Positions 1 to 64,000 of a DNA stretch of 64,000 nt are shown here, in pieces (within the stretch, counting starts at the first letter, position 1; every line of letters starts with the position of its first letter). This stretch comes from Candidatus Nitrososphaera evergladensis SR1. GTDB taxonomy: Archaea; Thermoproteota; Nitrososphaeria; Nitrososphaerales; Nitrososphaeraceae. The notes beneath the pieces were generated by a model that was given only the letters and a program-made list of their open reading frames with translations, ran no database searches and was not told where the DNA came from. Position numbers and translations under genes: made by a program. The stretch is from contig NZ_CP007174.1 in the NCBI RefSeq assembly GCF_000730285.1, positions 1 through 64,000 on the forward strand, in the 5' to 3' direction.

Positions 1-19
1 GTGCAAGACAGGATGTTCA

Positions 20-1381
20 GTGGTAAGCGCGCAGGATATCGAGCGGATGGCGGCACAGGCCGAGCAGGAAAACTCGCTTTTTGCCGCCAAGGGCGCCCTT
101 GACACCTTCAGCTCCAGTTCAAAAACACAGGCTATAGGGCGCGAGGCAGAGGCCGGCCAGCTAGTAAAGGCGCTTGCAGGAGGGCAAAAGCAAGGGTACG
201 TGTCACCCTTTGTCTTTGTGTACGGGAGGAGCGGCTCGGGCAAGTCCACAGTCGTTCAGTTTGTGTGCGAGCACCTGCCGCGGCTCCTTGCATTCCGGCT
301 TGTCAACCTTCGCAGGGTAAGGACCGTCTACGGCTGCGCGTGCCTCATCCTTGAGGAGCTTGGAGGCGACCCAAAGGGCGGCCAGACCATAGACTCTATC
401 ATAGAAAGGATTGCAGGAGGCATCGAAGCATTGGCAGCAGCAAAGTTCTTTGTCCTTGTGCTGGACGAGTTTGACGTTTTGCTGCATGACAAACGCGGCA
501 GGGCGTCTGACTTTGTCTACAAGCTTTTGGCGGTGCAGCAAAAGCTCCGGGAGGAAAAAGGGTGCATGGTGTGCGTTATTGCCATTTCAAACAACGTGAT
601 GGCGGCAGAAGAGATGGACGACAGGGTGAGGTCGAGGATAGGGTCGTGCCCGGAGGTGTTTTTTGACGCGTACCAGAAGGAGGAGGTTGTTGCGATATTG
701 AAGGACAGGGCGGCAAGGGCCTTTGTACAGCCTGTTGGTGATGAAGTGATAGAGTACTGCGCCGAGAAGAGCTCGCAGGAGCATGGCGACGCAAGGAGGG
801 CCATTGACCTGTTGAGGATGGCGGCCGAGATTGCCGGGGCGGAAGGCGGCAAGAATGTTTCAAAATTACATATAGACATGGCCGAGGAGCGGCTGCAGAA
901 GGACAGGGTTGAAAGGGCGCTTTCTCAGGCGTCCTACCACCAGAAGGTTGCGGCCGGCGCGCTTGTGAGGATAACGTACCTGACGCAGGACGCCGGCGAA
1001 AGCTGGTATTCTACGTCGACGCTCTACAGGCAGTACTGCATGTCGATCAGGAAAACTGTCAGGCCGCTTTCGTACAGGCGGGTTGCAGAGCTGTTCTCGG
1101 AGCTGGAAAGCGCGGGGCTTGCGGTTTCAAGGACAGGCTCGAAAGGAAGGCACGGGTACGGGCGGGAGTACAAGCTAACCCTGCCGCCGGAGGTCGTCGG
1201 CAGCAAGTGCCTGCCGGACTGGTGGAAGATACTGGTGGAGCAGAAGAAAAAGCACGAGGAGAGGATGGAGAAGTACAAGGAAGAGGCAAACAAGTCGGAT
1301 ATGCCGGAGCCGATGAGGCGGTGTATGCGCGACGCGGAGAAGCTGGACAAGGAGAGCTGGGCTGCCTTTGTAGGACTCTAA
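20..1381 (+). CDS. cdc6: Orc1/Cdc6 replication initiator
   Basis: AAA+ origin-recognition and helicase-loading protein of archaeal replication. Visible motifs: Walker A GRSGSGKST at about residues 69-77, Walker B VLVLDEFD at about 145-152, sensor 1 around ISNN at 190, and sensor 2 GDARR at about 256-260; the last ~150 residues fit the winged-helix DNA-binding domain. The start shown is a GTG at position 20, but the frame stays open to the left edge, so the true start could lie outside the window. Family identity is firm. An origin may lie next to this gene, but I see no convincing origin repeats in the few bases available upstream or in the 88 bp downstream. Confidence 0.93.
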   Translation: MVSAQDIERMAAQAEQENSLFAAKGALDTFSSSSKTQAIGREAEAGQLVKALAGGQKQGYVSPFVFVYGRSGSGKSTVVQFVCEHLPRLLAFRLVNLRRVRTVYGCACLILEELGGDPKGGQTIDSIIERIAGGIEALAAAKFFVLVLDEFDVLLHDKRGRASDFVYKLLAVQQKLREEKGCMVCVIAISNNVMAAEEMDDRVRSRIGSCPEVFFDAYQKEEVVAILKDRAARAFVQPVGDEVIEYCAEKSSQEHGDARRAIDLLRMAAEIAGAEGGKNVSKLHIDMAEERLQKDRVERALSQASYHQKVAAGALVRITYLTQDAGESWYSTSTLYRQYCMSIRKTVRPLSYRRVAELFSELESAGLAVSRTGSKGRHGYGREYKLTLPPEVVGSKCLPDWWKILVEQKKKHEERMEKYKEEANKSDMPEPMRRCMRDAEKLDKESWAAFVGL

Positions 1382-1469
1382 ACTTCTTTAAATCGCTTGC
1401 CGACAATTCAGATAACAAGAGCGAATCACATATCCCGGACCATCCTTATAGCCTACCTCTCTAATTGAC

Positions 1470-2858
1470 TTGTTCGTGTTAGATGCATTCGAATTCAAAG
1501 GTGCGTGGTGGCTGCCAGACCATCCTGATAAGAAAATTCCAGGCGTTTTGAAATTTCATCAGAGTGAAGGTGCTATACTCGATCTGATCGGCTCCTTCAG
1601 GACTGTCAATGATAACAAGACATCCTTTGAAACAGTTTATGGTGTAAATACAGACGGTAAATCAATAACGCTCTTCAAGGTTCTTGAAAGTAACTTAAAA
1701 TTCAATGGTGCTTATTTCTCAAAATATATCTCGACCTTTATTTTTGAGGGAGGTCACTTTCCGAAGTATGATGACATCATGCTAAAGAGCATGTCGGTCA
1801 GTTATTCTTACTTGGATGAATGGATTGAAATTAGTAGATTACATTTGGACGACATTAATGCTAAATCATACACGTTTACTTATACGTCCCCTCCGCCCGT
1901 TCAATTGGGTAGTTACAATGGATTCGACGTTGAAGTAGTTTCGAGTGCCAGATCCGATTTTACTCTCTTGGGACAGAGGGATTTTTCCCTCAAACAATCG
2001 TTATTTATTAAAATCAATTCCACGAAAGAATGACCCTTCCACGACTTCTTTTCCTTCAAGAATGAAATACAAAATTTCTTAAGCCTTGGGGTTCGCGAAT
2101 CTTCGCGCACATTATCTATTGTTTGTTACCCAAATATTGGTGCGCAGGAAGCATCTGAAGGACGGGCCCCTATCGATAAGGAAGTTAAGATATTCTATAG
2201 GGTGGCACATGGAACGGTGGGTAAGCAATTTCATCCATCCCACATGTTATTCAGCTATAGAGATATTGGAGAGCAATCAAGGACATATCTGGAGAATTGG
2301 TTCAAGAAGAAGGAAACTCTGAAGCCACTATTTGATTTGTATTTTGGTGTGCTTCACAATAAACAAACATATCTTGACCATAAACTTCTGAGTTTGGTGC
2401 AGGCACTTGAGTCCTATCATAGAAGAGTATTCAAGACAACAGAAACATCCAAGGAAGAGCATGAGGCCCGTCTGCAAGAGATTTTTGACGCCACTCCAGA
2501 GAAGCATAGATCATGGTTGCAAAGAAAACTGAAACACAGCAACGAACTATCTTTGCAGAATAGATTGATTGAATTGGTGGATGTATATAAAGAACTTCTC
2601 TGTAACTTCATTCAGAAGCCGGGTGAGTTTACTCAGCAAATTGCAGATAATAGAAATTACCTCACCCACTATGACCCAAGACTGACATCAAGAGCTATAC
2701 GCGACAGCGAGCTTTACGCGGTAACAGAGAAGTTGAAAGTATTGGTTGAACTTTTCTTATTAAGAGAATTAGGTGTTGATGATGCAAGCATAAAAAAGAT
2801 CATAGAGAAGAGAATTCGGAACATCTTGGAATTGCTGAATGGGCCAGATAGCTTCTAG
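1470..2858 (+). pseudogene. ApeA-like HEPN defence protein interrupted by one in-frame TGA
   Basis: Reading one frame from the TTG at 1470 (or GTG at 1476) to 2858 gives a single protein of ~462 codons broken only by TGA at 2031-2033. The N-terminal part (FKGAWWLP near its start, then a beta-rich ~185 residues) resembles the ApeA N-terminal domain; the part after the stop resumes as PFHDFFSF and ends in a helical domain with R-N-Y-L-T-H, an Rx4H HEPN RNase motif (2652-2669). ApeA-type HEPN proteins are abortive anti-phage factors. The second part can be opened from a GTG at 2202, so two polypeptides are conceivable. Codon use is markedly AT-richer than orc1 and the downstream operon, suggesting transfer. 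A nonsense mutation, split gene or sequencing error are all possible. Confidence 0.72.
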
Positions 2859-2955
2859 TACAGAATTCTGATGTTACATGTATGAACATGTTATAACATA
2901 CCCCCTCTCCCCAGGGTGCTAGCTGAGTTATAGGCAAAGCATCAGGTTCAGCTCT

Positions 2956-3807
2956 ATGCTCAACCGCAACCAAACCCTGCAATATTTCTGCTCCAAATGC
3001 AATTCGTTGCTAAGATGTACAACGGCAAATGTCGATCCTAGTAAAATTATCGAACCTTGTCCCAATTGTGGAAACTCGCTGGCCGAGAGCTTGGAGATCC
3101 GCCGACCCAAGCAAAAAGATGATGAAGTATTGTTGCCAGAATTCCAGATTGCGCAAGCAGTTCCAGCCCTCACTTTTGACCTAAAACAGATAGATGCTTT
3201 TTTTCTAGGGTCAAGGATAGGCGATATCCTCTGCATCGTGGGTTCAAGAGAAACCTTGCTTGCCAGCAGGCTGTCTGTACGAGCCCTGCTTCCAAAGAGA
3301 CTGGGCGGCCTAGAGTCGCACGTTTTGTTCATCGACGGCGGAAACAATTCTGACATCTACCAGTGCGTGAATTTTGCTAGGCAGTACGGCCTAGACATCA
3401 AAAAAGTCCTTGAAGGAATAGTAGTCAGCAGGACTTTTACCATCCACCAGCTAGCATGGCTTGTCATTCACGAGCTACCAAAAGCCATAGAGCGGTTTGG
3501 TTCCAAGCTTGTCATCATTTCTGGCATCCTGACCCTGTTTACTCAAGATCCACAGGTGGATCAAAAGGAGGCAAGGCGGTTGCTGCGGGAAATGATGATT
3601 GCGATAAAGAGGATTTCAGGCAAGGCGCTCGTAGTCATCACGGCTGACAGCATACATGGGTACGAAGACATATTCGCCAAGCTCAAAAACAGGATTAAAA
3701 TTCAGAATGCAGAAAGCGGCATCATCAAACTTTTTGCGTCAACCCCGTACAGGTCCAAAGAAATCGTTCTGCCAGAAAAGTCCCTAAAGCTGGTCAAGGT
3801 GGAATAA
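2956..3807 (+). CDS. RecA/RadA-fold protein lacking Walker A, with N-terminal zinc finger
   Basis: 283 residues. N-terminal zinc-binding pairs CSKC (12-15) and CPNC (35-38), followed by a RecA/Rad51-like core. The segment RIGDILCIVGSRETLLASR (87-105) aligns with the Rad51 strand-P-loop region but has no GKT/GKS, so ATP binding by the usual loop is unlikely. Later blocks (HVLFIDGGNN at ~122-131, an R-x-F after strand 3, hydrophobic strand KLVIIS at ~184-189) follow the RadA order. It is the first gene of a coupled operon with two small proteins and a PolB-like polymerase, 3 bp before the next start. Inferred role: accessory factor that docks the polymerase on RadA filaments or DNA, analogous to ImuA or the RadA-like gene of the Sulfolobus dpo2 operon. 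Confidence 0.72.
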   Translation: MLNRNQTLQYFCSKCNSLLRCTTANVDPSKIIEPCPNCGNSLAESLEIRRPKQKDDEVLLPEFQIAQAVPALTFDLKQIDAFFLGSRIGDILCIVGSRETLLASRLSVRALLPKRLGGLESHVLFIDGGNNSDIYQCVNFARQYGLDIKKVLEGIVVSRTFTIHQLAWLVIHELPKAIERFGSKLVIISGILTLFTQDPQVDQKEARRLLREMMIAIKRISGKALVVITADSIHGYEDIFAKLKNRIKIQNAESGIIKLFASTPYRSKEIVLPEKSLKLVKVE

Positions 3808-3810
3808 AAA

Positions 3811-4089
3811 GTGGGGCGTACAATACCTGCATTCCGGCTTGCACAGATGTACGAAGAAGCCGAATGGAAGCCTTTCAGAAACACCCTTTCCAAATCAGAA
3901 AGGAAAGAGTTTGACAGAATGTTTGCCACTTCCCGGCTTTACATCTCTGCCTGCTCCTATGCTGCCAAGCCAATAAGGATACAGCCAATATTCATGGCAA
4001 TCATCTTCCATCATTACAGGCAGCTCGTAGAGATTAGCGAAAAATTGGAAATAAAGGAGGTCCCAGTCAGTGAGCCTATTTCCAGATAA
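3811..4089 (+). CDS. Small protein of PolB2 operon, paralogue 1
   Basis: 92 residues, GTG start 3 bp after the RecA-like stop. I do not recognise a named family. It aligns along most of its length with the next gene: shared pattern EW/SWKxF, SLxxxxRKxF, M at mid-length, Y-x-A/S, then a hydrophobic stretch F-MAxIF followed by polar residues. This indicates a tandem duplication. Predicted mainly alpha-helical and soluble; no cysteine cluster or signal peptide. The 20-bp overlap with the next gene points to translational coupling and a stoichiometric partnership, perhaps as a heterodimer that bridges the RecA-like protein and the polymerase (inference from context only). Confidence 0.68.
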   Translation: MGRTIPAFRLAQMYEEAEWKPFRNTLSKSERKEFDRMFATSRLYISACSYAAKPIRIQPIFMAIIFHHYRQLVEISEKLEIKEVPVSEPISR

Positions 4090-4327
4090 AGACATATTGG
4101 CTCGAGAAATCGAGTCTTGGAAGGGCTTTGCAGACAGCCTCCGGGCAGAGGACAGAAAGCTGTTCACAACAATGCTGGATAACTGCCACATTTACGCCGC
4201 TGCAATCAACGCCAAGGGAGAGCCATTCCCAACAGAGGCCCTGCTAATGGCTCTGATATTCCAGCAGCAGCGGATGATAAACTGGTTCATAGAGCAAGTA
4301 AAGGCAAGGAAGAAGAAGAGCACATGA
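4070..4327 (+). CDS. Small protein of PolB2 operon, paralogue 2
   Basis: 85 residues from a GTG at 4070, beginning inside the 3' end of its paralogue and ending in ATGA overlap with the polymerase gene. Shared residues with paralogue 1 include WKxF, LxxxxRKxF, YxAA and LMALIFQQQR. The C-terminus is basic (VKARKKKST), which would suit contact with nucleic acid. Function is unknown; being sandwiched between a RecA-like gene and a DNA polymerase with overlaps on both sides, it is probably a subunit or loader of that polymerase. An alternative is a small helical nucleic-acid-binding regulator. Confidence 0.68.
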   Translation: MSLFPDKDILAREIESWKGFADSLRAEDRKLFTTMLDNCHIYAAAINAKGEPFPTEALLMALIFQQQRMINWFIEQVKARKKKST

Positions 4328-6573
4328 CGGTCAAGGGGTGGCTGCTCGATGCTTACCCATCGGAAGACAAGATGGTATTTTGGGTCAAGCAGGAAAACGG
4401 CAAAACAATCAGGCTTGAAAGCAGCTGGACGCCTTCGATCTATGTCGCTACTGATAACAAATCCGACTTTTCGGCAATCCTGCACGACCCTGAATTGCCA
4501 TCTATGGTACGCGCACATGAAGTAGTCTCTAGGTACGAGCGCGTCATAGATAGAGAAGAGTCCAAGGTCCTGCGGCTGGAGCTGAGCAAATCCAGCGTGG
4601 CGACGCGGCTTGCAGAAAGGATAGAGCTTCTTGGCCCGTTTGGCAAGTTCAGGCTGTACAACGTCGACCTTTTGCCCGCGCAGTCGTATTTGTATGAGCA
4701 TGAACTCTTTCCGCTGGCGTATTGCGAGGTTAACCCCTCCAGTCCCGTGCTCAAGTGGGATGTCTTGGACGATGTCTGGTCCACCGACTACACAGTGCCT
4801 GATCTCAAAATCCTGAATCTTGACGTCAGCCTCAGAAAAGAAGCAAAGCTTCCAAGGTTCAGCGACAAGGTAGCGTCGATTACTCTTGCCGGAAAGGACG
4901 GCAAAAAAATAATGGTTGAAGCCAAATCCGAAATAGAGATCTTTCAAGCGCTTGAGAGAGAAATCGCAAGGATTGACCCCGACTTTATACTCGTACAAGA
5001 CGGGGACTCTTTTGTCTTTCCGTACCTCATCCACAGGGCGGCAGAAAACGGCGTCTCCCTTTCATTGAGCAGAGAGTCTACGCGGCTGAGAAAGCCAAAG
5101 AAGGAAGGAACGTCGTACTTTTCGTACGGCAGGATACAGTTCAAGCCCACAGCCGTCAAGCTGCGAGGCAGGATCCATATCGACACCCGCAATTCGTTCA
5201 CGCTGGACGAAACGGGGCTGCACGGCCTGTACGAGATAGCAAGGATATGCCGGATGCCCCTTCACACTGCCTCAAGGGCCTCGATAGGCAAGTGCCTGAG
5301 CAGCCTGCAGTTCTACCATGCCCACAAGAAGGGGCTGCTTGTACCGTGGAAACCGGTGCTGGTAGAACATTTCAAGACCTACGGAGAATTGCTGGTTGCA
5401 GACAGGGGCGGCTTTCTCTTTGAGCCAAGAACAGGAGTCTATGAACAGGCGGCAGAGTTTGACTTTGCTTCCCTCTATCCATCCATAATGTTCCAGAAAA
5501 ACGTCTCTGCCGAGACGGTCAGATGCCCTTGCTGCCCCGACTCTAAGGAAAGGGTCCCAGAGCTGGGCTACAACATCTGCGAGAAAAGAAGAGGGATTGT
5601 CCCGCAGGCGCTTAAAATAGTCATCAAGAAACGAGCCATGTACAAAGAACTGAAAAAGAACGCAACAGACGACATACAAAAAGCAATTTACGATGAAAGG
5701 CAGTCCGTACTAAAATGGATTAATGTCACATCCTTTGGCTACCTTGGGTTCAACAATGCGAAATTTGGCAGGATAGACGCCCATATCGCGGTCTGCGCTT
5801 TTGACAGACAGCTTTTCCTTCAGGCCACCAGAATAGCTGAAAGGATGGGCTTTAGGGTCCTGCACGGGATTGTTGATTCGCTATGGCTGCAGAAGCAAAA
5901 CGCGACTATGGACGACTACGCCGCATTGAAAGAAGCGATAGAGTGTGAGACGGGCTTTTCCATTTCTTTTGAAGGTGTCTACAAGTGGATAGTATTTTTC
6001 CAGTCCAAGGAAAGCGACGAGCTTCCAGCGGCCAACCGGTATTTCGGAGCTTTTCAGGACGGAAGCCTGAAGATAAGGGGAATAGAGGCCCGGCGACACG
6101 ATACTCCTCCTCTTTTCGTAAAGTTCCAGCACCACATCTTGAAGATAATGGCAAGAGGCGACAGTATAGCCGATGTCAGATTGCTAATGACAGAGGTCCG
6201 ACAGGTCTTTGATGACTATGCTGCCGCCATTAGAGATGGCAGGGTCTCTGCAGATGACCTGGTGTTTACCAAGCAATTATCAAAAGATGCCGGCCAATAT
6301 CAAGAGCGAAATACAATTGAAAATAATTCAATGTCCCAGCTTGCCAGAGAAGGCAAGAGCCTGAAGGCGGGGCAGATATTGAGATACGTAATTACCGACT
6401 ACTACCGCGATAGGCACACTACGCCAGAGGAGTTCCTAGATGAAAAAACGCAAATTGATTCAAAGAAATATGTCGAAATTCTTGCAGAAATGTGCAATTC
6501 TGTAACCGAACCGTTTGGCCTGCGAATAAAACCCGATGATGACAAAGGAGGCCACCATCAGTTGCAGCTATAG
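4324..6573 (+). CDS. Divergent family B DNA polymerase (PolB2/Dpo2-like)
   Basis: 749 residues, ATG overlapping the previous stop. Order of family B blocks is kept: degenerate 3'-5' exonuclease domain (~160-320), palm motif A DFASLYPS (D380), fingers motif B K464-xx-N467 with SFGY in place of SxYG, and motif C HGIVDS (514-519). In usual PolB enzymes motif C is YGDTDS; here the first Asp is Ile516 while the second Asp (D518) and motif A Asp remain. Exo I reads LDVS instead of DIE (D167, no Glu) and Exo II reads GDSFVFPYL with Val231 where Asp is expected, so proofreading is probably lost. This pattern and the RecA-like neighbour match archaeal PolB2/Dpo2, implicated in damage tolerance in Sulfolobales. 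It is unlikely to be the main replicase. Confidence 0.88.
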   Translation: MTVKGWLLDAYPSEDKMVFWVKQENGKTIRLESSWTPSIYVATDNKSDFSAILHDPELPSMVRAHEVVSRYERVIDREESKVLRLELSKSSVATRLAERIELLGPFGKFRLYNVDLLPAQSYLYEHELFPLAYCEVNPSSPVLKWDVLDDVWSTDYTVPDLKILNLDVSLRKEAKLPRFSDKVASITLAGKDGKKIMVEAKSEIEIFQALEREIARIDPDFILVQDGDSFVFPYLIHRAAENGVSLSLSRESTRLRKPKKEGTSYFSYGRIQFKPTAVKLRGRIHIDTRNSFTLDETGLHGLYEIARICRMPLHTASRASIGKCLSSLQFYHAHKKGLLVPWKPVLVEHFKTYGELLVADRGGFLFEPRTGVYEQAAEFDFASLYPSIMFQKNVSAETVRCPCCPDSKERVPELGYNICEKRRGIVPQALKIVIKKRAMYKELKKNATDDIQKAIYDERQSVLKWINVTSFGYLGFNNAKFGRIDAHIAVCAFDRQLFLQATRIAERMGFRVLHGIVDSLWLQKQNATMDDYAALKEAIECETGFSISFEGVYKWIVFFQSKESDELPAANRYFGAFQDGSLKIRGIEARRHDTPPLFVKFQHHILKIMARGDSIADVRLLMTEVRQVFDDYAAAIRDGRVSADDLVFTKQLSKDAGQYQERNTIENNSMSQLAREGKSLKAGQILRYVITDYYRDRHTTPEEFLDEKTQIDSKKYVEILAEMCNSVTEPFGLRIKPDDDKGGHHQLQL

Positions 6574-6601
6574 CGGCGGACACCGAGGCGTCAGAGACCA
6601 C

Positions 6602-7216
6602 CTAGCGCAGCTTTATCGTGATCTCCTCGCCCATCCCTATCGGCACGGTTACCGACTGAACCTGCGGATGGCTCTGCGCGTGGCGTGCATATTTTCTCAT
6701 CGTCGGGCGGTAAGGTGGAGGAAAGAGCATGTTGTCTGCAGCGATTATGCCCCCGACCCTTACCAGCTGCAGGACGAGATCGAAATACTTGATGATGTTC
6801 TCCTTGTCAGCGTCAAGGAGCACGAAATCAAACCTTTTCCCCTTCAGTTTATGAAGGACATCAAGGGCAGACCCCTGCCGCACCTTGATTATTTTGTCGA
6901 CGCCGGCATCTCGGAAGTTCTTTTTTGCCCTTGCTATCTTTAGCGGATCGTTTTCTATGGTAACGACCTTGCCACTTTTGCCGACGGCATCTGCGAGCCA
7001 GAGCGTGGAAAACCCGGTCGACGTGCCGACTTCAAGCACGCGCCTTGCCTTGATCGCCTTGAGGAGGATATGGAAGAACATGCCGGTGTCGGCGGTGATG
7101 GCAAGCATTTCCTCGCCGGACTTGACCCGCGCCCTGCCGCTTTTTTCATTCCCAGACTGCCTGTCGAGCTTGGATATGACGCGCCAGAGTTTTTCGTTCC
7201 TGCTAGTTTTTACCAC
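6602..7216 (-). CDS. SAM-dependent O-methyltransferase (caffeoyl-CoA type family)
   Basis: 204 residues, class I Rossmann methyltransferase. Motif I VLEVGTSTGFSTLWLA at ~60-75, acidic end of strand 2 TIEND, motif with LLDADKENIIKYF (~130-142) typical of the metal-dependent O-methyltransferase 3 family, then GGIIAADNMLF. The family methylates catechol-like hydroxyls using Mg2+; the archaeal substrate is unknown. It is convergent with the polymerase gene (28 bp between stops) and is followed upstream by pyrB on the same strand with a 119-bp gap, so it probably has its own promoter. Confidence 0.85.
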   Translation of the reverse strand: MVKTSRNEKLWRVISKLDRQSGNEKSGRARVKSGEEMLAITADTGMFFHILLKAIKARRVLEVGTSTGFSTLWLADAVGKSGKVVTIENDPLKIARAKKNFRDAGVDKIIKVRQGSALDVLHKLKGKRFDFVLLDADKENIIKYFDLVLQLVRVGGIIAADNMLFPPPYRPTMRKYARHAQSHPQVQSVTVPIGMGEEITIKLR

Positions 7217-7335
7217 TGCTTCTTCTTTGCTCTGAGAATGCCAAAAGGTTTACTCGCTCGGCATAGTTGTTCAGCTGCCGACGGCAGGCTATGCAGCTGC
7301 TCCTCTGTGAGAAAGAGCTTCCAGTTGCAACACTA

Positions 7336-8274
7336 CTATAGCGGAGGGCTCTCGTTTAGCATCAGCGCCAAAAGCGCCGCTCGCAACTCTTTTCCGTTTG
7401 CCGCCTGCCTGAAATAGACCGCGTTCTTTGTGTGGTCAATCGAGTGGGATATCTCGTCAAGTCTCGGCAGCGGGTGCATCACCGCCACATCCTGCTTTGC
7501 CTTTTCAAGTGTAGCGCTGTCAACGGTGTACGAGCCCTTGACCTTCTCGTACTCTTGCACGTCCGGAAAGCGCTCGCGCTGGATCCTTGTCACGTACAGC
7601 ACGTCAGCGTGCGCAAGCACATCATCAAGCTCGTGGTGTTCCTTTATCTTTAGCTTGCCCTGCACGTCGTATATCGACTCTTTTCTCACAGCAAGAGACG
7701 GAGGCGACACGAGGTGTACGTCGACGCGATAGTTGGCAAGGCCGTACAGGAGAGAATACACGGTCCTGCCGTATTTCAGGTCGCCAACGATTGCTATTGA
7801 AAGCCCGTCGATTCTGCCCTTTTCCTTCATGATCGTGTAGAGGTCAAGCAGTGCCTGGGTCGGGTGCTCCTCGCTCCCGCTCCCCGCGTTTATTATCGGA
7901 TTCTGAGAAAGCTCTGCGGCAAACCTGCTAGAGCCGTCCATGGGATGCCTCAATACAATGACGTCAGAGTAAAGGTCGATAACCCTGATGGTGTCTGCAA
8001 GGCTCTCGCCTTTTTCCACCGATGACGATTTCAACTCTGAAATGCCGATGAAACTTCCGCCAAGCGACGCCATCGCAGCCTCAAAGCTCATCCTGGTCCT
8101 CGTGCTTGGCTCGTAAAATATGTAGCCAAGCGTCCTGCCCCTTCCAAGCTCTCCGCGCTCGCCCGGCTTCATCGTCCTTATCTTGTCGGTTGCCGAAAAG
8201 ACGTACTCTAGGTCGGCTTTTGAAAAATCCTTTATCGAGACGATGTCGCGGTCGTAAAAGTGGTTGTTGGGCAT
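7336..8274 (-). CDS. pyrB: Aspartate carbamoyltransferase catalytic chain
   Basis: 312 residues. Catalyses condensation of carbamoyl phosphate with L-aspartate, the committed step of pyrimidine synthesis. Signature STRTR (57-61) binds carbamoyl phosphate; HPTQALLDLYT (137-147) and HPLPR (267-271) complete the active site. Length matches the family. The regulatory chain pyrI is not adjacent on either side, although it often pairs with archaeal pyrB; it may be elsewhere or absent. The ATG is at 8272-8274. Confidence 0.96.
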   Translation of the reverse strand: MPNNHFYDRDIVSIKDFSKADLEYVFSATDKIRTMKPGERGELGRGRTLGYIFYEPSTRTRMSFEAAMASLGGSFIGISELKSSSVEKGESLADTIRVIDLYSDVIVLRHPMDGSSRFAAELSQNPIINAGSGSEEHPTQALLDLYTIMKEKGRIDGLSIAIVGDLKYGRTVYSLLYGLANYRVDVHLVSPPSLAVRKESIYDVQGKLKIKEHHELDDVLAHADVLYVTRIQRERFPDVQEYEKVKGSYTVDSATLEKAKQDVAVMHPLPRLDEISHSIDHTKNAVYFRQAANGKELRAALLALMLNESPPL

Positions 8275-8318
8275 TTCTCATCCTTTTGAGAAATAAGGGC
8301 TTGTAATAAACCCTTTAG

Positions 8319-8689
8319 TCAAAGGCCCTTCATGACGGTCGCGTCAATCAGGAACCTGCTCAGAACGCTTTCCGAGACGTCCTTTACATGCGCAAACTCT
8401 AGGTAGCGTCCCTGCCGCATCTTGGGCCCTCCAAGCAAGAGCCTGTCCGGGTCAGGAAGGGATGGCCGTATTCAAAGTACAGTTTTACCCTGTCTTTTGC
8501 TGGAAAGATGCCGCAGAAATAGCCGACGGCAGGATGCCTGTAGCCTATTGCGTGCCAGCCGGGATAACCTGCCTCCGAGGCACCCTCGACAGTCTTGCTG
8601 ATTATCGCACGCAGCCGGTTTGTAATTGTCCTTACCTCCGGCGCATGTCCCTCAAGTATCTCTTCAGGCGAAACGGTACGCTTTGGCAT
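8319..8689 (-). pseudogene. DUF1801/YdhG-like protein with a one-base frameshift
   Basis: From the ATG at 8689 the frame runs through KLYFEYGHP and then ends at 8399 as unrelated residues. Restoring one base in the short C run (minus strand; plus-strand GGG near 8459-8461) lets the frame continue as LPDPDRLLLGGPKMRQGRYLEFAHVKD in the expected family style to a stop at 8319-8321, giving ~123 residues. The family (DUF1801) is a small fold of unknown function. The defect is a single homopolymer base, so a sequencing error is as likely as a true pseudogene. Confidence 0.62.
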
Positions 8690-8725
8690 TGACGGTCTTT
8701 TAGTATATCGAGGCAGAGAATAAGC

Positions 8726-9100
8726 TTACTTGTCAAACGCGCCAGCGATGCGCTGGAACTCCGAGAGGAACTTTTTGGCCTCCATGTCGTCCTTGAAGTA
8801 CAGGGAAAAGCTTGAAACGTACTTGCCTATTACAAGGCAGTACTCGCCGTTCTCGTTGTCCTTCTCAAATTCCAGGTAGTCAAGGTCTTTGGGCCCGCCC
8901 TTGTACCCGTCGTCGTAGAGCACCGCCTGCATGAGGTTTACGATGTCGTAAAACTCGCCGTACTTCATGGCAAAGTCGATAGAGAGGCCAAAATCTGACG
9001 ACTCGACGTGGAGCGAGAACTCGCGGTTGTTCTTCATGAGGGAGAACGAAAAGTAGTTCAGCTCTAAAAGCTCTGGCAGGCTTTCGTCCGCTTGCTCCAT
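8726..9100 (-). CDS. Conserved hypothetical protein, acidic, 124 aa
   Basis: No recognised family. The sequence is acidic with alternating beta-type segments (FSFSLMKNNREFSLHVESS, CLVIGKYVSSFSLYFKDD) and a C-terminal helix (AKKFLSEFQRIAGAF). There is no signal peptide or metal-binding cluster. It lies 36 bp from the DUF1801 gene on the same strand and divergently from the next small gene, sharing an AT-rich promoter region near 9120-9150. Likely cytosolic; codon use matches neighbours, so it is a real gene. Confidence 0.65.
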   Translation of the reverse strand: MEQADESLPELLELNYFSFSLMKNNREFSLHVESSDFGLSIDFAMKYGEFYDIVNLMQAVLYDDGYKGGPKDLDYLEFEKDNENGEYCLVIGKYVSSFSLYFKDDMEAKKFLSEFQRIAGAFDK

Positions 9101-9173
9101 GTCTTATGCGCTCCCTTGGTAAGTGAACAGTTTATTTTAACTGTTGTTCATAACGAATCTCAACATACAACAT

Positions 9174-9413
9174 ATGCCCGCGTCCTTTGTGTACGGCCAG
9201 GTTGCGCTCGAGTTCCAGGTTGAGAGCAACAGAAAAGCAAAAGCCATTGTGAGGTACCGCTACTACGCGCAGGAAAACAGGGTCGAGTATGTCTCAATCG
9301 ACTATACGGACCCGAAGCTGAAGGAGAAAGTCGAGGGCGACCCGGCCATGAGGGAAAAAATAAACGAGTACGTGAGAAGGATGCTCTCAAAGAGAAACGA
9401 GGGCCTCTCCTAG
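9174..9413 (+). CDS. Small hypothetical protein, 79 aa
   Basis: I prefer the ATG at 9174 to the TTG 30 bp upstream because a TATA-like TTTATTTTAA (9131-9140) sits at a distance suited to a leaderless or short-leader transcript. The product has a beta-strand-rich centre (AIVRYRYYAQENRVEYVSIDY) and a basic helical C-terminus. No family recognised. It is followed after 34 bp by the F420-type oxidoreductase gene and could be its operon partner. Confidence 0.58.
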   Translation: MPASFVYGQVALEFQVESNRKAKAIVRYRYYAQENRVEYVSIDYTDPKLKEKVEGDPAMREKINEYVRRMLSKRNEGLS

Positions 9414-9447
9414 CCGTTTAAATGCGCATTTTGGCTATGAAAGACTC

Positions 9448-10095
9448 ATGAAGGTCGGAATCATCGGCTCAGGCGAGGTGGGGCAGAGGCTCGGCGACGG
9501 CTTTATCGAACTTGGGCATGAGGTAAAGATAGGCACGCGCGACCCGCAAAAGCTGGAGGCGTGGGTTGAAAAGCACAGTAACAACAGAAAAGCGTCCTCT
9601 GGAAGCTTTGCCGAGGCTGCCGAGTTTGGCGAAGACATTATTGCAATAGCGACACTGTGGACCGGCACGCAGAGCGCAATTGAGATGGCCGGCGGCCCTG
9701 CTAGTTTTGCAGGCAAGGTGGTGATAGACGTGACAAACCCGCTTGACTATTCCTCGACGCCTCCCAGGCTTGCGGTGGGGCACACCGACTCGGCCGGCGA
9801 AACCGTCCAGCGGCTGCTTCCGGACGCCAAAGTGGTAAAAGCGTTCAACACAGTCGGAAACCCGCTCATGCTGCATCCTGATTTTCCCGGCGGCAGGCCG
9901 ACCATGTTTGTGTGCGGAAACGACGACGGCGCAAAAAAGACAGTGTGCGACATTGCGTTTTCGCTTGGATGGGAGACGGTTGACGTTGGAGGCATCGAAG
10001 GGGCGCGCCTGCTGGAGCCACTGGCGATGCTGTGGATAGTCCACTATTTCCGCACAAACAACGGCAACCACGCGTTCAAGCTGTTAAGGAAATGA
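9448..10095 (+). CDS. F420H2:NADP+ oxidoreductase-family protein
   Basis: 215 residues. N-terminal NADP-binding Rossmann fold with GIIGSGEVGQRLGDG (residues 4-18) and TRDPQK after strand 2, where the Arg suits NADPH phosphate binding; then VVIDVTNPLDY and VVKAFNT typical of the Fno/NADP oxidoreductase family. Members transfer hydride between F420H2 and NADP+, or are related dinucleotide reductases. Thaumarchaea make F420, so that role is plausible, but substrate cannot be fixed from sequence. Short upstream gap with the TATA-like TTTAAATG near 9417-9424. Confidence 0.84.
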   Translation: MKVGIIGSGEVGQRLGDGFIELGHEVKIGTRDPQKLEAWVEKHSNNRKASSGSFAEAAEFGEDIIAIATLWTGTQSAIEMAGGPASFAGKVVIDVTNPLDYSSTPPRLAVGHTDSAGETVQRLLPDAKVVKAFNTVGNPLMLHPDFPGGRPTMFVCGNDDGAKKTVCDIAFSLGWETVDVGGIEGARLLEPLAMLWIVHYFRTNNGNHAFKLLRK

Positions 10096-10145
10096 GAAGG
10101 CATAACCTGCGCTAGAGACGGGCTTGTACAAGCGTATCCTTTTGG

Positions 10146-10394
10146 TCAGTGCAGCATTTCCTTGTCAGGCCGCTCCCTTTGTGTTCGAGCCTCTGACTCG
10201 GCCCTGTGCCACTCGGCAATGTGCCAGTCCTGCTCCTTCTTTCTCTTGTAGCTGGCGTGCGCCACGAGCGCTATCAGCGCAAGGAATATGGCCGAGCCGG
10301 CGGCTATGGAGGCCACTGCCGCCGGCGACATGGCGTTAGACGGCAGCGTACCTGACGCTGCCCCTGCCACTATCATTGCAACTAGGTCCAGCAA
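10146..10394 (-). CDS. Small single-pass membrane protein
   Basis: 82 residues with an N-terminal extracytoplasmic-type stretch, one strong membrane segment (VASIAAGSAIFLALIALVAHA, ~27-47 split by small residues) and a charged basic-acidic tail (YKRKKEQDW...). No family recognised. The overlapping plus-strand frame is rich in Cys/Pro/Arg and looks like a shadow, which supports this strand. It is convergent with the oxidoreductase gene. Confidence 0.5.
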   Translation of the reverse strand: MLDLVAMIVAGAASGTLPSNAMSPAAVASIAAGSAIFLALIALVAHASYKRKKEQDWHIAEWHRAESEARTQRERPDKEMLH

Positions 10395-10501
10395 TTTTTT
10401 GCTCCAATGACATTATCCACTATGCGATAGAAAAGACTTTAGCTGCAGAGACGCAATAGGTTCATATCCCTTGCGCACATCGCAAGCATGTTAAATTACA
10501 T

Positions 10502-11167
10502 TTGGCGATCTACCGCTATACCGTCTACAAGAGCCCCAACATAGGGATATTCATAAGGGCAAACGACAAGGTGATGCTCATTCCCCACGGCTTTGCCGAG
10601 ACCAAGACGGAGAAACTCTCCGAATACCTGCAGGTAGAGGAGGTCCACGCGTCGGTCGCAGGCACGCGCCTGCTGGGCCCCATGACGGTCATGAACAACA
10701 ACGGCATACTGCTCCCGCCCATCGCCGAAGAAGAGGAGGTGCAGTTTTTGCGCGAGCGCACGCGCCTGAGAGTCGAGCGGGTAAAGAGCAAGTTCACCGC
10801 GGTCGGAAACCTGATCGCGGCAAACGACAACGGCGCCATTGTTTCGCCGCTTCTTGAAAGCGAGGTGGACGAGCAGGTGCGAGACGTGCTTGGCGTGCCG
10901 GCGCACCGCATGGAGGTAGGAGGCTTTGTGCAGGCAGGCTCCATGATAGTTGCCACAAACGCCGGCGCAGGCGTGCACCCAAAGGCGACAGAGGAAGAGG
11001 TAAAGGCGGTTTCGGAGGCGCTGCAGGTGCCGGCCGAGCCGTTGACGATTAACGGCGGAGTCCCGTTCCTGTCTTCCGGGATTGTCGCAAACACGAAAGC
11101 AGTCGTGGTAGGAAGCCTGACCAGCGGACCGGAGCTTATCATGCTGAGCAGGATATTCCAGGCATGA
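10502..11167 (+). CDS. eif6: Translation initiation factor 6
   Basis: 221 residues. aIF6 binds the large ribosomal subunit and prevents premature joining to the small subunit. The repeated pentein pattern is visible (NIGIFIRANDKVMLIP, TVMNNNGILLPP, NLIAANDNGAIVSP, IVATNAGAGVHP, GIVANTKAVVVGS). The start is TTG at 10502; the only nearby ATG (10488) is out of frame. The stop overlaps the start of the CinA-like gene (ATGATG at 11164), so the two are co-translated. Confidence 0.95.
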   Translation: MAIYRYTVYKSPNIGIFIRANDKVMLIPHGFAETKTEKLSEYLQVEEVHASVAGTRLLGPMTVMNNNGILLPPIAEEEEVQFLRERTRLRVERVKSKFTAVGNLIAANDNGAIVSPLLESEVDEQVRDVLGVPAHRMEVGGFVQAGSMIVATNAGAGVHPKATEEEVKAVSEALQVPAEPLTINGGVPFLSSGIVANTKAVVVGSLTSGPELIMLSRIFQA

Positions 11168-11964
11168 TGATCATTGAAATCCTGTGCGTCGGAAACGAGC
11201 TTTTGTCAGGCATCACGCTCAACACGAACGCGCACTGGATAGCCGCGCAGGTGGCCAAAGCCGGCGGCACGGTGAGCAGGGTGACGGTCGTCAGGGACGA
11301 GCTGAGTGCAATTTCATCGGCGGTGAATGAGTCGCTTGGGCGCAAGCCGGACATACTGGTGACTACGGGCGGCCTTGGCGCGACGTACGACGACATGACG
11401 CTTGAAGGAGTGGCGCAGGCGCTTGGAAGAAAGGCCGTCCTTGACAAGACCGCGGTAGAGATGCTGAAAACCAGTTACAAAAGGCGCCACCTGCGCTACA
11501 GGATAAACAAGGTCAGGCTAAAGATGGCCACGATACCGGAAGGGTCGGTGCCGATTGAAAACCCGGTGGGAAGCGCGCCCTCTGTCATGCTAGACATCGG
11601 TACGAGGGTGTTTTGCGTGCCGGGCGTTCCCACAGAAATGAAGGCCGTGTTCAAAAAGCACATCCTGCCCCTTGTGCAAAAGGGCGTCGGCAGCTTTGTC
11701 TCAAGGGAGGCGAACTATTTTGTCATGGGCGTCTCGGAGGGCATGATAGCGCCGGCGCTCGTAAAGATCGTGGACGCAAACTCTCGCGACGCGGTTTACC
11801 TAAAGACGCACCCACGGGGCTACTACAAAAAGACGACCCCAAGGATAAGGGTGCACCTCGTATGCAAGGGCGCAGACAAAGAGCATGTGGCCAGGATGCT
11901 TGCACGCATTTCAGGGCAGCTACTGAAGGACATCGCAAGACTGGGCGGCAGAATAGAAGAATGA
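11164..11964 (+). CDS. CinA-like molybdopterin-binding-fold protein
   Basis: 266 residues of the COG1058 type: the CinA N-terminal domain with the MoaB/MogA fold. Signatures are CVGNELLSGITLNTNAHWIA near the start, TTGGLGATYDDMT at ~60-72 and PGVPTEMKAVF at ~148-158. The C-terminal nicotinamide-nucleotide amidase domain of bacterial CinA is absent; the last ~90 residues form the family's alpha/beta extension. Activity may be ADP-ribose or pyridine-nucleotide pyrophosphatase, as reported for CinA N-domains. Overlaps aIF6 and the next membrane-protein gene. Confidence 0.86.
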   Translation: MMIIEILCVGNELLSGITLNTNAHWIAAQVAKAGGTVSRVTVVRDELSAISSAVNESLGRKPDILVTTGGLGATYDDMTLEGVAQALGRKAVLDKTAVEMLKTSYKRRHLRYRINKVRLKMATIPEGSVPIENPVGSAPSVMLDIGTRVFCVPGVPTEMKAVFKKHILPLVQKGVGSFVSREANYFVMGVSEGMIAPALVKIVDANSRDAVYLKTHPRGYYKKTTPRIRVHLVCKGADKEHVARMLARISGQLLKDIARLGGRIEE

Positions 11965-12257
11965 TGACGATGATGATAAAATACGTGCTTGCAGGGGTTG
12001 CAGCGGGGGCGGCAAGCGCGACGTACCTTGCGTTTTACTACCAGCCGATACTTCTCAACGGCGCCATACACGCGGCGATTTTCGCGTCAGGGCTTGTCGC
12101 CATGTATCTTGCAAAGTCGCTGACTGCAAAAAAGGCCGGCGCCTATGTCGCCGGCGCGCTCCCGGTGCACCTTGCAATACACTTTGTCGTGATAAGGGAC
12201 CTTCCTCAGCTTATTGGCGCAAGCCACTTGCTGCTGAACTTACCGTCCTTGCCGTGA
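11961..12257 (+). CDS. Small multi-pass membrane protein
   Basis: 98 residues from ATG 11961, overlapping the CinA-like stop by ATGA. Three hydrophobic segments are visible: KYVLAGVAAGAASATYLAFY, the stretch around IHAAIFASGLVAMYL, and AYVAGALPVHLAIHFVVI. No family recognised. Its 3' end overlaps the 3' end of ilvE by ~50 bp (convergent), unusual for two real genes but possible; the last ~15 residues may be dispensable. Likely the third gene of the eif6-cinA operon. Confidence 0.6.
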   Translation: MMTMMIKYVLAGVAAGAASATYLAFYYQPILLNGAIHAAIFASGLVAMYLAKSLTAKKAGAYVAGALPVHLAIHFVVIRDLPQLIGASHLLLNLPSLP

Positions 12258-13144
12258 ACCACGGCTTCAAACAGCGTTTTCAACTGCTTTGTCACTTTGC
12301 CGGGCCTGCCGCCGTCCCTGCCTATTGTGCGGTTGTCTATCTCGCCCACCGGCTTTATCTCTGCGGCGGTTCCCGTCAGGAACACCTCGTCAGCGACGTA
12401 CAGCTCGTCGCGAGAGATGTTGCGCTCTTCGCACGGGATGCCGTTTTCCTTTGCGATTGCGATCACGCTTTCTCGAGTGATGCCGGCAAGCGCGCCTGAT
12501 GATGTCGGGGGCGTCGCAAGCGACCCGTCTTTGTTGACGATAAAGATGTTCTCGGCGCTTGCCTCCACCACCATCCCGGAGGAGTTGAGCATTATCGCCT
12601 CGTCAAAGCCTGCCTTGATTGCCTCGACGCGGGCAAGGGCAGAGTTGGCATAGTTTGCGGTTGCCTTGGCGTGCATCGGCATCGTCTTTGGGTCAAGGCG
12701 CGCCCACGAAGACACCATGAGCCTTGCGCCCTTTTCCTCGCCGGAGCCCTTGATGTATTCGTCCCACTTCCAGACCGCGATTGCCACTGACACCTTGTTT
12801 GGCATCGGGTTTACGCCCATCTTGCCATAGCCGTAGAACGCAATAGGCCGGATGTAGCACTCCTCCATGTTGTTTGCCTTTACTGTGTCGATGGCCGCCT
12901 GCTCCAGCTGCTTGCGGGTAAAGCCAAGGTCCATGAAATAGATCCTGCCGCTGTCAATCAGGCGCTGCATGTGGTCCTGCAGGCGGAATATCGCGCTTTG
13001 GCCATCTACCGTCTTGTAGCAGCGTATGCCCTCAAAGACGCCGGTGCCATAGTGAAGGCCGTGCGTCAGCACGTGTATCTTGGCGTCACCGTGGTCGACC
13101 AGCGCGCCGTCGAGCCAGATCTTGCCCTTTTCATCCGCCGTCAT
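12206..13144 (-). CDS. ilvE: Branched-chain amino-acid aminotransferase
   Basis: 312 residues, fold type IV PLP enzyme that performs the last step of Val, Leu and Ile synthesis (and the first of their breakdown). The PLP lysine is K160 in MHAKATANYANS; EASAENIFIV (194-203) and GITRESV (~221-227) are family signatures. Starts 4 bp inside the end of the aspartate kinase gene, so the two amino-acid genes form an operon. Length is normal for the family. Confidence 0.95.
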   Translation of the reverse strand: MTADEKGKIWLDGALVDHGDAKIHVLTHGLHYGTGVFEGIRCYKTVDGQSAIFRLQDHMQRLIDSGRIYFMDLGFTRKQLEQAAIDTVKANNMEECYIRPIAFYGYGKMGVNPMPNKVSVAIAVWKWDEYIKGSGEEKGARLMVSSWARLDPKTMPMHAKATANYANSALARVEAIKAGFDEAIMLNSSGMVVEASAENIFIVNKDGSLATPPTSSGALAGITRESVIAIAKENGIPCEERNISRDELYVADEVFLTGTAAEIKPVGEIDNRTIGRDGGRPGKVTKQLKTLFEAVVHGKDGKFSSKWLAPIS

Positions 13145-14595
13145 GCGCCACTGCTACCTCCTCCCCCTCTTCTGCCATGCATCTTGACCCGGGTGTGGTG
13201 TATCGCCTTTACCGCGTCAGCCACGCTGTTTGCCTTGTCCTCTACCACTATCAGTATCCTTGACGTCTCTTCCTGCGCGTCAAGGTTGAGTATGTTGATG
13301 TCGTGCTCGCTGACATTGCTTGAAGCCGTTGACGCGATTTTCGGAACGCGCCACATCTCGTCGCCTATCAGCGTGACGACTGCCCTTCCGTACACGATCT
13401 CGGCCTTTTGGTAGTACGCCCTGAAATGCCGCTCGTGCCTGCGCACATAGTCGGCGTCAAGGAACAACAGCCTTGTCATTTCAACATCATCCTTGACGTA
13501 CGGCGACAGCTTGACAAACTCGTGGTACTGCCTGTCGCTTTCCAGTGAAGCAATAAGGTGCGACGCTGCAATGGTTTCCATCCTTACAATCGCGCAGTTT
13601 TTCTTGCCGGTCACTATCTTTATCGGGTTTGACTGGTCATCGGACGGCGGCGTGCGCTTTATGACAGTCACGCTGTCCGGCCTAGTCATGTTCGTCACCA
13701 CAAGCGGTATGTCGAGGCCGTTGTCGTCTATCTCTTTTATCGCAATCGGGTCGAGGATCTTCATGCCAAACATGCCGGCTATCCTTGCCTCGTTGTACGA
13801 CAAATATGGCACAAAGTCAAGGCCGTCCTTTACTATCTTGGGGTCGGCGCTGAGCACTGCGCTGTCCTTTTCAAACGATATCTTTGTTTCATACTTGTCG
13901 CCACTCAGGATAATCGCAATGTCTGCCGCCGTCCTGTCAGAGCCTCCGCGCTCGTACGTCGTCTCCAGCCCGTCGGCAGTCTTGCCGATAAACCCGCCCA
14001 TCGACACGACGTCGTTGCTTTCAACAAGCTCTATCAGGTGGCCGGCGTTCTGCCTCGATTCGCTTGCCATAAAGTTTGCCGCTTCAAAGTTGTCGTCGGT
14101 GATGATAGGCCAGTGCTCTATTGGCACGTGCGCCGCCTTGATTCCGTGCGCCTGCATCACGTAGCCCATCAAATACGACATCGTCACCTCGCCGCTGTAC
14201 GCAAGCGTGCGGGAGCGTATGACGTCCACAAAGCGCCTGTTTTCCGCCGCGACTTTTAGTGAAATGATGACCTGCCGGTAGAACTTGTCCAGCTGGTCCA
14301 AAAACGCCTTTTTGCGCTCCTCGTCAAGGTAGCGCGTCGCAATGCGCTCGTACACCTCCCTTAGCACTTCTATCTCCACGGGATTTGAGGAAGCATAGTT
14401 CCTGCCTACCTTTATGGCGACGTCGGTCATCGAGCTTACCTTGCCGTCATACTCTATCATCGGCGCCGAGAACACCGCTACGACTTTGGACTCGCTCATT
14501 ATCTGCTTTAGCCGGTCCATTATCTTGGGGATGAGCACCCCGTCGGCCCCGAGCGCGCTACCGCCAAACTTGGCAACAGTTACCGCGGTGGTCAA
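13141..14595 (-). CDS. Aspartate kinase
   Basis: 484 residues. Phosphorylates L-aspartate to open the Lys/Thr/Met/Ile pathway. The N-terminal kinase signature VAKFGGSALG (7-16), SGEVTMSYLM, and GGSDRTAADIA are clear; the C-terminal ~170 residues form ACT-type regulatory domains. A glycine/serine-rich tail (RRGGGGSSGA) is unusual. It is upstream of ilvE with a 4-bp overlap. Threonine synthase is encoded separately near 56 kb. Confidence 0.93.
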   Translation of the reverse strand: MTTAVTVAKFGGSALGADGVLIPKIMDRLKQIMSESKVVAVFSAPMIEYDGKVSSMTDVAIKVGRNYASSNPVEIEVLREVYERIATRYLDEERKKAFLDQLDKFYRQVIISLKVAAENRRFVDVIRSRTLAYSGEVTMSYLMGYVMQAHGIKAAHVPIEHWPIITDDNFEAANFMASESRQNAGHLIELVESNDVVSMGGFIGKTADGLETTYERGGSDRTAADIAIILSGDKYETKISFEKDSAVLSADPKIVKDGLDFVPYLSYNEARIAGMFGMKILDPIAIKEIDDNGLDIPLVVTNMTRPDSVTVIKRTPPSDDQSNPIKIVTGKKNCAIVRMETIAASHLIASLESDRQYHEFVKLSPYVKDDVEMTRLLFLDADYVRRHERHFRAYYQKAEIVYGRAVVTLIGDEMWRVPKIASTASSNVSEHDINILNLDAQEETSRILIVVEDKANSVADAVKAIHHTRVKMHGRRGGGGSSGA

Positions 14596-14651
14596 TTGCA
14601 GAGGCTAAAGTGCCAGCTTCCCTATATTAAAGATGATGAGAGCATTGGTAG

Positions 14652-14903
14652 CTAGTGGAGAAAAGAGCGCATCCTGCTAATCACGAGATCCGAGGCAGGA
14701 CCTGCTATGTCAAACAGGGCGGCTTCAATCTCTTCCACCGACGAGCAGGGCGGCTCAAAACGGATACGGTATTTTTCCGCAAGATGGTAAAACAATACGC
14801 GGACGGCCGATTCATCAAAAGTATTCAGAGCCTTTTTTAGCGCCTCTTCTATCTTTTTGCAGTCGCCTGCATCAGATATAGACACTGGCCGGGAAAATGG
14901 CAC
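14652..14903 (-). CDS. Small archaeal hypothetical protein (DUF3227-like)
   Basis: 83 residues: a helix (KKIEEALKKALNTF), the segment ESAVRVLFYHLAEKYRIRFE, then EEIEAALFDIAGPASDLVISRM. This layout resembles a small archaeal family of unknown function (DUF3227), recalled from memory. Possibly a small regulator. It has its own AT-rich upstream region near 14905-14930 shared with the divergent zinc-ribbon gene. Confidence 0.6.
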   Translation of the reverse strand: MPFSRPVSISDAGDCKKIEEALKKALNTFDESAVRVLFYHLAEKYRIRFEPPCSSVEEIEAALFDIAGPASDLVISRMRSFLH

Positions 14904-14963
14904 CTTAGTATAAATAGATTTTAAAAAGGAAACTCAAATCACCGATAAATACGGGTGGCGCCA

Positions 14964-15098
14964 ATGCCGAGTGTGCGAGAAGAGAAGAGAGAAGAAGATC
15001 TTTGCATAAGGTGTGGAGGCGAGATGGTCCACATCGGGTTCAAGATTTACCGCTGCCAGGTGTGCGGCCACGAGGAAAAGCCTGAAGATGTCATGTAG
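14964..15098 (+). CDS. Zinc-ribbon miniprotein, 44 aa
   Basis: ATG at 14964, stop TAG at 15096-15098. After a charged head (SVREEKREED) come two zinc knuckles: CIRCGGE and CQVCGHE, with a short hairpin (MVHIGFKIYR) between, a rubredoxin-like ribbon. Such small zinc proteins are abundant in Thaumarchaea and mostly unassigned. It lies 6 bp upstream of the HTH regulator gene on the same strand and may be its partner. Confidence 0.62.
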   Translation: MPSVREEKREEDLCIRCGGEMVHIGFKIYRCQVCGHEEKPEDVM

Positions 15099-15104
15099 CA
15101 GTTA

Positions 15105-15965
15105 TTGTTGAAAATCAGAACCACAATAGCGGATTCTTTAAAAACTGCAAGTGTCACAGTAAAAGCCAGCTATACGTTGGTAGCGCCCGGTGGAGAGGAA
15201 AAATTGGCAGCACAAGACGTTTCAGAGCTCCTGTTCAGCCTTGCAAGCGCCGACAGGCTGACCTTGCTTTCCGAGGTCAATACCCGGAAGCAAAGGCTGA
15301 CAACTCTTGCAAAAACCATCAACGCCTCGACACAGGAATGCTCTCGCCACCTTGCCCGGCTCAGCGATGCAGGCTTCATCAAAAAGGACCCGGACGGCCT
15401 TTACGAAACCACAGCGCTTGGGAAAACAATCCTTACCCTCTTTCCCACAATAGAGTTTCTTTTAAAACATAAAGACAACTACTTTCTTTCGCACGATCTC
15501 TCCTTTCTTCCCAGGAGCTTTATCGAAAGGATCGGCGAATTGTCAGAAGGAGAGTACGTCAACCACGTCAGCCAGGTGTTAAAGCACATCAAGACCGTAA
15601 TCTCTGAAGCAAGGGAATACGTCTGGCTGATTTCAGACCAGCCCATCGTGACAGGAATGTCTGTCGGGAAGAGCTTTCAGTCCCGGACTTTGACCGTCAG
15701 GCTGATAGCCGAACAGATAACCGACCGCAAGGAATTCGTCGACGCAAAATCGATACTGCCAGAGAAATTCGAGGTTGCGATGCTGCAAGATGTACAAATC
15801 GCATTAGCGATAAACGAGACAACTGCAGGGGTGTGTTTCCCGGGACTGGATGGCGAGATCGATTTTGGCAAGGGCTTTTCTGGCAAAGATCCTCAATTCC
15901 GGGCCTGGTGCTGCGACCTGTTTGAGCATTATTGGGCAGGGTCTAGGAAAATAGCATTCTTTTAG
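15105..15965 (+). CDS. FilR1-type winged-helix transcriptional regulator
   Basis: 286 residues. A winged-helix domain of ArsR/FilR1 style spans ~40-105 (LLFSLASADRLTLLSEV, then TTLAKTINASTQECSRHLARLSDAGFIKK as recognition region, split). The C-terminal half (SFIERIGELSEGEYVNHVSQVL, later LAINETTAGVCFPGLDGEIDF in part) matches the FilR1 effector domain found in methanogen and thaumarchaeal regulators. The start is uncertain: TTG codons at 15105 and 15108 and no ATG. Ligand unknown. Confidence 0.78.
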   Translation: MLKIRTTIADSLKTASVTVKASYTLVAPGGEEKLAAQDVSELLFSLASADRLTLLSEVNTRKQRLTTLAKTINASTQECSRHLARLSDAGFIKKDPDGLYETTALGKTILTLFPTIEFLLKHKDNYFLSHDLSFLPRSFIERIGELSEGEYVNHVSQVLKHIKTVISEAREYVWLISDQPIVTGMSVGKSFQSRTLTVRLIAEQITDRKEFVDAKSILPEKFEVAMLQDVQIALAINETTAGVCFPGLDGEIDFGKGFSGKDPQFRAWCCDLFEHYWAGSRKIAFF

Positions 15966-16060
15966 CCTATCAGGTTTTCAACGAAACTGTTGTCTTGATC
16001 GTATTCTTGTTGCAGAGAATTAAAGAGGTTCGTTGCCCCAACCTTTTGCGAGCCCATATA

Positions 16061-16876
16061 ATGATGGAATCTAACAAGAGTAGTAGCAATAATAATAACG
16101 CACAGCAAGTCGTGATATCGTATCTAAAGGCGCTTGAAAATCGCGACTTTAAAGCCGCTAGAAGCTACATGCACGACAACATGTCGTTTTCAGGACCCAT
16201 GGCATCGCACCACAGGCCAGACGCGCTCCTCAAGGATTTAGAGCCGCTATGTCCGTTAAAATACGAGATCAAGAAGGCCTTTGCAGTGGAAGGCAACGAG
16301 AACGATGTTTGCCTTCTCTATGACCTGACCATCGGCACGCCGGCTGTAACTTTGTTTACATGCGGGTGGTATCGCGTTCAGGACGGGAAAATAAGCTCAA
16401 TCAGGACAGTTTTTGACCCGCGACCATTTGCTGCAGCAGCATCTGGCAGCAAGAAAAAGCTCGTCGAGCGGCACTATGCCAACGTGTCAGAGGGCCGCAT
16501 CGAGCGTGACCGCGAGGTCATGTCGGACGATATTGTCCACGTCAGCGCGGCAGCCGGGACGGTGAGCGGCATCAAAGACTTCCTCGCATTTGTGTCCGGT
16601 TTCAAGCGAGCTTTTCCCGACCTGCGCTTTGACATACGCGCGTCTATCGAGGGCGCAGACACGGTGATTACGGAAGGGGTGTTTATCGGCACCAACACCG
16701 GGCCGATGGCCGGGCCCAATGGGTCCATGATGCCGGCCACCGGCAGAAAAGTAGAGCTTCCCTTCTGTGACGTGTGGAAGGTGCGCAACGAGCGCATCGT
16801 CGAAAACCACATCTACTACGACCAGCTGGCGTTTCTGGGCCAGCTTGGGCTGATCCCGCAACAAGCCAAGCTCTGA
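16061..16876 (+). CDS. Tandem SnoaL/NTF2-like domain protein
   Basis: 271 residues from ATG 16061 (ATGATG; the second is also possible). The frame is open further upstream but lacks a better start. Two cone-shaped NTF2-like domains are visible: first ~18-118 (VVISYLKALENRDFKAARSY) and second ~130-265, of ester-cyclase SnoaL type (VERHYANVSEGRIERDREV, VWKVRNERIVENHIYYDQL). A low-complexity SSSNNNN stretch follows the start. Such proteins bind or isomerise small hydrophobic ligands; substrate unknown. Confidence 0.78.
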   Translation: MMESNKSSSNNNNAQQVVISYLKALENRDFKAARSYMHDNMSFSGPMASHHRPDALLKDLEPLCPLKYEIKKAFAVEGNENDVCLLYDLTIGTPAVTLFTCGWYRVQDGKISSIRTVFDPRPFAAAASGSKKKLVERHYANVSEGRIERDREVMSDDIVHVSAAAGTVSGIKDFLAFVSGFKRAFPDLRFDIRASIEGADTVITEGVFIGTNTGPMAGPNGSMMPATGRKVELPFCDVWKVRNERIVENHIYYDQLAFLGQLGLIPQQAKL

Positions 16877-16897
16877 GGCTGAAAGCAGCAGTCAAGC

Positions 16898-16905
16898 TTT
16901 TTTTT
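16898..16905 (+). terminator. Oligo-T terminator after the SnoaL-like gene
   Basis: Run of eight T on the plus strand 22 bp after the stop at 16876. Archaeal RNA polymerase terminates at such U tracts without a hairpin. Confidence 0.55.
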
Positions 16906-16974
16906 CAATCGATCTTTTAGCTTACTGCCGCAAGTGGTACGTGTGTGTATGTACTATCGTGGAAAAAGAAGACA

Positions 16975-18024
16975 TCATGTGACAGAAGAAAATATCTCGT
17001 TTGCACCGCTGACGGTGAGGCCCGGCTGTGGACCGCCCCCTATCACATAGATCTTGTTTCCAAGAGCGACTGCCGCAAGGCCATGGCGGGCCGTTGGCAT
17101 TTCCGGCGCGCGTGTCCAGCTGCTGGTTTCTGTGTCATATTTCTCGTTGTTTCTAAAGGTGCCTTCTGGCGACTCGCCTCCAAAAACGTAAATTGCATTG
17201 CCAACCGCGGCAGCCGCAATCCCGCCCCTCTTTGTTGGCATCGGTTCCAGTCTGGTCCACGCGTCGCTTTTTGGGTCGTACGCTTCATTGGAGGCAAGGT
17301 TTGAGGCAAGGCTGTCTATCCTGCCTCCTATGGCGTACAGCTTGCTATCAAGAACTGCAGCTGCAAGGTGCTGCCGGGGAGTGGGCATGGGCGCTTTTTG
17401 CGACCAGCTGTTCGTCTTTGGGTCGTACGCCTCGTTTGTTGCAAGCGGGCCGGCGGCAGGAGAGCCAAAGCTGGCGTTGACGCCGCCTACCGCATAAAGG
17501 GTGCCGTTTACAAAGCTGGCGGCCAGCGCACCCCTTGCAGTCAGCATCGGGGCAAGATCGTCTTGCCGCCATTCATCTGTTTTTGGATCGTAGGCTAGCA
17601 GTTTGTCTGAAGGCGTATTGTCTTCAAGGTAGCCGCCCACCACGTACAGCGTGCCGTTGTACGATGCTGCGGCCGCGTGGTGAAGTGGATGCGGCAGCGG
17701 CGCGGCGGTATTCCATTTGTCAGTGCCAGGGTCATAGACCTCGACTGTCGGGACCACCTTGCCGGTCCTGTCAAATCCCCCGATTATGTAGATCTTGCCG
17801 TCAACTGCGGCGCCGGCAACTTCTGTCCGGGAAGTAGGCAGGAGCCTGCCTTCGGTCCAGGCCAAAGAAGATGATTTTGTATCAGATTCTGACAGGCGGG
17901 TAGCAACAACGCCAGAGCTAGAGATACCAGAATTTGCCGTGATTGATAACACTACTATTATTGCAATAACAACTGCCGCTGCCATGCTTGATCCCACAAT
18001 AACATAGGTCTGGCGCGCAGGCAT
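16975..18024 (-). CDS. Membrane-anchored Kelch-repeat protein
   Basis: 349 residues. One N-terminal membrane segment (VIVGSSMAAAVVIAIIVVLS, ~8-27) anchors about six Kelch repeats with the pattern YDPKTDxW...MP..R...A......LYVVGG, forming an extracytoplasmic beta-propeller. Repeat units are evenly spaced at ~48 residues and no frameshift is seen. Function is probably protein or glycan binding at the cell surface; no catalytic residues are evident. Two paralogous-looking repeat blocks start AYDPK. Confidence 0.86.
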   Translation of the reverse strand: MPARQTYVIVGSSMAAAVVIAIIVVLSITANSGISSSGVVATRLSESDTKSSSLAWTEGRLLPTSRTEVAGAAVDGKIYIIGGFDRTGKVVPTVEVYDPGTDKWNTAAPLPHPLHHAAAASYNGTLYVVGGYLEDNTPSDKLLAYDPKTDEWRQDDLAPMLTARGALAASFVNGTLYAVGGVNASFGSPAAGPLATNEAYDPKTNSWSQKAPMPTPRQHLAAAVLDSKLYAIGGRIDSLASNLASNEAYDPKSDAWTRLEPMPTKRGGIAAAAVGNAIYVFGGESPEGTFRNNEKYDTETSSWTRAPEMPTARHGLAAVALGNKIYVIGGGPQPGLTVSGANEIFSSVT

Positions 18025-18369
18025 ATGTGCAAAAAGAATGTACCACTTGCTACGCTAAATTGGTATTCGTCCTGATCGCGCAATCATCATTACAATAAAG
18101 AAACCTCAGAAATCACGAACATGAAAAACAATATTTGTTTTGATTTCATGCACAACAAGCACCAAGGCTAGAGATGATAATTACTTTAACAAACACCGCT
18201 GCAGTTCAATTTCTGTGGAACCCATGCTATTATGGGGGTATAGATAACGTCTCCAAATTTCTGATTTTACGTTGATTGACGAGGCAAGAAACGGCCTCAT
18301 TGGTAGAGAGACTTTTGGCAAGCACAAGGTAGCACATACGAAAAACCTGCTTGCGGAACTTGCTCGCTA
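18025..18369. other. AT-rich intergenic region carrying repeat copy A
   Basis: No convincing gene. It contains a small hairpin CCCAT-GCTATT-ATGGG at ~18220-18236 and the repeat described at 18237-18280. A TTG-initiated frame from 18272 runs 95 codons but overlaps the 3' end of the reductase gene antisense and has no family resemblance, so I do not call it. Confidence 0.5.
18237..18280 (+). repeat. Repeat copy A: GGTATAGATAACGT box plus TTACGTTGATTGAC core
   Basis: The 14-bp core TTACGTTGATTGAC (18267-18280) occurs four times in the window; the upstream box GGTATAGATAACGT (18237-18250) recurs only in copy B. Spacing box-to-core is 30 bp here and 34 bp in copy B. In both a G/C hairpin sits immediately before the box. 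Copy A is the only one without a recognised gene downstream on its strand. Confidence 0.8.
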
Positions 18370-19479
18370 TCACAAAGAGGTTGCAGTGTATGGTCCAAGC
18401 TTTACAAGCATTCTACCAAGACTTTCTCCTTTAAACAAGCTAACGAAGGCTTTTGGCGCATTCTCTAGGCCTTCAAAAATGCTTTCTTTCCACTTTATCC
18501 TGCCTTCATTTATCCATTTGGACATGGAAGCATTGAACTCGTTTAAAATATCATTATGATCACTCCAGATGAATCCTTGAAGTCTAAGTCTGTGTGAAAC
18601 AGCTAAAGAAAGGTTCGATGGTCCTGATGACAAAGTAGGAGTTGAAGGGTCGTTGACATTACCAGATGTTGTAGAAGTATTATTATTATCATTGTATTGC
18701 GATGTTGTTCCACATAGTACTATTCTTCCAAAAATGTTCATGTTGTCAATTGCTGCTTCAAGATGTTTGCCACCGACATTATCAAAATAAAGGTCGATTC
18801 CATCTGGGCACGCCCTCTTTAACTCGGAGGAGATATTACTTTCCCCTAGTTTTCTGTAATTAAATGCATAGTCTACTTTAAGTTCATCAAGTAGCCATCT
18901 TACCTTCTCATCGCTGCCACAACTGCCAACTACATGACATCCTTTTATCTTTGCTATCTGACACGCAACAGAGCCTACCCCACCAGCGGCTGATGAAACA
19001 AATACAGTATCTTGACCTTCCCTAAGTTCACCTATTTTAAAAAGACCAACATAAGCAGTGATGCCAGTAATGCCGAGTAATCCTAAAAAATATTCTAATG
19101 GAGCAATCTTGGGATCTACTTTTGTAATGTTTTTAGCACTGCTGTCTGCATCATGCGCAGCCCAATACTCTCTCCAACCAAAGTTTGCTTTGACACATTC
19201 TCCAACTTTAAAATTATCACTTTTAGATTCTATAACCTGTCCTATACATCCGCCACTGAGTGCCTTATTCAGTTCAACTGGAGGCATTATTCTACTTCCC
19301 TTGACCATATATATCCTCATCCAAGGATCCACTGACATCCAGATATTGCGAACCGAAAACTCGCCTTCTCTTTTTGGTTCAGGAATCTCTACCTCTACAA
19401 GCTCAAAGTCATCTTCAGTAACAAATCCTGCCGGTCGTTTCTTTAGATGAATTTCCTTGCTAACTATCTTACTTTTCAA
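18370..19479 (-). CDS. CurA-like NADPH-dependent zinc-free MDR reductase
   Basis: 369 residues, medium-chain dehydrogenase/reductase of the leukotriene-B4 dehydrogenase/CurA type: SVDPWMRIYM near 50-59, NADP-binding GITGITAYVG and SSAAGGVGSVACQIAK (~160-176), and DLYFDNVGG. No structural zinc cysteines, as expected for this group. Members reduce alkenal or enone double bonds. A Ser/Thr/Asn-rich insert (YNDNNNTSTTSGNVNDPST) interrupts the C-terminal lobe. Composition is much AT-richer than flanking housekeeping genes, suggesting recent acquisition. Confidence 0.87.
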   Translation of the reverse strand: MKSKIVSKEIHLKKRPAGFVTEDDFELVEVEIPEPKREGEFSVRNIWMSVDPWMRIYMVKGSRIMPPVELNKALSGGCIGQVIESKSDNFKVGECVKANFGWREYWAAHDADSSAKNITKVDPKIAPLEYFLGLLGITGITAYVGLFKIGELREGQDTVFVSSAAGGVGSVACQIAKIKGCHVVGSCGSDEKVRWLLDELKVDYAFNYRKLGESNISSELKRACPDGIDLYFDNVGGKHLEAAIDNMNIFGRIVLCGTTSQYNDNNNTSTTSGNVNDPSTPTLSSGPSNLSLAVSHRLRLQGFIWSDHNDILNEFNASMSKWINEGRIKWKESIFEGLENAPKAFVSLFKGESLGRMLVKLGPYTATSL

Positions 19480-19783
19480 TCAATATGATCTCCTTGTTTT
19501 GTATCTATTCTGTATGTCCAGAATCTTTCGTTCCCAAATAATTTGTTCTCCTTCTAGGCAACTTGGGGTCATCCGGAGATATACATTCACAGCGATTATT
19601 TTAGAGAGTTTTGATGATGGCAAGGGTGACAAATCTGGACCCTCGTACTTGCCCCATAACGCAAGCGGGGAGAGGTATAGATAACGTTCCCGCTACCGCT
19701 GATTTTTTTACGTTGATTGACAAAAGAGAATTTTTACTGCAAAATATTCAATTAAGTGATACACTATAGAAAACTGCAGAGTA
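19480..19783. other. Intergenic region with repeat copy B
   Basis: No gene supported. The region holds the divergent promoter area of the reductase gene, the GC hairpin CCCC-ATAACGCAAG-CGGGG-type around 19652-19670, and repeat copy B. The TATA-like AATATTCAATTAAG near 19742-19755 may serve the gene that begins at 19784. Confidence 0.45.
19674..19721 (+). repeat. Repeat copy B: box plus core
   Basis: GGTATAGATAACGT at 19674-19687 and TTACGTTGATTGAC at 19708-19721, in the same order and nearly the same spacing as copy A. The core lies 62 bp upstream of the start of a membrane-anchored surface protein. Confidence 0.8.
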
Positions 19784-20275
19784 TTGACAGAGGCATCTAG
19801 CAATGACGACGATGGTAGCTCTTCGTCGTCTATGGCAATTCCGGTGATAGTTGGACTCGTTGTTGGCGCTGCTTTCATAATGGTATTTGCATCATCTATC
19901 TTCAATAGTTTTGAGCAGAAAGTTACAGCAAAGCAAAATGGCGTGACTATATCCGTAGTTGGATTAAAGACTAGGTATTCAGCTGGCGAAGCGCTCAACT
20001 TTGCTGTCACGGCAAAGGGATATGGAAAGGTTTGCAGCCCAGTGATAGCAAGGATTGTGAACGTAAATTCTGGTGACGAGGTGGAGCATTTCAGCAAGAA
20101 CTTTCCAAACTGTAATTTAACAGAGCGCAAAATTGACGAAAAATGGACGCTACATGATATTGAAGGAGATAGTTATTTTCCGCTCCTAGTTCAGCAGCTT
20201 CATGGTAGCGGGCATTACCGACTGATAGTTGGATATAGAGGAGCCACGCTTGAGGAAGACTTTATTCAGGATTAA
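19784..20275 (+). CDS. Membrane-anchored surface protein with beta domain, paralogue family member 1
   Basis: 163 residues from a TTG start. N-terminal Ser/Asp-rich head, then a membrane anchor (MAIPVIVGLVVGAAFIMVFA, ~17-36) and an extracytoplasmic beta domain. The stretch VTISVVGLKTRYSAGEALNF, then VTAKGYGKVCSP, is homologous to the C-terminal domain of the protein at 47858-48730 (LTIEGFKSAYQAGKEIDF, VKVSGYGRLCTY). The two cysteines of the domain (KVCSP and FPNCN) are conserved between them and may form a disulfide. No named family recognised. Confidence 0.68.
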   Translation: MTEASSNDDDGSSSSSMAIPVIVGLVVGAAFIMVFASSIFNSFEQKVTAKQNGVTISVVGLKTRYSAGEALNFAVTAKGYGKVCSPVIARIVNVNSGDEVEHFSKNFPNCNLTERKIDEKWTLHDIEGDSYFPLLVQQLHGSGHYRLIVGYRGATLEEDFIQD

Positions 20276-20349
20276 GAAATTATCTTGCATTTGGAGCAGT
20301 CAGAGTCATAAAAGCAGGTCAAAATTGGGAGAAAGAGGGAATAACAATA

Positions 20350-21042
20350 TTGTCGGCAGCAGCATCAAGCGGCGATAAATCTTCCTCGCCATCATTGACA
20401 ATTCCGGTGGTAGCAGGCTTGGCTGTTGGAATTGTATTGATATTTCTGCTATCTGTCGCAGTTGAGCAAGCACCACAAGTGAGTGCAGAGATGACTGCGG
20501 CAGGCAAGGTCGTATGCTTGCCTCACAAGAAATCCCTGCTTGGAGAAGGAGTGCCAGAAACTGACGAATGCAGGGGAGGCTTTCTTAGAATCGACAATGG
20601 CAAGTATTACGCCCTTCATGTTGAAGATGATGATCAAAAATACTACTGGATCTTTTCTACCAATCAGTCAAACGAACTAATCAATGTGACAGGAACAATA
20701 AGACCGGCGCTCGGCACAGACCATTACGAAAGATACGATATTGCAGGTGTGATAGACAACATCAGCTCTGTTGGCGCAGCCGACGGCCACATTTCCATCT
20801 ACGAAGTGGCGTACGCTTATGACAAGCAACTTTCTTCCATCCTTGACAAAATTCATGCTAAAACTGGAGGAGGTTATAGTATGGGAGTCGACAAAGAATG
20901 CAGCGGCAGCAGCAACAATGGTAGCGGCAGTAGCAATCCATGCATAAGGATAACACTGGAAAAAGATGATCCTGAGTTGAGAAAACAAATTCCAAACCAA
21001 CTAGAGGGTTTCATGGTGGACGTGCAAATTCTGAATCGTTAG
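20350..21042 (+). CDS. Membrane-anchored surface protein, paralogous N-terminus
   Basis: 230 residues from TTG 20350. The N-terminus (SSPSLTIPVVAGLAVGIVLIFLLS, split by anchor ~16-37) is the same design as the preceding gene, but the ectodomain differs: VCLPHKKS, a repeated acidic pattern, and a Ser/Gly/Asn-rich loop (CSGSSNNGSGSSNPC) flanked by cysteines. No recognised family. Seventy-five bp after the previous gene and same strand, so they may be co-transcribed. Confidence 0.62.
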   Translation: MSAAASSGDKSSSPSLTIPVVAGLAVGIVLIFLLSVAVEQAPQVSAEMTAAGKVVCLPHKKSLLGEGVPETDECRGGFLRIDNGKYYALHVEDDDQKYYWIFSTNQSNELINVTGTIRPALGTDHYERYDIAGVIDNISSVGAADGHISIYEVAYAYDKQLSSILDKIHAKTGGGYSMGVDKECSGSSNNGSGSSNPCIRITLEKDDPELRKQIPNQLEGFMVDVQILNR

Positions 21043-21079
21043 CATCCAATATCGTTAGAGCGCTTACCCAATCGATAAG

Positions 21080-21093
21080 TTACGTTGATTGAC
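21080..21093 (+). repeat. Repeat copy C: TTACGTTGATTGAC core
   Basis: Exact 14-bp core, extended as ...GACGAA, a form shared with copy D. The upstream GGTATAGATAACGT box is absent. The core is 74-86 bp upstream of the likely start of the secreted protein that follows. Confidence 0.8.
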
Positions 21094-21166
21094 GAAACAA
21101 AAGAAAATTGTCCGGCATACAAACTTTGCCGGATTATCTTTTTGTCTCTATAGGGTGCAACCTGAA

Positions 21167-21925
21167 ATGCATTTATCGATGAAAGCGTGTGTAACCTCTC
21201 AAGGAAACATGGCAGTGTTTCTGCTCGTTGTCCTGCTTGTGGCAAGCTTATTTGCTTGCATGACGCCACTTGTGATCGCGTGGGCCGCCGACAGCGGCTA
21301 CCCCTACATGATGGAAGGAAGAGGCAAGATAACAACCGAGTTCGAGGGGCACAAAGAAAGCAGCATAGTCAATGCTACCGACTATTATTACATCTACACA
21401 GAATTCAGCAATCCTGCAGAGCAACCCAAGGATCTCGTGCGTGTCTTTTACGTCGTCAATGTCATTGATTCTTACGGATACCCGCAATATGTCGATGCAA
21501 ACAATTACGGAAACCGTACGGTGGCAGGCCACGCCTCTTCAGGGTATGCATTGCTCTGGAATCCCCTCGTACCCGGCAATTACACGATCAAGACTTTTCT
21601 GGTGTCAAGCTACGACGCGCCACAAGCCCTCTCCAGCGTGGCGACTTTTCACGTAAACGTTGACGAAAAGGTAGATACGCTCGGGGAAGGGGAAAGCAAC
21701 AACCGGCTGCGGGTTGAAAGCATCAACAAAGCCGACAACTCTGTCACGATCGCTTATGACTATTGCGACGAGATAATTCCCTATATGCATAGCACCAAGG
21801 CCGCGCTGCATTCGGGAGAGCACGTCTCCATCAACAGCGTAGACGCGTATCTTGCGGACATAAGGGGAGGCAACGCGACTTTCAGGTTTGTGTCAAACGG
21901 GGGAAGCGACTTTTGCCTTCTATAG
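21167..21925 (+). CDS. Secreted or membrane-anchored hypothetical protein
   Basis: 252 residues from ATG 21167 (ATG 21179 is also possible). A signal/anchor segment (AVFLLVVLLVASLFACMTPL) is followed by a beta-rich ectodomain with Tyr-rich patches (ATDYYYIYTEFSNPAEQP) and PGNYTIKTFLVSS, typical of an Ig-like or CARDB-like module. N-glycosylation sequons are frequent. Two late cysteines (YDYCDEI and DFCLL) may pair. Repeat copy C lies upstream. Confidence 0.68.
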   Translation: MHLSMKACVTSQGNMAVFLLVVLLVASLFACMTPLVIAWAADSGYPYMMEGRGKITTEFEGHKESSIVNATDYYYIYTEFSNPAEQPKDLVRVFYVVNVIDSYGYPQYVDANNYGNRTVAGHASSGYALLWNPLVPGNYTIKTFLVSSYDAPQALSSVATFHVNVDEKVDTLGEGESNNRLRVESINKADNSVTIAYDYCDEIIPYMHSTKAALHSGEHVSINSVDAYLADIRGGNATFRFVSNGGSDFCLL

Positions 21926-22006
21926 AGTGTGTTGGAATATAGAGAAGATAGTGTTTAAGTTCTGTGTGAGCCCTATTTCAATAGGCGGGTGAAGATGCTT
22001 CCAATC

Positions 22007-23029
22007 CTACCCGGACAGAGTGGAAATGATTTTTGCAGCCTTTTCTGCGCCACCTGTATTTACGGTATTGTTCCTTCTGCTACCAATCTTTTCCTCAATC
22101 AGCGACTCTAACCGGAAAACGTCTTCGTGCTTGTATCCGAGGCGGGCGGCGCCCTGCTCCTGCTCAAAATGTCCCTTTATCGGGATGAATATCCCCGGCG
22201 TGCCGTACGCTATTGACTCGTCCATCGTTGACCGGCCTGCCAGCGAAACCACAAGGTCGGCCGCGTATATCAGCTCGTGCAGGTTGTCGATAAAGCCAAG
22301 GTTGCGATAGTCCGGCGACTCGGGCAACTGCAATGATGGCCCGGGAACGACAACCAAGTCGGCGTCCAGCTTGTCGCGCAATTTCCTGTACGCGTCAAGC
22401 GACCTTTCAATGAGGTAGCGGCCCGCGTCTGTGCCGCCGATGCTCACCACTATGGTTTTCCTTGAAAAACCAAGGCGCTTGCGCAACGTTTCGCGGTCGG
22501 CAGTTGCCTTGCGCACTATGGGCCCGACGTACGATATGTTGTCATAGTCGTCGCCGTCGTCGGGGATTATCACACAGTCGCACTTTTTCATCATGTCCTT
22601 CATGGCGCCGTTCATCTTTTTTTCGATGAGCGACGCGGCGCCCTTTGTGAAATGCGTCTCGGCGATGTCAGTTATCAGGACCCGCTTCCTCCTTGCCTCC
22701 TCCGCGACTGCTATCGACGCAAAATCCTCGTCACTTACAATGGGGTTATCATCGTGCTCTGCAAGCACGCCTTTTGCAACCTCTTTGCATTTCTTGTAGT
22801 ACGAGTAGTAGCTCATGAGCCATCGAAAAGACTGCTGGAGCTGGCCGTCCTGCACGATGAATTTTTCCGGCCTGTAGGCGTCAACTACTGTATAGCCCTT
22901 TTTCTCGATGAGCCGGGAGGCGCCCTCGCCTGATACGAAGAAAATGTCGTAGCCTTGCAGTTTTTCAGCTATTGCAATGTCGCGCGTGGCATGCCCAAGG
23001 CCAATTGGGCTTGCAAAAAACAGCAGCAT
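22007..23029 (-). CDS. GT-B glycosyltransferase (MurG/MJ1255-like)
   Basis: 340 residues. N-terminal GLGHATRDIAIAEKL (10-24) is the glycine-rich acceptor loop; the C-terminal domain has VVSIGGTDAGR, LVVSLAGRSTMDESIAYGTP and a KGHFEQEQGA nucleotide-sugar-binding region. Related archaeal proteins transfer sugars to lipid or surface glycans; donor and acceptor are not determinable. The gene ends 70-odd bp from the surface-protein gene and is preceded by nikR on the same strand with a 7-bp gap. Confidence 0.82.
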   Translation of the reverse strand: MLLFFASPIGLGHATRDIAIAEKLQGYDIFFVSGEGASRLIEKKGYTVVDAYRPEKFIVQDGQLQQSFRWLMSYYSYYKKCKEVAKGVLAEHDDNPIVSDEDFASIAVAEEARRKRVLITDIAETHFTKGAASLIEKKMNGAMKDMMKKCDCVIIPDDGDDYDNISYVGPIVRKATADRETLRKRLGFSRKTIVVSIGGTDAGRYLIERSLDAYRKLRDKLDADLVVVPGPSLQLPESPDYRNLGFIDNLHELIYAADLVVSLAGRSTMDESIAYGTPGIFIPIKGHFEQEQGAARLGYKHEDVFRLESLIEEKIGSRRNNTVNTGGAEKAAKIISTLSG

Positions 23030-23036
23030 CTATGTC

Positions 23037-23420
23037 TCACATTGAGATGAGTTTCACGTGGTCCATCTTTTTGTTGGACTGGAACTCCTTGGTCATGCGC
23101 TTTACCCCCTCTGCCTCGCCCTTTAGCAAAAACACTTCCAGGCACCTGTCGCCGTGGATCTTGCTGTGCAGGTGCGTCTGTATCAGGTCGTCATAGTCGT
23201 GCTTCATGTCCGTCACCTGCTTTTCCGACTCTTCGTTGTGCACCACCATGAGCAGCGCATGGATAAAGCCCACCAGGTCCTGCCTGTCCTTTTCCTCCGC
23301 CGCAAGCTGGCGGATGCCGGCCCTTACTATCTCGGACCTGCCTGTAAAGCCGAGGGCCTTTTGCAGTACGTCCATCTCGGCCAGTATGTCGTCGTTGAGC
23401 GATACGCTTACTATGGGCAC
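23037..23420 (-). CDS. nikR: NikR/CopG-family metal-responsive repressor
   Basis: 127 residues from a GTG at 23418-23420; a longer frame exists but starts inside the operator. Ribbon-helix-helix strand VPIVSVSLNDD and helices form the DNA-binding domain; the C-terminal ACT-like domain carries H74, H83, H85 and C93 in THLHSKIHGDRCLEV, equivalent to the square-planar nickel site of NikR. Divergent from a Znu-type ABC transporter across a strong inverted repeat (23464-23494). Predicted to repress the transporter, and possibly itself, when its metal is bound. Metal could be nickel even though the transporter family is Zn/Mn. Confidence 0.86.
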   Translation of the reverse strand: MPIVSVSLNDDILAEMDVLQKALGFTGRSEIVRAGIRQLAAEEKDRQDLVGFIHALLMVVHNEESEKQVTDMKHDYDDLIQTHLHSKIHGDRCLEVFLLKGEAEGVKRMTKEFQSNKKMDHVKLISM

Positions 23421-23430
23421 AGCTACATTT

Positions 23431-23494
23431 GTTATTAACAACTTTATAAATACTTCCATAGGAGTTATTAACAAAAGTATATATTGTTAATAAC
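23431..23494. promoter_or_regulatory. NikR-type operator: GTTATTAAC dyad and extra half-site
   Basis: Half-site GTTATTAAC at 23464-23472 and its reverse complement GTTAATAAC at 23486-23494 form a dyad with a 13-bp spacer holding the TATA-like GTATATATT; a third copy of the half-site lies at 23431-23439, next to TTTATAAATA, the probable TATA of nikR. Occupancy would block TBP at both promoters. Confidence 0.74.
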
Positions 23495-23517
23495 CATAGA
23501 GGAACCAAAGAATAATA

Positions 23518-24471
23518 ATGAAGCAGGGCAGGATCGCGCTTGCGGCAATTGCGGTCGTAATACCGCTTGCAATGGTTGCCACGCTGTACACAGGCGTGCA
23601 GCAGCAAGCATCGCCATCATCAAGTGCCACTACTGCCGCCAAGGAAGAATCATCAAGACTGAAGATAGTGACCTCTTTTTATCCGCTGTACGACTTTGCC
23701 TCCCACGTTGCCGGGGACCGGGCAGAGGTGTCAAGCCTGATCCCTCCGGGCATCGAGCCTCACGACTGGGAGCCAACCCCCGGCGACGTGACGAGGGCAA
23801 GGAATGCCGATTTGCTGATAATAAACGGCGCCGGCTTTGAGAACTGGGCTTCCGGCATTGGCGCAAAGGCCCTTGTCAACACGACGGAGGGCCTTGACCT
23901 TGGGCCGGCGCAAAAAGATGAGGAGGGCCACGTTGGCGTAAACCCCCACGTCTGGCTGGACCCCGTGCTTGCTAAGCATCAGGTTGACGTCATACGGGCC
24001 GCCCTTGCAAGAGCAGACCCCGCAAACGCAGCCTATTATGACGAAAACGCCAAAAAGTTCTCATCCGAGCTTGACGCGCTTGACTCTGCAATAAGGCAGG
24101 AGCTTGCGTCCTGCACAAAGTCGGACTTTATCTCGTTCCACGATGCGTTCAAGTGGTTTTCAGAGAGGTACGGCCTTGTACAGCACAACATACAGGGAGT
24201 GTCGCCAGAGGGCGAGGTGCTGCCGCAAAAGATACAGGAAACAATCCAGACTGCAAGGTCGCTTGGCATCAAGGTGATTTATTCCGAGGATCTCGTGGAC
24301 AGCAGGCTGTCCAACGTCATTGCAAGCGAGATACCAGGCGGAAAGGTCCTGGTGTTGAGCCCCATAGAAGGCGTCAGCAGCGCCGAGCGCGCAGCAGGCA
24401 TTGGCTACATGGAAAAGATGAATGAAAACTTGGCAAACCTGAAGGAGGGGCTGGAATGCACGACGCAGTAG
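23518..24471 (+). CDS. znuA: Metal ABC transporter substrate-binding protein (ZnuA-like)
   Basis: 317 residues. Anchored by an N-terminal membrane segment (~5-25). Cluster A-I fold with metal ligands in PHDWEP, NPHVWLDP, SFHDAF and YSEDLVDSRL: three histidines plus an acidic residue. The His-rich loop of many zinc ZnuA proteins is missing (AQKDEEGHVG instead), so Zn, Mn or another divalent metal is possible. First gene of a three-gene operon; its 3' end overlaps the ATPase gene by 16 bp. Confidence 0.92.
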   Translation: MKQGRIALAAIAVVIPLAMVATLYTGVQQQASPSSSATTAAKEESSRLKIVTSFYPLYDFASHVAGDRAEVSSLIPPGIEPHDWEPTPGDVTRARNADLLIINGAGFENWASGIGAKALVNTTEGLDLGPAQKDEEGHVGVNPHVWLDPVLAKHQVDVIRAALARADPANAAYYDENAKKFSSELDALDSAIRQELASCTKSDFISFHDAFKWFSERYGLVQHNIQGVSPEGEVLPQKIQETIQTARSLGIKVIYSEDLVDSRLSNVIASEIPGGKVLVLSPIEGVSSAERAAGIGYMEKMNENLANLKEGLECTTQ

Positions 24472-25217
24472 TGGAGCTTGAGGGCGTCTCGTTCTCGTAC
24501 GGAGGCACCCTGGTGCTGGACAACATCACGTTTGCGGTGGAAAAGGGCGACCTGCTTGGCATGATAGGCCCAAACGGCGCCGGCAAGACGACGCTTTTTT
24601 CCTGCATGCTGGGCCTGCTTGGAGGCTATAGGGGAACCATCAGGATATTTGGCGAGGACATCAAGGGCAACAGCAGGGTGTTTCAGAGGATAGGCTACAT
24701 ACCGCAGAGAAAGAACATCGACTCTAACTTTCCAGCCACGCTGGAAGAGATAGTGTCGCTTGGCATCGGCAAGTCGAAAAAGGGCAAAAGCGACGAGGAG
24801 CGCATCGCGTCGGCGCTTGGCACGGTAGGGTTGCTTGCCCTCAAGGACAGGCGCATTGGCGAGCTTTCCGGCGGCCAGCAGCAGCGCGTGCTCATTGCAA
24901 AGGCAATCGTTAACGAGCCAGAGCTTTTGATACTGGACGAGCCGGCGACAGGCATCGACCTTGAAACGCAGAACCGCTTTTACGCGCTGCTGAAAAAGCT
25001 GAACCAGGAGCAAAAGATAACGATAATCTGGTCGTCGCACGACCTTGACGCCGTGAACAAGCTTGCGTCGCGCGTCGCGTGCGTCAACAGGAGCATGTTC
25101 TTCCACGGCGAGACGCACGAGTTCTTTGAAAACCCTGACCTGCTCAAGGCGTATTCCGAGTCAAGCATGCAGGCGCACATGCACATGCACGACCAACTCC
25201 ACCAGCATGATCACTAG
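24456..25217 (+). CDS. znuC: Metal ABC transporter ATPase (ZnuC-like)
   Basis: 253 residues. Walker A GPNGAGKTT, Q-loop region YIPQRKNID, signature [14 protein letters not shown], Walker B LLILDEPATGID and the switch His in SSHDLDAVN. The C-terminus is histidine- and methionine-rich (HMHMHDQLHQHDH), a likely metal-chelating tail. Energises import with the adjacent permease. Confidence 0.94.
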   Translation: MHDAVVELEGVSFSYGGTLVLDNITFAVEKGDLLGMIGPNGAGKTTLFSCMLGLLGGYRGTIRIFGEDIKGNSRVFQRIGYIPQRKNIDSNFPATLEEIVSLGIGKSKKGKSDEERIASALGTVGLLALKDRRIGELSGGQQQRVLIAKAIVNEPELLILDEPATGIDLETQNRFYALLKKLNQEQKITIIWSSHDLDAVNKLASRVACVNRSMFFHGETHEFFENPDLLKAYSESSMQAHMHMHDQLHQHDH

Positions 25218-25232
25218 AGAGGAAGATATGAC

Positions 25233-26108
25233 ATGGCGCTAGAAATCCTCGAATTTGGCTTTATGCAACGCGCCCTCATTGCCGGCGTTGCAGTCGCGAT
25301 AACAACTTCTGTAATCGGGCTTTTTTTGGTGCTCAGGCGCAACTCGCTCTTTGGCGACGCGCTGTCGCACGTCGCGTTTGGCGGGATAGCGGTGGGGCTT
25401 GTGGCCGGGATATACCCGCTGTGGACAGGCCTTGCGCTTTCCATTGCTGGCGCGCTTGGCATCACGAAACTGAGGCAGTCGGCCAAGATACCGGCCGACG
25501 CGACGGTGGCAATACTGTTGTCGTCCGGCCTTGCGCTTGGCATCCTGCTTGTCAGCGCGTCGGGGGGCTTTACGCTTGACCTGTTCAGCTTTTTGTTTGG
25601 GAGCATACTGCTTGTCAGCGTCAACGACACGCTTGCCATCCTAGCCCTTGCCGGCGTCATCCTTGCAATAATCGTCACGCTGCACAAGAAATTCATGTAC
25701 ATCACGTTTGACGAGGAGCAGGCAAGGGTCAGCGGCCTGCCAATTTCAAAATTGAACTACCTGTTTGTAGTACTTGCAAGCGTCGCGGCGGTGGTCTCGA
25801 TGCGACTTGTGGGAATCCTGCTCGTGTCGGCGCTGATAGTGATACCAAACGTCACGGCGCTCTTGTTCGGCAGGGGGTTCAAGAAGACCGCGCTGATTTC
25901 AGTGGCAGTTTCGGTGTTTTCGGTACTGACCGGCATTGCGGTTTCCTATGCGTTCAACCTTGCGCCGGCAGGAACTATAGTGCTGGTGTCAGCCGCTGTG
26001 TTTGTTGCAGCACTTGCCGGCAGGCAGACAATGGCAGTAAAAAGGAGGCAGGCTGCTGCTTCTGCAGAGGCAGCAACGGCACCTGCAGAAGAGATCAGCA
26101 GAGACTAG
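25233..26108 (+). CDS. znuB: Metal ABC transporter permease (ZnuB-like)
   Basis: 291 residues, eight or nine hydrophobic segments of the ABC-3 family, including FLVLRRNSLFGDALSHVAFG, SFLFGSILLVS and MRLVGILLVSALIVIPNVTA. Starts 15 bp after the ATPase gene. The C-terminal tail is Ala/Glu-rich and cytosolic. Completes the transporter controlled by the NikR-like repressor. Confidence 0.93.
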   Translation: MALEILEFGFMQRALIAGVAVAITTSVIGLFLVLRRNSLFGDALSHVAFGGIAVGLVAGIYPLWTGLALSIAGALGITKLRQSAKIPADATVAILLSSGLALGILLVSASGGFTLDLFSFLFGSILLVSVNDTLAILALAGVILAIIVTLHKKFMYITFDEEQARVSGLPISKLNYLFVVLASVAAVVSMRLVGILLVSALIVIPNVTALLFGRGFKKTALISVAVSVFSVLTGIAVSYAFNLAPAGTIVLVSAAVFVAALAGRQTMAVKRRQAAASAEAATAPAEEISRD

Positions 26109-26191
26109 TTCGCACATTCTCAGAAAGGCATGTGCCGGTAATGATAGCGGCGCTACTACAGGCTTGTACAGAAAAAAAGACTCTATTGCGG

Positions 26192-26791
26192 CTAGAAGCT
26201 AAAGTCCCCACCGCCAAAGTCGCCACCGCCGAAATCTCCTCCACCGCCGCTGTCCATGCCGCCACCGCCACCATCAGCGCCGGCTCCTCCGCCGTCAGTT
26301 CCGGCGTCGGCACCACCTGCGCCAGTGTCAACGCCCTGGTCGCCGGCAAGCGCCGTCTCGGTAGGGGTCAGCGCGGCTCCCATGAACGACATCATGGACA
26401 TGAAGAACATGGCGTTCATTATGCCGGAGAACAGCATGAAGGGAAGCCACATCCTGTCGTTCTGCATAGAGTTCTGCAGCTGCTGCGTCTGGCCGTTGGA
26501 ATACCATTGCTGAAACTCTTGGAACTTGCGCTCAAGCTCTTGCTTTTTGGCTGCAAGCACGCGCATACCGGTCTCTGTTACCGTCAGCTCCTCCTTCTTG
26601 CCTCCAAAAAATCCCTTTTTCTCGCTCTTTATTATGAGGCGCTGGGCCGCAAGGTCGTTAACTATCATCTCTACGAGGGCCTTGTCGAGCTTCGTGACCT
26701 TGGCTATCTTGCCTACTGATTTCACTCCCCTAGAGATCGCATCAAGGACCATGAAGTGGTTAGGGCTTTCGTTTACCGATGATGATGACAT
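26192..26791 (-). CDS. Winged-helix protein with membrane segment and Gly-rich tail
   Basis: 199 residues. A winged-helix domain at ~10-82 (VLDAISRGVKSVGKIAKVTK, later IIKSEKKGFFG and ELTVTETGMRVLA), a coiled-coil linker (~82-108), a Met/Phe-rich hydrophobic segment (~114-138) and a low-complexity tail of GGG/D/F repeats ending DFGGGDFGGGDFSF. The tail resembles low-complexity phase-separating sequences. A membrane-tethered DNA-binding regulator is the simplest reading. No named family recognised. Confidence 0.72.
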   Translation of the reverse strand: MSSSSVNESPNHFMVLDAISRGVKSVGKIAKVTKLDKALVEMIVNDLAAQRLIIKSEKKGFFGGKKEELTVTETGMRVLAAKKQELERKFQEFQQWYSNGQTQQLQNSMQNDRMWLPFMLFSGIMNAMFFMSMMSFMGAALTPTETALAGDQGVDTGAGGADAGTDGGGAGADGGGGGMDSGGGGDFGGGDFGGGDFSF

Positions 26792-26834
26792 ATATTTTCT
26801 CCTCTTCCCGGTATTATCTCCGTTGAATGATGAT

Positions 26835-27407
26835 TTAAATTATTTCCCCGGATCCTGCTTCGTTATAATGGATGGCGCGGTACAGCGCCACTATGGACGC
26901 CGCGTTCAGTATCCTGCCCTCAAGGAGCATCTTTTTCACTCTTTGCACTGGCACAAAGCTCACTTGAGATATCTTTTCCATGCTGCCAAGCCTTTTTGTG
27001 CCGGTGTCCTCAAGGCCGTATGCGGCAAACACGTTGCCTGTCTGCTCAAACATGGAATAGTCAAGCGTGTACGAGCCCACCAGTACCATCTTTTTTGCGA
27101 CATAGCCTGTCTCTTCTTCCAGCTCGCGCCTTGCCGCCTGCAGAGGCGACTCGCCCTTTTCGATGTAGCCGGAGGGCACCTCAACCTGGTACGAGTCTAC
27201 AAGGTGCCGGTAGCTCTTGATTGTAAGGATGCTCTTTGCGTCGTCTGAAAAGGGCACGATGGTAGAATAGTCAAGGCGCCGGCCGCGTATGTAGGTCTTT
27301 TTCCTCTTGCCGGCAAGGTCCATCTCGTCCTCGTACACGGACAGGTAGCGGTGGCCGTACACTTTTTTCGATGACAGAATCTTCCAGCCTTCCGGGGCGT
27401 TTTTCAC
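26835..27407 (-). CDS. Nudix hydrolase (ADP-ribose pyrophosphatase type)
   Basis: 190 residues. Complete Nudix box G80-x5-E86-x7-R94-E95-L-E-E98-E99-x-G101 in SGYIEKGESPLQAARRELEE. The Y-R-H-L-V-D-S-YQVEVPSG region preceding it fits ADP-ribose and nucleoside-diphosphate-sugar hydrolases. Cytosolic. On the minus strand between two unrelated genes; a promoter is likely near 27410-27430. Confidence 0.88.
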   Translation of the reverse strand: MKNAPEGWKILSSKKVYGHRYLSVYEDEMDLAGKRKKTYIRGRRLDYSTIVPFSDDAKSILTIKSYRHLVDSYQVEVPSGYIEKGESPLQAARRELEEETGYVAKKMVLVGSYTLDYSMFEQTGNVFAAYGLEDTGTKRLGSMEKISQVSFVPVQRVKKMLLEGRILNAASIVALYRAIHYNEAGSGEII

Positions 27408-27431
27408 GCACCCTGTGCTGCGTTATTGGGA

Positions 27432-27617
27432 TTAAAAGATCTCGCCCATGTCCTTTCTTATCCCGCCAAGGCCCGTCTTTGCCTTCTGGGCACATTCAAG
27501 GCAGACTCCGGGGGAGAAGGGAAAGTCCCGGGTACAGTTCTTGCACACCGGCCTCTTGCAGTCGGCACAGTCAAGCGTGGCTGTCCTTGCGTTGCAGATA
27601 TAGCACAGGGTCGTCAT
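27432..27617 (-). CDS. B-box-like zinc-finger protein, 61 aa
   Basis: From the ATG at 27617 (five codons inside a longer open frame). Cysteines are arranged C-x2-C (CYIC), C-x2-C (CADC), C-x2-C (CKNC) and C-x2-C (CLEC), a double zinc-binding fold resembling B-box or FYVE-like fingers. Tail GLGGIRKDMGEIF. Likely a protein-protein interaction module; seen in other Thaumarchaea in my recollection. Confidence 0.65.
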   Translation of the reverse strand: MTTLCYICNARTATLDCADCKRPVCKNCTRDFPFSPGVCLECAQKAKTGLGGIRKDMGEIF

Positions 27618-27739
27618 GCCATTGTTTCGCAACAGTTGCGTAAAAGGTTGTTGCTGCTATCGACGACACAGCTTTGCTAAAAAGTGTAAGTACCTAGACT
27701 TGCAGAGAGTTTATAGACTTCAATTGCCATTTGAGCGCA

Positions 27740-28147
27740 ATGGCAACAAAAATTTTTGTGAATTTACCAGTCAAAGATCTCAACAAGACGGTGGAATTCT
27801 TTACCAAGCTTGGTTTTACGTTCAACCCTCAATTTACCGACGAGAACGCAACGTGCATGATGGTAGGCGAAGACATATTCGTGATGCTCTTGGTTGAAAG
27901 ATTTTTCAAGACTTTTACCAAAAAGGAAATTTCCGATACTACGAAAAACACAGAGGTGATAGTGGCGCTATCGGCCGAAAGCAGAGAAAAAGTGGACCAG
28001 CTGATGAAGAAGGTCATCGAAGCTGGAGGCAAAGAACCCAGAGCGCCGCAAGATTATGGATGGATGTACGGGCGTGCCTTTGAAGACATTAATGGACATC
28101 TTTGGGAGATATTCTACATGGACGAAAGCGCGGTCAAAAAAGAGTAG
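27740..28147 (+). CDS. VOC/glyoxalase-superfamily protein
   Basis: 135 residues from ATG 27740. Two betaalphabetabetabeta modules of the vicinal-oxygen-chelate fold: FVNLPVKDLNKTVEFFTKLGF, and YGWMYGRAFEDINGHLWEIFYMD with a metal-site Glu near the end. Similar to PhnB/glyoxalase-like proteins common in bacteria. Composition is AT-richer than flanking genes, compatible with transfer. Confidence 0.84.
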   Translation: MATKIFVNLPVKDLNKTVEFFTKLGFTFNPQFTDENATCMMVGEDIFVMLLVERFFKTFTKKEISDTTKNTEVIVALSAESREKVDQLMKKVIEAGGKEPRAPQDYGWMYGRAFEDINGHLWEIFYMDESAVKKE

Positions 28148-28314
28148 AAAAAAATACTATCCATAAAAAATGTGGAAACGGCGCCTTTTCTCGGAGAGAT
28201 CTCGCAGGGTTTTTGATGAACCGCTGGCTTGTTAGCAAGAAGAGGTATTTTTTAAACAACAACAGCAAAAGCCGGCGATACCGTTAAATCCTATAGCAGG
28301 CGCCAGATTTTCCG

Positions 28315-29508
28315 ATGGTGTCTTCTGCCGCTGTTGCTGCTGCAGGAAGGCAGGGTCGCATTTTCGCCTGCACCAGCAAGACGGAAAAAGAATGCCTTGA
28401 CAGGATGCTGTTTGCCACTGGCAGGCTGTACGGCGAAGGCGTGCTTGCCATAAAAAAGGGCGACCCGCTGTTTTTGCTGAACCTTGACACCGACGTGCTG
28501 TACGGGACTTTTGCGGCAGACTCGGACGGCAAGAAAGACATCGAGCCGGAGGCATGGGCAGGAAGATACCCGTACCAGGTAAGGGTATCGCAGCAAAATG
28601 GCAAAGCGGCGCATTCGATAAAGGGCGCCAAGAAAATCCTTTCGCAGATGGGCCTTGGCTGGCGCGACGCGCTCTCGCCCGCTGCGGCAGAGGCGCTTTC
28701 CAACTACCTTGAAAACCCAAACGGCAAGATTGCATCGTTTGAGAAGGATGAAGAGGACGAAAAGCCCCGGCTAGAGTCAACCACGCTGTGGGACTATCCC
28801 CGGCAGAGCTACGGCAAGACGCCCAAGGGAAGCAACAAGTATGCAGGAGTCACGCCGGCGTTTGCGATATACAACATGGTAAAGCGCTACACCGAGCCGG
28901 GCGACCTTGTGCTCGACCCGATGGCAGGAAGCGGCACCACGCTTGACGTCTGCAGAGAAGAAGGCAGAAGGTGCAGGGCGTTTGACATTTCGCCCGTCAG
29001 GCCCGACATCGTGCAGAACGACGCGCGCAAGATCCCGCTTGCAGACGAAAGCGTCGACATGGTTTTCATCGACTCGCCGTACGGCGACAACATCGACTAC
29101 AACGACCAACCCGGCAACATCGGCAAGATCTCTGCCGAAACCGATGAGTTTTACGACGAGCTTGAAAAAGTGATGGCAGAGTGCCGCCGCGTGATGAAGC
29201 CCGGCAAGGCAATAGGATGGGTAATCGGCGACCAGTGGGTGCACAAGAAATTCACGCCCGTCGGATTCAAGGTGTACGAGCGGCTGTGCAAGCATTTTGA
29301 AACAGTCGACATCATATGCCTTGCAAGGCGCGGCCAGACGTCAAACACAGGCGTGTGGCACAACCGTGCGCTGAGATTCAACTTTTACCTGCGGGGCTTC
29401 AAGTACCTTTTCATAATGAGAAAGCCAGACGGCAATAGCGCATCGCCTGCAGGCAAGAAAGAGAAGAAGAAAAAGGTAAGCTGGACCCAATATACCAGAA
29501 AAAAATAG
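28315..29508 (+). CDS. DCD-like domain fused to N6/N4-type methyltransferase
   Basis: 397 residues from GTG 28315 or nearby. N-terminal ~13-110 (GRIFACTSKTEKECLDRMLF, then IKKGDPLFLLN and VLYGTFAADSDG) matches the plant-type DCD domain pattern, a PUA/EVE-like fold. The C-terminal methyltransferase has motif I DPMAGSGTT (201-209) and motif IV DSPY (253-256), preceded by LWDYPRQSYGKTP and GVTPAFAIYN, typical of DNA N6-adenine/N4-cytosine enzymes; tRNA or rRNA methylation is an alternative. Basic KKEKKKK tail. The fusion suggests modified-nucleotide recognition linked to modification. No restriction enzyme gene is adjacent. Confidence 0.8.
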   Translation: MVSSAAVAAAGRQGRIFACTSKTEKECLDRMLFATGRLYGEGVLAIKKGDPLFLLNLDTDVLYGTFAADSDGKKDIEPEAWAGRYPYQVRVSQQNGKAAHSIKGAKKILSQMGLGWRDALSPAAAEALSNYLENPNGKIASFEKDEEDEKPRLESTTLWDYPRQSYGKTPKGSNKYAGVTPAFAIYNMVKRYTEPGDLVLDPMAGSGTTLDVCREEGRRCRAFDISPVRPDIVQNDARKIPLADESVDMVFIDSPYGDNIDYNDQPGNIGKISAETDEFYDELEKVMAECRRVMKPGKAIGWVIGDQWVHKKFTPVGFKVYERLCKHFETVDIICLARRGQTSNTGVWHNRALRFNFYLRGFKYLFIMRKPDGNSASPAGKKEKKKKVSWTQYTRKK

Positions 29509-29547
29509 TCATAATGCAAATAATCTCCATCCAAGCAAAATGAAAGG

Positions 29548-30510
29548 TTGTACAAAATAGCGGCAACATCGCTGTCGCTTGCCGCGCTCGCTGCTGCCTT
29601 TTTCTCCATATCAATGTCAGGCGCAGCAACAACAACAAACTTGGCGTTTGCACAAGAAGAAGAAAAAGAAAAGCCTGAAAGCCGCACGGTGGGCGTGTAC
29701 CTTGTCAATGTTGGCAAGGTCGACCTGCAGGCAGGCTCGTACGACATTGACTTTTACATCTGGTTTTCATCAGACGATCCAAACGCCAACTTTACCAAAA
29801 GCGCGCCGCGCTTTGACTTTATGAACGCGTTCAACGCCACCATCACGCCTTCGCAAGTAGAGCCTGGCTATTACGAAGCGCGCGTCGAAGGCACGTTTGT
29901 CAAGAACATGGATTTCCGCCAGTACCCCTTTGACACGCAGCGGCTGACGGTCGAAGTCGAGGGCTTTGAGCCCGTGGAAAAGCTGGTGTTCAAGCCGGAT
30001 ACCGCGTCAAGCGGCTTTGACGACCTGATAAACGTGCCGGGCTGGACGCTTGACGGAAGCAGTTCTGAAGTCATCAACCACCACTACCGCGAAGGGACTT
30101 TCTCGCGCTATATCTTTGCGTTTGCAATAGAGCGCGCCCCGCTGTCGGCGTTTCTAAAGACGATCTTTCCCGTCCTGATAATAACCGCAATAGCGATGCT
30201 TGCCTTCTGGATGAGCCCGGCCCACTTTGCGGCAAGGGTAAGCCTTGCAGCTTCAACGCTGCTTGCGGCAGTCGCCGCGCACCTGAGCGCGGCAAATCAG
30301 CTTCCACCGATAGGCTACCTGACTTTCATGGACAAGATAATGATAATCGTCTACGCGCTGTTTCTGAACAACCTGCTGTCTCTGGTTCTCCAGATGAGGC
30401 TAGTCGACCGCGGCAAGGAGCAGGAGGCGCTCAGGGTAAACGCAAGGATGCGCAGGCTGATGCCGGTGATAATAGTCGTGATACTTGCTATCCTCGTCCC
30501 GTTTGTCTGA
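29548..30510 (+). CDS. Pentameric ligand-gated ion channel homologue
   Basis: 320 residues from TTG 29548; an ATG eight bases upstream is in another frame and quickly stops. Signal peptide (~1-35), extracellular beta-sandwich with the Pro-loop RQYPFDTQRL (124-133; bacterial homologues lack the loop cysteines, as here), and four membrane helices at about 199-220, 227-250, 257-283 and 303-320. Matches GLIC/ELIC-type Cys-loop receptor relatives. Ligand and ion selectivity unknown. Starts 39 bp after the methyltransferase gene. Confidence 0.85.
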   Translation: MYKIAATSLSLAALAAAFFSISMSGAATTTNLAFAQEEEKEKPESRTVGVYLVNVGKVDLQAGSYDIDFYIWFSSDDPNANFTKSAPRFDFMNAFNATITPSQVEPGYYEARVEGTFVKNMDFRQYPFDTQRLTVEVEGFEPVEKLVFKPDTASSGFDDLINVPGWTLDGSSSEVINHHYREGTFSRYIFAFAIERAPLSAFLKTIFPVLIITAIAMLAFWMSPAHFAARVSLAASTLLAAVAAHLSAANQLPPIGYLTFMDKIMIIVYALFLNNLLSLVLQMRLVDRGKEQEALRVNARMRRLMPVIIVVILAILVPFV

Positions 30511-30535
30511 CTGACTGACTGTATATGTTGCTGGA

Positions 30536-31633
30536 TCACTTGTGTTGGATATTGCTGCGCTCTATTACCTCTTCAATAGTCTCGTTGAGCGCGGCTTCTG
30601 CAATGTCGCTTGCGTATTCGGCGGTGCGCCTGATGTCCTCAAGCACCAGTTTCAGGCTCGCCGGGTCGCGTGATTTTTCCACGAACCCAAGCGCCTCCTG
30701 CTCAAGCGCGTGGATGCCTTCCACCTGGTCGACCGTCTTGTCGGCAAGCTGGTAGTCCCGGCGCAGGAGCGCCTCGACAGAATCGCCAAGCACGGTAAGC
30801 GCAAGGTAGCTCATCTTTTCTATCTTTTGCAGCGTCTCCCTTGGTATCTTGTCCTTTAGTTTTGCGGCCATCTCGGCAATGCCGCACGCGTGGTCGGCCA
30901 CGCGCTCGATGCTCTTTACGGCCACGCGGTAGCTCAGGCAGTCTGACGGGCTCTTCAGTCCCATCTCTCGGAGGACGCGGCCGTTCTGGGTCGCCATCAC
31001 CAGGTTCCTCAATACGTAGAGGCTGAACCGGTCGACCTCGTCGTCGGATTTTATCACCTCCCTTGCAAGCTCCAGGTTGAGTTCTGAAAGGGCGGTCATG
31101 GCGTCCCTGTGCATCGACGACGCGATGAGGTACATGCGCCTGATGGCAGTGTTGACCGAAAGCTCGGGCAATGACAACAATACCTGTAGTGTGATAATGT
31201 CTGATGCGTCGGCTATCATCTCGGTGCCGACAAGGTTGCGCCTCACCACGTCGCGGACGGCATCGCGAAGTGCAGGGTTTATCCTCCCTGCCTTTAATTT
31301 CAAATGGATGATGTTATAGCCGGCAAGGTACATCGACACCACCTTGCGCCGGAGGGAGCTTTCGCCCTCGCTTGAAGAAGAAGTGATTATCGCGGTCGCC
31401 TCGGCAAGCGACTCTGCCGGGCCGGTGTTCGTAGGGACTATGGAGAGCGAGTTGTCAGTCTCGCGTACAAGCGTCACTTGGTCGCCGGCGTGAAGGTGCA
31501 TCTCCTCTATCCACCTTTTCGGCAGCGAAAGCACGTAGGTCGACCTGCCGGTGAACTGCACCTTGCGGACTTCCTTCTGGTCTGTTGCTGCCGCGCTGCC
31601 GGCAGCAGTAGTAGTAGTTGCTGTCGTCCTCAA
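30536..31633 (-). CDS. AbrB-PhoU fusion, phosphate-uptake regulator
   Basis: 365 residues. N-terminal SpoVT/AbrB-like swapped-hairpin (KVQFTGRSTYVLSLPKRWIE and GDQVTLVRE, ~23-60) followed by PhoU-type helical repeats (~100-355), with E/DxxxD metal-binding motifs such as KSIERVADHA. PhoU proteins sense transporter status; a DNA-binding head suggests direct transcriptional control. Located downstream of pst genes but separated from the other phoU by 103 bp. Confidence 0.84.
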   Translation of the reverse strand: MRTTATTTTAAGSAAATDQKEVRKVQFTGRSTYVLSLPKRWIEEMHLHAGDQVTLVRETDNSLSIVPTNTGPAESLAEATAIITSSSSEGESSLRRKVVSMYLAGYNIIHLKLKAGRINPALRDAVRDVVRRNLVGTEMIADASDIITLQVLLSLPELSVNTAIRRMYLIASSMHRDAMTALSELNLELAREVIKSDDEVDRFSLYVLRNLVMATQNGRVLREMGLKSPSDCLSYRVAVKSIERVADHACGIAEMAAKLKDKIPRETLQKIEKMSYLALTVLGDSVEALLRRDYQLADKTVDQVEGIHALEQEALGFVEKSRDPASLKLVLEDIRRTAEYASDIAEAALNETIEEVIERSNIQHK

Positions 31634-31736
31634 TATGCCAAGAATTGAGAAGCTATGAATAAACGGTTTGCGAGAATAGACTATGGCGCACTATGCGCGG
31701 CCACGTGTTCTATAGACACTATATAGTCTTCTTCCA

Positions 31737-32405
31737 TCACCGGCGCGGGCTTGACGTCCCGGTCACGATGTAATACACGGAATCGCCGATGTAGCACGCA
31801 TGGTCTGCTATCCTCTCAAGGTAGCGCAATATGAGCAGGCTGGATACATAGCAGCGCGGGTCTTTGACAAGGTCGTTGGAGCCTTTCTTCGTGCTCGGCG
31901 TTATCGCCTCGCGCACGTATTTCCTGTACAGGGCGTCGACCGTGTCGTCCATCTGGTACAGTTTTTGCGCGGCCTCCTTGTCCCTTGACTTTAACGCCTG
32001 CACGCTTGCGTGGATCATCTTGCGGGCAGTGTCGGCCATCTCCATCACGGCGCCCTTGTCGCAGTGCGACACGGAGCCCATCATGCCCATCACGTCGACG
32101 ATGTCGTAGGCGTAGCGCCCAAAGCGTGAAAAGCCGTACGAGATCTCGATGCATGAGCGGATGAAGCGCAGGTCTGTGGCCACCGGCTGGTACCTGGCGA
32201 TAAGCTCGACTGCAAGCTCGGTCACCTCGTCCTGCAGCACGCGCAGCTGCTCGGACCACTCGAATATCTTTTGCGACCTGTCGCTGCTGCCGTCGCCCTT
32301 TTCGTACAGCTCGATTGCAGTGTCGACGGAGCGCACGGAAAGCTCGGCCATGTCCATTATCAGGTTGCTCATGCTGCGCAGCCCATAGTCGAGGAGGCGG
32401 GTCAT
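31737..32405 (-). CDS. phoU: Phosphate transport regulator PhoU
   Basis: 222 residues, two PhoU three-helix repeats; the metal-binding-type segments FGRYAYDIVDVMG and YLERIADHACYIGDSVYYI are present. Negative regulator of Pst-type uptake. Its own TATA-like element TTATATAGTATATAAT lies upstream in the 71-bp gap behind pstB, so it can be made separately. Confidence 0.92.
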   Translation of the reverse strand: MTRLLDYGLRSMSNLIMDMAELSVRSVDTAIELYEKGDGSSDRSQKIFEWSEQLRVLQDEVTELAVELIARYQPVATDLRFIRSCIEISYGFSRFGRYAYDIVDVMGMMGSVSHCDKGAVMEMADTARKMIHASVQALKSRDKEAAQKLYQMDDTVDALYRKYVREAITPSTKKGSNDLVKDPRCYVSSLLILRYLERIADHACYIGDSVYYIVTGTSSPRR

Positions 32406-32476
32406 TTTATATGAAAAACACTCGCGTGTATTTTGTGCTTCTTCTTTTTCTCACTATATTATATACTATATAATAA

Positions 32477-33307
32477 CTAGCCAAACTTGCCCGAGATGTA
32501 GCGCTCGGTCAGCTCTTTTTCCGGGTTTTCAAACATCTGCTTTGTAGGGCCGTATTCGACAAGCTCTCCCAGGTACATGAACGCGGTGTAGTCAGAGACG
32601 CGGGCTGCCTGCTGCATGTTGTGCGTGACTATGATCACGGTCAGGTCCTTTTTCAGCTCGTGTATCAGCTCCTCTATTTTTGAGGATGCTATCGGGTCAA
32701 GGGCCGATGTCGGCTCATCCATCAAGAGCACTTCGGGCTGCATTGCAAGGGCGCGGGCGATGCACAGGCGCTGCTGCTGGCCGCCGGAAAGGCTGATTCC
32801 GGGCTTGGAAAGCTCGTTTTTCACCTCTTCCCACAGCGCTGCTCCTTTCAGGCTCTCCTCGACTATCTCGCCTAGCATCTTTTTGTCCCTGATGCCGTTC
32901 AGCTTTAGCCCTGCTGCAACGTTGTCAAAGATGCTCATGGTAGGAAACGGGTTTGGCTTTTGGAACACCATGCCAATCCTGCGCTTTATGAGGACAGGGT
33001 CTGTTTCCCTGCCGTAAATGTCAGTGTCATCGAGAAAGACGCTTCCCTGCACCCTGGCGCCGAGGGTCATCTCGTTCATTCGGTTGAGCGAGCGGATGAG
33101 CGTGGTCTTGCCGCAGCCAGACGGGCCGATGAGGGCAGTTGCCGTGTTTTCCTTGACGTCGAGGTTGATGCCCTTTAGCGCCTGCTTGTCAAAGAACCAG
33201 GAGTTGAGGCGCTGGACCGAAACCTTGTAGCCGGGCTTGGCTGATGTCGCTTGAGCCTCATAACTAGGGCTACCACTACTACTGAGGTATTCTTCGCTCG
33301 TCGTCAT
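32477..33307 (-). CDS. pstB: Phosphate ABC transporter ATPase
   Basis: 276 residues. Walker [10 protein letters not shown], signature [16 protein letters not shown], Walker [14 protein letters not shown], switch TH in [16 protein letters not shown] and the typical PstB end (YISGKFG). Drives high-affinity phosphate import with PstA/PstC. A ~30-residue Ser/Tyr-rich N-terminal extension precedes the core. Confidence 0.96.
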
Positions 33308-33379
33308 TCACGACGGTGTTTTTGGCTTTTGACTAATTATCAATTGCCTAAATAGATCACGTAGCACACTATAGAGCCC

Positions 33380-34288
33380 TTAGAGCTTTACAACATTGAC
33401 TCTGCCACGCTTGCGCCTCAGCACTACAAACCGGAGCACGATTGAAAGCGACAGCACTATCAGTATCAGTACGAGCGCGGCGCCCCATCCAAACGAGTGC
33501 GCGTGTTCGTACGGAAGCGAAGCAAGGCGCCATATCCTGAGCGGGAGCGCGTCGACAGGCCCGGAAAAGCCCTGAAAGAACAGGCTCGTGCCAAGGATGG
33601 TCATGATGAGGGGCGCAGTCTCGCCGGCTATCCTCGCAATTGCAAGTACGATGCCGGTCAGGACGCCGCTCTTTGCGGCCATCAGCGTTATAAAGATGGT
33701 CACCTTCCACTTTGGTATGCCAAGCGAGTGGCCTGCCTCGCGGACGGAGTTTGGCACGAGCTTGAGCGTCTCCTCCGTCACGCCGACTATGATGGGTATC
33801 ATGATGATGGACAATGCAACAGCGCCTGCAGTGATGTTGAACGACCCGATGGTGAGCACGAGCACAACGTATCCCACTATGCCGATGACGATGGACGGCA
33901 GGCCCGTCATGACGTTGTTAAGGAACCGCACTGCGCGGGCAAACCTGCTGTCCCGGGCGTACTCGGAAAGGTAGATGCCTGCAAGCACGCCCACCGGGAT
34001 GCCGATGAGCGACGCCAGCGCGACTACAAGCAGCGTGCCCTGTATGGCCGGCCCTATCCCGCCGTCGCCTGCTATTATGGAGCCCTGCGGCTGCGTCAGA
34101 AATTCTGCGGTTATGGCGCCTGCGCCGTTTTTCACCACTTCAACAAGGATGCTTCCAAGCGGGATCATTGCTGCCGCGATGCAGGCGACCGTGACTGCGG
34201 TGAACAGCTTGTCTGCGAGCCGGCGCCGGGCGTTTGTCCTGACCATCGCATCCTGGATCATTTTTTTGCGCTCCTGCCTTGGCTGCAT
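33380..34288 (-). CDS. pstA: Phosphate ABC transporter permease PstA
   Basis: 302 residues, six membrane segments; EAA-type loop around NSVREAGHSLGIPKWKVTIF and the conserved start of the core (MIPLGSILVEVV). Separated by 3 bp from pstC upstream and 72 bp from pstB downstream. Basic C-terminal RRKRGRVNVVKL is cytosolic. Confidence 0.94.
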   Translation of the reverse strand: MQPRQERKKMIQDAMVRTNARRRLADKLFTAVTVACIAAAMIPLGSILVEVVKNGAGAITAEFLTQPQGSIIAGDGGIGPAIQGTLLVVALASLIGIPVGVLAGIYLSEYARDSRFARAVRFLNNVMTGLPSIVIGIVGYVVLVLTIGSFNITAGAVALSIIMIPIIVGVTEETLKLVPNSVREAGHSLGIPKWKVTIFITLMAAKSGVLTGIVLAIARIAGETAPLIMTILGTSLFFQGFSGPVDALPLRIWRLASLPYEHAHSFGWGAALVLILIVLSLSIVLRFVVLRRKRGRVNVVKL

Positions 34289-34291
34289 GTG

Positions 34292-35302
34292 TTATTCTTT
34301 GGCCCCCGGTGCTACCTTGACCATCCTTGACACGAGCAGCTGCGCGCCGATGTTGATGGCCATCGTGAGGATGAACAGCGTCGCGCCAAGCCCGATGAGC
34401 GCTGAGGCGTGTAGTGGCGACGCGGCCTCGTTGAACTCGTTGGCTATGAGGCTTGAAAGCGTCTGGCCCGGGCTGAACAGGCCGTCGGGTATCGCAGCCA
34501 GCCCCACGGTGTTTCCAATCACCATGGTGACAAGCATTGTCTCGCCCACGGCCCTGCCGAGGCCGAGGATGGCCGCGCCAAGGATTCCGGCCTTGGCGTA
34601 CGGAAAGATAAAGTGCCAGACAGCCTCCCAGCGTGTCGCGCCGAGGCTGTACGCAGCTTCACGCTGCGAGTTTGGCACCGCCCTTAGGACCTCTCTCGAG
34701 ATTGCAGAAACAATAGGTATTATCATTATGGCAAGGACGATGCCGGCGGTAAAGATGTCAAGGCCAAACGGGCCGGGGCCAAAGAACGGTATCGACTGGC
34801 CAAGCGTGTCGTACAGCGGAGCCTCGATGTAGTCAAGTATCCAGAACCGAAAGACAAAGAGCGCCCACAGGCCGTAGACGATGCTTGGGATTGCCGCCAG
34901 GATCTCTATCACAAAGCCTACCGGCGTCCCCACCTTTGCAGGCGCGATTTCGGTGATAAACACTGCGATGCCCAGGCTTATTGGCACTCCTATCGCCATT
35001 GCAATGCCCGAGCTTGCAAGCGTGCCAATGACGTAGGGAAGCGCGCCGTACGACTCCCTTCCTTCCACGGGGTTCCAGCCGGTGCCGGTAAAGAACCCAG
35101 GGCCCTGGTAAAACAGGATGGGCAGCGAGCCGTCAACCACCGAGAAAACTACCAGAAGGAGCATGCAAAGCGTGTACGCGGCGCCCCCAATCACGACCCA
35201 CTTGAACAGGCCGTCGCCCCGGCGCTTTGCACTCAGAAAGAACGACGAGAGGAATTCCTTGCGCTCCTTCCGTGATTCTGAAAAAGAAGGAGGAGAAGTC
35301 AT
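34292..35302 (-). CDS. pstC: Phosphate ABC transporter permease PstC
   Basis: 336 residues, six core segments plus a charged N-terminal extension (SESRKERKEFLSSFF). EAA loop NSQREAAYSLGATRWEAVWH. Starts at ATG 35302, ~130 bp after pstS, with TATA-like CTATATAGAT near 35376-35385 in the gap on the minus strand, allowing independent transcription from pstS. Confidence 0.94.
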   Translation of the reverse strand: MTSPPSFSESRKERKEFLSSFFLSAKRRGDGLFKWVVIGGAAYTLCMLLLVVFSVVDGSLPILFYQGPGFFTGTGWNPVEGRESYGALPYVIGTLASSGIAMAIGVPISLGIAVFITEIAPAKVGTPVGFVIEILAAIPSIVYGLWALFVFRFWILDYIEAPLYDTLGQSIPFFGPGPFGLDIFTAGIVLAIMIIPIVSAISREVLRAVPNSQREAAYSLGATRWEAVWHFIFPYAKAGILGAAILGLGRAVGETMLVTMVIGNTVGLAAIPDGLFSPGQTLSSLIANEFNEAASPLHASALIGLGATLFILTMAINIGAQLLVSRMVKVAPGAKE

Positions 35303-35383
35303 GCGATTATACGGGATGATGTGAGGCCGGAGCGTATTTGACGGTTGCCAACGGAAAAACTGTAGCTGAAGGTGATCTATATA

Positions 35384-35418
35384 GAGAGAGAAAGAGAGAG
35401 AGAAAAAGAAAAAAGAGG
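35384..35418 (-). terminator. Pyrimidine-rich terminator between pstS and pstC
   Basis: On the minus strand this is an uninterrupted C/T tract including CTTTTTTC-type runs, 13 bp after the pstS stop at 35431. It probably terminates or attenuates pstS transcripts, giving extra binding protein over the membrane parts. Confidence 0.55.
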
Positions 35419-35430
35419 CAGGATAATGAG

Positions 35431-36975
35431 CTAGAGCCTACCTAGCCCAAAAAAAGAAGCCTGTCCCTTAAAGCGCGCGATGCCTATCACTGCCACAAGC
35501 GACACTGCAAGGACGAGCGCTGATACCACGCCAAACTCGGGAACGACCGACGCGCCCTTGATGCTGACCGGCCCGGCGCTGCCGTCAGGCACCGTGAATT
35601 TTATCGTGGTTTCCGTGGCTGTCGAGCCTACCTGCTGGAAGCTCACCTCCTTGCCTCCCGCCGAGACGACCTGTATGCCGTCTATCATGGCCTTTGGCAG
35701 GGTAAGCTCCACGTCGCCGGGCTTGTCAAACCCGACGTCGATTGACTGGCCCGCCGCGTTTACTGCGACGCTCGTGACCTTGGCGCTTGACGAGCTGCTG
35801 ACCTTGACGGGGTAGCTCTTGCCTTCAAACGTGGCAGACACTGTAGTGTCAGAGGCTTGCTGCTGTTGCTGTTGCAGTACAGGCTGGCTCTTGTACGTCA
35901 GCGAGCCGAGGGTCTGCATGTTCAGCTTGACGACGTTGTCAGGCAGGGGCACGTACGACAGCTGCTCGGCGTGCTTTTGCCCTTCCGGCCCTATCGCCCA
36001 CGCGATGAAATCAACAATCGCCTTGGCTTTTTGCGCACTGTCCACCTTGGGAGACGTGCTCATCTCCTTGTACAGAAGCAGGTAAGAAAAGCTTGCAATC
36101 GGGTACGAGTTGTCGCCTGATGCGTCAAGGAGCGAAACGTTGGCCCACGAGGCGTCACCAGCGGGGAGCGACGTAGCGCCCGCTTCTACGGCTGCCTTTG
36201 TCGAATCAAGGGTCGGTTCTACAAAATTGCCTGCCTTGTTCTTTATGCTGGCATAGTCCATCCCTGTAGTGAGCGCGTACGAGAGCTCCACGTACCCAAG
36301 CGAGTAGGGCGTCTGCCCTATCGTGTTTGAAACGCCCTCGTTTCCGGGAGCGCCAACGCCCACAGGCCACTCGACGGACTTGCCTGCGCCCACCTTGTCC
36401 TTCCATTCCTGGCTCACAGTTGCAAGGTAGCTGGTCCATACAAACGTCGTTCCAGAGCCGTCTGCCCTGCGCACGACTACAATGTCGCGGTTTGGAAGGT
36501 TGACACCAGAATTTTCAGAGGCGATCTGCGGGTCGTTCCACTTCTTTATCTTGCCAAGGTAAATGTCGGCAAGGACGGGGCCGGTGAGCTTTAGGCCCTT
36601 CTCAACCCCTGGCACGTTGTACGCTGCTACCACGGAACCAATGGTTTCAGGGATGTGGACTGCCGGCCCGGGCAGCGCGCCTCTCTCGCTTTCAGTGAGA
36701 GGTGCGTCTGACGCTCCAAAGTCGACCGTCTTTTCGGTGAACTGCTTTACCCCTCCGCCGCTTCCTATTGACTGGTAGTTCAGGCTGACATCAGAGTTTA
36801 CCTTCTGGTACTGCACCCGCCACGTGTCTATCAGCGGGAAGGGAAACGTTGCGCCGGCACCGTCTATCACTATCTTGCCCTGCGCATAAGCGGACAGCAT
36901 GGGCATCATAGCCAAGACAGCGGCGAAAAACCCGGCAATAACAATCATCGTCGTTCTTTTTCCAACGCCGTGCAT
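35431..36975 (-). CDS. pstS: Phosphate-binding protein PstS with PEFG C-terminal anchor
   Basis: 514 residues, longer than bacterial PstS. Signal peptide ending near YAQG (~33), phosphate-binding core with GAGATFPFPLIDTW, SIGSGGG and RADGSGTTFVWTSYL (~40-385), a Gln-rich linker (LQQQQQQAS), a beta domain, then VVPEFG (479-482 PEFG) followed by a hydrophobic helix and RFKG: the thaumarchaeal PEFG-CTERM sorting signal, expected to be processed by an archaeosortase. First gene of the phosphate uptake cluster; three 9-bp iterons lie upstream. Confidence 0.95.
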   Translation of the reverse strand: MHGVGKRTTMIVIAGFFAAVLAMMPMLSAYAQGKIVIDGAGATFPFPLIDTWRVQYQKVNSDVSLNYQSIGSGGGVKQFTEKTVDFGASDAPLTESERGALPGPAVHIPETIGSVVAAYNVPGVEKGLKLTGPVLADIYLGKIKKWNDPQIASENSGVNLPNRDIVVVRRADGSGTTFVWTSYLATVSQEWKDKVGAGKSVEWPVGVGAPGNEGVSNTIGQTPYSLGYVELSYALTTGMDYASIKNKAGNFVEPTLDSTKAAVEAGATSLPAGDASWANVSLLDASGDNSYPIASFSYLLLYKEMSTSPKVDSAQKAKAIVDFIAWAIGPEGQKHAEQLSYVPLPDNVVKLNMQTLGSLTYKSQPVLQQQQQQASDTTVSATFEGKSYPVKVSSSSSAKVTSVAVNAAGQSIDVGFDKPGDVELTLPKAMIDGIQVVSAGGKEVSFQQVGSTATETTIKFTVPDGSAGPVSIKGASVVPEFGVVSALVLAVSLVAVIGIARFKGQASFFGLGRL

Positions 36976-37015
36976 GTCGGAAATAGCATAGACGCCCTTC
37001 TAATGGATGCCCGAC

Positions 37016-37042
37016 GTAATTCGCATAATTCACGTAATTCAT
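37016..37042 (-). promoter_or_regulatory. Three 9-bp direct repeats upstream of pstS
   Basis: Plus strand GTAATTCGC, ATAATTCAC and GTAATTCAT in exact tandem at 37016, 37025 and 37034. They lie 41-67 bp upstream of the pstS start, overlapping where TATA/BRE would be. Candidate phosphate-responsive operator, perhaps for the AbrB-PhoU protein. Confidence 0.6.
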
Positions 37043-37364
37043 GTAGCAGTGTAAAATGGTCCGATTGTTCTTCCGTGCAGATACATGCACATGCGGTATA
37101 TGCAGGATTTTTTTGCAGAAACGATAAAGCCGAGGTTGATGGCATTACCCGCGGGCCACTTTTTTGTTGGGAGGGGGATGAGGGGAAAGGGCCGGCGGGT
37201 CGGGGTTGCTGCCATTCAACCTCAACGCCCCTGTTATACCGCTGCAGACAACAAAAAGCTACCCAATATAGAATACAGGCAAGCTATAGGCGCGCGTTGA
37301 ACTATGTGTTGACTGTCGGCAAGGGATATGAGCACACTGCGCGAAATAACCGGCGTGTGTATCT
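37043..37364. other. Gene-free region between pstS and the zinc-protein gene
   Basis: No frame here resembles a protein. The right half is unusually G-rich on the plus strand and contains the long hairpin listed separately. Promoters for the divergent transcripts are expected at both ends. Confidence 0.5.
37132..37223. ncRNA. Candidate structured RNA, long hairpin
   Basis: GAGGTTGATGGCA (37132-37144) can pair with TGCCATTCAACCTC (37210-37223) leaving one bulge, 13 bp in all; inside, ACCCGC (37147-37152) pairs with GCGGGT (37195-37200), and GGCC-type bases add four more pairs. The apical part is a T6 plus purine-rich stretch. I cannot match it to RNase P, SRP or a riboswitch. Strand is unknown; the fold is possible on either. 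Confidence 0.4.
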
Positions 37365-37616
37365 ATGCAGGTAGTAACAGCAACAACAACAGCAGCAATA
37401 ACAGGTTCTGAAAGGCATTTTGCGCTATGCGAATCGTGCTTTTGGAGCGCGACCGTTTTTGGCAAGAACAATAACAATAATCTGTTGCCTGCGTGCCCAT
37501 CGTGCATGGGAGAAAATGTTTCGTTAATACCGCTGTCAAAGGACGAGGAATATCAGGTCAGGGTATCGCCTTCCGCAGGCGTCGAGATGTCCTTTTCAAG
37601 GGCCAAAAAAGCCTAG
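37365..37616 (+). CDS. Small zinc-binding protein, 83 aa
   Basis: ATG 37365. Cysteines in LCESC and CPSC form a likely zinc site, with an Asn run (FGKNNNNNLLP) between. C-terminal SLIPLSKDEEYQVRVSPSAG. No named family. Followed by a T-rich terminator-like stretch (37635-37645) before the polyphosphate operon, so it is a separate unit. Confidence 0.6.
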   Translation: MQVVTATTTAAITGSERHFALCESCFWSATVFGKNNNNNLLPACPSCMGENVSLIPLSKDEEYQVRVSPSAGVEMSFSRAKKA

Positions 37617-37646
37617 GCAGAAGAAAAAGCACCATTTTCTTTTTTA

Positions 37647-37667
37647 CTTTATACTGACAATATATAG
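37647..37667 (+). promoter_or_regulatory. TATA-like elements of the polyphosphate operon
   Basis: CTTTATAC (37647-37654) and AATATATAG (37659-37667) lie 20-45 bp before the candidate sixA starts (TTG 37674, GTG 37704). The second fits the GTG start, the first the TTG as a leaderless message. Confidence 0.5.
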
Positions 37668-37673
37668 ACAAGT

Positions 37674-38234
37674 TTGATATACGCGCCGGCTCTATCGGCT
37701 CCCGTGGAGCTTTACATCCTGCGTCACGGCGAGGCGGGCAAGAGGCTTGCCGCCGGAAGCAAGGATTCCGAGCGCCCGCTTACCGTTGCAGGCGAGCAAG
37801 AAGTAAAGGAGATAGCGGGCGCCCTTGTCGATCTCGGGATAAAGCTTGACTTTGTGGCCGCAAGCCCGCTTGCAAGGGCTCGCCAGACCGCCGAGATCGT
37901 CGTCAAAAAACTAAAGGTCAAGAAAGGAAAATTCGAGCTGTGGAACGAACTAAAGCCGGAGGGAAGCAGGCTTGCGCTCTATTCCAAGCTTGCGCAGTTC
38001 AAGCCCGGCGATTCTGTAATGGTGGTAGGTCACGAGCCGTACCTCAGCAGCCTGGTTGGCGACCTGATGTTTGACAGCCAAGGGAGCAGTAGCGGTGGCG
38101 GCAGTAATGGGCGCATTGTGCTGAAAAAGGCCGGCCTTGCAAGGGTCAGCGTGACGTCGCTCCGGCCAAGGGCAAGGGGGGAGCTGCGGTGGCTTCTTAC
38201 GCCGCGCCACATGAGGAGGATGATGACAACATAA
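37674..38234 (+). CDS. sixA: SixA-type phosphohistidine phosphatase
   Basis: 186 residues (176 if GTG 37704 is used, giving MELYILRHGE at the N-terminus as in other SixA). Histidine phosphatase signature LRHGE, ASPLARARQTAEI and VGHEPYLSSLVGDL. Removes phosphate from phosphohistidine or small phosphoesters. Contains a Ser/Gly-rich loop (GSSSGGGSNG). First of five closely spaced genes: the next starts 1 bp after its stop. Confidence 0.88.
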   Translation: MIYAPALSAPVELYILRHGEAGKRLAAGSKDSERPLTVAGEQEVKEIAGALVDLGIKLDFVAASPLARARQTAEIVVKKLKVKKGKFELWNELKPEGSRLALYSKLAQFKPGDSVMVVGHEPYLSSLVGDLMFDSQGSSSGGGSNGRIVLKKAGLARVSVTSLRPRARGELRWLLTPRHMRRMMTT

Positions 38235-38235
38235 C

Positions 38236-39801
38236 ATGAAAGTCTCTGTCGTCGACCTTGGCTTTAACTCTGTCAAGATGGTCAACTATGACATCAAGCG
38301 CGACGGCACTTTCAAGGCATACCGGCAGGAAGGAGTCAAGGTCAAGCTTGGAGAGGGGCTTGGCAGGGGAGGCTACCTTTCCGGCGAGCCCGTGCAGCGC
38401 ACCATTGAAGCATTGAAGCTGTTCCGCGACATCATTAATTTTGATTCCATACGGCACGTGCTGCCGGTTGCGACAAGCGCCGTGAGGGACGCTGCAAACC
38501 GCGACTCTTTTCTCAAGCAGATCCGTGAGGAGACGGGCTTTCAGTTCAAGGTACTTTCCGGTCAGGAGGAAGGATTCTACTCGTACGTTGGCGCGCTTGC
38601 GTCAACCTGTGTACCCACGTCGCTCTTTTTCGACCTTGGAGGCGGAAGCCTGGAGCTTGTCTACACCGAAAATTACAACGTAAAAAAGGTCGAGTCGTAC
38701 CCCCTTGGCGCGCTGCGCCTGTCAAAGACGTACAGCGACAATGACTCTTCGTTTTCAAAAAAAGCGTACGGCAAGATGGAGGAGCGCATACTGGACACGC
38801 TGCCTGACAGAAAGGAGCTTGGTACAAGCGTTGACACCACGCTTGTAGGCGTCGGTGGCACGCTGCGGGCCATTGCGCGCTATGAGCAAGAGCTTGCCGG
38901 CTATGAGCTTGACAAGATCCACAACTATCGCATGAGCTATTCTTCCGTCTCTGCAATAGCAAGCGAGCTGTCCAAGACGGACAGGGGCGATCTAGACAAG
39001 ATAAAGGCTATTGGGAGCAACAGGGTAGACACCATCGTCGCCGGCTCGGCGGTGATCTCGCTTCTCATGCAAAAGCTGGACTTTGACAAGGTAATAGTCA
39101 GCGCCAGGGGCCTGCGCGAGGGGATACTGTCGGTGTTTTTGCGCGACCCAAAGGCATTTTATAACAACAACAATAACAGCATGACTGCCGAGCGGGCCAA
39201 GGTGTACGTCACGTTTGCGTGCCAGCAGCAGGGGCTGCTCCCGCAGTACGCGTTTTCGCTGGTAAAGCCGCTGGTGTCTGCGGGCCTCCTGCGCGAAAAA
39301 GAGCGGGCGATACTGGGCCATGCGCTTAAACAGATAGTCGTCCTTCCCACCGTCACAAACCTGAGCAACCTCTTTCACCTGATAATGGACGAGGACAACG
39401 CGTTTCTCACGCACCGCGAGCAGCTGATCCTTGCGCTTGCCATCGTCCACACCAAGAAGGAAAAGACGGTGGACTGGCTGTTTTCAAGGTACGGCTCGAT
39501 ACTGGAGCCGCAGAACAAAAAGTCGATTGAAAAAATCTCGGCGTGCATAGCGCTCTCGGAGATCCTTGAAAGGACAAAGGCGATGGCGCGCCTGTCGATA
39601 AGCGGCAACAACAACAAAAAAGTCGCAATCAAGATCCTGCAGGGCAAGCAGCAGGCCGCTGTCCCGGCGACGCTCCTTGCAAGCGCGCTGCGCAACTTTG
39701 AGCGGGCGTTTGACGTCACTGCAAGCTGCCAGATTGTTGTTGCCAGTACAAACGGATCTGCTGCGACAAAAAGGCAGGAGGTCGTCAGGGTGATCGTATG
39801 A
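38236..39801 (+). CDS. ppx: Exopolyphosphatase/pppGpp phosphatase family
   Basis: 521 residues. ASKHA-fold: VVDLGFNSVKMVNYD (5-19), ATSAVRDAANRD (~77-88), FFDLGGGSLELVY (~134-146), and GVGGTLRAIARYE. C-terminal helical part with HREQLILALAIVHTKKEK resembles the HD-like domain of long Ppx. Releases phosphate from polyphosphate ends. An Asn run (FYNNNNNSM) interrupts a loop. Part of the SixA-kinase-CHAD operon. Confidence 0.93.
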   Translation: MKVSVVDLGFNSVKMVNYDIKRDGTFKAYRQEGVKVKLGEGLGRGGYLSGEPVQRTIEALKLFRDIINFDSIRHVLPVATSAVRDAANRDSFLKQIREETGFQFKVLSGQEEGFYSYVGALASTCVPTSLFFDLGGGSLELVYTENYNVKKVESYPLGALRLSKTYSDNDSSFSKKAYGKMEERILDTLPDRKELGTSVDTTLVGVGGTLRAIARYEQELAGYELDKIHNYRMSYSSVSAIASELSKTDRGDLDKIKAIGSNRVDTIVAGSAVISLLMQKLDFDKVIVSARGLREGILSVFLRDPKAFYNNNNNSMTAERAKVYVTFACQQQGLLPQYAFSLVKPLVSAGLLREKERAILGHALKQIVVLPTVTNLSNLFHLIMDEDNAFLTHREQLILALAIVHTKKEKTVDWLFSRYGSILEPQNKKSIEKISACIALSEILERTKAMARLSISGNNNKKVAIKILQGKQQAAVPATLLASALRNFERAFDVTASCQIVVASTNGSAATKRQEVVRVIV

Positions 39802-39804
39802 GAT

Positions 39805-40542
39805 ATGACAATGATGATGATGTCGTCTGTTAACAACAAAAATCGCGAAATAATACCGGGCAGGCTGATAATAGTGGAGGGCGTGGACGGGTCCGGCAAG
39901 TCCACGCAGATACGCCTGCTTGAAAAGTGGTTCAGGTACATGGGGCTGCAGGTGTTCTTTACCGAGTGGAACTCGTCAGAGACGGTAAAGGAGATAACGT
40001 CCAAGGGCAAGAAAAAGGCTCTGCTGACGCCAATAACGTTCAGCCTGCTGCACGCCACCGACTTTGCCGACAGGTACGAGCGCCACATCCTGCCGCTTTT
40101 GCGCGCAGGGTACATCGTGCTTGCAGACCGCTATATCTACACGGCGTTTGCCCGCGACGTCGTGCGGGGCTGCCACCCGCGCTGGGTGCGCCACATGTAC
40201 GACTTTGCAGTCAAGCCGGACATCTCGTTTTACTTTCGAGTTCCGGTGGACATTGCGTTTGACAGGATAGTGAAGAACAGGCCGAAGCTGAAATACTACG
40301 AGGCGGGCATGGACCTGAACCTGAGCAACGACCCCTATGAAAGCTACCGCATATTCCAGGGAAGGATAGTGGAGCAGTACGACTCGATGGTCGGGCCGGA
40401 GAACTTTGTAGTGATCGACGGCACGGCAGACATCGAGGAGCAGCAGAAGGTCATGCGCCAGAAGGTGATGGAGCTTTTGCCAAGGCAGTTTTTCCGGGGC
40501 AAGCAACAACAACAGGAAGAAAAGGAGGTGCCCGCAGAGTGA
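39805..40542 (+). CDS. Thymidylate-kinase-like P-loop kinase 1
   Basis: 245 residues. Walker A EGVDGSGKSTQ (~25-35), DRY motif ADRYIYTAFARD, and a lid region with RPKLKYYEAGMDL. In true dTMP kinases the TREPGGT motif follows strand 2; here the place reads TEWNSSETVKE, so the TMP-binding arginine is missing. Shared with its neighbour: YYE-x-G-x-D-x-x-L-x-ND-x-x-ES. Sits between ppx and its paralogue. A nucleotide or polyphosphate-linked kinase rather than pathway dTMP kinase is inferred. Confidence 0.8.
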   Translation: MTMMMMSSVNNKNREIIPGRLIIVEGVDGSGKSTQIRLLEKWFRYMGLQVFFTEWNSSETVKEITSKGKKKALLTPITFSLLHATDFADRYERHILPLLRAGYIVLADRYIYTAFARDVVRGCHPRWVRHMYDFAVKPDISFYFRVPVDIAFDRIVKNRPKLKYYEAGMDLNLSNDPYESYRIFQGRIVEQYDSMVGPENFVVIDGTADIEEQQKVMRQKVMELLPRQFFRGKQQQQEEKEVPAE

Positions 40543-41288
40543 GGCGCGGCAGAGCAGTAGCAGCGGCAGCAGAAAGGACGCTCCAGTTCTACGGCCACGG
40601 CATACCCTACATTGAGGACACAGGGATCAAGGGCAGGCTCATAGTGATAGAAGGTCCCGACGCGTCTGGCAGGAGCACCCAGATAGGGCTGATAACGGCC
40701 AAGCTTGAAGCAGCAGGCCACGCCGTTTTAAACACGGGCTTGAAGCGGTCGGAGCTGATAAGCGAGGGAATACTGGAGGCAAAGAGGAATTTCGCCGGCA
40801 GAAAGACGCTCTCGCTCTTTTACGCAGCCGACTTTGCAGACCAGCTTGAAAACAAGATAATCCCCGCGCTGCGCGCAGGTTACGTCGTGCTTGCAGACCG
40901 ATACATCTACACGCTGCTTGCAAGGGAGGCGGTAAGGGGCATCAGCAGGCGCTGGTCGCACAACCTGTTCTCGTTCGCAATAGTGCCGGACCTGGTGTTC
41001 TACCTCGATGTCGAGCCGGAGGAGCTTGTGCACCGCGTCTTTCAGAAAAACGCGTACCTCGACTACTATGAATCAGGCGCAGACATGGGGCTTGCCAACG
41101 ACATGTTCGAGTCCTTCATGAAATACCAGGCCATGATCGCCAAAGAGTTCCGCAGGATGCAAAAGCGATACAACCTTGTGATAATAGACGGCAACAGGTC
41201 CATACCGGAGATAAACGCCGACCTGCAAAAGCGCATCGACGCCTTTTTGGAATCGGCGCATGCGGCGAGCAGCAAGGCGACGCTCTAA
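40539..41288 (+). CDS. Thymidylate-kinase-like P-loop protein 2
   Basis: 249 residues from GTG 40539, overlapping the first kinase by 4 bp. Its Walker A is EGPDASGRSTQ: the usual lysine is arginine, which normally cripples ATP hydrolysis. It keeps ADRYIYTLLAREAVRG and DYYESGADMGLANDMFESF. Again no TREPGGT. An N-terminal extension of ~35 residues (RRGRAVAAAAERTLQFYGHG) is not in paralogue 1. May be a regulatory or structural partner forming a heterodimer with kinase 1. Confidence 0.79.
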   Translation: MRRGRAVAAAAERTLQFYGHGIPYIEDTGIKGRLIVIEGPDASGRSTQIGLITAKLEAAGHAVLNTGLKRSELISEGILEAKRNFAGRKTLSLFYAADFADQLENKIIPALRAGYVVLADRYIYTLLAREAVRGISRRWSHNLFSFAIVPDLVFYLDVEPEELVHRVFQKNAYLDYYESGADMGLANDMFESFMKYQAMIAKEFRRMQKRYNLVIIDGNRSIPEINADLQKRIDAFLESAHAASSKATL

Positions 41289-41290
41289 TC

Positions 41291-42130
41291 ATGCAGCAGG
41301 GCAAAACGACGCAGTTTGAGAAAAATTTTGAAGCAAGCTCGGCCCGTGTAAAAAAGAGGCTTGCCGCGTACCTGCGCGACCCCGAAGACGGAAAGAACGT
41401 GCACGCCATGCGCACTTCCCTGCGGCGCCTTGAAGCCGCGTTCTTGCTCCTGCCAAAAAAAGAGCGCAAGAGGAACAAAAAGCAGGCTGACGCGTGCAAG
41501 GCGTTTTTCCGCGCCAACAGCCGCGTGCGCGACCTTGACATAATCAGTGCCAAGATCACGGCCCTTGGAGGCGATCCGTTTGTGGACGCGATTGCAGGCA
41601 AGAGAAAGGCCGCGCTTGTCCACGCGCTTGCGCTGGCGCGGTCGCTAGAAAAAAACAAGATGCCGCTGGCTGCAAACGCAATAAAGAAAAAGAAGAGCAT
41701 TGACGGAGACAAGCTTGCCGCAAGGATGGACAAGGTCGCCGGGAGGCTGGTTTGCGCTATTGAAGAGCGCCTGCCGGTAGTAGTCGGCGACAGCAGCAAA
41801 AAAGAAGAGCTGCACGGGTTACGCAAGGACCTGAAAAAGCTGCGCTACATGCTAGAGATCCTTCCTGCCGGCCGCAGGAAAAAGTACGAAAGGGCGGTAG
41901 CAAAGGTTGTTGTAGGCGGCAGCAACAGCAATAGTGGCAGTAACAATGTCATGGCAAGGCTCAAGGAGCTGCAGGGTACGCTTGGGCTCGTACGCGACTG
42001 CGACATTACAATAGAATACCTACAAAGGGTCAAGGGCGCAGGGGCCGTTTTGCAAAAGGGAAAGGATGAAAGAGACGCGCTTTATGAAAAATTTGCAAAG
42101 AATATGATGATGACGATAATGGCAAGCTAG
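41291..42130 (+). CDS. CHAD-domain protein (polyphosphate-binding family)
   Basis: 279 residues, helical, very basic. Conserved histidine blocks NVHAMRTSLRRLEAAF (~38-53) and ELHGLRKDLKKLRYMLE (~171-187). CHAD domains bind inorganic polyphosphate and occur next to polyP enzymes. Contains a Ser/Asn insertion (GGSNSNSGSNN). Last gene of the operon; convergent with the zinc-ribbon gene (4-bp overlap at 42127-42130). Confidence 0.89.
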   Translation: MQQGKTTQFEKNFEASSARVKKRLAAYLRDPEDGKNVHAMRTSLRRLEAAFLLLPKKERKRNKKQADACKAFFRANSRVRDLDIISAKITALGGDPFVDAIAGKRKAALVHALALARSLEKNKMPLAANAIKKKKSIDGDKLAARMDKVAGRLVCAIEERLPVVVGDSSKKEELHGLRKDLKKLRYMLEILPAGRRKKYERAVAKVVVGGSNSNSGSNNVMARLKELQGTLGLVRDCDITIEYLQRVKGAGAVLQKGKDERDALYEKFAKNMMMTIMAS

Positions 42131-42516
42131 GCGCAGGCTTGCCTGCATTTGGGGCCATGTATGCTGTCCAGCATTGTAGAGCAGCGCGTGCAGCCGCGTA
42201 GCAAAGCTACGCCGCAGCTCTGGCACACCCTGAGCGTCTGGAGCTGGGCGCCACAAGCCCTGCAACAGGTGTCCGGCATATACGCGGCCTTTGCAAAACG
42301 ATTACTTTTCGCTTGTCTATGCCCTGCACGTAGATCCACTGTCCAGACGTGTTCTATGTCGGGCAGGCTTTTCTTTTGCGCCCTCTCAAGTATCCTTGCT
42401 ATCCTGCGTACGAGAGGTTGACTGGAAACCCCGGCAGCAGAAGAGGAGCACCATACAATAATGACGCTGTGGGGCCACACCATCAACCTCCTTTCCTTTT
42501 CTCTCGTTGCCACCAT
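42127..42516 (-). CDS. C-terminal double zinc-ribbon protein
   Basis: 129 residues; the start is uncertain (ATG 42516 or an internal ATG). The last 50 residues hold CCRACG, CQSCG and CTRCS cysteine pairs ending KCRQACA. The N-terminal half is poorly conserved-looking but has a helical LVRRIARILERAQKK stretch. Possibly a nucleic-acid or ubiquitin-like-protein binding factor. No name is given. Confidence 0.55.
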   Translation of the reverse strand: MVATREKERRLMVWPHSVIIVWCSSSAAGVSSQPLVRRIARILERAQKKSLPDIEHVWTVDLRAGHRQAKSNRFAKAAYMPDTCCRACGAQLQTLRVCQSCGVALLRGCTRCSTMLDSIHGPKCRQACA

Positions 42517-42610
42517 ACTATATGATCCCCATTGTCAAAATTGATTCTATCCGCGGCAAATCCGCTTGACCGAAAATGCTCATATATCACCTGCAGCCCA
42601 TATAAGACAC

Positions 42611-43138
42611 GTGAGGCAGCACTCCTCAATCGTTATAGATGCTGACGCCTCCCCGTCCGGCTACATAGCCTGGTACAACCATTACACCGGTGGGAAGAAC
42701 ATAATACCTGTCCGCCCCTCGCCAAAGAACGAGCGGTTTGGCGTGCAGCGGATGGAGCTTTTGGCCATCTATTTTGCGCTCAAGGAGAACCTTGCACACA
42801 TACGCAGGGCCTTCAAGCGCTCAAGCAAGAGGCGCATCGTAGTCGAGGTGAGGAGCGACTCGAAAACAACAGTGGACCAGCTCCGCGGCACGACGCAGAT
42901 AAGGGACTCGCTCATGCGCAGGATCGTTTCGGTCATCGGCAGGCTCCTTGCAGGCATGGACTACTGCACGACCATAGTCTTTGACCACCTTGAGCGATCA
43001 AGGAACATCGCCGGCCTGATGCTTGAGCAGAAGAGGCGCAAAGAACAGGAGCACAGGATGGAGATGCGCTCTTCCTTGTACGACATGACAGGGTTTGCGC
43101 CGCCGATATCATCATCAGCAGCAGCGCTATGCGCTTGA
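42611..43138 (+). CDS. RNase H-like fold protein
   Basis: 175 residues from GTG 42611, with TATA-like CATATATC at ~42580 giving a leaderless start; a TTG at 42566 is also open. Acidic residues of type 1 RNase H are visible: IDADASPSGYIAWY (Asp), QRMELLAIYFAL (Glu), EVRSDSKTTVDQL (Asp), while the last position reads HLERSRNIAGLML with Asn in place of Asp. So it may be a weakened or substrate-specialised nuclease. Extra C-terminal tail. Convergent overlap of 12 bp with the HxlR gene. Confidence 0.72.
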   Translation: MRQHSSIVIDADASPSGYIAWYNHYTGGKNIIPVRPSPKNERFGVQRMELLAIYFALKENLAHIRRAFKRSSKRRIVVEVRSDSKTTVDQLRGTTQIRDSLMRRIVSVIGRLLAGMDYCTTIVFDHLERSRNIAGLMLEQKRRKEQEHRMEMRSSLYDMTGFAPPISSSAAALCA

Positions 43139-43510
43139 TGATGACGATGACGACCACTTTCTCATCCACTGGAGCAGGTTGATGACAGACTCGACGAGCT
43201 CCTGACCCTTTGGCGTCAGCCTGTACTCGACGCGGGGCGGGATCTCGCTGTACGCCTTGCGCTCCAGTATCCCACCTTTTTCCAGCTCCTTTAGCCGGGT
43301 TGCAAGCGTCTTGCTGCTGACTCCTTTTATCGTGTCGCGAAACTGCTTGTAGCGCACCGGCTCGACGGTGCAGCAGAGCGGTATCAGGATCTCTAGCGTG
43401 CCCCTTTTCGTTATTATCCTGCGCAATCTCGCAGTTTCTGACATGAGAGAAGCGGCATCATAGCCGTCAAAGCCGCAATCTTGTATGACCGGTAGTTTCT
43501 TGGTTTCCAT
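43127..43510 (-). CDS. HxlR-family regulator, candidate arsenic sensor
   Basis: 127 residues. Winged helix: GTLEILIPL, then FRDTIKGVSSKTLATRLKEL as recognition region, PPRVEYRLTPKGQELVES wing. Two adjacent cysteines (C46, C47) in IPLCCTVEP lie where typical HxlR proteins have a Gly, and C12 is near the N-terminus; these could bind As(III). Divergent from arsM. Ser-rich tail SSSSSSSA. Probably represses the arsM-arsC-aquaporin operon. Confidence 0.82.
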   Translation of the reverse strand: METKKLPVIQDCGFDGYDAASLMSETARLRRIITKRGTLEILIPLCCTVEPVRYKQFRDTIKGVSSKTLATRLKELEKGGILERKAYSEIPPRVEYRLTPKGQELVESVINLLQWMRKWSSSSSSSA

Positions 43511-43536
43511 CTTTACACCAGCTGTGTTTGTTTCCT

Positions 43537-43567
43537 CTTTACAACTTAAATAGTTTCTCTAGTAAAG
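43537..43567. promoter_or_regulatory. ars operator/promoter dyad
   Basis: CTTTAC at 43537-43542 and GTAAAG at 43562-43567 flank the TATA-like CTTAAATAGT; another CTTTAC is at 43511-43516, at the regulator's start. The layout puts a dyad over the arsM promoter. The arsM ATG is at 43575, so the message would be leaderless or nearly so. Confidence 0.55.
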
Positions 43568-43574
43568 TATTGGC

Positions 43575-44330
43575 ATGAACAACAACGGGAACATCAAGGA
43601 AAAAGTGAGGGAAAAGTACGGCAGGGTGGCGCTGTTGCAGGATTCATGCTGCGGGCCCGGCGAATGCGGATGCGGCACATCATTATCGCCAATGGAGGCT
43701 GCAGGTGCGACAGGGTACAGCAAGGAAGACCTGTCGTCCGTGCCTGAAGCGGCTATACTGGGCGCAGGGTGCGGCGCGCCGTTGAATTTTGCGGATCTGA
43801 AGGAAGGCGAGACTGTCGTGGACCTTGGCTCCGGGGCCGGCATTGACGTGTTCCTGTCTGCCAAGCGCGTCGGCGCAGGCGGCAGGGCGATTGGCATCGA
43901 CATGACCGATGAAATGCTTGCAAAGGCAAGGAAAAACGCAAGCGAGCACGGCGGCTATGAAAACGTCGAATTCAGAAAGGGCGACATCGAGGAGCGAATA
44001 CCGCTTGAAGATGCAAGCGCCGACGCCGTGATAAGCAACTGCGTCATCAACCTGACTCTTGACAAGGTAAAAACATTTTCCGAGATTCACAGGGTGCTAA
44101 AAGACGGCGGCAGGATGGTCATTTCTGACATTGTCACCGACAGCGAGGCCGAGGCAGTCGACCCGGAGGAATGGTGCAGCTGCATCGACGGCGCGCTCAC
44201 AAAGGAAAACTATGTTGCCGCCATAAAAAAAGCAGGCTTTGGAAACGCAACGGTCCTTGAGGAGCGTCCTTACATTGAAAAGGTGGACGGGCGGAGGCTT
44301 TCAAGCATCGTGGTAAGAGCCATGAAATGA
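43575..44330 (+). CDS. arsM: Arsenite methyltransferase
   Basis: 251 residues. SAM-dependent class I methyltransferase: VVDLGSGAGIDVFLSAK (~77-93) and IGIDMTDEMLAKAR. As-binding cysteines in the family: N-terminal SCCGPGECGCG, ISNCVINL (~155) and EWCSCID (~197). Converts As(III) to methylated species. First gene of a three-gene operon: its stop overlaps arsC by ATGA. Confidence 0.93.
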   Translation: MNNNGNIKEKVREKYGRVALLQDSCCGPGECGCGTSLSPMEAAGATGYSKEDLSSVPEAAILGAGCGAPLNFADLKEGETVVDLGSGAGIDVFLSAKRVGAGGRAIGIDMTDEMLAKARKNASEHGGYENVEFRKGDIEERIPLEDASADAVISNCVINLTLDKVKTFSEIHRVLKDGGRMVISDIVTDSEAEAVDPEEWCSCIDGALTKENYVAAIKKAGFGNATVLEERPYIEKVDGRRLSSIVVRAMK

Positions 44331-44758
44331 ACGATCAGCAGCAACGACAACAAGAAAAGACAGTGCTTTTCGTGTGCGTCGAAAACGCAGGCAGGAGCCA
44401 GATGGCGGAGGGCTTTTTCCGGAAATACGCGCCAAAAGGCTACAGGGCGATAAGCGCCGGGACGCGGCCGGCGCAAGAGATAAACCCGCTTGCTGTGCAG
44501 GCCATGAAGGAGGCAGGAGTCGACATCAGCAGGCAAAGGAGCAAGGTAATAGATGACGACATGGTACGCGGCTGTGCCGTGGCCGTCAACATGGGCTGCA
44601 TGGACAAGTCCGAATGCCCGCTCTTGTTCCTGAACAACCCCGTCGACTGGGGCATAGAGGACCCAAAGGGCAAGCCGATTGAAAAGGTGCGCCTTATCCG
44701 CGACGACATTGAGAGAAGAGTAAAGGAGCTTGTCAGAGACCTCGAAAACAGCGGTTAG
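44327..44758 (+). CDS. arsC: Arsenate reductase, LMW-phosphatase type
   Basis: 143 residues. CX5R loop VCVENAGRSQMAEG (C17-R23), and the second-cysteine region GCMDKSECPLLF suits the thioredoxin-coupled mechanism, as do AGTRPAQEINPLAVQAM. Reduces As(V) to As(III). Its 3' end overlaps the aquaporin gene by 29 bp. Confidence 0.93.
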   Translation: MNDQQQRQQEKTVLFVCVENAGRSQMAEGFFRKYAPKGYRAISAGTRPAQEINPLAVQAMKEAGVDISRQRSKVIDDDMVRGCAVAVNMGCMDKSECPLLFLNNPVDWGIEDPKGKPIEKVRLIRDDIERRVKELVRDLENSG

Positions 44759-45425
44759 GCTGGCCGCGGACAAAAAGAGGTTCCTTGCAGAGCTTGTCGG
44801 CACGTTTGTAATAGTGGTTTTTGCCACCGGCTCTGTCGTAATTGACGCTAGGCTTGGCGGCGTCCTTGGCACGCCCTTTGCAGCGATATGCCCCGCAATA
44901 GCGGTTGCGCTGATGGTATACGCCTTTGGGAAAATATCGATGGCGCATTTCAACCCCGCCGTTACGCTTGGCTTTTTGATAACGGGGCACATTACGCCCC
45001 GGCAGTTCCCGGTGTATTTTGCGGCAGAAATAATTGGCGCGCTGCTGGCAAGCGCGTTTGTCGCCTTTGCGATAGGCACGGAGGCAAACCTTGGGGCAAA
45101 CGCGCCAAATTACTCTTTTCCACTTCCTCTCATAATAGCAGCAGAAGTCCTTGCCACCGGGCTCTTGATGGCTGTCATTTATGTCGCAGTATACACAAGG
45201 GGGTTGCGGGGCTTTGGCGGCATCGCCATCGGAGGCATGATAGGCCTTGACATTTTGTTTCTGTCGTTTGTATCAGGCGCATCGATGAACCCGGCAAGGT
45301 CGCTTGCGCCAGCGCTGCTCTCCGGGTTTATCACAGATTTGTGGCTGTACTGGACGGCGACCTTTGCCGGCGCGGCCGTAGTCGCAACGGTTGTTGCACG
45401 CAAAAAGAAATTATTATTCCGCTAG
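44730..45425 (+). CDS. Aquaglyceroporin (AqpS-like, arsenite channel)
   Basis: 231 residues from TTG 44730. MIP fold with both NPA boxes, HFNPAVT (75-77) and SMNPARS (187-189), six helices. In arsenic clusters such channels let As(III) flow out, replacing ArsB/Acr3. The first ~15 residues are encoded within the arsC end. It is convergent with the antiporter gene, sharing 4 bp. Confidence 0.9.
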   Translation: MSETSKTAVRLAADKKRFLAELVGTFVIVVFATGSVVIDARLGGVLGTPFAAICPAIAVALMVYAFGKISMAHFNPAVTLGFLITGHITPRQFPVYFAAEIIGALLASAFVAFAIGTEANLGANAPNYSFPLPLIIAAEVLATGLLMAVIYVAVYTRGLRGFGGIAIGGMIGLDILFLSFVSGASMNPARSLAPALLSGFITDLWLYWTATFAGAAVVATVVARKKKLLFR

Positions 45426-46768
45426 CCGGCTTTTTCTTCTTCCGGCTTGCGGTCGTCGTCATCGTCGTCATCATTATTGTCATCGTCAGTGCTACTAGTG
45501 CTGCTCTGCACCCTGATCTTGCTTCCAAACCTGATGATATAGGGAGCCATAAACGTGGTTACGATAGTCACGACGCCGAGCAGTGGTAGTATGGTCGAAC
45601 TAATGGCTCCCACGTCCTGCCCTCCCTTGACTACCACGAGCGACAGCTCTCCCTTTGCGGCAGACATGCCAAACCCCGTCCGGAGCGCGGTGACGCTGTC
45701 ATATTTTGCCTTGGTCAGTATGCCTGTCACGATGAGGAACTTGGCCCCAAACGAGGTGAGTATCAGTATCGCGGCAGGCAGTATATAGTCCGGCAAGACC
45801 CTGATGTCCATGAGCGCTCCTATAGAGACAAAGAATATGGCGGCAAACATGTCGCGCAGGGGCAGGGTAAGTATCCTTGCTACTGCCGCGCTGTTTGACT
45901 CTGCCACAAGCACACCGGCCAAGAACGCGCCTGTCGCCACCGACAGCCCGATCCCGTTTGCAATAAAGGAAAGCCCAAACGCAAGGCCAAGGATTACTAT
46001 CAAAAGAAGCGCATAGTCGTTTGTCCTGCCGGCCCTGTCCACTATCTTGGGGAAAAGGCGCGACCCAAGGAACAGAACGCCGCCGATGAACGCGGCCACT
46101 ATGCCGATTGAAATTGCAAGGTTCAGGGGCTCCACCTGGCCACCGTTTGCCGCAACAGACTGCAGAATAGCAAGTATGCTGATGGCCAGTATGTCTTCTA
46201 CCACCGTGATGCCAAGCAGCAAGATGGACGACTTGTCCTTTATCATGCCCAGCTCCTCAAGTATCCTCACAGTAACGACGGTACTGGTGATGGACAGCGC
46301 AAGGCCTAGAAACAGCGAGTCAAAGAACGCAAATCCAAGGTACTGCGCGATAAAGAACACCAAAAAGAGCGTGCCAAGCGTCTCTGCCACTGCCACCACA
46401 AACGACACCCTGCCCACCGACCGCAGCTTTGCCATCGGAAACTCCGTGCCTACCACAAAGAGCAGCATGATGATGCCAAGCTCTGCAAGCACGTTTATGG
46501 TGCTGGCGTCCCGCACGAGGCTGAAAGGCGGGGTGTACGGGCCGATGAGTATGCCGGCAAGTATGTAGCCTATTACCATCGGCTGCTTTAGCTTGTACGT
46601 GATGGCAATCATTATGGCGGCGACTACCATCACCACCGCAAAGTCCTGGACTATGAAATCTGTCGGACCGTTTCCGGGCGCAAAGAACTGCGGAAAAATT
46701 GTGGTACCGATTGTTGTCGCGGCGGTCTGGTTCACCGCACTACCTAAGGCTTGCCAAAATAAAAACAC
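45422..46768 (-). CDS. CPA2-type cation:proton antiporter
   Basis: 448 residues, ~12 membrane segments of the KefB/NapA family: IGYILAGILIGPYTPP, LGLALSITSTVVTVRIL, ILLLGITVVEDILAISIL. No TrkA-N domain follows; the tail is a run of acidic residues (DDDDRKPEEEKAG after NNDDDDD). Probably Na+/H+ or K+/H+ exchange. The DNA encoding the acidic tail is a GAT/GAC-type trinucleotide repeat. Confidence 0.9.
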   Translation of the reverse strand: MFLFWQALGSAVNQTAATTIGTTIFPQFFAPGNGPTDFIVQDFAVVMVVAAIMIAITYKLKQPMVIGYILAGILIGPYTPPFSLVRDASTINVLAELGIIMLLFVVGTEFPMAKLRSVGRVSFVVAVAETLGTLFLVFFIAQYLGFAFFDSLFLGLALSITSTVVTVRILEELGMIKDKSSILLLGITVVEDILAISILAILQSVAANGGQVEPLNLAISIGIVAAFIGGVLFLGSRLFPKIVDRAGRTNDYALLLIVILGLAFGLSFIANGIGLSVATGAFLAGVLVAESNSAAVARILTLPLRDMFAAIFFVSIGALMDIRVLPDYILPAAILILTSFGAKFLIVTGILTKAKYDSVTALRTGFGMSAAKGELSLVVVKGGQDVGAISSTILPLLGVVTIVTTFMAPYIIRFGSKIRVQSSTSSTDDDNNDDDDDDDRKPEEEKAG

Positions 46769-46796
46769 AAGCTTGTGTGTATGTGTTCGTTTTTAG

Positions 46797-47363
46797 GTGG
46801 GTAGGTTTTATAGCAATAACACAGTGTCGCGTTTTAACATCCGGCGCCGGCTGCTCTTTGTGGCAATAGGCGCCATCGTCTTCTTTGCCGCGTACTCGGC
46901 CGGCGCAGCCGTACAACTGACGCCGACAGAGGCCAAGGAGGTCCGCGACTCGTTTTCGTCGCAAATAGAGGACATCAACGACGTCGGAATATTCGTAAAC
47001 AACGTCAAGATAGCGCTTGGCATGTTCGTGCCGGGGCTGGGCATCGGCCTGGGCGTGTTTTCCGGCTATGCTACGGGCAACGTCTTTGCCGCGCTTGCGC
47101 AGGACTCGCCGGTGCTTCAGGGCATACCGCCCCAGCTCATCCTCATCACGCCCTTTGGCGTGATGGAGGTCATCACGTACGGCCTTGCGATGTCAAGGAG
47201 CGGGATGCTTGTCTATTATTTTGCAAAAAAGAGGCCGTGGCGCGAATATGTTGCCCCGACGCTGATAGAGCTTGGCATAGCCGCGGCAATACTGCTAGCA
47301 GCCGCCGCAATAGAGTGGTGGATGATACAAGAGCTTGGCGGCACAAACTTTGAGGGTTTTTGA
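46797..47363 (+). CDS. SpoIIM-like integral membrane protein
   Basis: 188 residues from GTG 46797 (GTG 46824, giving SRFNIRRRLLF, is equally likely). Stage II sporulation protein M family: four or five membrane segments, with GMFVPGLGIGLGVFSGYATG and ITPFGVMEVITYGLAMSRS as signatures. In non-sporulating archaea the family is of unknown function, often with RDD or membrane-fold neighbours. Confidence 0.84.
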   Translation: MGRFYSNNTVSRFNIRRRLLFVAIGAIVFFAAYSAGAAVQLTPTEAKEVRDSFSSQIEDINDVGIFVNNVKIALGMFVPGLGIGLGVFSGYATGNVFAALAQDSPVLQGIPPQLILITPFGVMEVITYGLAMSRSGMLVYYFAKKRPWREYVAPTLIELGIAAAILLAAAAIEWWMIQELGGTNFEGF

Positions 47364-47379
47364 TTAAACCTGCAGAGTG

Positions 47380-47757
47380 TCAATATTCTACGCAGATTCC
47401 CGGCACCGCAACTTTTCTAAAGAGATGCGGCCTGCTGACGGTCCCGTCAGGATAGTGTGCAAGCCTTGCCCGAAACGCAGGGTCGCTAACGGCCTGCTTC
47501 ATGTGTGCTACCGACTCCCATATTGCATAATTGACAAAAACGGTGCTTTCTCCTATGCCGCGGTGAAGCTGCGTAGAGATCAAGCCCGGCTTTTGCTTGA
47601 AAAATGCAGCGTCTTCTGCCCAGGCTTTGAGCACTTTGTCAACGTCCTGGGGTTTTGCATTGAACACGTTGATAAAAACCACCGGCCCTCCGTAGTCCTT
47701 TTCCTCTAGCTGTTGATCGAGTTTGATGTTCTCGTCCATTTCCTCAATCTTTATCAT
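47380..47757 (-). CDS. ABM/antibiotic-biosynthesis-monooxygenase fold protein
   Basis: 125 residues from ATG 47757; an open frame extends further left but has no better start. Dimeric alpha/beta barrel pattern: GGPVVFINVFNAKPQDVDKV, FKQKPGLISTQLHRGI, NYAIWESVAHMKQAVSDPAF. Possible haem-degrading or quinol monooxygenase-like activity. AT-richer upstream region. Confidence 0.8.
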   Translation of the reverse strand: MIKIEEMDENIKLDQQLEEKDYGGPVVFINVFNAKPQDVDKVLKAWAEDAAFFKQKPGLISTQLHRGIGESTVFVNYAIWESVAHMKQAVSDPAFRARLAHYPDGTVSRPHLFRKVAVPGICVEY

Positions 47758-47857
47758 GATGATGAGTACACACGTACTTGCATGATAGAAAAAAGTTATC
47801 ACGCAGGTGTTCTTTTCGTACAGAAAGTTTACCAAGAATTTCAGTAAAAAGAGGGTT

Positions 47858-48730
47858 TCAATTAACGACCTCAAAATATTTCATCATACGACCCTCCCCC
47901 TGAATTGATGCTCCCAACCTGTACGGTCCGGTTTCATTAAGGATCAGTGGACCCCTGTTGATGCCTATGTCCCGTGGGTGAAATTCTTCGTTGATGTCAT
48001 GAGCCGGTTCGCAATTATATCCAATCGGACTCCTGCTGTACCAGACCACCTGCTTGGTATTTACATTTTGTATTGCTACATTGGGGTAAGTGCAGAGCCT
48101 CCCATACCCGCTCACCTTGACAATGAAATCTATCTCTTTACCGGCTTGATAGGCACTCTTGAACCCTTCGATTGTCAGGGTAAGGGGAGAATAGCTTTTG
48201 TTATCATCATCATTATTGTTGTCGTCATGCAATGTACTGAACTCTATGCACCTTCCACTCTGCAAAAAGTTCATGACATTTTCTTCGCCATATACTGGCG
48301 GTATAAAGTTGTATAAGGTTCTGTTTTCAATTGATGCTGCATCGCACCTTATTTGTATCTGTTTGAGTCCAGAGATTGTTGCGTCCTTGCTAATGATGTC
48401 AAAGCCGTTGCCTTCAAACGTTGCAGAAAGGGTCAATCGCCGAAAACTTTCATCATATCCATCGCCATCAGCGTCTCCCCACCGGGATATTTCGTAATGG
48501 TACGTAATAGCGGTACTATTTTGCGAAAACCCGCTGGTAAAGTCGGGATACTTTTTCACAAAAAGCTGCACTTCTTGCAACTGTTCTGCCCTTTTGAATT
48601 CTTGAATTGGCGGCCTTTCCCTAGTTATTGCCGCAGACATCGGAGTCATGAAAAGTGCGAACAATATTACAAACACGATTCCAATTGCCAGTGCTGCAAT
48701 GACAGGCGCGGTAATGCTGTCGTTGCCCAC
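47858..48730 (-). CDS. Membrane-anchored surface protein, paralogue family member 3
   Basis: 290 residues from GTG 48730; TTG 48790 would add 20 residues and start inside repeat copy D. Anchor (APVIAALAIGIVFVILFALF), then an ectodomain with two parts: the second (LTIEGFKSAYQAGKEIDF, VKVSGYGRLCTYPN, and PIGYNCEPAHDI) is homologous to the protein at 19784-20275. DNNNDDDNK acidic Asn-rich insert between parts. No named family. Upstream distance of repeat D from the GTG is ~56 bp, like the other copies. Confidence 0.7.
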   Translation of the reverse strand: MGNDSITAPVIAALAIGIVFVILFALFMTPMSAAITRERPPIQEFKRAEQLQEVQLFVKKYPDFTSGFSQNSTAITYHYEISRWGDADGDGYDESFRRLTLSATFEGNGFDIISKDATISGLKQIQIRCDAASIENRTLYNFIPPVYGEENVMNFLQSGRCIEFSTLHDDNNNDDDNKSYSPLTLTIEGFKSAYQAGKEIDFIVKVSGYGRLCTYPNVAIQNVNTKQVVWYSRSPIGYNCEPAHDINEEFHPRDIGINRGPLILNETGPYRLGASIQGEGRMMKYFEVVN

Positions 48731-48785
48731 GATAGAGTGGAATTGAAAAAGATGCTTTTCAGCATTGCGTAACAAAACACAATTC

Positions 48786-48799
48786 GTCAATCAACGTAA
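48786..48799 (-). repeat. Repeat copy D: TTACGTTGATTGAC core
   Basis: Exact 14-bp core on the minus strand, followed by GAA as in copy C, upstream of the surface-protein gene at 47858-48730. The GGTATAGATAACGT box is absent. Confidence 0.8.
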
Positions 48800-48871
48800 T
48801 ATTGCCCAAGTCCGGCATATCATTATCCTTTGTGTATTGTACAACAAAATTAAAAACACAATTAATCGATT

Positions 48872-49174
48872 TTAACCCTCTTCGGGCTCTGGGCCTGCCG
48901 CCGCGCCGCCGCCACCACCGCCCTTTACGTTGTATTTCTCGATAAACTCTGAGGCCTTGGCCGCCACCTCGGCCCACTTCCATCTCTTGACGCTCATCCT
49001 GCACAGGTCGACCTTCCACTGCTCCTTGCGCTTCATCCATCGGTAGAGCCGGAGGTCCCTGCCGTACTGGCTTTCAACCACTACGAGCGCGACTATCAGG
49101 TTGTCGCTTCTGTAGAGGTCATAGCCGTCAAGCACCTTGAACGTGGCCGAAACAGGGTAGCGGGATTCACTCAT
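48872..49174 (-). CDS. Hypothetical protein with Gly-rich tail, 100 aa
   Basis: From ATG 49174 (four codons inside a longer frame). Beta-type N-terminus (YPVSATFKVLDGYDLYRSDN, LIVALVVVESQYG) and a C-terminal Gly/Ala/Glu stretch (VKGGGGGGAAAGPEPEEG). No family recognised. Thaumarchaeal relatives are likely but I cannot confirm. Confidence 0.55.
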   Translation of the reverse strand: MSESRYPVSATFKVLDGYDLYRSDNLIVALVVVESQYGRDLRLYRWMKRKEQWKVDLCRMSVKRWKWAEVAAKASEFIEKYNVKGGGGGGAAAGPEPEEG

Positions 49175-49222
49175 ATGTACATGCAAGCTTTGTTGCCGCC
49201 GGTTTTAAGTTTTGGCGAGTGT

Positions 49223-49774
49223 TTACACTCTTTTGAAGAGGCCCGGATAGGTTACGACCAGCCCGTGCTCGTCAACCTCGATGTCCCGGCTAAAGTTGCC
49301 GTCTACTGATTCGTACCTGTAAAGCCGGCCGGGCTCAATGCAGGTGTAGCGCTGAAGGTCGGCCGTGACTGCCAAGTCAGGCAAGCTGACATAGGCCACA
49401 GAAACGTCCTTGCTTTCGCCCAGCTTTAGGCCGAGCCGGCGGATGGGTATGGTGTTTGTAAAAGGCGTGGCAGAAAGGTCAACGTCGATGGAGCCGCTCA
49501 GGTAAGGCAGGACGGCGCCGGAAGCACCACCACTATCATCGGTCCAGTTGCCGCTGCCGTCGCTTGCAAGGTCAATGTGCTTGCCACCGGTCAGCAGCCT
49601 GACTTTGACCTCTCTTGTCCGCCATGATCTGTCGCAGGCGATTCTGTACGTGGTTGAATAGGCCGTTCTTTCCAATACAGACTCTGCTATAATGCCATCA
49701 GGACCCTCTTCTAGGACGAGGCGCTCCCAGCCGTCGCCTGCCCAGGTATGCCAGCGTGCAACGATGATGGTCAA
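49223..49774 (-). CDS. DUF1089/glycolipid-binding-fold protein
   Basis: 183 residues. The start (ARWHTWAGDGWERLVLEEGP) and YRIACDRSWRTREVKVRLL fit the putative glycolipid-binding family. The family is an extended beta-barrel, cytosolic, of unclear ligand. Standalone on the minus strand with a promoter near 49790. Confidence 0.72.
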   Translation of the reverse strand: MTIIVARWHTWAGDGWERLVLEEGPDGIIAESVLERTAYSTTYRIACDRSWRTREVKVRLLTGGKHIDLASDGSGNWTDDSGGASGAVLPYLSGSIDVDLSATPFTNTIPIRRLGLKLGESKDVSVAYVSLPDLAVTADLQRYTCIEPGRLYRYESVDGNFSRDIEVDEHGLVVTYPGLFKRV

Positions 49775-49851
49775 GCTAGGAATTTTCTAAAGGCATTGAT
49801 TTCTTAAGTTTTAATAGAGAGACAAAAAGAGAGAGGGAAAGGCCTTCTTAT

Positions 49852-49983
49852 TTACTGGCCCTCGCCGCATGCAGGGCAGGTCTTTTGCGCCTTGGGCATC
49901 TTGGCCCCGCACTCGACGCAGTATTTCATTGAGGCCCTGTCCTTTTGTTGTTGAGCCATGCCAACAGACTTTTCCATTGACAT
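49852..49983 (-). CDS. Zinc-ribbon miniprotein, 43 aa
   Basis: ATG 49981-49983, stop complement at 49852-49854. Head KSVGMAQQQKDRASMK then YCVECGAKMPKAQKTCPACGEGQ-type ribbon (CVEC, CPAC). Related in design to the 44-residue protein at 14964. Possible translation or transcription accessory factor. Confidence 0.62.
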   Translation of the reverse strand: MSMEKSVGMAQQQKDRASMKYCVECGAKMPKAQKTCPACGEGQ

Positions 49984-50108
49984 TACGGCTTTTTCAAGCC
50001 GTTTTTGATATATAAATACAGTTTACAAACGCATTGAACTGGTATGCAAGTATCAGTATTTTCACACCGTATGATTGATATTTATTGTGGCAATGGGCGC
50101 TGAAATGC

Positions 50109-50846
50109 GTGATCGGGCTCAAGGTGCACAGGACGCCCCAGTTCTCCGGCCAGCCGAGGATAGTTGCGGCGCTTCCGGACATGGGAAACGTCGCCGGAAT
50201 CGGCCTTGCGTACCTTGCGAAAAAGCTTGACGCCAAGGTTTTTGCCGAGCTGTACTCGTTCTGGCCTCCCTTTGTCAGCTACAAGGACGGGGGCATTGTC
50301 GATTACAAGCAGGCCAGCTACCGCTTTTATGCAGTCGATGCAAGCGACCTTTTGATATTCACCGGCGATTTCAACCCGGCCGACCCTAGGCGCCTGTACG
50401 AGGTCTGCGATGAGGTTCTGGGCATGGCGCAGCGCATGAACGCAGGCGCGCTATACTCTATAGGCGCCGCGCTCAGGCAGCCGGGCGCAGGAGGCAAGGT
50501 GCTTGCCGCCGTCAACAACCCTGCGCTCGTACAGCCGTTAAAGCAGGCTGGCGCCGAGATGCTGCAGGGAGAAGGCCAGATTTCCGGCTTTAACGGCCTT
50601 GTCCTTGGCTTTGCAAAGGAGCGCGGGATCGACGCGGCGTGCGTCCTTGGAGAAATTGACAACCCAAACATCATCCAGCCAAAGGCAGCGCAGTCGATTC
50701 TGCAGGTTTTGCTAAGGCTGCTGGGCCTGGAGTCATTTGACATGGCGCAGCTTGACGAGGAAGAAAAGAGAAAAAACTTCATGGAGCAGCAGGTGGGCTA
50801 CCTTGAAAAGGTGATAGAAAGGGGCGAGCCTCCGGGCGTCGCCTAG
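50109..50846 (+). CDS. PAC2-family protein (proteasome-assembly-chaperone-like)
   Basis: 245 residues from GTG 50109, which fits a leaderless message from TATA-like ATATTTAT at 50078-50085; TTG 50085 is the longer option. PAC2 signatures: RIVAALPDMGNVAGIGLAYL and LIFTGDFNPADPRRLYEVCD. Archaeal homologues assist proteasome assembly. The end (MEQQVGYLEKVIERG) is a helix. Convergent, 4-bp overlap with cbiE. Confidence 0.84.
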   Translation: MIGLKVHRTPQFSGQPRIVAALPDMGNVAGIGLAYLAKKLDAKVFAELYSFWPPFVSYKDGGIVDYKQASYRFYAVDASDLLIFTGDFNPADPRRLYEVCDEVLGMAQRMNAGALYSIGAALRQPGAGGKVLAAVNNPALVQPLKQAGAEMLQGEGQISGFNGLVLGFAKERGIDAACVLGEIDNPNIIQPKAAQSILQVLLRLLGLESFDMAQLDEEEKRKNFMEQQVGYLEKVIERGEPPGVA

Positions 50847-51559
50847 AACTCCAAGTATGTTTGCCTCTTTACCTGGTCGATAACCATCGCAGACAGGTCA
50901 GAGAACTCTTTTCCCTCAAGGTCGCTTGCGACGCCTTTGAACGTCGTCTCCTTGTCGGTCGTCAGGTGCTCAAACACCCACACCTTTAGCTTTTGCGTGT
51001 CGATGCCGCTTGCCTTCAGGAATTTTGCAATATCAGACTGCATGAAATGCTTTGACAGGTCGCGCGGCCACGGCCTTGGAAGCAGTATCACGCTCTTGCC
51101 ATCCTTGACTGCCTGCACGAGATCCTTCTTTTTCTGCTCAATGTCGCCTGTCACATGGAACGTGACTATGAACGCCTTGTCGGTTGGCACGCGGGATTTT
51201 GCGGCTGCAACCTGAATGGAGCTGATGCCGGGTATTATCTGGACGTTGTCATCACCAAATATCTCTAGCAGGCGGTCAACCACTTCGGATTCAGAGAAAT
51301 TGACGTCGCCCGTGAAAGGCACAGTGCAGTACTCGCCGTCCTTCATCCTTGCATAGACGCCCTGGTACACGTCCTCCTGCGACTTCATCGTGACCTCAAG
51401 GACCTCTTGCCTGCTGCGGTCAATGACTCCCTCTATGGTAGCAAGCGTGTACTTGTAACCGACAATGTACTTCGATTTCCTGACGGCTTCCTTGGCCGCG
51501 TCGGTCACGTACAGGGGCGATCCGGGCCCAACGCCTACCACAAAGAGCTTTTTTGGCAA
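50843..51559 (-). CDS. cbiE: Cobalt-precorrin-7 C5-methyltransferase
   Basis: 238 residues. Tetrapyrrole methylase fold: VVGVGPGSPLYVTDAAKEAV (7-26), PGISSIQVAAAK, and the second-domain HVTGDIEQKKKDLV region. Acts in anaerobic-type cobalamin synthesis; Thaumarchaea make cobalamin. Other cob genes are not adjacent. Confidence 0.85.
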   Translation of the reverse strand: MPKKLFVVGVGPGSPLYVTDAAKEAVRKSKYIVGYKYTLATIEGVIDRSRQEVLEVTMKSQEDVYQGVYARMKDGEYCTVPFTGDVNFSESEVVDRLLEIFGDDNVQIIPGISSIQVAAAKSRVPTDKAFIVTFHVTGDIEQKKKDLVQAVKDGKSVILLPRPWPRDLSKHFMQSDIAKFLKASGIDTQKLKVWVFEHLTTDKETTFKGVASDLEGKEFSDLSAMVIDQVKRQTYLEF

Positions 51560-51614
51560 CAGAGGGTGGAAAGAAAAATGCCTTCTTTAATTATTGCGCT
51601 ATTGCTCGATGTTA

Positions 51615-51845
51615 TTATTTTGCGACGACCATCGTGTTGGTGCTGCGCACGCCCTTTATCTTGCGCAGCTCCCAAGAGACGACGCGCTGGACTTCCTTTT
51701 CGGTCGGCTCTTCCACTACTGCCATGATGTCGTATTCGCCGTACAGCTCGTAGACTTCCTTCACCCCGTCTAGTGCTTTTATCTCTTCATGCAAAAGGCC
51801 CTCAACGCCAGTGTCGGCGCTGATTAAAACGAATGCTTTGGTCAT
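51615..51845 (-). CDS. Stand-alone Lrp/AsnC ligand-binding (RAM) domain
   Basis: 76 residues: FVLISADTGVEGLLHEEIKA, VKEVYELYGEYDIMAVVEEP, and GVRSTNTMVVAK form one RAM module with no HTH. Small RAM proteins usually modulate amino-acid metabolism or pair with Lrp regulators. Start ATG 51845. Confidence 0.86.
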   Translation of the reverse strand: MTKAFVLISADTGVEGLLHEEIKALDGVKEVYELYGEYDIMAVVEEPTEKEVQRVVSWELRKIKGVRSTNTMVVAK

Positions 51846-51900
51846 TTATCGGTCTTTATTGGTAATGTGCGGCTCCAAAGCTACCCATATAACGCTTTGC

Positions 51901-52380
51901 CTAAGCAGTTTTAACCAAGTTTATGAGAGGAGTCCAGTCCATGCGCTGGAACTCTAGCGGATCCTTTGCAGGGTACGTGACCCAGCCCTTGACTATCGAG
52001 AACTTCACAGTTTTTGCAGTGTCGCCGAGGTTGAGCTTTACCTTGAGGAGCGTGCCCCACCTCTTTTCCTCTGACGAGATGTCCATTATCTGCCGGAACG
52101 GCACCTCGAAATTGTCCGGGCTCTTGTCCAGGTCCTTCTCAAGATCTTTTATGCCATAGCCCTCAGCAGGCCGAAAAACGTTCTCGCCGGCTTTGAAGCG
52201 GTTCAGCTGCCGGGTAGAGTGCGTGTCGTGCGCGCGGTATGTCATCTCTGTTTTCGAGATGAACGCGAGGCGCCGGTCGGTTATCACCAGCATGCCCTCT
52301 CTTCCGCGCTTTAGAAAGCCCTCGTCTTCTTTCCAGATCCAGAAAAGGTGTGCTTTTATCTGCTCGTCCCATTCGACCAA
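51901..52380 (-). CDS. Hypothetical protein with PH/GRAM-like fold
   Basis: 159 residues. MLVITDRRLAFISKTEM is the strand-turn pattern of bacterial PH or GRAM-type domains; the middle has FEVPFRQIMDISSEEKRWGT, typical of the short PH module. The rest is a charged region. Thaumarchaeal, function unknown. Confidence 0.62.
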   Translation of the reverse strand: MVEWDEQIKAHLFWIWKEDEGFLKRGREGMLVITDRRLAFISKTEMTYRAHDTHSTRQLNRFKAGENVFRPAEGYGIKDLEKDLDKSPDNFEVPFRQIMDISSEEKRWGTLLKVKLNLGDTAKTVKFSIVKGWVTYPAKDPLEFQRMDWTPLINLVKTA

Positions 52381-52484
52381 CTAGCTTGCTCTACAGTAGC
52401 AAGGAAACAACGAGTTACTTAAAATGTTAATTGAAAATTTTATTATCTAAAAAGAAAGAAAAGAGAAGAGAAAGAAGGGGACTT

Positions 52485-52778
52485 TTAACCTTCTTCCCAG
52501 CCCTTCACGAAGAGGCCGTGCTTCTTCAGTGGGACTGGCTGTCCTGGGGTGTAATCCATCGGCCTCATCCAGAAGATTGCCTTTGTCGGGCAAACGCCGA
52601 TGCACGCTCCATCGGAGATGCATCTCTCTGGATAGAAGACAAATGCCTTACCCCTCTTCCATCCTTCCACCGGCTTTACTCTGAGCACATCTGGACCGAG
52701 AGCGGTGCAGATTTCTACGCAGAGCGCGCAGCCGATGCAGTGCTGTTCAGAAACATCAGGAAGTATTGCGACTGGCAT
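52485..52778 (-). CDS. Ferredoxin with 4Fe-4S and CxxDxxC-type second cluster
   Basis: 97 residues. First cluster C14, C17, C20, C24 (CIGCALCVEIC) is a normal 4Fe-4S set; the second is C53-x2-D56-x2-C59-x3-C63 (CISDGACIGVC), where Asp replaces the middle Cys. In Sulfolobus-type ferredoxins this pattern holds a [3Fe-4S] cluster. TATA-like GTTTAAATAG at ~52808-52818 on the minus strand suits a leaderless start. Confidence 0.9.
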   Translation of the reverse strand: MPVAILPDVSEQHCIGCALCVEICTALGPDVLRVKPVEGWKRGKAFVFYPERCISDGACIGVCPTKAIFWMRPMDYTPGQPVPLKKHGLFVKGWEEG

Positions 52779-53132
52779 CTAGTTCACTAAGCGTTGACAG
52801 TGCGTGAAACTATTTAAACTCTGTGCCGTCTGTATAACAGCGATATAATCCAGCATGATCATGAGAGAGAAAGAAAAGAAACGCAAAAGGCTGATCCAAT
52901 GCAGGCATTTGCGGCATACCGAGGGATATGTAGCGGAATGAACCGCCAATGGTCGTGGCTCTGTTCTTTTGGCACAACGCAACAGGCGCCTGCATCTTTT
53001 CAGCCAGTCTAGCTGGGCAGATAGACTAGGCTTACATCGACATTTGTATAATATATAGAGTTCTCATGATCAGTTGGTATTCTTCCGGTTACGACCATAC
53101 ACTATTAAGCCAATTTCTGCCACCTTGCAAAT
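52779..53132. other. Gene-free region between ferredoxin and tiaS
   Basis: No credible gene: a 28-codon frame near 52856 is too short and low in conservation features. One hairpin, AGTCTA-GCTGGGCAGA-TAGACT (53006-53027), is present. Promoters for ferredoxin (52808-52818, minus) and tiaS (CACTATTAAG near 53099-53108, plus) lie at the ends. Confidence 0.5.
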
Positions 53133-54446
53133 ATGACGCTGCTCCACATTGCCTTTGACGACACTGACTCGAGGGCAGGACGATGTACAACTCATCTGGC
53201 CTTCCGGGTCGCAGGAGAGCTGCAAAAGACTATGGGAGCAGAGCTTGTCGATTATCCACTCCTGATACGGCTCAACCCCAACATCCCCTGGAAGACGCGG
53301 GGCAACGGCGCAGTCTGCCTGCGGGCAAGGCTAAAAGATGCAGGCAGGGCTGTTGACTATGTCAGGCAGGCAGTGGAGGAAGGCTCGGCTATTGGGAGCG
53401 GGGCAAACCCGGGCATGGCATTTTTGGAAGGAGAGGAAATATTGCCAGAGAAATTGAAGCAGTTTAGCGCCTTTGCCATGTGCGACGTGTCCAGCCGGCA
53501 GCAGGCCGAAAAGGTGGCAAAAGAATGCGGGATAAAATTCTGGACGTTTGGCAACGGGCAGGGGCTTGTTGGCGCACTGGGCGCAATGGGCTGCGCGCTT
53601 GACGGCGACCACACGTTTGAGCTCATTGCGTACCGCACGCCGGAAAACTGCGGCACCCCCCGGGTGGTGGACAACGACAGGATTATCAAGTTCAGCAAGG
53701 AAACTTTTCCATACACGTTCAACAACTATGACCAGAACCACGGCAGGGTGTTGATTGCGCCGCACGGGCCCGATCCCGTGTTCTTTGGCGTCAGGGGCGA
53801 AAGCCCGGAGGTAGTGTCGTCGGCCATGTCCAAGATATTGCCTGCGGAAAAACTGGAAGGCCACATGGTGTTCCGCTCAAACCAAGGCACCAACATGCAC
53901 CTGCAAAACGAGCTTGACCTGCGTGCGGCAAAGGCGTACACCGCCGGCCATGTCAGGTGCAGGGTAAAGAGCAAGCCGTACGCGATGGAGGGAGGGCACG
54001 TGATGTTTTCAGTAGAGCAGTCCGGCGCCGAGATGCCGGCAGCTGTTTACGAGCCGACCGGCCTTGCAAACGTTGCAGTCGCGCTTGCGCCGGGCGACCT
54101 TGTCGAGATAGGCGTCGGGGTGCGCAAGGGCACGACCCTTCACCCAAAGATACTGAACGTCGAATACTTGCTGGTAAAGGAGCTTGCGCCCGTCTACGAC
54201 GTTGCAAACCCGCTGTGCAAGATGTGCGGCAGGCGCATGAAGTCGGAGGGCAGAAACAAGGGCTACCAGTGCGAAAAATGCAAGTTCCGCGACCAAAAGG
54301 CGCAGAAAATAATGGTGGAAAAAGTGCGCGCGATAAAGCCGGGATTGTACGTGCCTACGCCAAAGGCGCACAGGCACCTGACAAAGCCGGTGCACAGATA
54401 CGGGATGGAGAAAACGGGTTTTCAATATACAACATCATACGTAAAG

Positions 54447-54449
<3 letters not shown>
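53133..54449 (+). CDS. tiaS: tRNA(Ile2) 2-agmatinylcytidine synthetase
   Basis: 438 residues. N-terminal HIAFDDTDSRAGRCTTHL; the middle MVFRSNQGTNMHL; zinc ribbon CKMCGRRMKSEGRNKGYQC with CEKC near the C-terminus. Attaches agmatine to C34 of tRNA-Ile(CAU) so it reads AUA. Length and domain order are standard. The stop codon TAG (54447-54449) overlaps the 3' end of the initiator tRNA gene on the opposite strand. Confidence 0.95.
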
Positions 54450-54548
<99 letters not shown>

Positions 54549-54705
54549 GACAACTTTTCTACGATGGGGGAATATATCTCTGCCTAAAGTCAGGGCACTT
54601 GATTATTGGACGGAATTTGCAGAACGCTCAAGTAATTGCTCTGCGTTATACGATCGCCGCGTTAATGCTTGGCAGCCTGAACAAAACCATTTTTGGCGGA
54701 CGAAG

Positions 54706-55098
54706 ATGGCTTTTTCATTGACTATGCTGTCAGTTGCAGTTGTGGCTATTGTTCTAGCTGCGATATTTGTCATGCCTAGCCAAAGAATCTTTTCGACGAG
54801 GATACCGGCGGTAGTGCAGAGCAGAGACTATACTCACATCTCTGAGGAACTAATCATGAATAACAGAGGATTGCGTACAGCTCTCGAGTGTGCGGATTCG
54901 CATTATGAAATTTTAAAGCGCACGGGATCACAAACACAGAATCCCATATCAGCGGATCCAAGTTGTGAAACAAAGATCAGTGCGTATGACGCAAGTATGA
55001 TAAAGTCGCAGATTCCGGTGTTCTCGCTCGACGGGCATTATCTGTACCAGGTAGAACACGAAGGCAAATACCACACGATTTTAATGCTGCCCGAATGA
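54706..55098 (+). CDS. Membrane-anchored hypothetical protein
   Basis: 130 residues from ATG 54706. N-terminal anchor (SVAVVAIVLAAIFVM, ~9-23) and a polar ectodomain with two cysteines (LECADS, PSCETK). Similar architecture to the surface proteins at 19.8-21 kb but without clear sequence homology. Its stop overlaps the next short gene (ATGA). Confidence 0.6.
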   Translation: MAFSLTMLSVAVVAIVLAAIFVMPSQRIFSTRIPAVVQSRDYTHISEELIMNNRGLRTALECADSHYEILKRTGSQTQNPISADPSCETKISAYDASMIKSQIPVFSLDGHYLYQVEHEGKYHTILMLPE

Positions 55099-55205
55099 TT
55101 CATTTTAGCGCCGCATCGGATCTCTTCTTTCTAACATATGCCATTATGGCGATTATCGCAGCAGTCACTATTACCGCGTACGCGATTTTTATCGCTGCGT
55201 CATAA
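55095..55205 (+). CDS. Single-helix membrane miniprotein, 36 aa
   Basis: ATG 55095 overlapping the previous TGA, stop at 55203-55205. Sequence is nearly all one transmembrane helix (TYAIMAIIAAVTITAYAIFI). Overlap coupling and hydrophobicity suggest it is a partner of the preceding membrane protein. No homologue recognised; could be a chance frame. Confidence 0.45.
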   Translation: MIHFSAASDLFFLTYAIMAIIAAVTITAYAIFIAAS

Positions 55206-55296
55206 GCATTGCAAGCCGGCTGCTCGCATGGCATCTGTGCAAACAGCGCTTCAAGCATATATGGCTACGATAGCAATTACATGCACCTAAAGATTG

Positions 55297-55473
55297 CTAG
55301 AATTCCCCTTCTTCTTGCTGTTCCTGCTCTTCTTCCTGCTGCTGGCGCGCCCTTGCCGCTGCCTTTTCCCGCATCTCTGCAAGGCGCGACGCAAGCCATG
55401 CCCTCCAGTACGCGTCAAAATCAAGTGACGATTCGGCAGCAGACAAGGCAAAAGGGGGTTGCAGGCCAAACAA
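55297..55473 (-). CDS. Small Gln/Glu-rich helical protein, 58 aa
   Basis: TTG start at 55471-55473; sequence DFDAYWRAWLASRLAEMREK then an Ala/Arg/Gln/Glu-rich coiled-coil tail (QQQEEEQEQQEEGEF). The overlapping longer frames on this strand read as low-complexity shadows. Composition and helix pattern favour this frame, but evidence is modest. Confidence 0.42.
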   Translation of the reverse strand: MFGLQPPFALSAAESSLDFDAYWRAWLASRLAEMREKAAARARQQQEEEQEQQEEGEF

Positions 55474-55515
55474 TATAGGTTTATTTCTCCGCCTTGCGCG
55501 CTACGAATCATAATT

Positions 55516-55851
55516 ATGAACGTCAAGTCTGCAAACGACGTCGACTTTGCCAAGCGCGGAGGCGTACTTCCCGTGATAGTGCAGGACCGCAAGACAAAGG
55601 ACGTGCTGACGCTCGTCTACGCCAACAGAGAGGCGCTTGAAAACACGATAAAAACTGGAAACGCTTGGTTCTGGAGCACGTCGCGCAACAAGCTCTGGAT
55701 GAAAGGCGAAGAATCTGGAAACGTCCAGCCGGTGCACGAGATCTTGGTTGACTGCGACTCGGACGCTTTGCTGTACATAGTAGATTCAGACAAGCCGATG
55801 TGCCACACAGGCGACCGGACCTGCTTCCATAATGTACTGAAACAGCCATAG
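55516..55851 (+). CDS. hisI: Phosphoribosyl-AMP cyclohydrolase
   Basis: 111 residues from ATG 55516 (TATA-like TTTATTT at 55480-55486). Catalyses the third step of histidine synthesis. Conserved TLVYANREAL, FWSTSRNKLWMKGEESGN and metal-site DCDSDALLYIVDSD with MCHTGDRTCF. Monofunctional: no HisE part is fused. Other his genes are not nearby. Confidence 0.95.
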   Translation: MNVKSANDVDFAKRGGVLPVIVQDRKTKDVLTLVYANREALENTIKTGNAWFWSTSRNKLWMKGEESGNVQPVHEILVDCDSDALLYIVDSDKPMCHTGDRTCFHNVLKQP

Positions 55852-55858
55852 CTTCTTC

Positions 55859-55908
55859 AAATTTCCTGCGAGCAGTGAAGAAGAATCACGAAAATTTGCA
55901 GGAAATTT
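55859..55908. repeat. 11-bp inverted repeat between hisI and thrC
   Basis: AAATTTCCTGC (55859-55869) and its perfect reverse complement GCAGGAAATTT (55898-55908) with a 28-bp spacer. Just downstream of hisI, it could act as a terminator hairpin or an RNA stability element. Confidence 0.6.
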
Positions 55909-56010
55909 TCTGTTAAGCATTACAATATCAATGCACTAGAAAGTTAAGCAATACTTAAAATGTGCTTAGAGACGTTCTAATAATAAGCTTTCAGAGAAAG
56001 GGCGTAAATC

Positions 56011-57231
56011 ATGGGAAGTATCAAGTCATTAAAGTGCAGGGAGTGCGGCAAGGAATACGAGCCGCAGTTCCGGTACGTTTGTGAAGAGTGTTTTGGTCCG
56101 TTGGACGTGACATACAAAGAGGCGTCGTCGATAAACAGGCATACGTTTGACCTGAGGGAAAAGACCTACTGGCGCTATTTCGAGCTCCTCCCAGTTGCAG
56201 ACAAGGCAAACATTGTCAGCCTCAACGCGGGGCTTACGCCGCTCCAGCACGCAGACAAGCTGGGCGAGCGCCTTGGATTGAAGAGCCTTTACATTAAAAA
56301 CGACTCTGTCAACCCGACCTTTTCGTTCAAGGACAGGCCCGCCGGCGTTGCGGTGTCAAGGGCCAAGGAAACAAAGCTAAACGCGGTAGGATGCGCGTCG
56401 ACTGGCAACCTTGCATCTGCGACGGCCGCGCACGCGGCAAAGGCAGGCCTTCCCTGCTACATTTTTGCGCCTTCTGACATCGAGCACGTCAAGATAGCGC
56501 AGGCGCTTTCGTACGGTGCCGAGTTTGTCGCAGTTGAAGGCACGTACGACGACGCAAACAGGGTCGCATCAATAATCGGCGACTCCAAAGGCTACGGCAT
56601 CGTCAACATCAACATGAGGCCCTACTACGTCGAAGGTTCAAAGACGCTTGCGTACGAGGTTGCAGAGCAGCTTGGATGGGAGGTGCCTGACAGGCTGGTG
56701 ATACCTGTCGGCTCGGGCGCAATGCTCAACGCAATATGCAAGGGCTTTGAAGAGCTGCATGCGCTCGGGCTGATTGGAAGCGTCAAGAACCTGAAAATAG
56801 TGGCTGCGCAGCCGCACGGGTGCGCGCCGGTGGTCGACGCGTTCAAGCGCAACTCTGACGAGGTAATCCCTGTGGAAAGGCCGGAGACGATAGCCAAGAG
56901 CCTCGCAATCGGCGACCCGGGAGACGGCATTTACGTTCTAAAGCGATTGAAGCAGTACGGCGGCCTTGCGGAGGAAGTGGGCGACGAGGAGATAAGGGAC
57001 GGAATCATGATGCTTGCGCAGTCAGAGGGCATATTCACAGAGCCGGCCGGCGGGGTTTCAGTGGGCGTGCTGAAAAAGCTGGTAGAAGAAGGCAGGATAG
57101 ACAGGGACGAAAAGGTGGTCTGCTACGTCACCGGCAACGGGCTGAAGGCTACAGAAGCAATTATAGGGGTGCTGCCGAAACTTACCGCTGTCAAGCCGGA
57201 CGCAGCCGCTGTCTCGGCGATGATCGGGTGA
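56011..57231 (+). CDS. thrC: Threonine synthase
   Basis: 406 residues. N-terminal zinc ribbon CRECGKEY / CEECFGPLDV, PLP-lysine region FSFKDRPAGVAVSRAKE (~103), ASTGNLASATAAHAAKAG, and VIPVGSGAMLNAICKGF. Converts O-phosphohomoserine to threonine. Works with the aspartate kinase at 13-14.6 kb. TATA-like TACTTAAAAT near 55950. Confidence 0.94.
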   Translation: MGSIKSLKCRECGKEYEPQFRYVCEECFGPLDVTYKEASSINRHTFDLREKTYWRYFELLPVADKANIVSLNAGLTPLQHADKLGERLGLKSLYIKNDSVNPTFSFKDRPAGVAVSRAKETKLNAVGCASTGNLASATAAHAAKAGLPCYIFAPSDIEHVKIAQALSYGAEFVAVEGTYDDANRVASIIGDSKGYGIVNINMRPYYVEGSKTLAYEVAEQLGWEVPDRLVIPVGSGAMLNAICKGFEELHALGLIGSVKNLKIVAAQPHGCAPVVDAFKRNSDEVIPVERPETIAKSLAIGDPGDGIYVLKRLKQYGGLAEEVGDEEIRDGIMMLAQSEGIFTEPAGGVSVGVLKKLVEEGRIDRDEKVVCYVTGNGLKATEAIIGVLPKLTAVKPDAAAVSAMIG

Positions 57232-57241
57232 TTATGATAAA

Positions 57242-58576
57242 ATGGCAAAAGTAGAATTTACTGTCCCGTCGGTATTGAACAAAGGGCAGGGAGAGAAAAA
57301 GCTCCCAATAGAGGCCGCCGACCTCCAGGACGCCTTCAACAAGGTGTCAGAGCAGATGGGCGACGACTTCAAGCGCCGCGTGTTTGACCACAACGGCAAG
57401 CCCCGCTCGCTCATCAACATCTACGTAAACGGCAAGAACATGCGCTTTTCAGGCGGCATGACTACTGCGCTCAAGGACGGCGACAACGTCTACATACTGC
57501 CGGCAGTGGCAGGAGGCGCTGAGCTGACAAGCGAGGAGCTGCAGCGCTATTCGAGGCAGGTGATGCTTGAAGAAATAGGCTTTGAGGGCATGGAAAAGCT
57601 GCGCGCTGCCAAGGTATGCGTCGTTGGAGCCGGAGGAATCGGCAATCCGGTGCTTACGCAGCTGGTCGGAATGGGCGTTGGCAAGATCCGCGTGGTGGAC
57701 AGAGACGTAATCGAGGTAACAAACCTGCACAGACAGCACCTGTACACCGACGAGGACATTGGCAGGGTAAAGGTCGAAGCTGCTGCCGATCGCTTGCGCA
57801 AGATGAACCCAAACGTGGAAATAGAGCCGGTGCCGACATCTGTGACAAAGTACACGGCAGAGAGCATAGTCAAGGGGTTCGATATAGTCATTGATGCACT
57901 TGATAGCATAGATGCTCGCTATGCTCTGAATGATGCTTGCATCAAGCTCAACATCCCGCTAATTTATGCAGGTGCAATTGGCGTGACAGGCTCTGTTTGT
58001 ACTATTTTGCCAAACAAGTCGGCGTGTATACGATGCAGATTCCCTGAGCTAAACGAGGAGGAAATGCCGGCATGTAGCACAGAAGGAGTACATCCTTCAA
58101 TCTTGTACCTTGTCGCAGGTGTTGAGGTATCAGAAGCTGTCAAAATAATCATTGGAAAAGAACCCAGTCTGGTAAACACGTTGCTCATAATGGATCTGGA
58201 AGGGCCTTCGTTTGAAAGGTTCCAGATTGCACGAGCTGAAGAGTGCCCGGCATGCGGCACAACAAGGACAATCAGCGGCCAGCAGCAGGTAACTGCAAAG
58301 GAGCTGATAATCGAAGAGCTGTGCGGCAGGGACAGGGGCAAGAGGACGTGGACCATAACACCGGCAAACCCTGTGCCAGTCAACCTTGGCGGCATCAGCA
58401 AGACGGCAGAGACGCTTGGCTATCAGGTCAGGACACGCGGGACGCTTGGCATCACGGCGACAAACGCAAGCAAGATGTCAGTAAGCTTTTTGTCGAGCGG
58501 CGCGGCGACGATTGTTGGCGCAAAAGACGAAGAGGAAGCAGTGACAGTCTATAATAATTTCATAAAAAGTAGTTAA
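57242..58576 (+). CDS. MoaD/ubiquitin-like domain fused to E1-like adenylyltransferase (MoeB/ThiF type)
   Basis: 444 residues. Residues 1-92 are a MoaD-type beta-grasp domain ending in ILPAVAGG (di-Gly at 91-92) directly followed by the E1-like domain: VVGAGGIGNPVLTQLVGMG nucleotide loop (~126), DRDVIEVTNLHRQHL, CIRC and CPAC zinc pairs, and the segment CSTEGVHPSIL. A C-terminal ~90-residue extension (TITPANPVPVNLGGIS, then VSFLSSGAATIVGAKDEEEA) is unfamiliar. Roles could be sulfur transfer for molybdopterin, thiamine or tRNA thiolation. A low-GC patch lies within it (57880-58230). Confidence 0.86.
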   Translation: MAKVEFTVPSVLNKGQGEKKLPIEAADLQDAFNKVSEQMGDDFKRRVFDHNGKPRSLINIYVNGKNMRFSGGMTTALKDGDNVYILPAVAGGAELTSEELQRYSRQVMLEEIGFEGMEKLRAAKVCVVGAGGIGNPVLTQLVGMGVGKIRVVDRDVIEVTNLHRQHLYTDEDIGRVKVEAAADRLRKMNPNVEIEPVPTSVTKYTAESIVKGFDIVIDALDSIDARYALNDACIKLNIPLIYAGAIGVTGSVCTILPNKSACIRCRFPELNEEEMPACSTEGVHPSILYLVAGVEVSEAVKIIIGKEPSLVNTLLIMDLEGPSFERFQIARAEECPACGTTRTISGQQQVTAKELIIEELCGRDRGKRTWTITPANPVPVNLGGISKTAETLGYQVRTRGTLGITATNASKMSVSFLSSGAATIVGAKDEEEAVTVYNNFIKSS

Positions 58577-58681
58577 AACTGCTAAAATAAACTCCAACAT
58601 TTCATATTTTTACAATGCATACTTAATAGTTAAATAGTATCAATAATTCCGGAGACATTCTATATAAGGAGATCATAATGG

Positions 58682-59569
58682 ATGGCAAATAACCACAGAT
58701 CAGACCTTCATTGGGCAGGAATTCTGGCTGTTATTGCTAGTATGCTGCTGGTCGGGTCGCCTGCATTGATAGCACTTGCCAATGCAGAAGAAGCTAATTC
58801 TTCACATTCACCGGGCAAGGTTGTTGTTGCGTCCTCGCCTGTTTATTTGGCCGACAAGAATGACAAGCATGGTGGCGGAAGTAGCGGCGGCAGCGGAAGT
58901 GGCAGTAGCAGCGATAGCGGCGATACCACTACTACAAACAACGGTGACAACAATAGTAGTAGTAGCGGAAGTGGCAGTAGTGATAGTAGTAGCAACGAGG
59001 GCGATAATTCGGGCAGCGGCACTACAGATAATCAAGAAGAAAACGAGGAAACTTCAGCCAGCGGTGCCAATGATGAAAGCGGCAACGACGATTCGCAGGC
59101 GATACTTGTTGCGCAAGAAGCGCAGCAGCAAGACGACGAGCAGCCTGAAACCCCTCTGAAAGAAGAAGAGAAGAGCTACCCGGAAGACACATACCCAGAC
59201 TCTTATTTTTCCGACAGGCCACTAAAAAAGATGGAATTGCAGAGATACTTGATCCTCGATGAGGATGGCAATGCTGTCTCGGACGCCAAGCCCGGCGACA
59301 GCATCAAGATAGTGGCAAGCTACAAGAACCTGCAGCAGAAAGAACAGAGGTACGCGCTGATAACGCAGATTGTAGATCAGGACGGTGTCACGCTGGATGT
59401 GAGCTGGTCCATGGACATGGTAGAGAGCGGCGGGTATATTGACTGGTTCAAGCTGTGGAAGCCCAGTGGTCCGGCCGTGTGTACAATCAAGACCGTTGTC
59501 TGGAGCGGGGTTGGCGAAAACCCGGTGCCGCTTTCAGAAACAAGCGTGACGGCAGTCGTGGTCCAGTAA
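58682..59569 (+). CDS. Secreted low-complexity surface protein
   Basis: 295 residues from ATG 58682. Signal peptide (GILAVIASMLLVGSPALIALANA), a ~95-residue Ser/Gly/Asp/Asn/Thr linker of variable repeats (GGSSGGSGSGSSSDSGDTTT), acidic Glu/Gln stretch, then a C-terminal beta domain (LILDEDGNAVSDAKPGDSIK, DGVTLDVSWSMDMVESGGYI). The C-terminal domain looks like an Ig-type adhesion or matrix module. No PEFG motif. Leaderless: TATA-like CTATATAAG at 58658-58666. Confidence 0.72.
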   Translation: MANNHRSDLHWAGILAVIASMLLVGSPALIALANAEEANSSHSPGKVVVASSPVYLADKNDKHGGGSSGGSGSGSSSDSGDTTTTNNGDNNSSSSGSGSSDSSSNEGDNSGSGTTDNQEENEETSASGANDESGNDDSQAILVAQEAQQQDDEQPETPLKEEEKSYPEDTYPDSYFSDRPLKKMELQRYLILDEDGNAVSDAKPGDSIKIVASYKNLQQKEQRYALITQIVDQDGVTLDVSWSMDMVESGGYIDWFKLWKPSGPAVCTIKTVVWSGVGENPVPLSETSVTAVVVQ

Positions 59570-59570
59570 A

Positions 59571-62500
59571 CTAGCCCATAAACTCGGTCAGGCTCGACTG
59601 CACTTTCTTTTCTTCCTGGAATATCAGCTTCAACTCGGCCGATATCGACTCTACCCTGCTCTTCAGGTACTCGTTTATCTTGTATTCCTGGCAAAAGCCT
59701 GTCGCAATCCCGAGGTACTTTTCAACGGCGCCCCTTGTCACGGTCTGCGTCAGCCCGTTGCCGCATTCCGTGCACTTGCCCACAAGCGGCATCCTGCGGA
59801 ATTTCTCGCCGCAGTTTGTGCACCGGAACGTCTGCGAAGAGTACGAGCGCATGTTGCCCATTATGTCCGGCAGTATGTGCGTGGTCAGCACCATGGCGGC
59901 GACTTCGTCGGCGTCCACTGCGCTGATGAGTTTTGCGGTGTCAAACTGCATCTTTAGCTTCTCGTCCATCGTGTTCAACGTCGAATAGGCGCTCCTCTGC
60001 TGCTTTGTCGTCAGCCCCGTAGTCGGGTGCGTAAAGCCGTAGCCAAAAAACTGCGTCTCTTCTCCAATCCTGCTCTTTACAATTTCTATCATGCTTGCAA
60101 CGTCTGCCGCCTTGGCCTGCTTCCATGTCGCTTCATAGAATTCCAGCGGGTACGAGGAGGCAATGTCGACGTTGTGCGCCTGGCGCTGCACCTCGTGGGG
60201 AAGGACGGTAGGCTGTATGAGAAGAGGCGCGTCCATGAGTCCGCCTATCTTGTCTGGCAGGAAATCAAAAGAGAAGTTCAAAAACGCGTCCATGAGGAGC
60301 ATTATAGAGTCGGCGTCGCCGTCGCAGTCGCGGCGCTTGGCCGAGTGCCATATCGGTGATCCAAGGCACACCTGCGAATCCGTAAAGCCGATTATGCGGC
60401 CCATGATGCCTACCGACGTGTGGGGCGCAAGGCCCACCACCAGGTGACCCACAAGGTCGCTGACGGCGTCAACGTTGTAGAACGGCTCTTGCTCGTACAG
60501 CTTTTCCAGCTCTTCGTCGATGAACTTTGCCGCGTTGACAAGGTGCTTTGCCGAATCGCGGGGGATGATGACGTCCTGCATCATAAGCTCCACCAGCTGA
60601 TCAGATGAGACAAGCTCGCGGCCAAGGTAGTCGCGGGTATAGCCCAGTTCTTTCAGCTTGTCGACGCTGACCCCTATCCACGCAGGGACAAAGTGCGTCA
60701 GAGGCTCGTTGGTCGCGTCAAAGCGTATGGTGCCGTCCTTGAAGGCATGCAGCTCGTGCTTTTGGCGCAGTATCCCCTTTTCCAGAGGCTCGGCGGCCTT
60801 GTCGCGGCTCATAAGGGATTTTACGCCTTTTAGCGGCTCTTGCGCCCTGATGCCCAGCTTTTTCTCGGCCATCTGGAGCGCTGACTTTAGTGGGAAATTC
60901 ATCGACGCGTAGGTCCTGCCGTCCCTGTTGCATCGGGGGCATTTTTCGCCCTCTTCCACCTCGCCTTTGCAAATGGGGCACTGGCTGCGGAGCATCGTCG
61001 ACGCGCCGCACGAGCGGCAGTGGGTGCCAAGCGACGGCAGATGACAAGTTTCGCAGTAGCGGTTTGCGATCTGGGTAAAGAGCGACTCTTCGCCGCAGGC
61101 CTTGATGATGTCCCGCGTCGCGCCGCCCTTGGCGCCGATTGGAAACAGCACGTGCACTGGAGGCTTCATCTTGCGCTCGGCGGCTTTTTCCGGCCTGCCG
61201 ACTCTGACTGCTATCGACGACGCAAACTTTTGCATTACAGTGATGCCAGAGGATTTTGTCACAAACTCGATGGCGTCCTTGGCCTCCCCTACCGGCATTG
61301 GCCCGGACAGCAGAGCGGCAAGCGATTTTGCCTGGCTCGGATCGTCAAGCACAATTTTATTATTATTATTTGATATAGAGTGGCTTACGCCCAGCTTTTC
61401 CAGGATTGTCTTTAGTTCAGGGTCGTTTGGCAGGTCCTCTGCCAGCTTTTCCTTCAGGTAGAGCAGTTCCTGTACCGTGACAACGTCAAAGTAGAAAGAG
61501 TAACGCGGGTGGAGAGGCACGCCGAATTTCTTGCTCACCTCAAATGCTTCGTCAACTGTCGGCGTTATCGTCAGAGGATTTTCGATTAGCTGTACCAGCC
61601 TGTCGCGGTTGATGCCATTATTATTATCATCATCAATTGAAGCAGCGGCAAGTTTTGACCGCAGCTGGAGCGCCCAGATTTCCTCCACATAGCTTGCAGG
61701 CGGAAGCTGCGCGTTGTTTTCTAAAAAGTCGCCATAGCTTATCAGCATGTCGCCCAGGTACAGGATCTTTTGCACCCTTGGCCGGATCTTTTCGGCCTGC
61801 TCCACCGAATTCACGGCAAGAACGCGGCCGTCGTCCATCCTTACCACGGGAGGCTCGACCGTGTCGACAAGCGCTATCGTCGACGCCTTGCCGGGTATGT
61901 CCATCTTGATCTGCGTGCCGGCGACAATCGCATAGTTCAAGAGCGCAGGCACCGCAGGGTGTATTCCCACCGTCGCAAAGCCGGTGTTGGGCGACCGGCC
62001 GTAACGCAGGCGGAACCCTCCTACCTTTTTCACCATGGAAAGGACAGGCCTGCCGGTGATGACTTCAGACATCCTGTGGTGCGCCGCGTCGTCGTCGCCT
62101 GTCTGGATAGCGCCCTTTAACTCCTTGAGCCACTGCCAGCCGTCCAGCTTTAATGTCTCGACAAGTTTCAAGAGCTTGCGGCTCCTGCCGATGAGCCCGT
62201 CGTTCATTACCCTCAGCGCGCCACCGCGCACCCTGTCTGTAGCTATCCTCCTCATGCCCTTGTGTCCCACGACGTCTACCGGGTCGGTGTCGACGCCGTC
62301 AAGTTCCACCGGAAGGCTTGCGATGCACTTTACGACGTCTTCATCGAGAACCTTGAACTGGAAACCCATCACCTCCCTTTCGTAGATCCTGAGCTCTTCG
62401 ACGAACCGGCCGGTTTCGTCGTCAAACGAATTGGCCTTGTACGTGCCAAGGCCGGCTACCTTGCGCGCGTGGTCGGCGATAAGCATTGTCAATGCCGCTT

Positions 62501-62984
62501 CAGTTCCACCCGCGGAGCGTATCGGCCCGGCAAAAGACACCGACAGGTACTGCGAGCCGTCGGCGTTGTTCTTTATCGTGACGTCGGATATTCCCTGCAG
62601 AGGGGCAACCGTCACGCCCTCTGTCACCACCGCAAGCGATACCCTAACTGCATTGTCAAGCCGCGTGCGCAGGTCGCCCGTGCCGTACTCGCCCTTGGCG
62701 ATCTCTTCTGCTATCTTTAACGCGGCCTTTTCTTTCGTGGTCTGGCCGAGGAGTGCGCGCAATCGCTCGGCGATCTCAATGTTGTGCATCTTGGCGACCC
62801 TGTCTGCCAGGTCAAACGCTATCTTGGGTTCTACTACGTCGGCGACGTCTATTCCTTTGCGCCGGGCCCTTAGCGCGTGTTCATAGTATTTCTGCACGCT
62901 TGCCAGGATGTCATGCTGGTACCGCCGGTAGTACGCCGGCATCCTTATGTCCTTGAGACGGGCCTCGCCTTCGGAGAGCATCAT
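59571..62984 (-). CDS. polC: DNA polymerase D large (catalytic) subunit DP2
   Basis: 1137 residues. Replicative two-subunit archaeal PolD. N-terminal accessory domain (SEGEARLKDIRMPAYYRRYQ), catalytic double-psi barrel with DCDGDADSIMLLMDAF (variant of NCDGDAD), Zn fingers CETC...CRSC and CPICKGEVEEGEKCPRC mid-protein, and C-terminal CTNC...CTEC. No intein. Asn-rich inserts DDDNNNG and SNNNNK are seen in two loops. The small subunit (DP1) is not in this window. Convergent with the surface-protein gene, 1 bp apart. Confidence 0.96.
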   Translation of the reverse strand: MMLSEGEARLKDIRMPAYYRRYQHDILASVQKYYEHALRARRKGIDVADVVEPKIAFDLADRVAKMHNIEIAERLRALLGQTTKEKAALKIAEEIAKGEYGTGDLRTRLDNAVRVSLAVVTEGVTVAPLQGISDVTIKNNADGSQYLSVSFAGPIRSAGGTEAALTMLIADHARKVAGLGTYKANSFDDETGRFVEELRIYEREVMGFQFKVLDEDVVKCIASLPVELDGVDTDPVDVVGHKGMRRIATDRVRGGALRVMNDGLIGRSRKLLKLVETLKLDGWQWLKELKGAIQTGDDDAAHHRMSEVITGRPVLSMVKKVGGFRLRYGRSPNTGFATVGIHPAVPALLNYAIVAGTQIKMDIPGKASTIALVDTVEPPVVRMDDGRVLAVNSVEQAEKIRPRVQKILYLGDMLISYGDFLENNAQLPPASYVEEIWALQLRSKLAAASIDDDNNNGINRDRLVQLIENPLTITPTVDEAFEVSKKFGVPLHPRYSFYFDVVTVQELLYLKEKLAEDLPNDPELKTILEKLGVSHSISNNNNKIVLDDPSQAKSLAALLSGPMPVGEAKDAIEFVTKSSGITVMQKFASSIAVRVGRPEKAAERKMKPPVHVLFPIGAKGGATRDIIKACGEESLFTQIANRYCETCHLPSLGTHCRSCGASTMLRSQCPICKGEVEEGEKCPRCNRDGRTYASMNFPLKSALQMAEKKLGIRAQEPLKGVKSLMSRDKAAEPLEKGILRQKHELHAFKDGTIRFDATNEPLTHFVPAWIGVSVDKLKELGYTRDYLGRELVSSDQLVELMMQDVIIPRDSAKHLVNAAKFIDEELEKLYEQEPFYNVDAVSDLVGHLVVGLAPHTSVGIMGRIIGFTDSQVCLGSPIWHSAKRRDCDGDADSIMLLMDAFLNFSFDFLPDKIGGLMDAPLLIQPTVLPHEVQRQAHNVDIASSYPLEFYEATWKQAKAADVASMIEIVKSRIGEETQFFGYGFTHPTTGLTTKQQRSAYSTLNTMDEKLKMQFDTAKLISAVDADEVAAMVLTTHILPDIMGNMRSYSSQTFRCTNCGEKFRRMPLVGKCTECGNGLTQTVTRGAVEKYLGIATGFCQEYKINEYLKSRVESISAELKLIFQEEKKVQSSLTEFMG

Positions 62985-62993
62985 ATCTTCTTC

Positions 62994-63767
62994 TTAGTGC
63001 GCCTGACGCATAGCCTTCACCATAGAAGATAACTTTTGCTGCCAGTCGCCGTCTTTCTCTATCATCGTGCCCACTACAATGACGTCGGCGCCTGCCTTCG
63101 CTATCTGGCCTGCCGTCTCTGGCGTCTTGATGCCGCCGCCGACGATCAGGATTCCCTCGTAGTACTTTCTCACCGCGGCCACCATCTCGGGCGTGACGTT
63201 CTGGGATGCGCCTGAGCCAGCCTCAAGGTAAACAAACCTCATGCCCATATACTGCGCGGCAAGGGAATACATCACTGCTAGGTTTGGCTTGTGGGACGGT
63301 ATCCCCCTTGCCCTGCCGACAAACCAGGCTGCAGTCCCTTCTCCCACTATTACGTACGCAGTCGGCAGGGGTTCGATGCCGTGCTTTTTGACGGCAAGGG
63401 CGCCAAGCGCCTGGGCCCCGGTGATGAAATATGGGTCTTCGGAGTTTAGCAGCGAGCTAAAAAGTATCGCGTCGGCCTTGGGTGATACGCCTGTGACATT
63501 TCCGGGGAACAATATCACGGGTATCTTGACGGCGCCCTTGATGTCACTTACCACCTTGGCAAGCTCCATCTGGTCGGTTGCAGACGACCCGCCGACCAGG
63601 ACTGCAGAAGCGCCGGCGGCCTCCACCTTTCTAGCAATAGATGTTACTACATCATTATTTGTCGAATTTTCAGAGTCGATTAATGGAAAACAGATCGTCC
63701 CGTGCTTTTTTATCTCTTCTCTGAGATAGGTTTCTACCTTTCCAACTGCTGGTACAGCCGCCACCAC
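62994..63767 (-). CDS. Geranylgeranylglyceryl-phosphate synthase
   Basis: 257 residues from GTG 63767. TIM-barrel of the PcrB/GGGPS family: FPLIDSENS near the start, LVGGSSATDQMELAK, VILFPGNVTGVSPKADA, YLEAGSGASQNVTPEMV and VGGGIKTPETA. Makes the first archaeal lipid ether bond. Nine bp upstream of the DP2 gene on the same strand. Confidence 0.94.
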   Translation of the reverse strand: MVAAVPAVGKVETYLREEIKKHGTICFPLIDSENSTNNDVVTSIARKVEAAGASAVLVGGSSATDQMELAKVVSDIKGAVKIPVILFPGNVTGVSPKADAILFSSLLNSEDPYFITGAQALGALAVKKHGIEPLPTAYVIVGEGTAAWFVGRARGIPSHKPNLAVMYSLAAQYMGMRFVYLEAGSGASQNVTPEMVAAVRKYYEGILIVGGGIKTPETAGQIAKAGADVIVVGTMIEKDGDWQQKLSSMVKAMRQAH

Positions 63768-63849
63768 GCCTCCTTTTGAAATGGGTCAGCCATTTTAAAG
63801 TTTGACGTACACGGTTGGCAGCAGTATGCAAAGTTTAATAGCAGATGCA

Positions 63850-63867
63850 CTATACAGATTTGTATAG
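63850..63867. promoter_or_regulatory. 7-bp palindromic operator before the last gene
   Basis: CTATACA (63850-63856), GATT, TGTATAG (63861-63867): perfect dyad 6 bp before the ATG at 63873. The A/T-rich arms overlap where a TSS or TATA would lie, which fits autoregulation by the following gene product. Confidence 0.55.
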
Positions 63868-63872
63868 TAGGC

Positions 63873-64000
63873 ATGGCCGGGTCTGATTCCAAATCTAGCA
63901 AACTTTTGACAGAAATCATAGCAAATTCTTTATTTACACCCCGTCAAGTTTCCATAATTTCTAAAAGGCTGCAGGGCGGGGGGAGGCCGCCAAACATGAC
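63873..64000 (+). CDS. Partial gene, probable small DNA-binding regulator
   Basis: Starts ATG 63873 and runs off the window. Only ~42 residues are visible: AGSDSKSSKLLTEIIANSLF then TPRQVSIISKRLQGGGRPPN, a pattern compatible with the first helices of a winged-helix or resolvase-type DNA-binding domain. Identity is unresolved. Confidence 0.42.
   Translation, partial: MAGSDSKSSKLLTEIIANSLFTPRQVSIISKRLQGGGRPPNM

Follow-up and report, generated by a model that had tools for sequence, protein, structure and literature searches.

A predicted PolB2 mutasome operon in Candidatus Nitrososphaera evergladensis SR1 and promoter elements common to it, radA and other repair genes

The window analyzed here, a 64,000-nucleotide stretch of Candidatus Nitrososphaera evergladensis SR1 (contig NZ_CP007174.1, positions 1 to 64,000), carries a four-gene operon that we read as encoding a PolB2 mutasome, a damage-tolerance polymerase that is probably damage induced alongside recombination functions; we put the probability of this reading at about 0.8. 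The genes for iRadA (2956..3807), PPB2a (3811..4089, GTG start), PPB2b (4070..4327, GTG start) and PolB2 (4324..6573) lie side by side on the plus strand. A preliminary description of this DNA had proposed four coupled open reading frames forming an archaeal mutasome, and the coupling it gave was exact throughout: a 3-nt gap, a 20-nt overlap and a 4-nt ATGA overlap. The mutasome reading itself is supported, and mutasome function in this lineage is a prediction. Profile searches with the four proteins returned Rad51 for the first and family-B polymerases for the fourth, as anticipated, and Pfam and NCBIfam gave the two small proteins no family. An ApeA homologue (1470-2858) lies directly 5′ of the operon, and the neighboring orc1/cdc6 gene (20..1381, plus strand; TIGR02928, 2e-61) is given for context only.

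The PolB2 mutasome is a kind of system that is already known. In Timinskas et al. 2025 (PMC11791011), it comprises PolB2, iRadA and a PPB2 trimer, which form a heteropentamer in multimer models, and duplications of PPB2 in which one copy lacks the arm are already described. Earlier work discussed in a 2014 survey (PMC4104785) had already noted the operon; the survey reported it in other archaea and did not include Thaumarchaeota among its listed PolB2 holders. The operon in the window resembles the mutasome of PMC11791011 in its three components, the order iRadA-PPB2-PolB2, the MGRT arm, the IxD form of motif C, the D(K/R) motif, the association with orc1/cdc6 and DUF72, and the PPB2 duplication. 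Beyond the main text of that paper are the zinc ribbon of iRadA, a single order-wide origin of PPB2b, PPB2a-PPB2b fusions, and promoter elements common to scattered loci. The shared promoter elements are the part that looks new.

The first product had been described as a RecA/RadA-fold protein without a Walker A motif, and both the Pfam Rad51 match (2.1e-9) and alignment with RadA agree with that claim. At the Walker A position, iRadA reads CIVGSRETLLA versus GEFGSGKSQ in the RadA of the same genome, and canonical RadA is encoded separately (match at C1:1578374-1578670). The best PDB matches of the iRadA AlphaFold model (pLDDT 88) were RAD51/RadA chains (E 3e-15). Together with an alignment of 10-23 orthologues, these data describe a Rad51 fold that has neither the N-terminal helical domain nor the ATPase residues. 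Most complete iRadA proteins of the order, the window protein included, also carry an N-terminal CxxC...CxxC zinc ribbon (CSKC...CPNC, residues 12-38; 2989..3069, plus strand), which is missing in several genera of the order and was present in 1 of the 11 iRadA proteins examined from outside it. No mention of this ribbon was found in the main text of PMC11791011.

Upstream of iRadA lie a candidate operator, AACATGTTATAACAT (2885..2899, plus strand), and then a C-rich bipartite element with a TATA box, CCCCCTCTCCCCAGGGTGC-N8-TTAT (2901..2931, plus strand), whose end is followed by the start codon 24 nt further 3′. The general pattern, CCCTCYCC-N4-RGTG-N6..13-TTWW, was found in each of the 18 genus genomes, with 0 matches in the reversed control, and most complete genomes contain about 6-14 sites. 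Among 85 distinct sites examined, 67 had a 9-nt gap before TTWW, and at 51 an open reading frame started 22-34 nt past it. Canonical radA was preceded by the element in 15 of 15 genus genomes with a located radA promoter (12 exact sites and 3 near-matches); 5 of the 12 exact sites were linked by coordinates alone, the element lying ~400 nt 5′ of the RadA match, the same arrangement as at the examined sites. Other targets were the iRadA operon, a DUF72-DinB fusion (Pfam IMS, 1.5e-43; DUF72, 1.6e-23) and, in 9 genomes, a radical-SAM enzyme gene whose product we take to be photolyase-like (SplB type), Pfam giving only Radical_SAM. In some further genera of the Nitrososphaeraceae, radA is likewise preceded by related forms of the element, and none was seen in two cases outside the family (L384 and L385). 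Promoter elements common to the operon, the main recombination gene and other repair genes suggest a coordinated damage response.

The element also precedes genes for DUF763, SWIM zinc finger and small zinc-ribbon proteins, as well as TnpB genes, and its presence before TnpB and small zinc-ribbon genes means that it may not be exclusive to the DNA-damage response. It might instead be an ordinary core-promoter variant, serving for example one TFB paralogue, such that its common targets reflect an expression class only. The TnpB and many small zinc-ribbon targets speak for that alternative, as does the constant distance between the C-rich element and the TATA box. Nonetheless, we think it rather unlikely, as sites are few per genome (about 6-14) and include radA in all 15 cases located, the DinB, radical-SAM, SWIM and DUF763 genes are among the targets, and unlinked mutasome genes often bear either the C-rich element or a second shared one.

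Exact copies of AACATGTTATAACAT numbered 10 in 70 genomes, compared with 3 for the reversed control; 8 of the 10 lay upstream of mutasome genes (6 before iRadA and 2 before a solitary polB2), 1 before a DUF72 operon and 1 elsewhere. When the 14-base operator pattern was searched with 2 mismatches, the control gave more matches than the pattern (34 versus 26), and thus only exact copies were used. In other genera, ATTANGTACNNTACNGTA was found as 13 distinct copies in 2.3 Mb, all just 5′ of polB2, iRadA or PPB2a, with 0 in the control; the searched sequence was enriched for mutasome genes, and the result is therefore strong evidence that is not unbiased. PPB2b and some iRadA genes of those other genera have C-rich variants upstream. 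A search of openly available literature on Nitrososphaera DNA damage and promoters returned no description of the C-rich element or of the operators. Because the C-rich element is common to radA, the DinB fusion and other repair genes, and is here joined to the operator, we conclude that the mutasome is probably made in response to damage.

The fourth product was identified as PolB2 by PF00136 (1.7e-35) and NCBIfam PRK05761 (1.7e-124); this family assignment also led us to reject a casposon or protein-primed polymerase. The preliminary claim of a divergent PolB with degenerate proofreading was borne out, as LDVS replaces DIE in the exonuclease site and Exo III is degenerate. Motif A is intact (DFASLYPSI), and motif C has changed from DxD to IVD (HGIVDS; 5863..5880, plus strand), the first catalytic Asp being Ile in 99% of 104 PolB2 sequences. 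The one other PolB of the genome, PolB1, keeps YGDTDS and the exonuclease motifs DIE and NGDDFD, and the operon polymerase is not the only PolB of the organism and lacks normal proofreading, the reverse of an outcome named beforehand as refuting a mutasome. A D(R/K)GG motif, the predicted contact of the PPB2 arm, is DRGG in the window protein (5401..5412, plus strand) and is conserved among the 104 sequences (D, 100%; R/K, 99%; G, 100%). A conserved QFYxA segment (Ala, 99%; Phe, 71%) precedes D(K/R), at a position that would fit the published Rad51-like docking of iRadA onto PolB2. No clamp-binding QxxLxxFF was seen by eye at the C terminus of either iRadA or PolB2, and in PMC11791011 only a fraction of mutasomes have such a motif in that region of either protein.

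Substitution of a catalytic Asp and of exonuclease residues, together with an orc1/cdc6 gene 1.5 kb upstream, could also be taken to mean that PolB2 is catalytically dead and that iRadA-PPB2-PolB2 regulates origins or stalled forks with the adjoining Orc1/Cdc6, an idea of Makarova et al. 2014 (PMC4104785). The motif A Asp and the second motif C Asp are, however, 100% conserved in the 104 sequences, which is not expected of a dead enzyme, and Sulfolobus PolB2, which has the same substitution, is reported in PMC11791011 to be active and needed for damage-induced mutagenesis. Moreover, a homologue of the window orc gene was found at only 1 of 60 other related loci searched. We consider regulation by a dead polymerase improbable and retain the reading of PolB2 as the catalytic subunit of a mutasome.

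The two tandem small proteins had been presented as paralogues with no name of their own. They are indeed homologous to each other (phmmer, 1e-6), but the family is already named PPB2 (arCOG07300) in PMC11791011; no solved homologue was found by sequence. PPB2a begins MGRTIPAFR, which corresponds to the N-terminal arm defined there, and G2, R3, T4, P6 and F8 are invariant in its alignment. The arm is absent from every copy of PPB2b examined, PPB2a alone carrying it, and PPB2b has a motif of its own, MxLFPxxDI..EIESW. A tree built from 140 PPB2 domains, with few columns and some long PPB2b branches, recovered PPB2a and PPB2b each as a single clade across all bootstraps (99/90 and 100/99, respectively), which is consistent with PPB2b having arisen by one duplication early in the order. 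Outside the order, most PPB2-bearing genomes of the phylum sample have a single armed PPB2 in one-PPB2 operons. The two copies have both been kept, and head-to-tail PPB2a-PPB2b fusions occur in several genomes (loci L058/L137 and L215 and the Nitrosocosmicus-type loci L206-L213), and an AlphaFold model of a natural fusion was too poor for use (pLDDT 53). Because the published model inserts one arm of three, PPB2b most likely supplies the arm-less subunits of a mixed PPB2a/PPB2b oligomer.

The four-gene layout is conserved far beyond chance. All four genes are together at 47 of 80 related loci, and polB2 stands alone at 19 of the 80 (public assemblies). Among 100 relatives surveyed, 60 were of good quality, and of these, 35 had PolB2, iRadA and PPB2, 21 had none and 4 were mixed, with presence thresholds set by eye from gaps in E-values; PolB2 and iRadA co-occurred with a Fisher P of 4e-13, a value that ignores relatedness. 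Such co-occurrence in other genomes is contrary to the refuting outcome named beforehand. The genes are dispersed in many genera, and in several an iRadA-PPB2a-PPB2b cassette or separate genes lie away from polB2, with every part kept. Two genomes have partners without polB2 (G012, where the cassette is decayed, and G014), and one that is 99% complete (G020) has only a polB2 fragment and no partners. Carriage of the operon by a mobile or defense island, as its adjacent ApeA-like gene, similarity to element-borne polymerases and patchy presence within the genus might imply, is very improbable given that the PPB2a and PPB2b trees mostly group by archaeal family, ApeA was found at 0 of 60 other related loci searched, and the polymerase is PolB2 rather than a casposon or protein-primed PolB.

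In the mutasome as we envisage it, PolB2 would provide catalysis, its proofreading being weakened and its altered active site being suited to extension from mismatched or lesion-blocked ends, and its synthesis would be mutagenic. iRadA would act as a nonhydrolyzing Rad51-fold subunit that binds PolB2 as RadA subunits bind one another, and a small helical PPB2 oligomer would insert an MGRT arm into the PolB2-iRadA cleft beside the DNA. With PPB2 split in the order into armed PPB2a and arm-less PPB2b, the two most likely form a mixed oligomer. A leaderless-type promoter, with the C-rich element and a putative mutasome-specific palindromic operator, may drive the operon, and upon damage the mutasome would probably be made together with recombination functions.

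The likeness to the Sulfolobus dpo2 operon that had been pointed out was right, and it extends to the polymerase family, the inactive RadA relative and the arCOG07300 protein; unlike the operon in the window, the Sulfolobus operon has one PPB2 and belongs to an Orc1-2-centered damage network. The dpo2 operon is upregulated 21- to 26-fold after NQO (PMC10470591), and we infer damage induction from that response together with the target genes of the promoter elements. Pol V (UmuD′2C-RecA) and ImuA/ImuB/DnaE2 similarly join an error-prone polymerase to a RecA-fold subunit and a small helper, with expected damage induction. The polymerase here is nevertheless of family B rather than Y or C and the small subunit is not homologous, such that the resemblance is an analogy only. 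Assignment to the ImuA/ImuB/DnaE2 type was rejected on the family-B polymerase and the lack of an IMS-family domain in the operon products.

A broader proposal, for which we judge the odds to be about even, is an SOS-like regulon in Nitrososphaera and its relatives. The C-rich element and TATA-box palindromic operators would together govern radA, a DUF72-DinB polymerase, a photolyase-like radical-SAM enzyme and the PolB2 mutasome, including mutasomes whose genes are spread over several loci, and the mutasome would have an obligate mixed PPB2a/PPB2b oligomer. The SOS-like regulon in ammonia-oxidizing archaea is the best new claim of this work, with damage induction as its presumed trigger. The pair of arm-bearing and arm-less PPB2 proteins and their natural fusions are relevant to the homotrimer that the published model proposes for PPB2. 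Ammonia-oxidizing archaea are abundant in soil, and we know of no description of their DNA-damage response. By linking radA to a candidate repair enzyme and to two translesion polymerase systems, the elements provide a concrete gene list and a 29-bp site for what may be such a response.

The C-rich promoter element (general form CCCTCYCC-N4-RGTG-N9-TTWW; the window's copy, with N8 before TTAT, at 2901-2931) that precedes the canonical radA gene and the predicted damage-tolerance (mutasome) operon of iRadA, PPB2a, PPB2b and PolB2 also occurs in front of other genes, in loci of relatives or of the organism's own genome. DUF72 and the Y-family polymerase DinB are joined in one open reading frame at two such loci (L276, own genome, C1:1297349 region; L296), and the promoter of this fusion contains the C-rich element in common with the mutasome. 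A separate DUF72 operon (L243) bears the candidate operator site AACATGTTATAACAT. Enrichment of DUF72 next to polB2 has been reported previously (PMC11791011). The element was also observed upstream of TnpB (IS605-type) genes (L254, L270, L278, L317, L331, L336-L338 and L344), and the commonest unknown genes downstream of it encode tiny zinc-ribbon proteins of several families, 48 to 82 amino acids long (L244, L282, L305, L320, L347 and others).

L084-L091, L237 and L238 encode another PolB2-like group, which is divergent (identity about 27%). The DxD motif is intact in most members. Their genes adjoin canonical radA as well as a gene for an inactive RadA, and some of these inactive proteins have a PPB2-like domain at the C terminus.

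Loci of Nitrosocosmicus-type genomes (L388, L390, L392 and L393) have an open reading frame of approximately 33 codons with a KPIRKI-type motif between the operator and iRadA, L389 and L391 have a different short open reading frame upstream of polB2, and at L069 canonical radA lies immediately upstream of the iRadA operon. Upstream of the window's operon, an ApeA-like anti-phage gene (1470-2858) is disrupted by a frame change near 2030; domain matches assigned ApeA_NTD1 positions 1-185 to the first frame and ApeA_NTD1 positions 191-271 plus a HEPN domain to the second.
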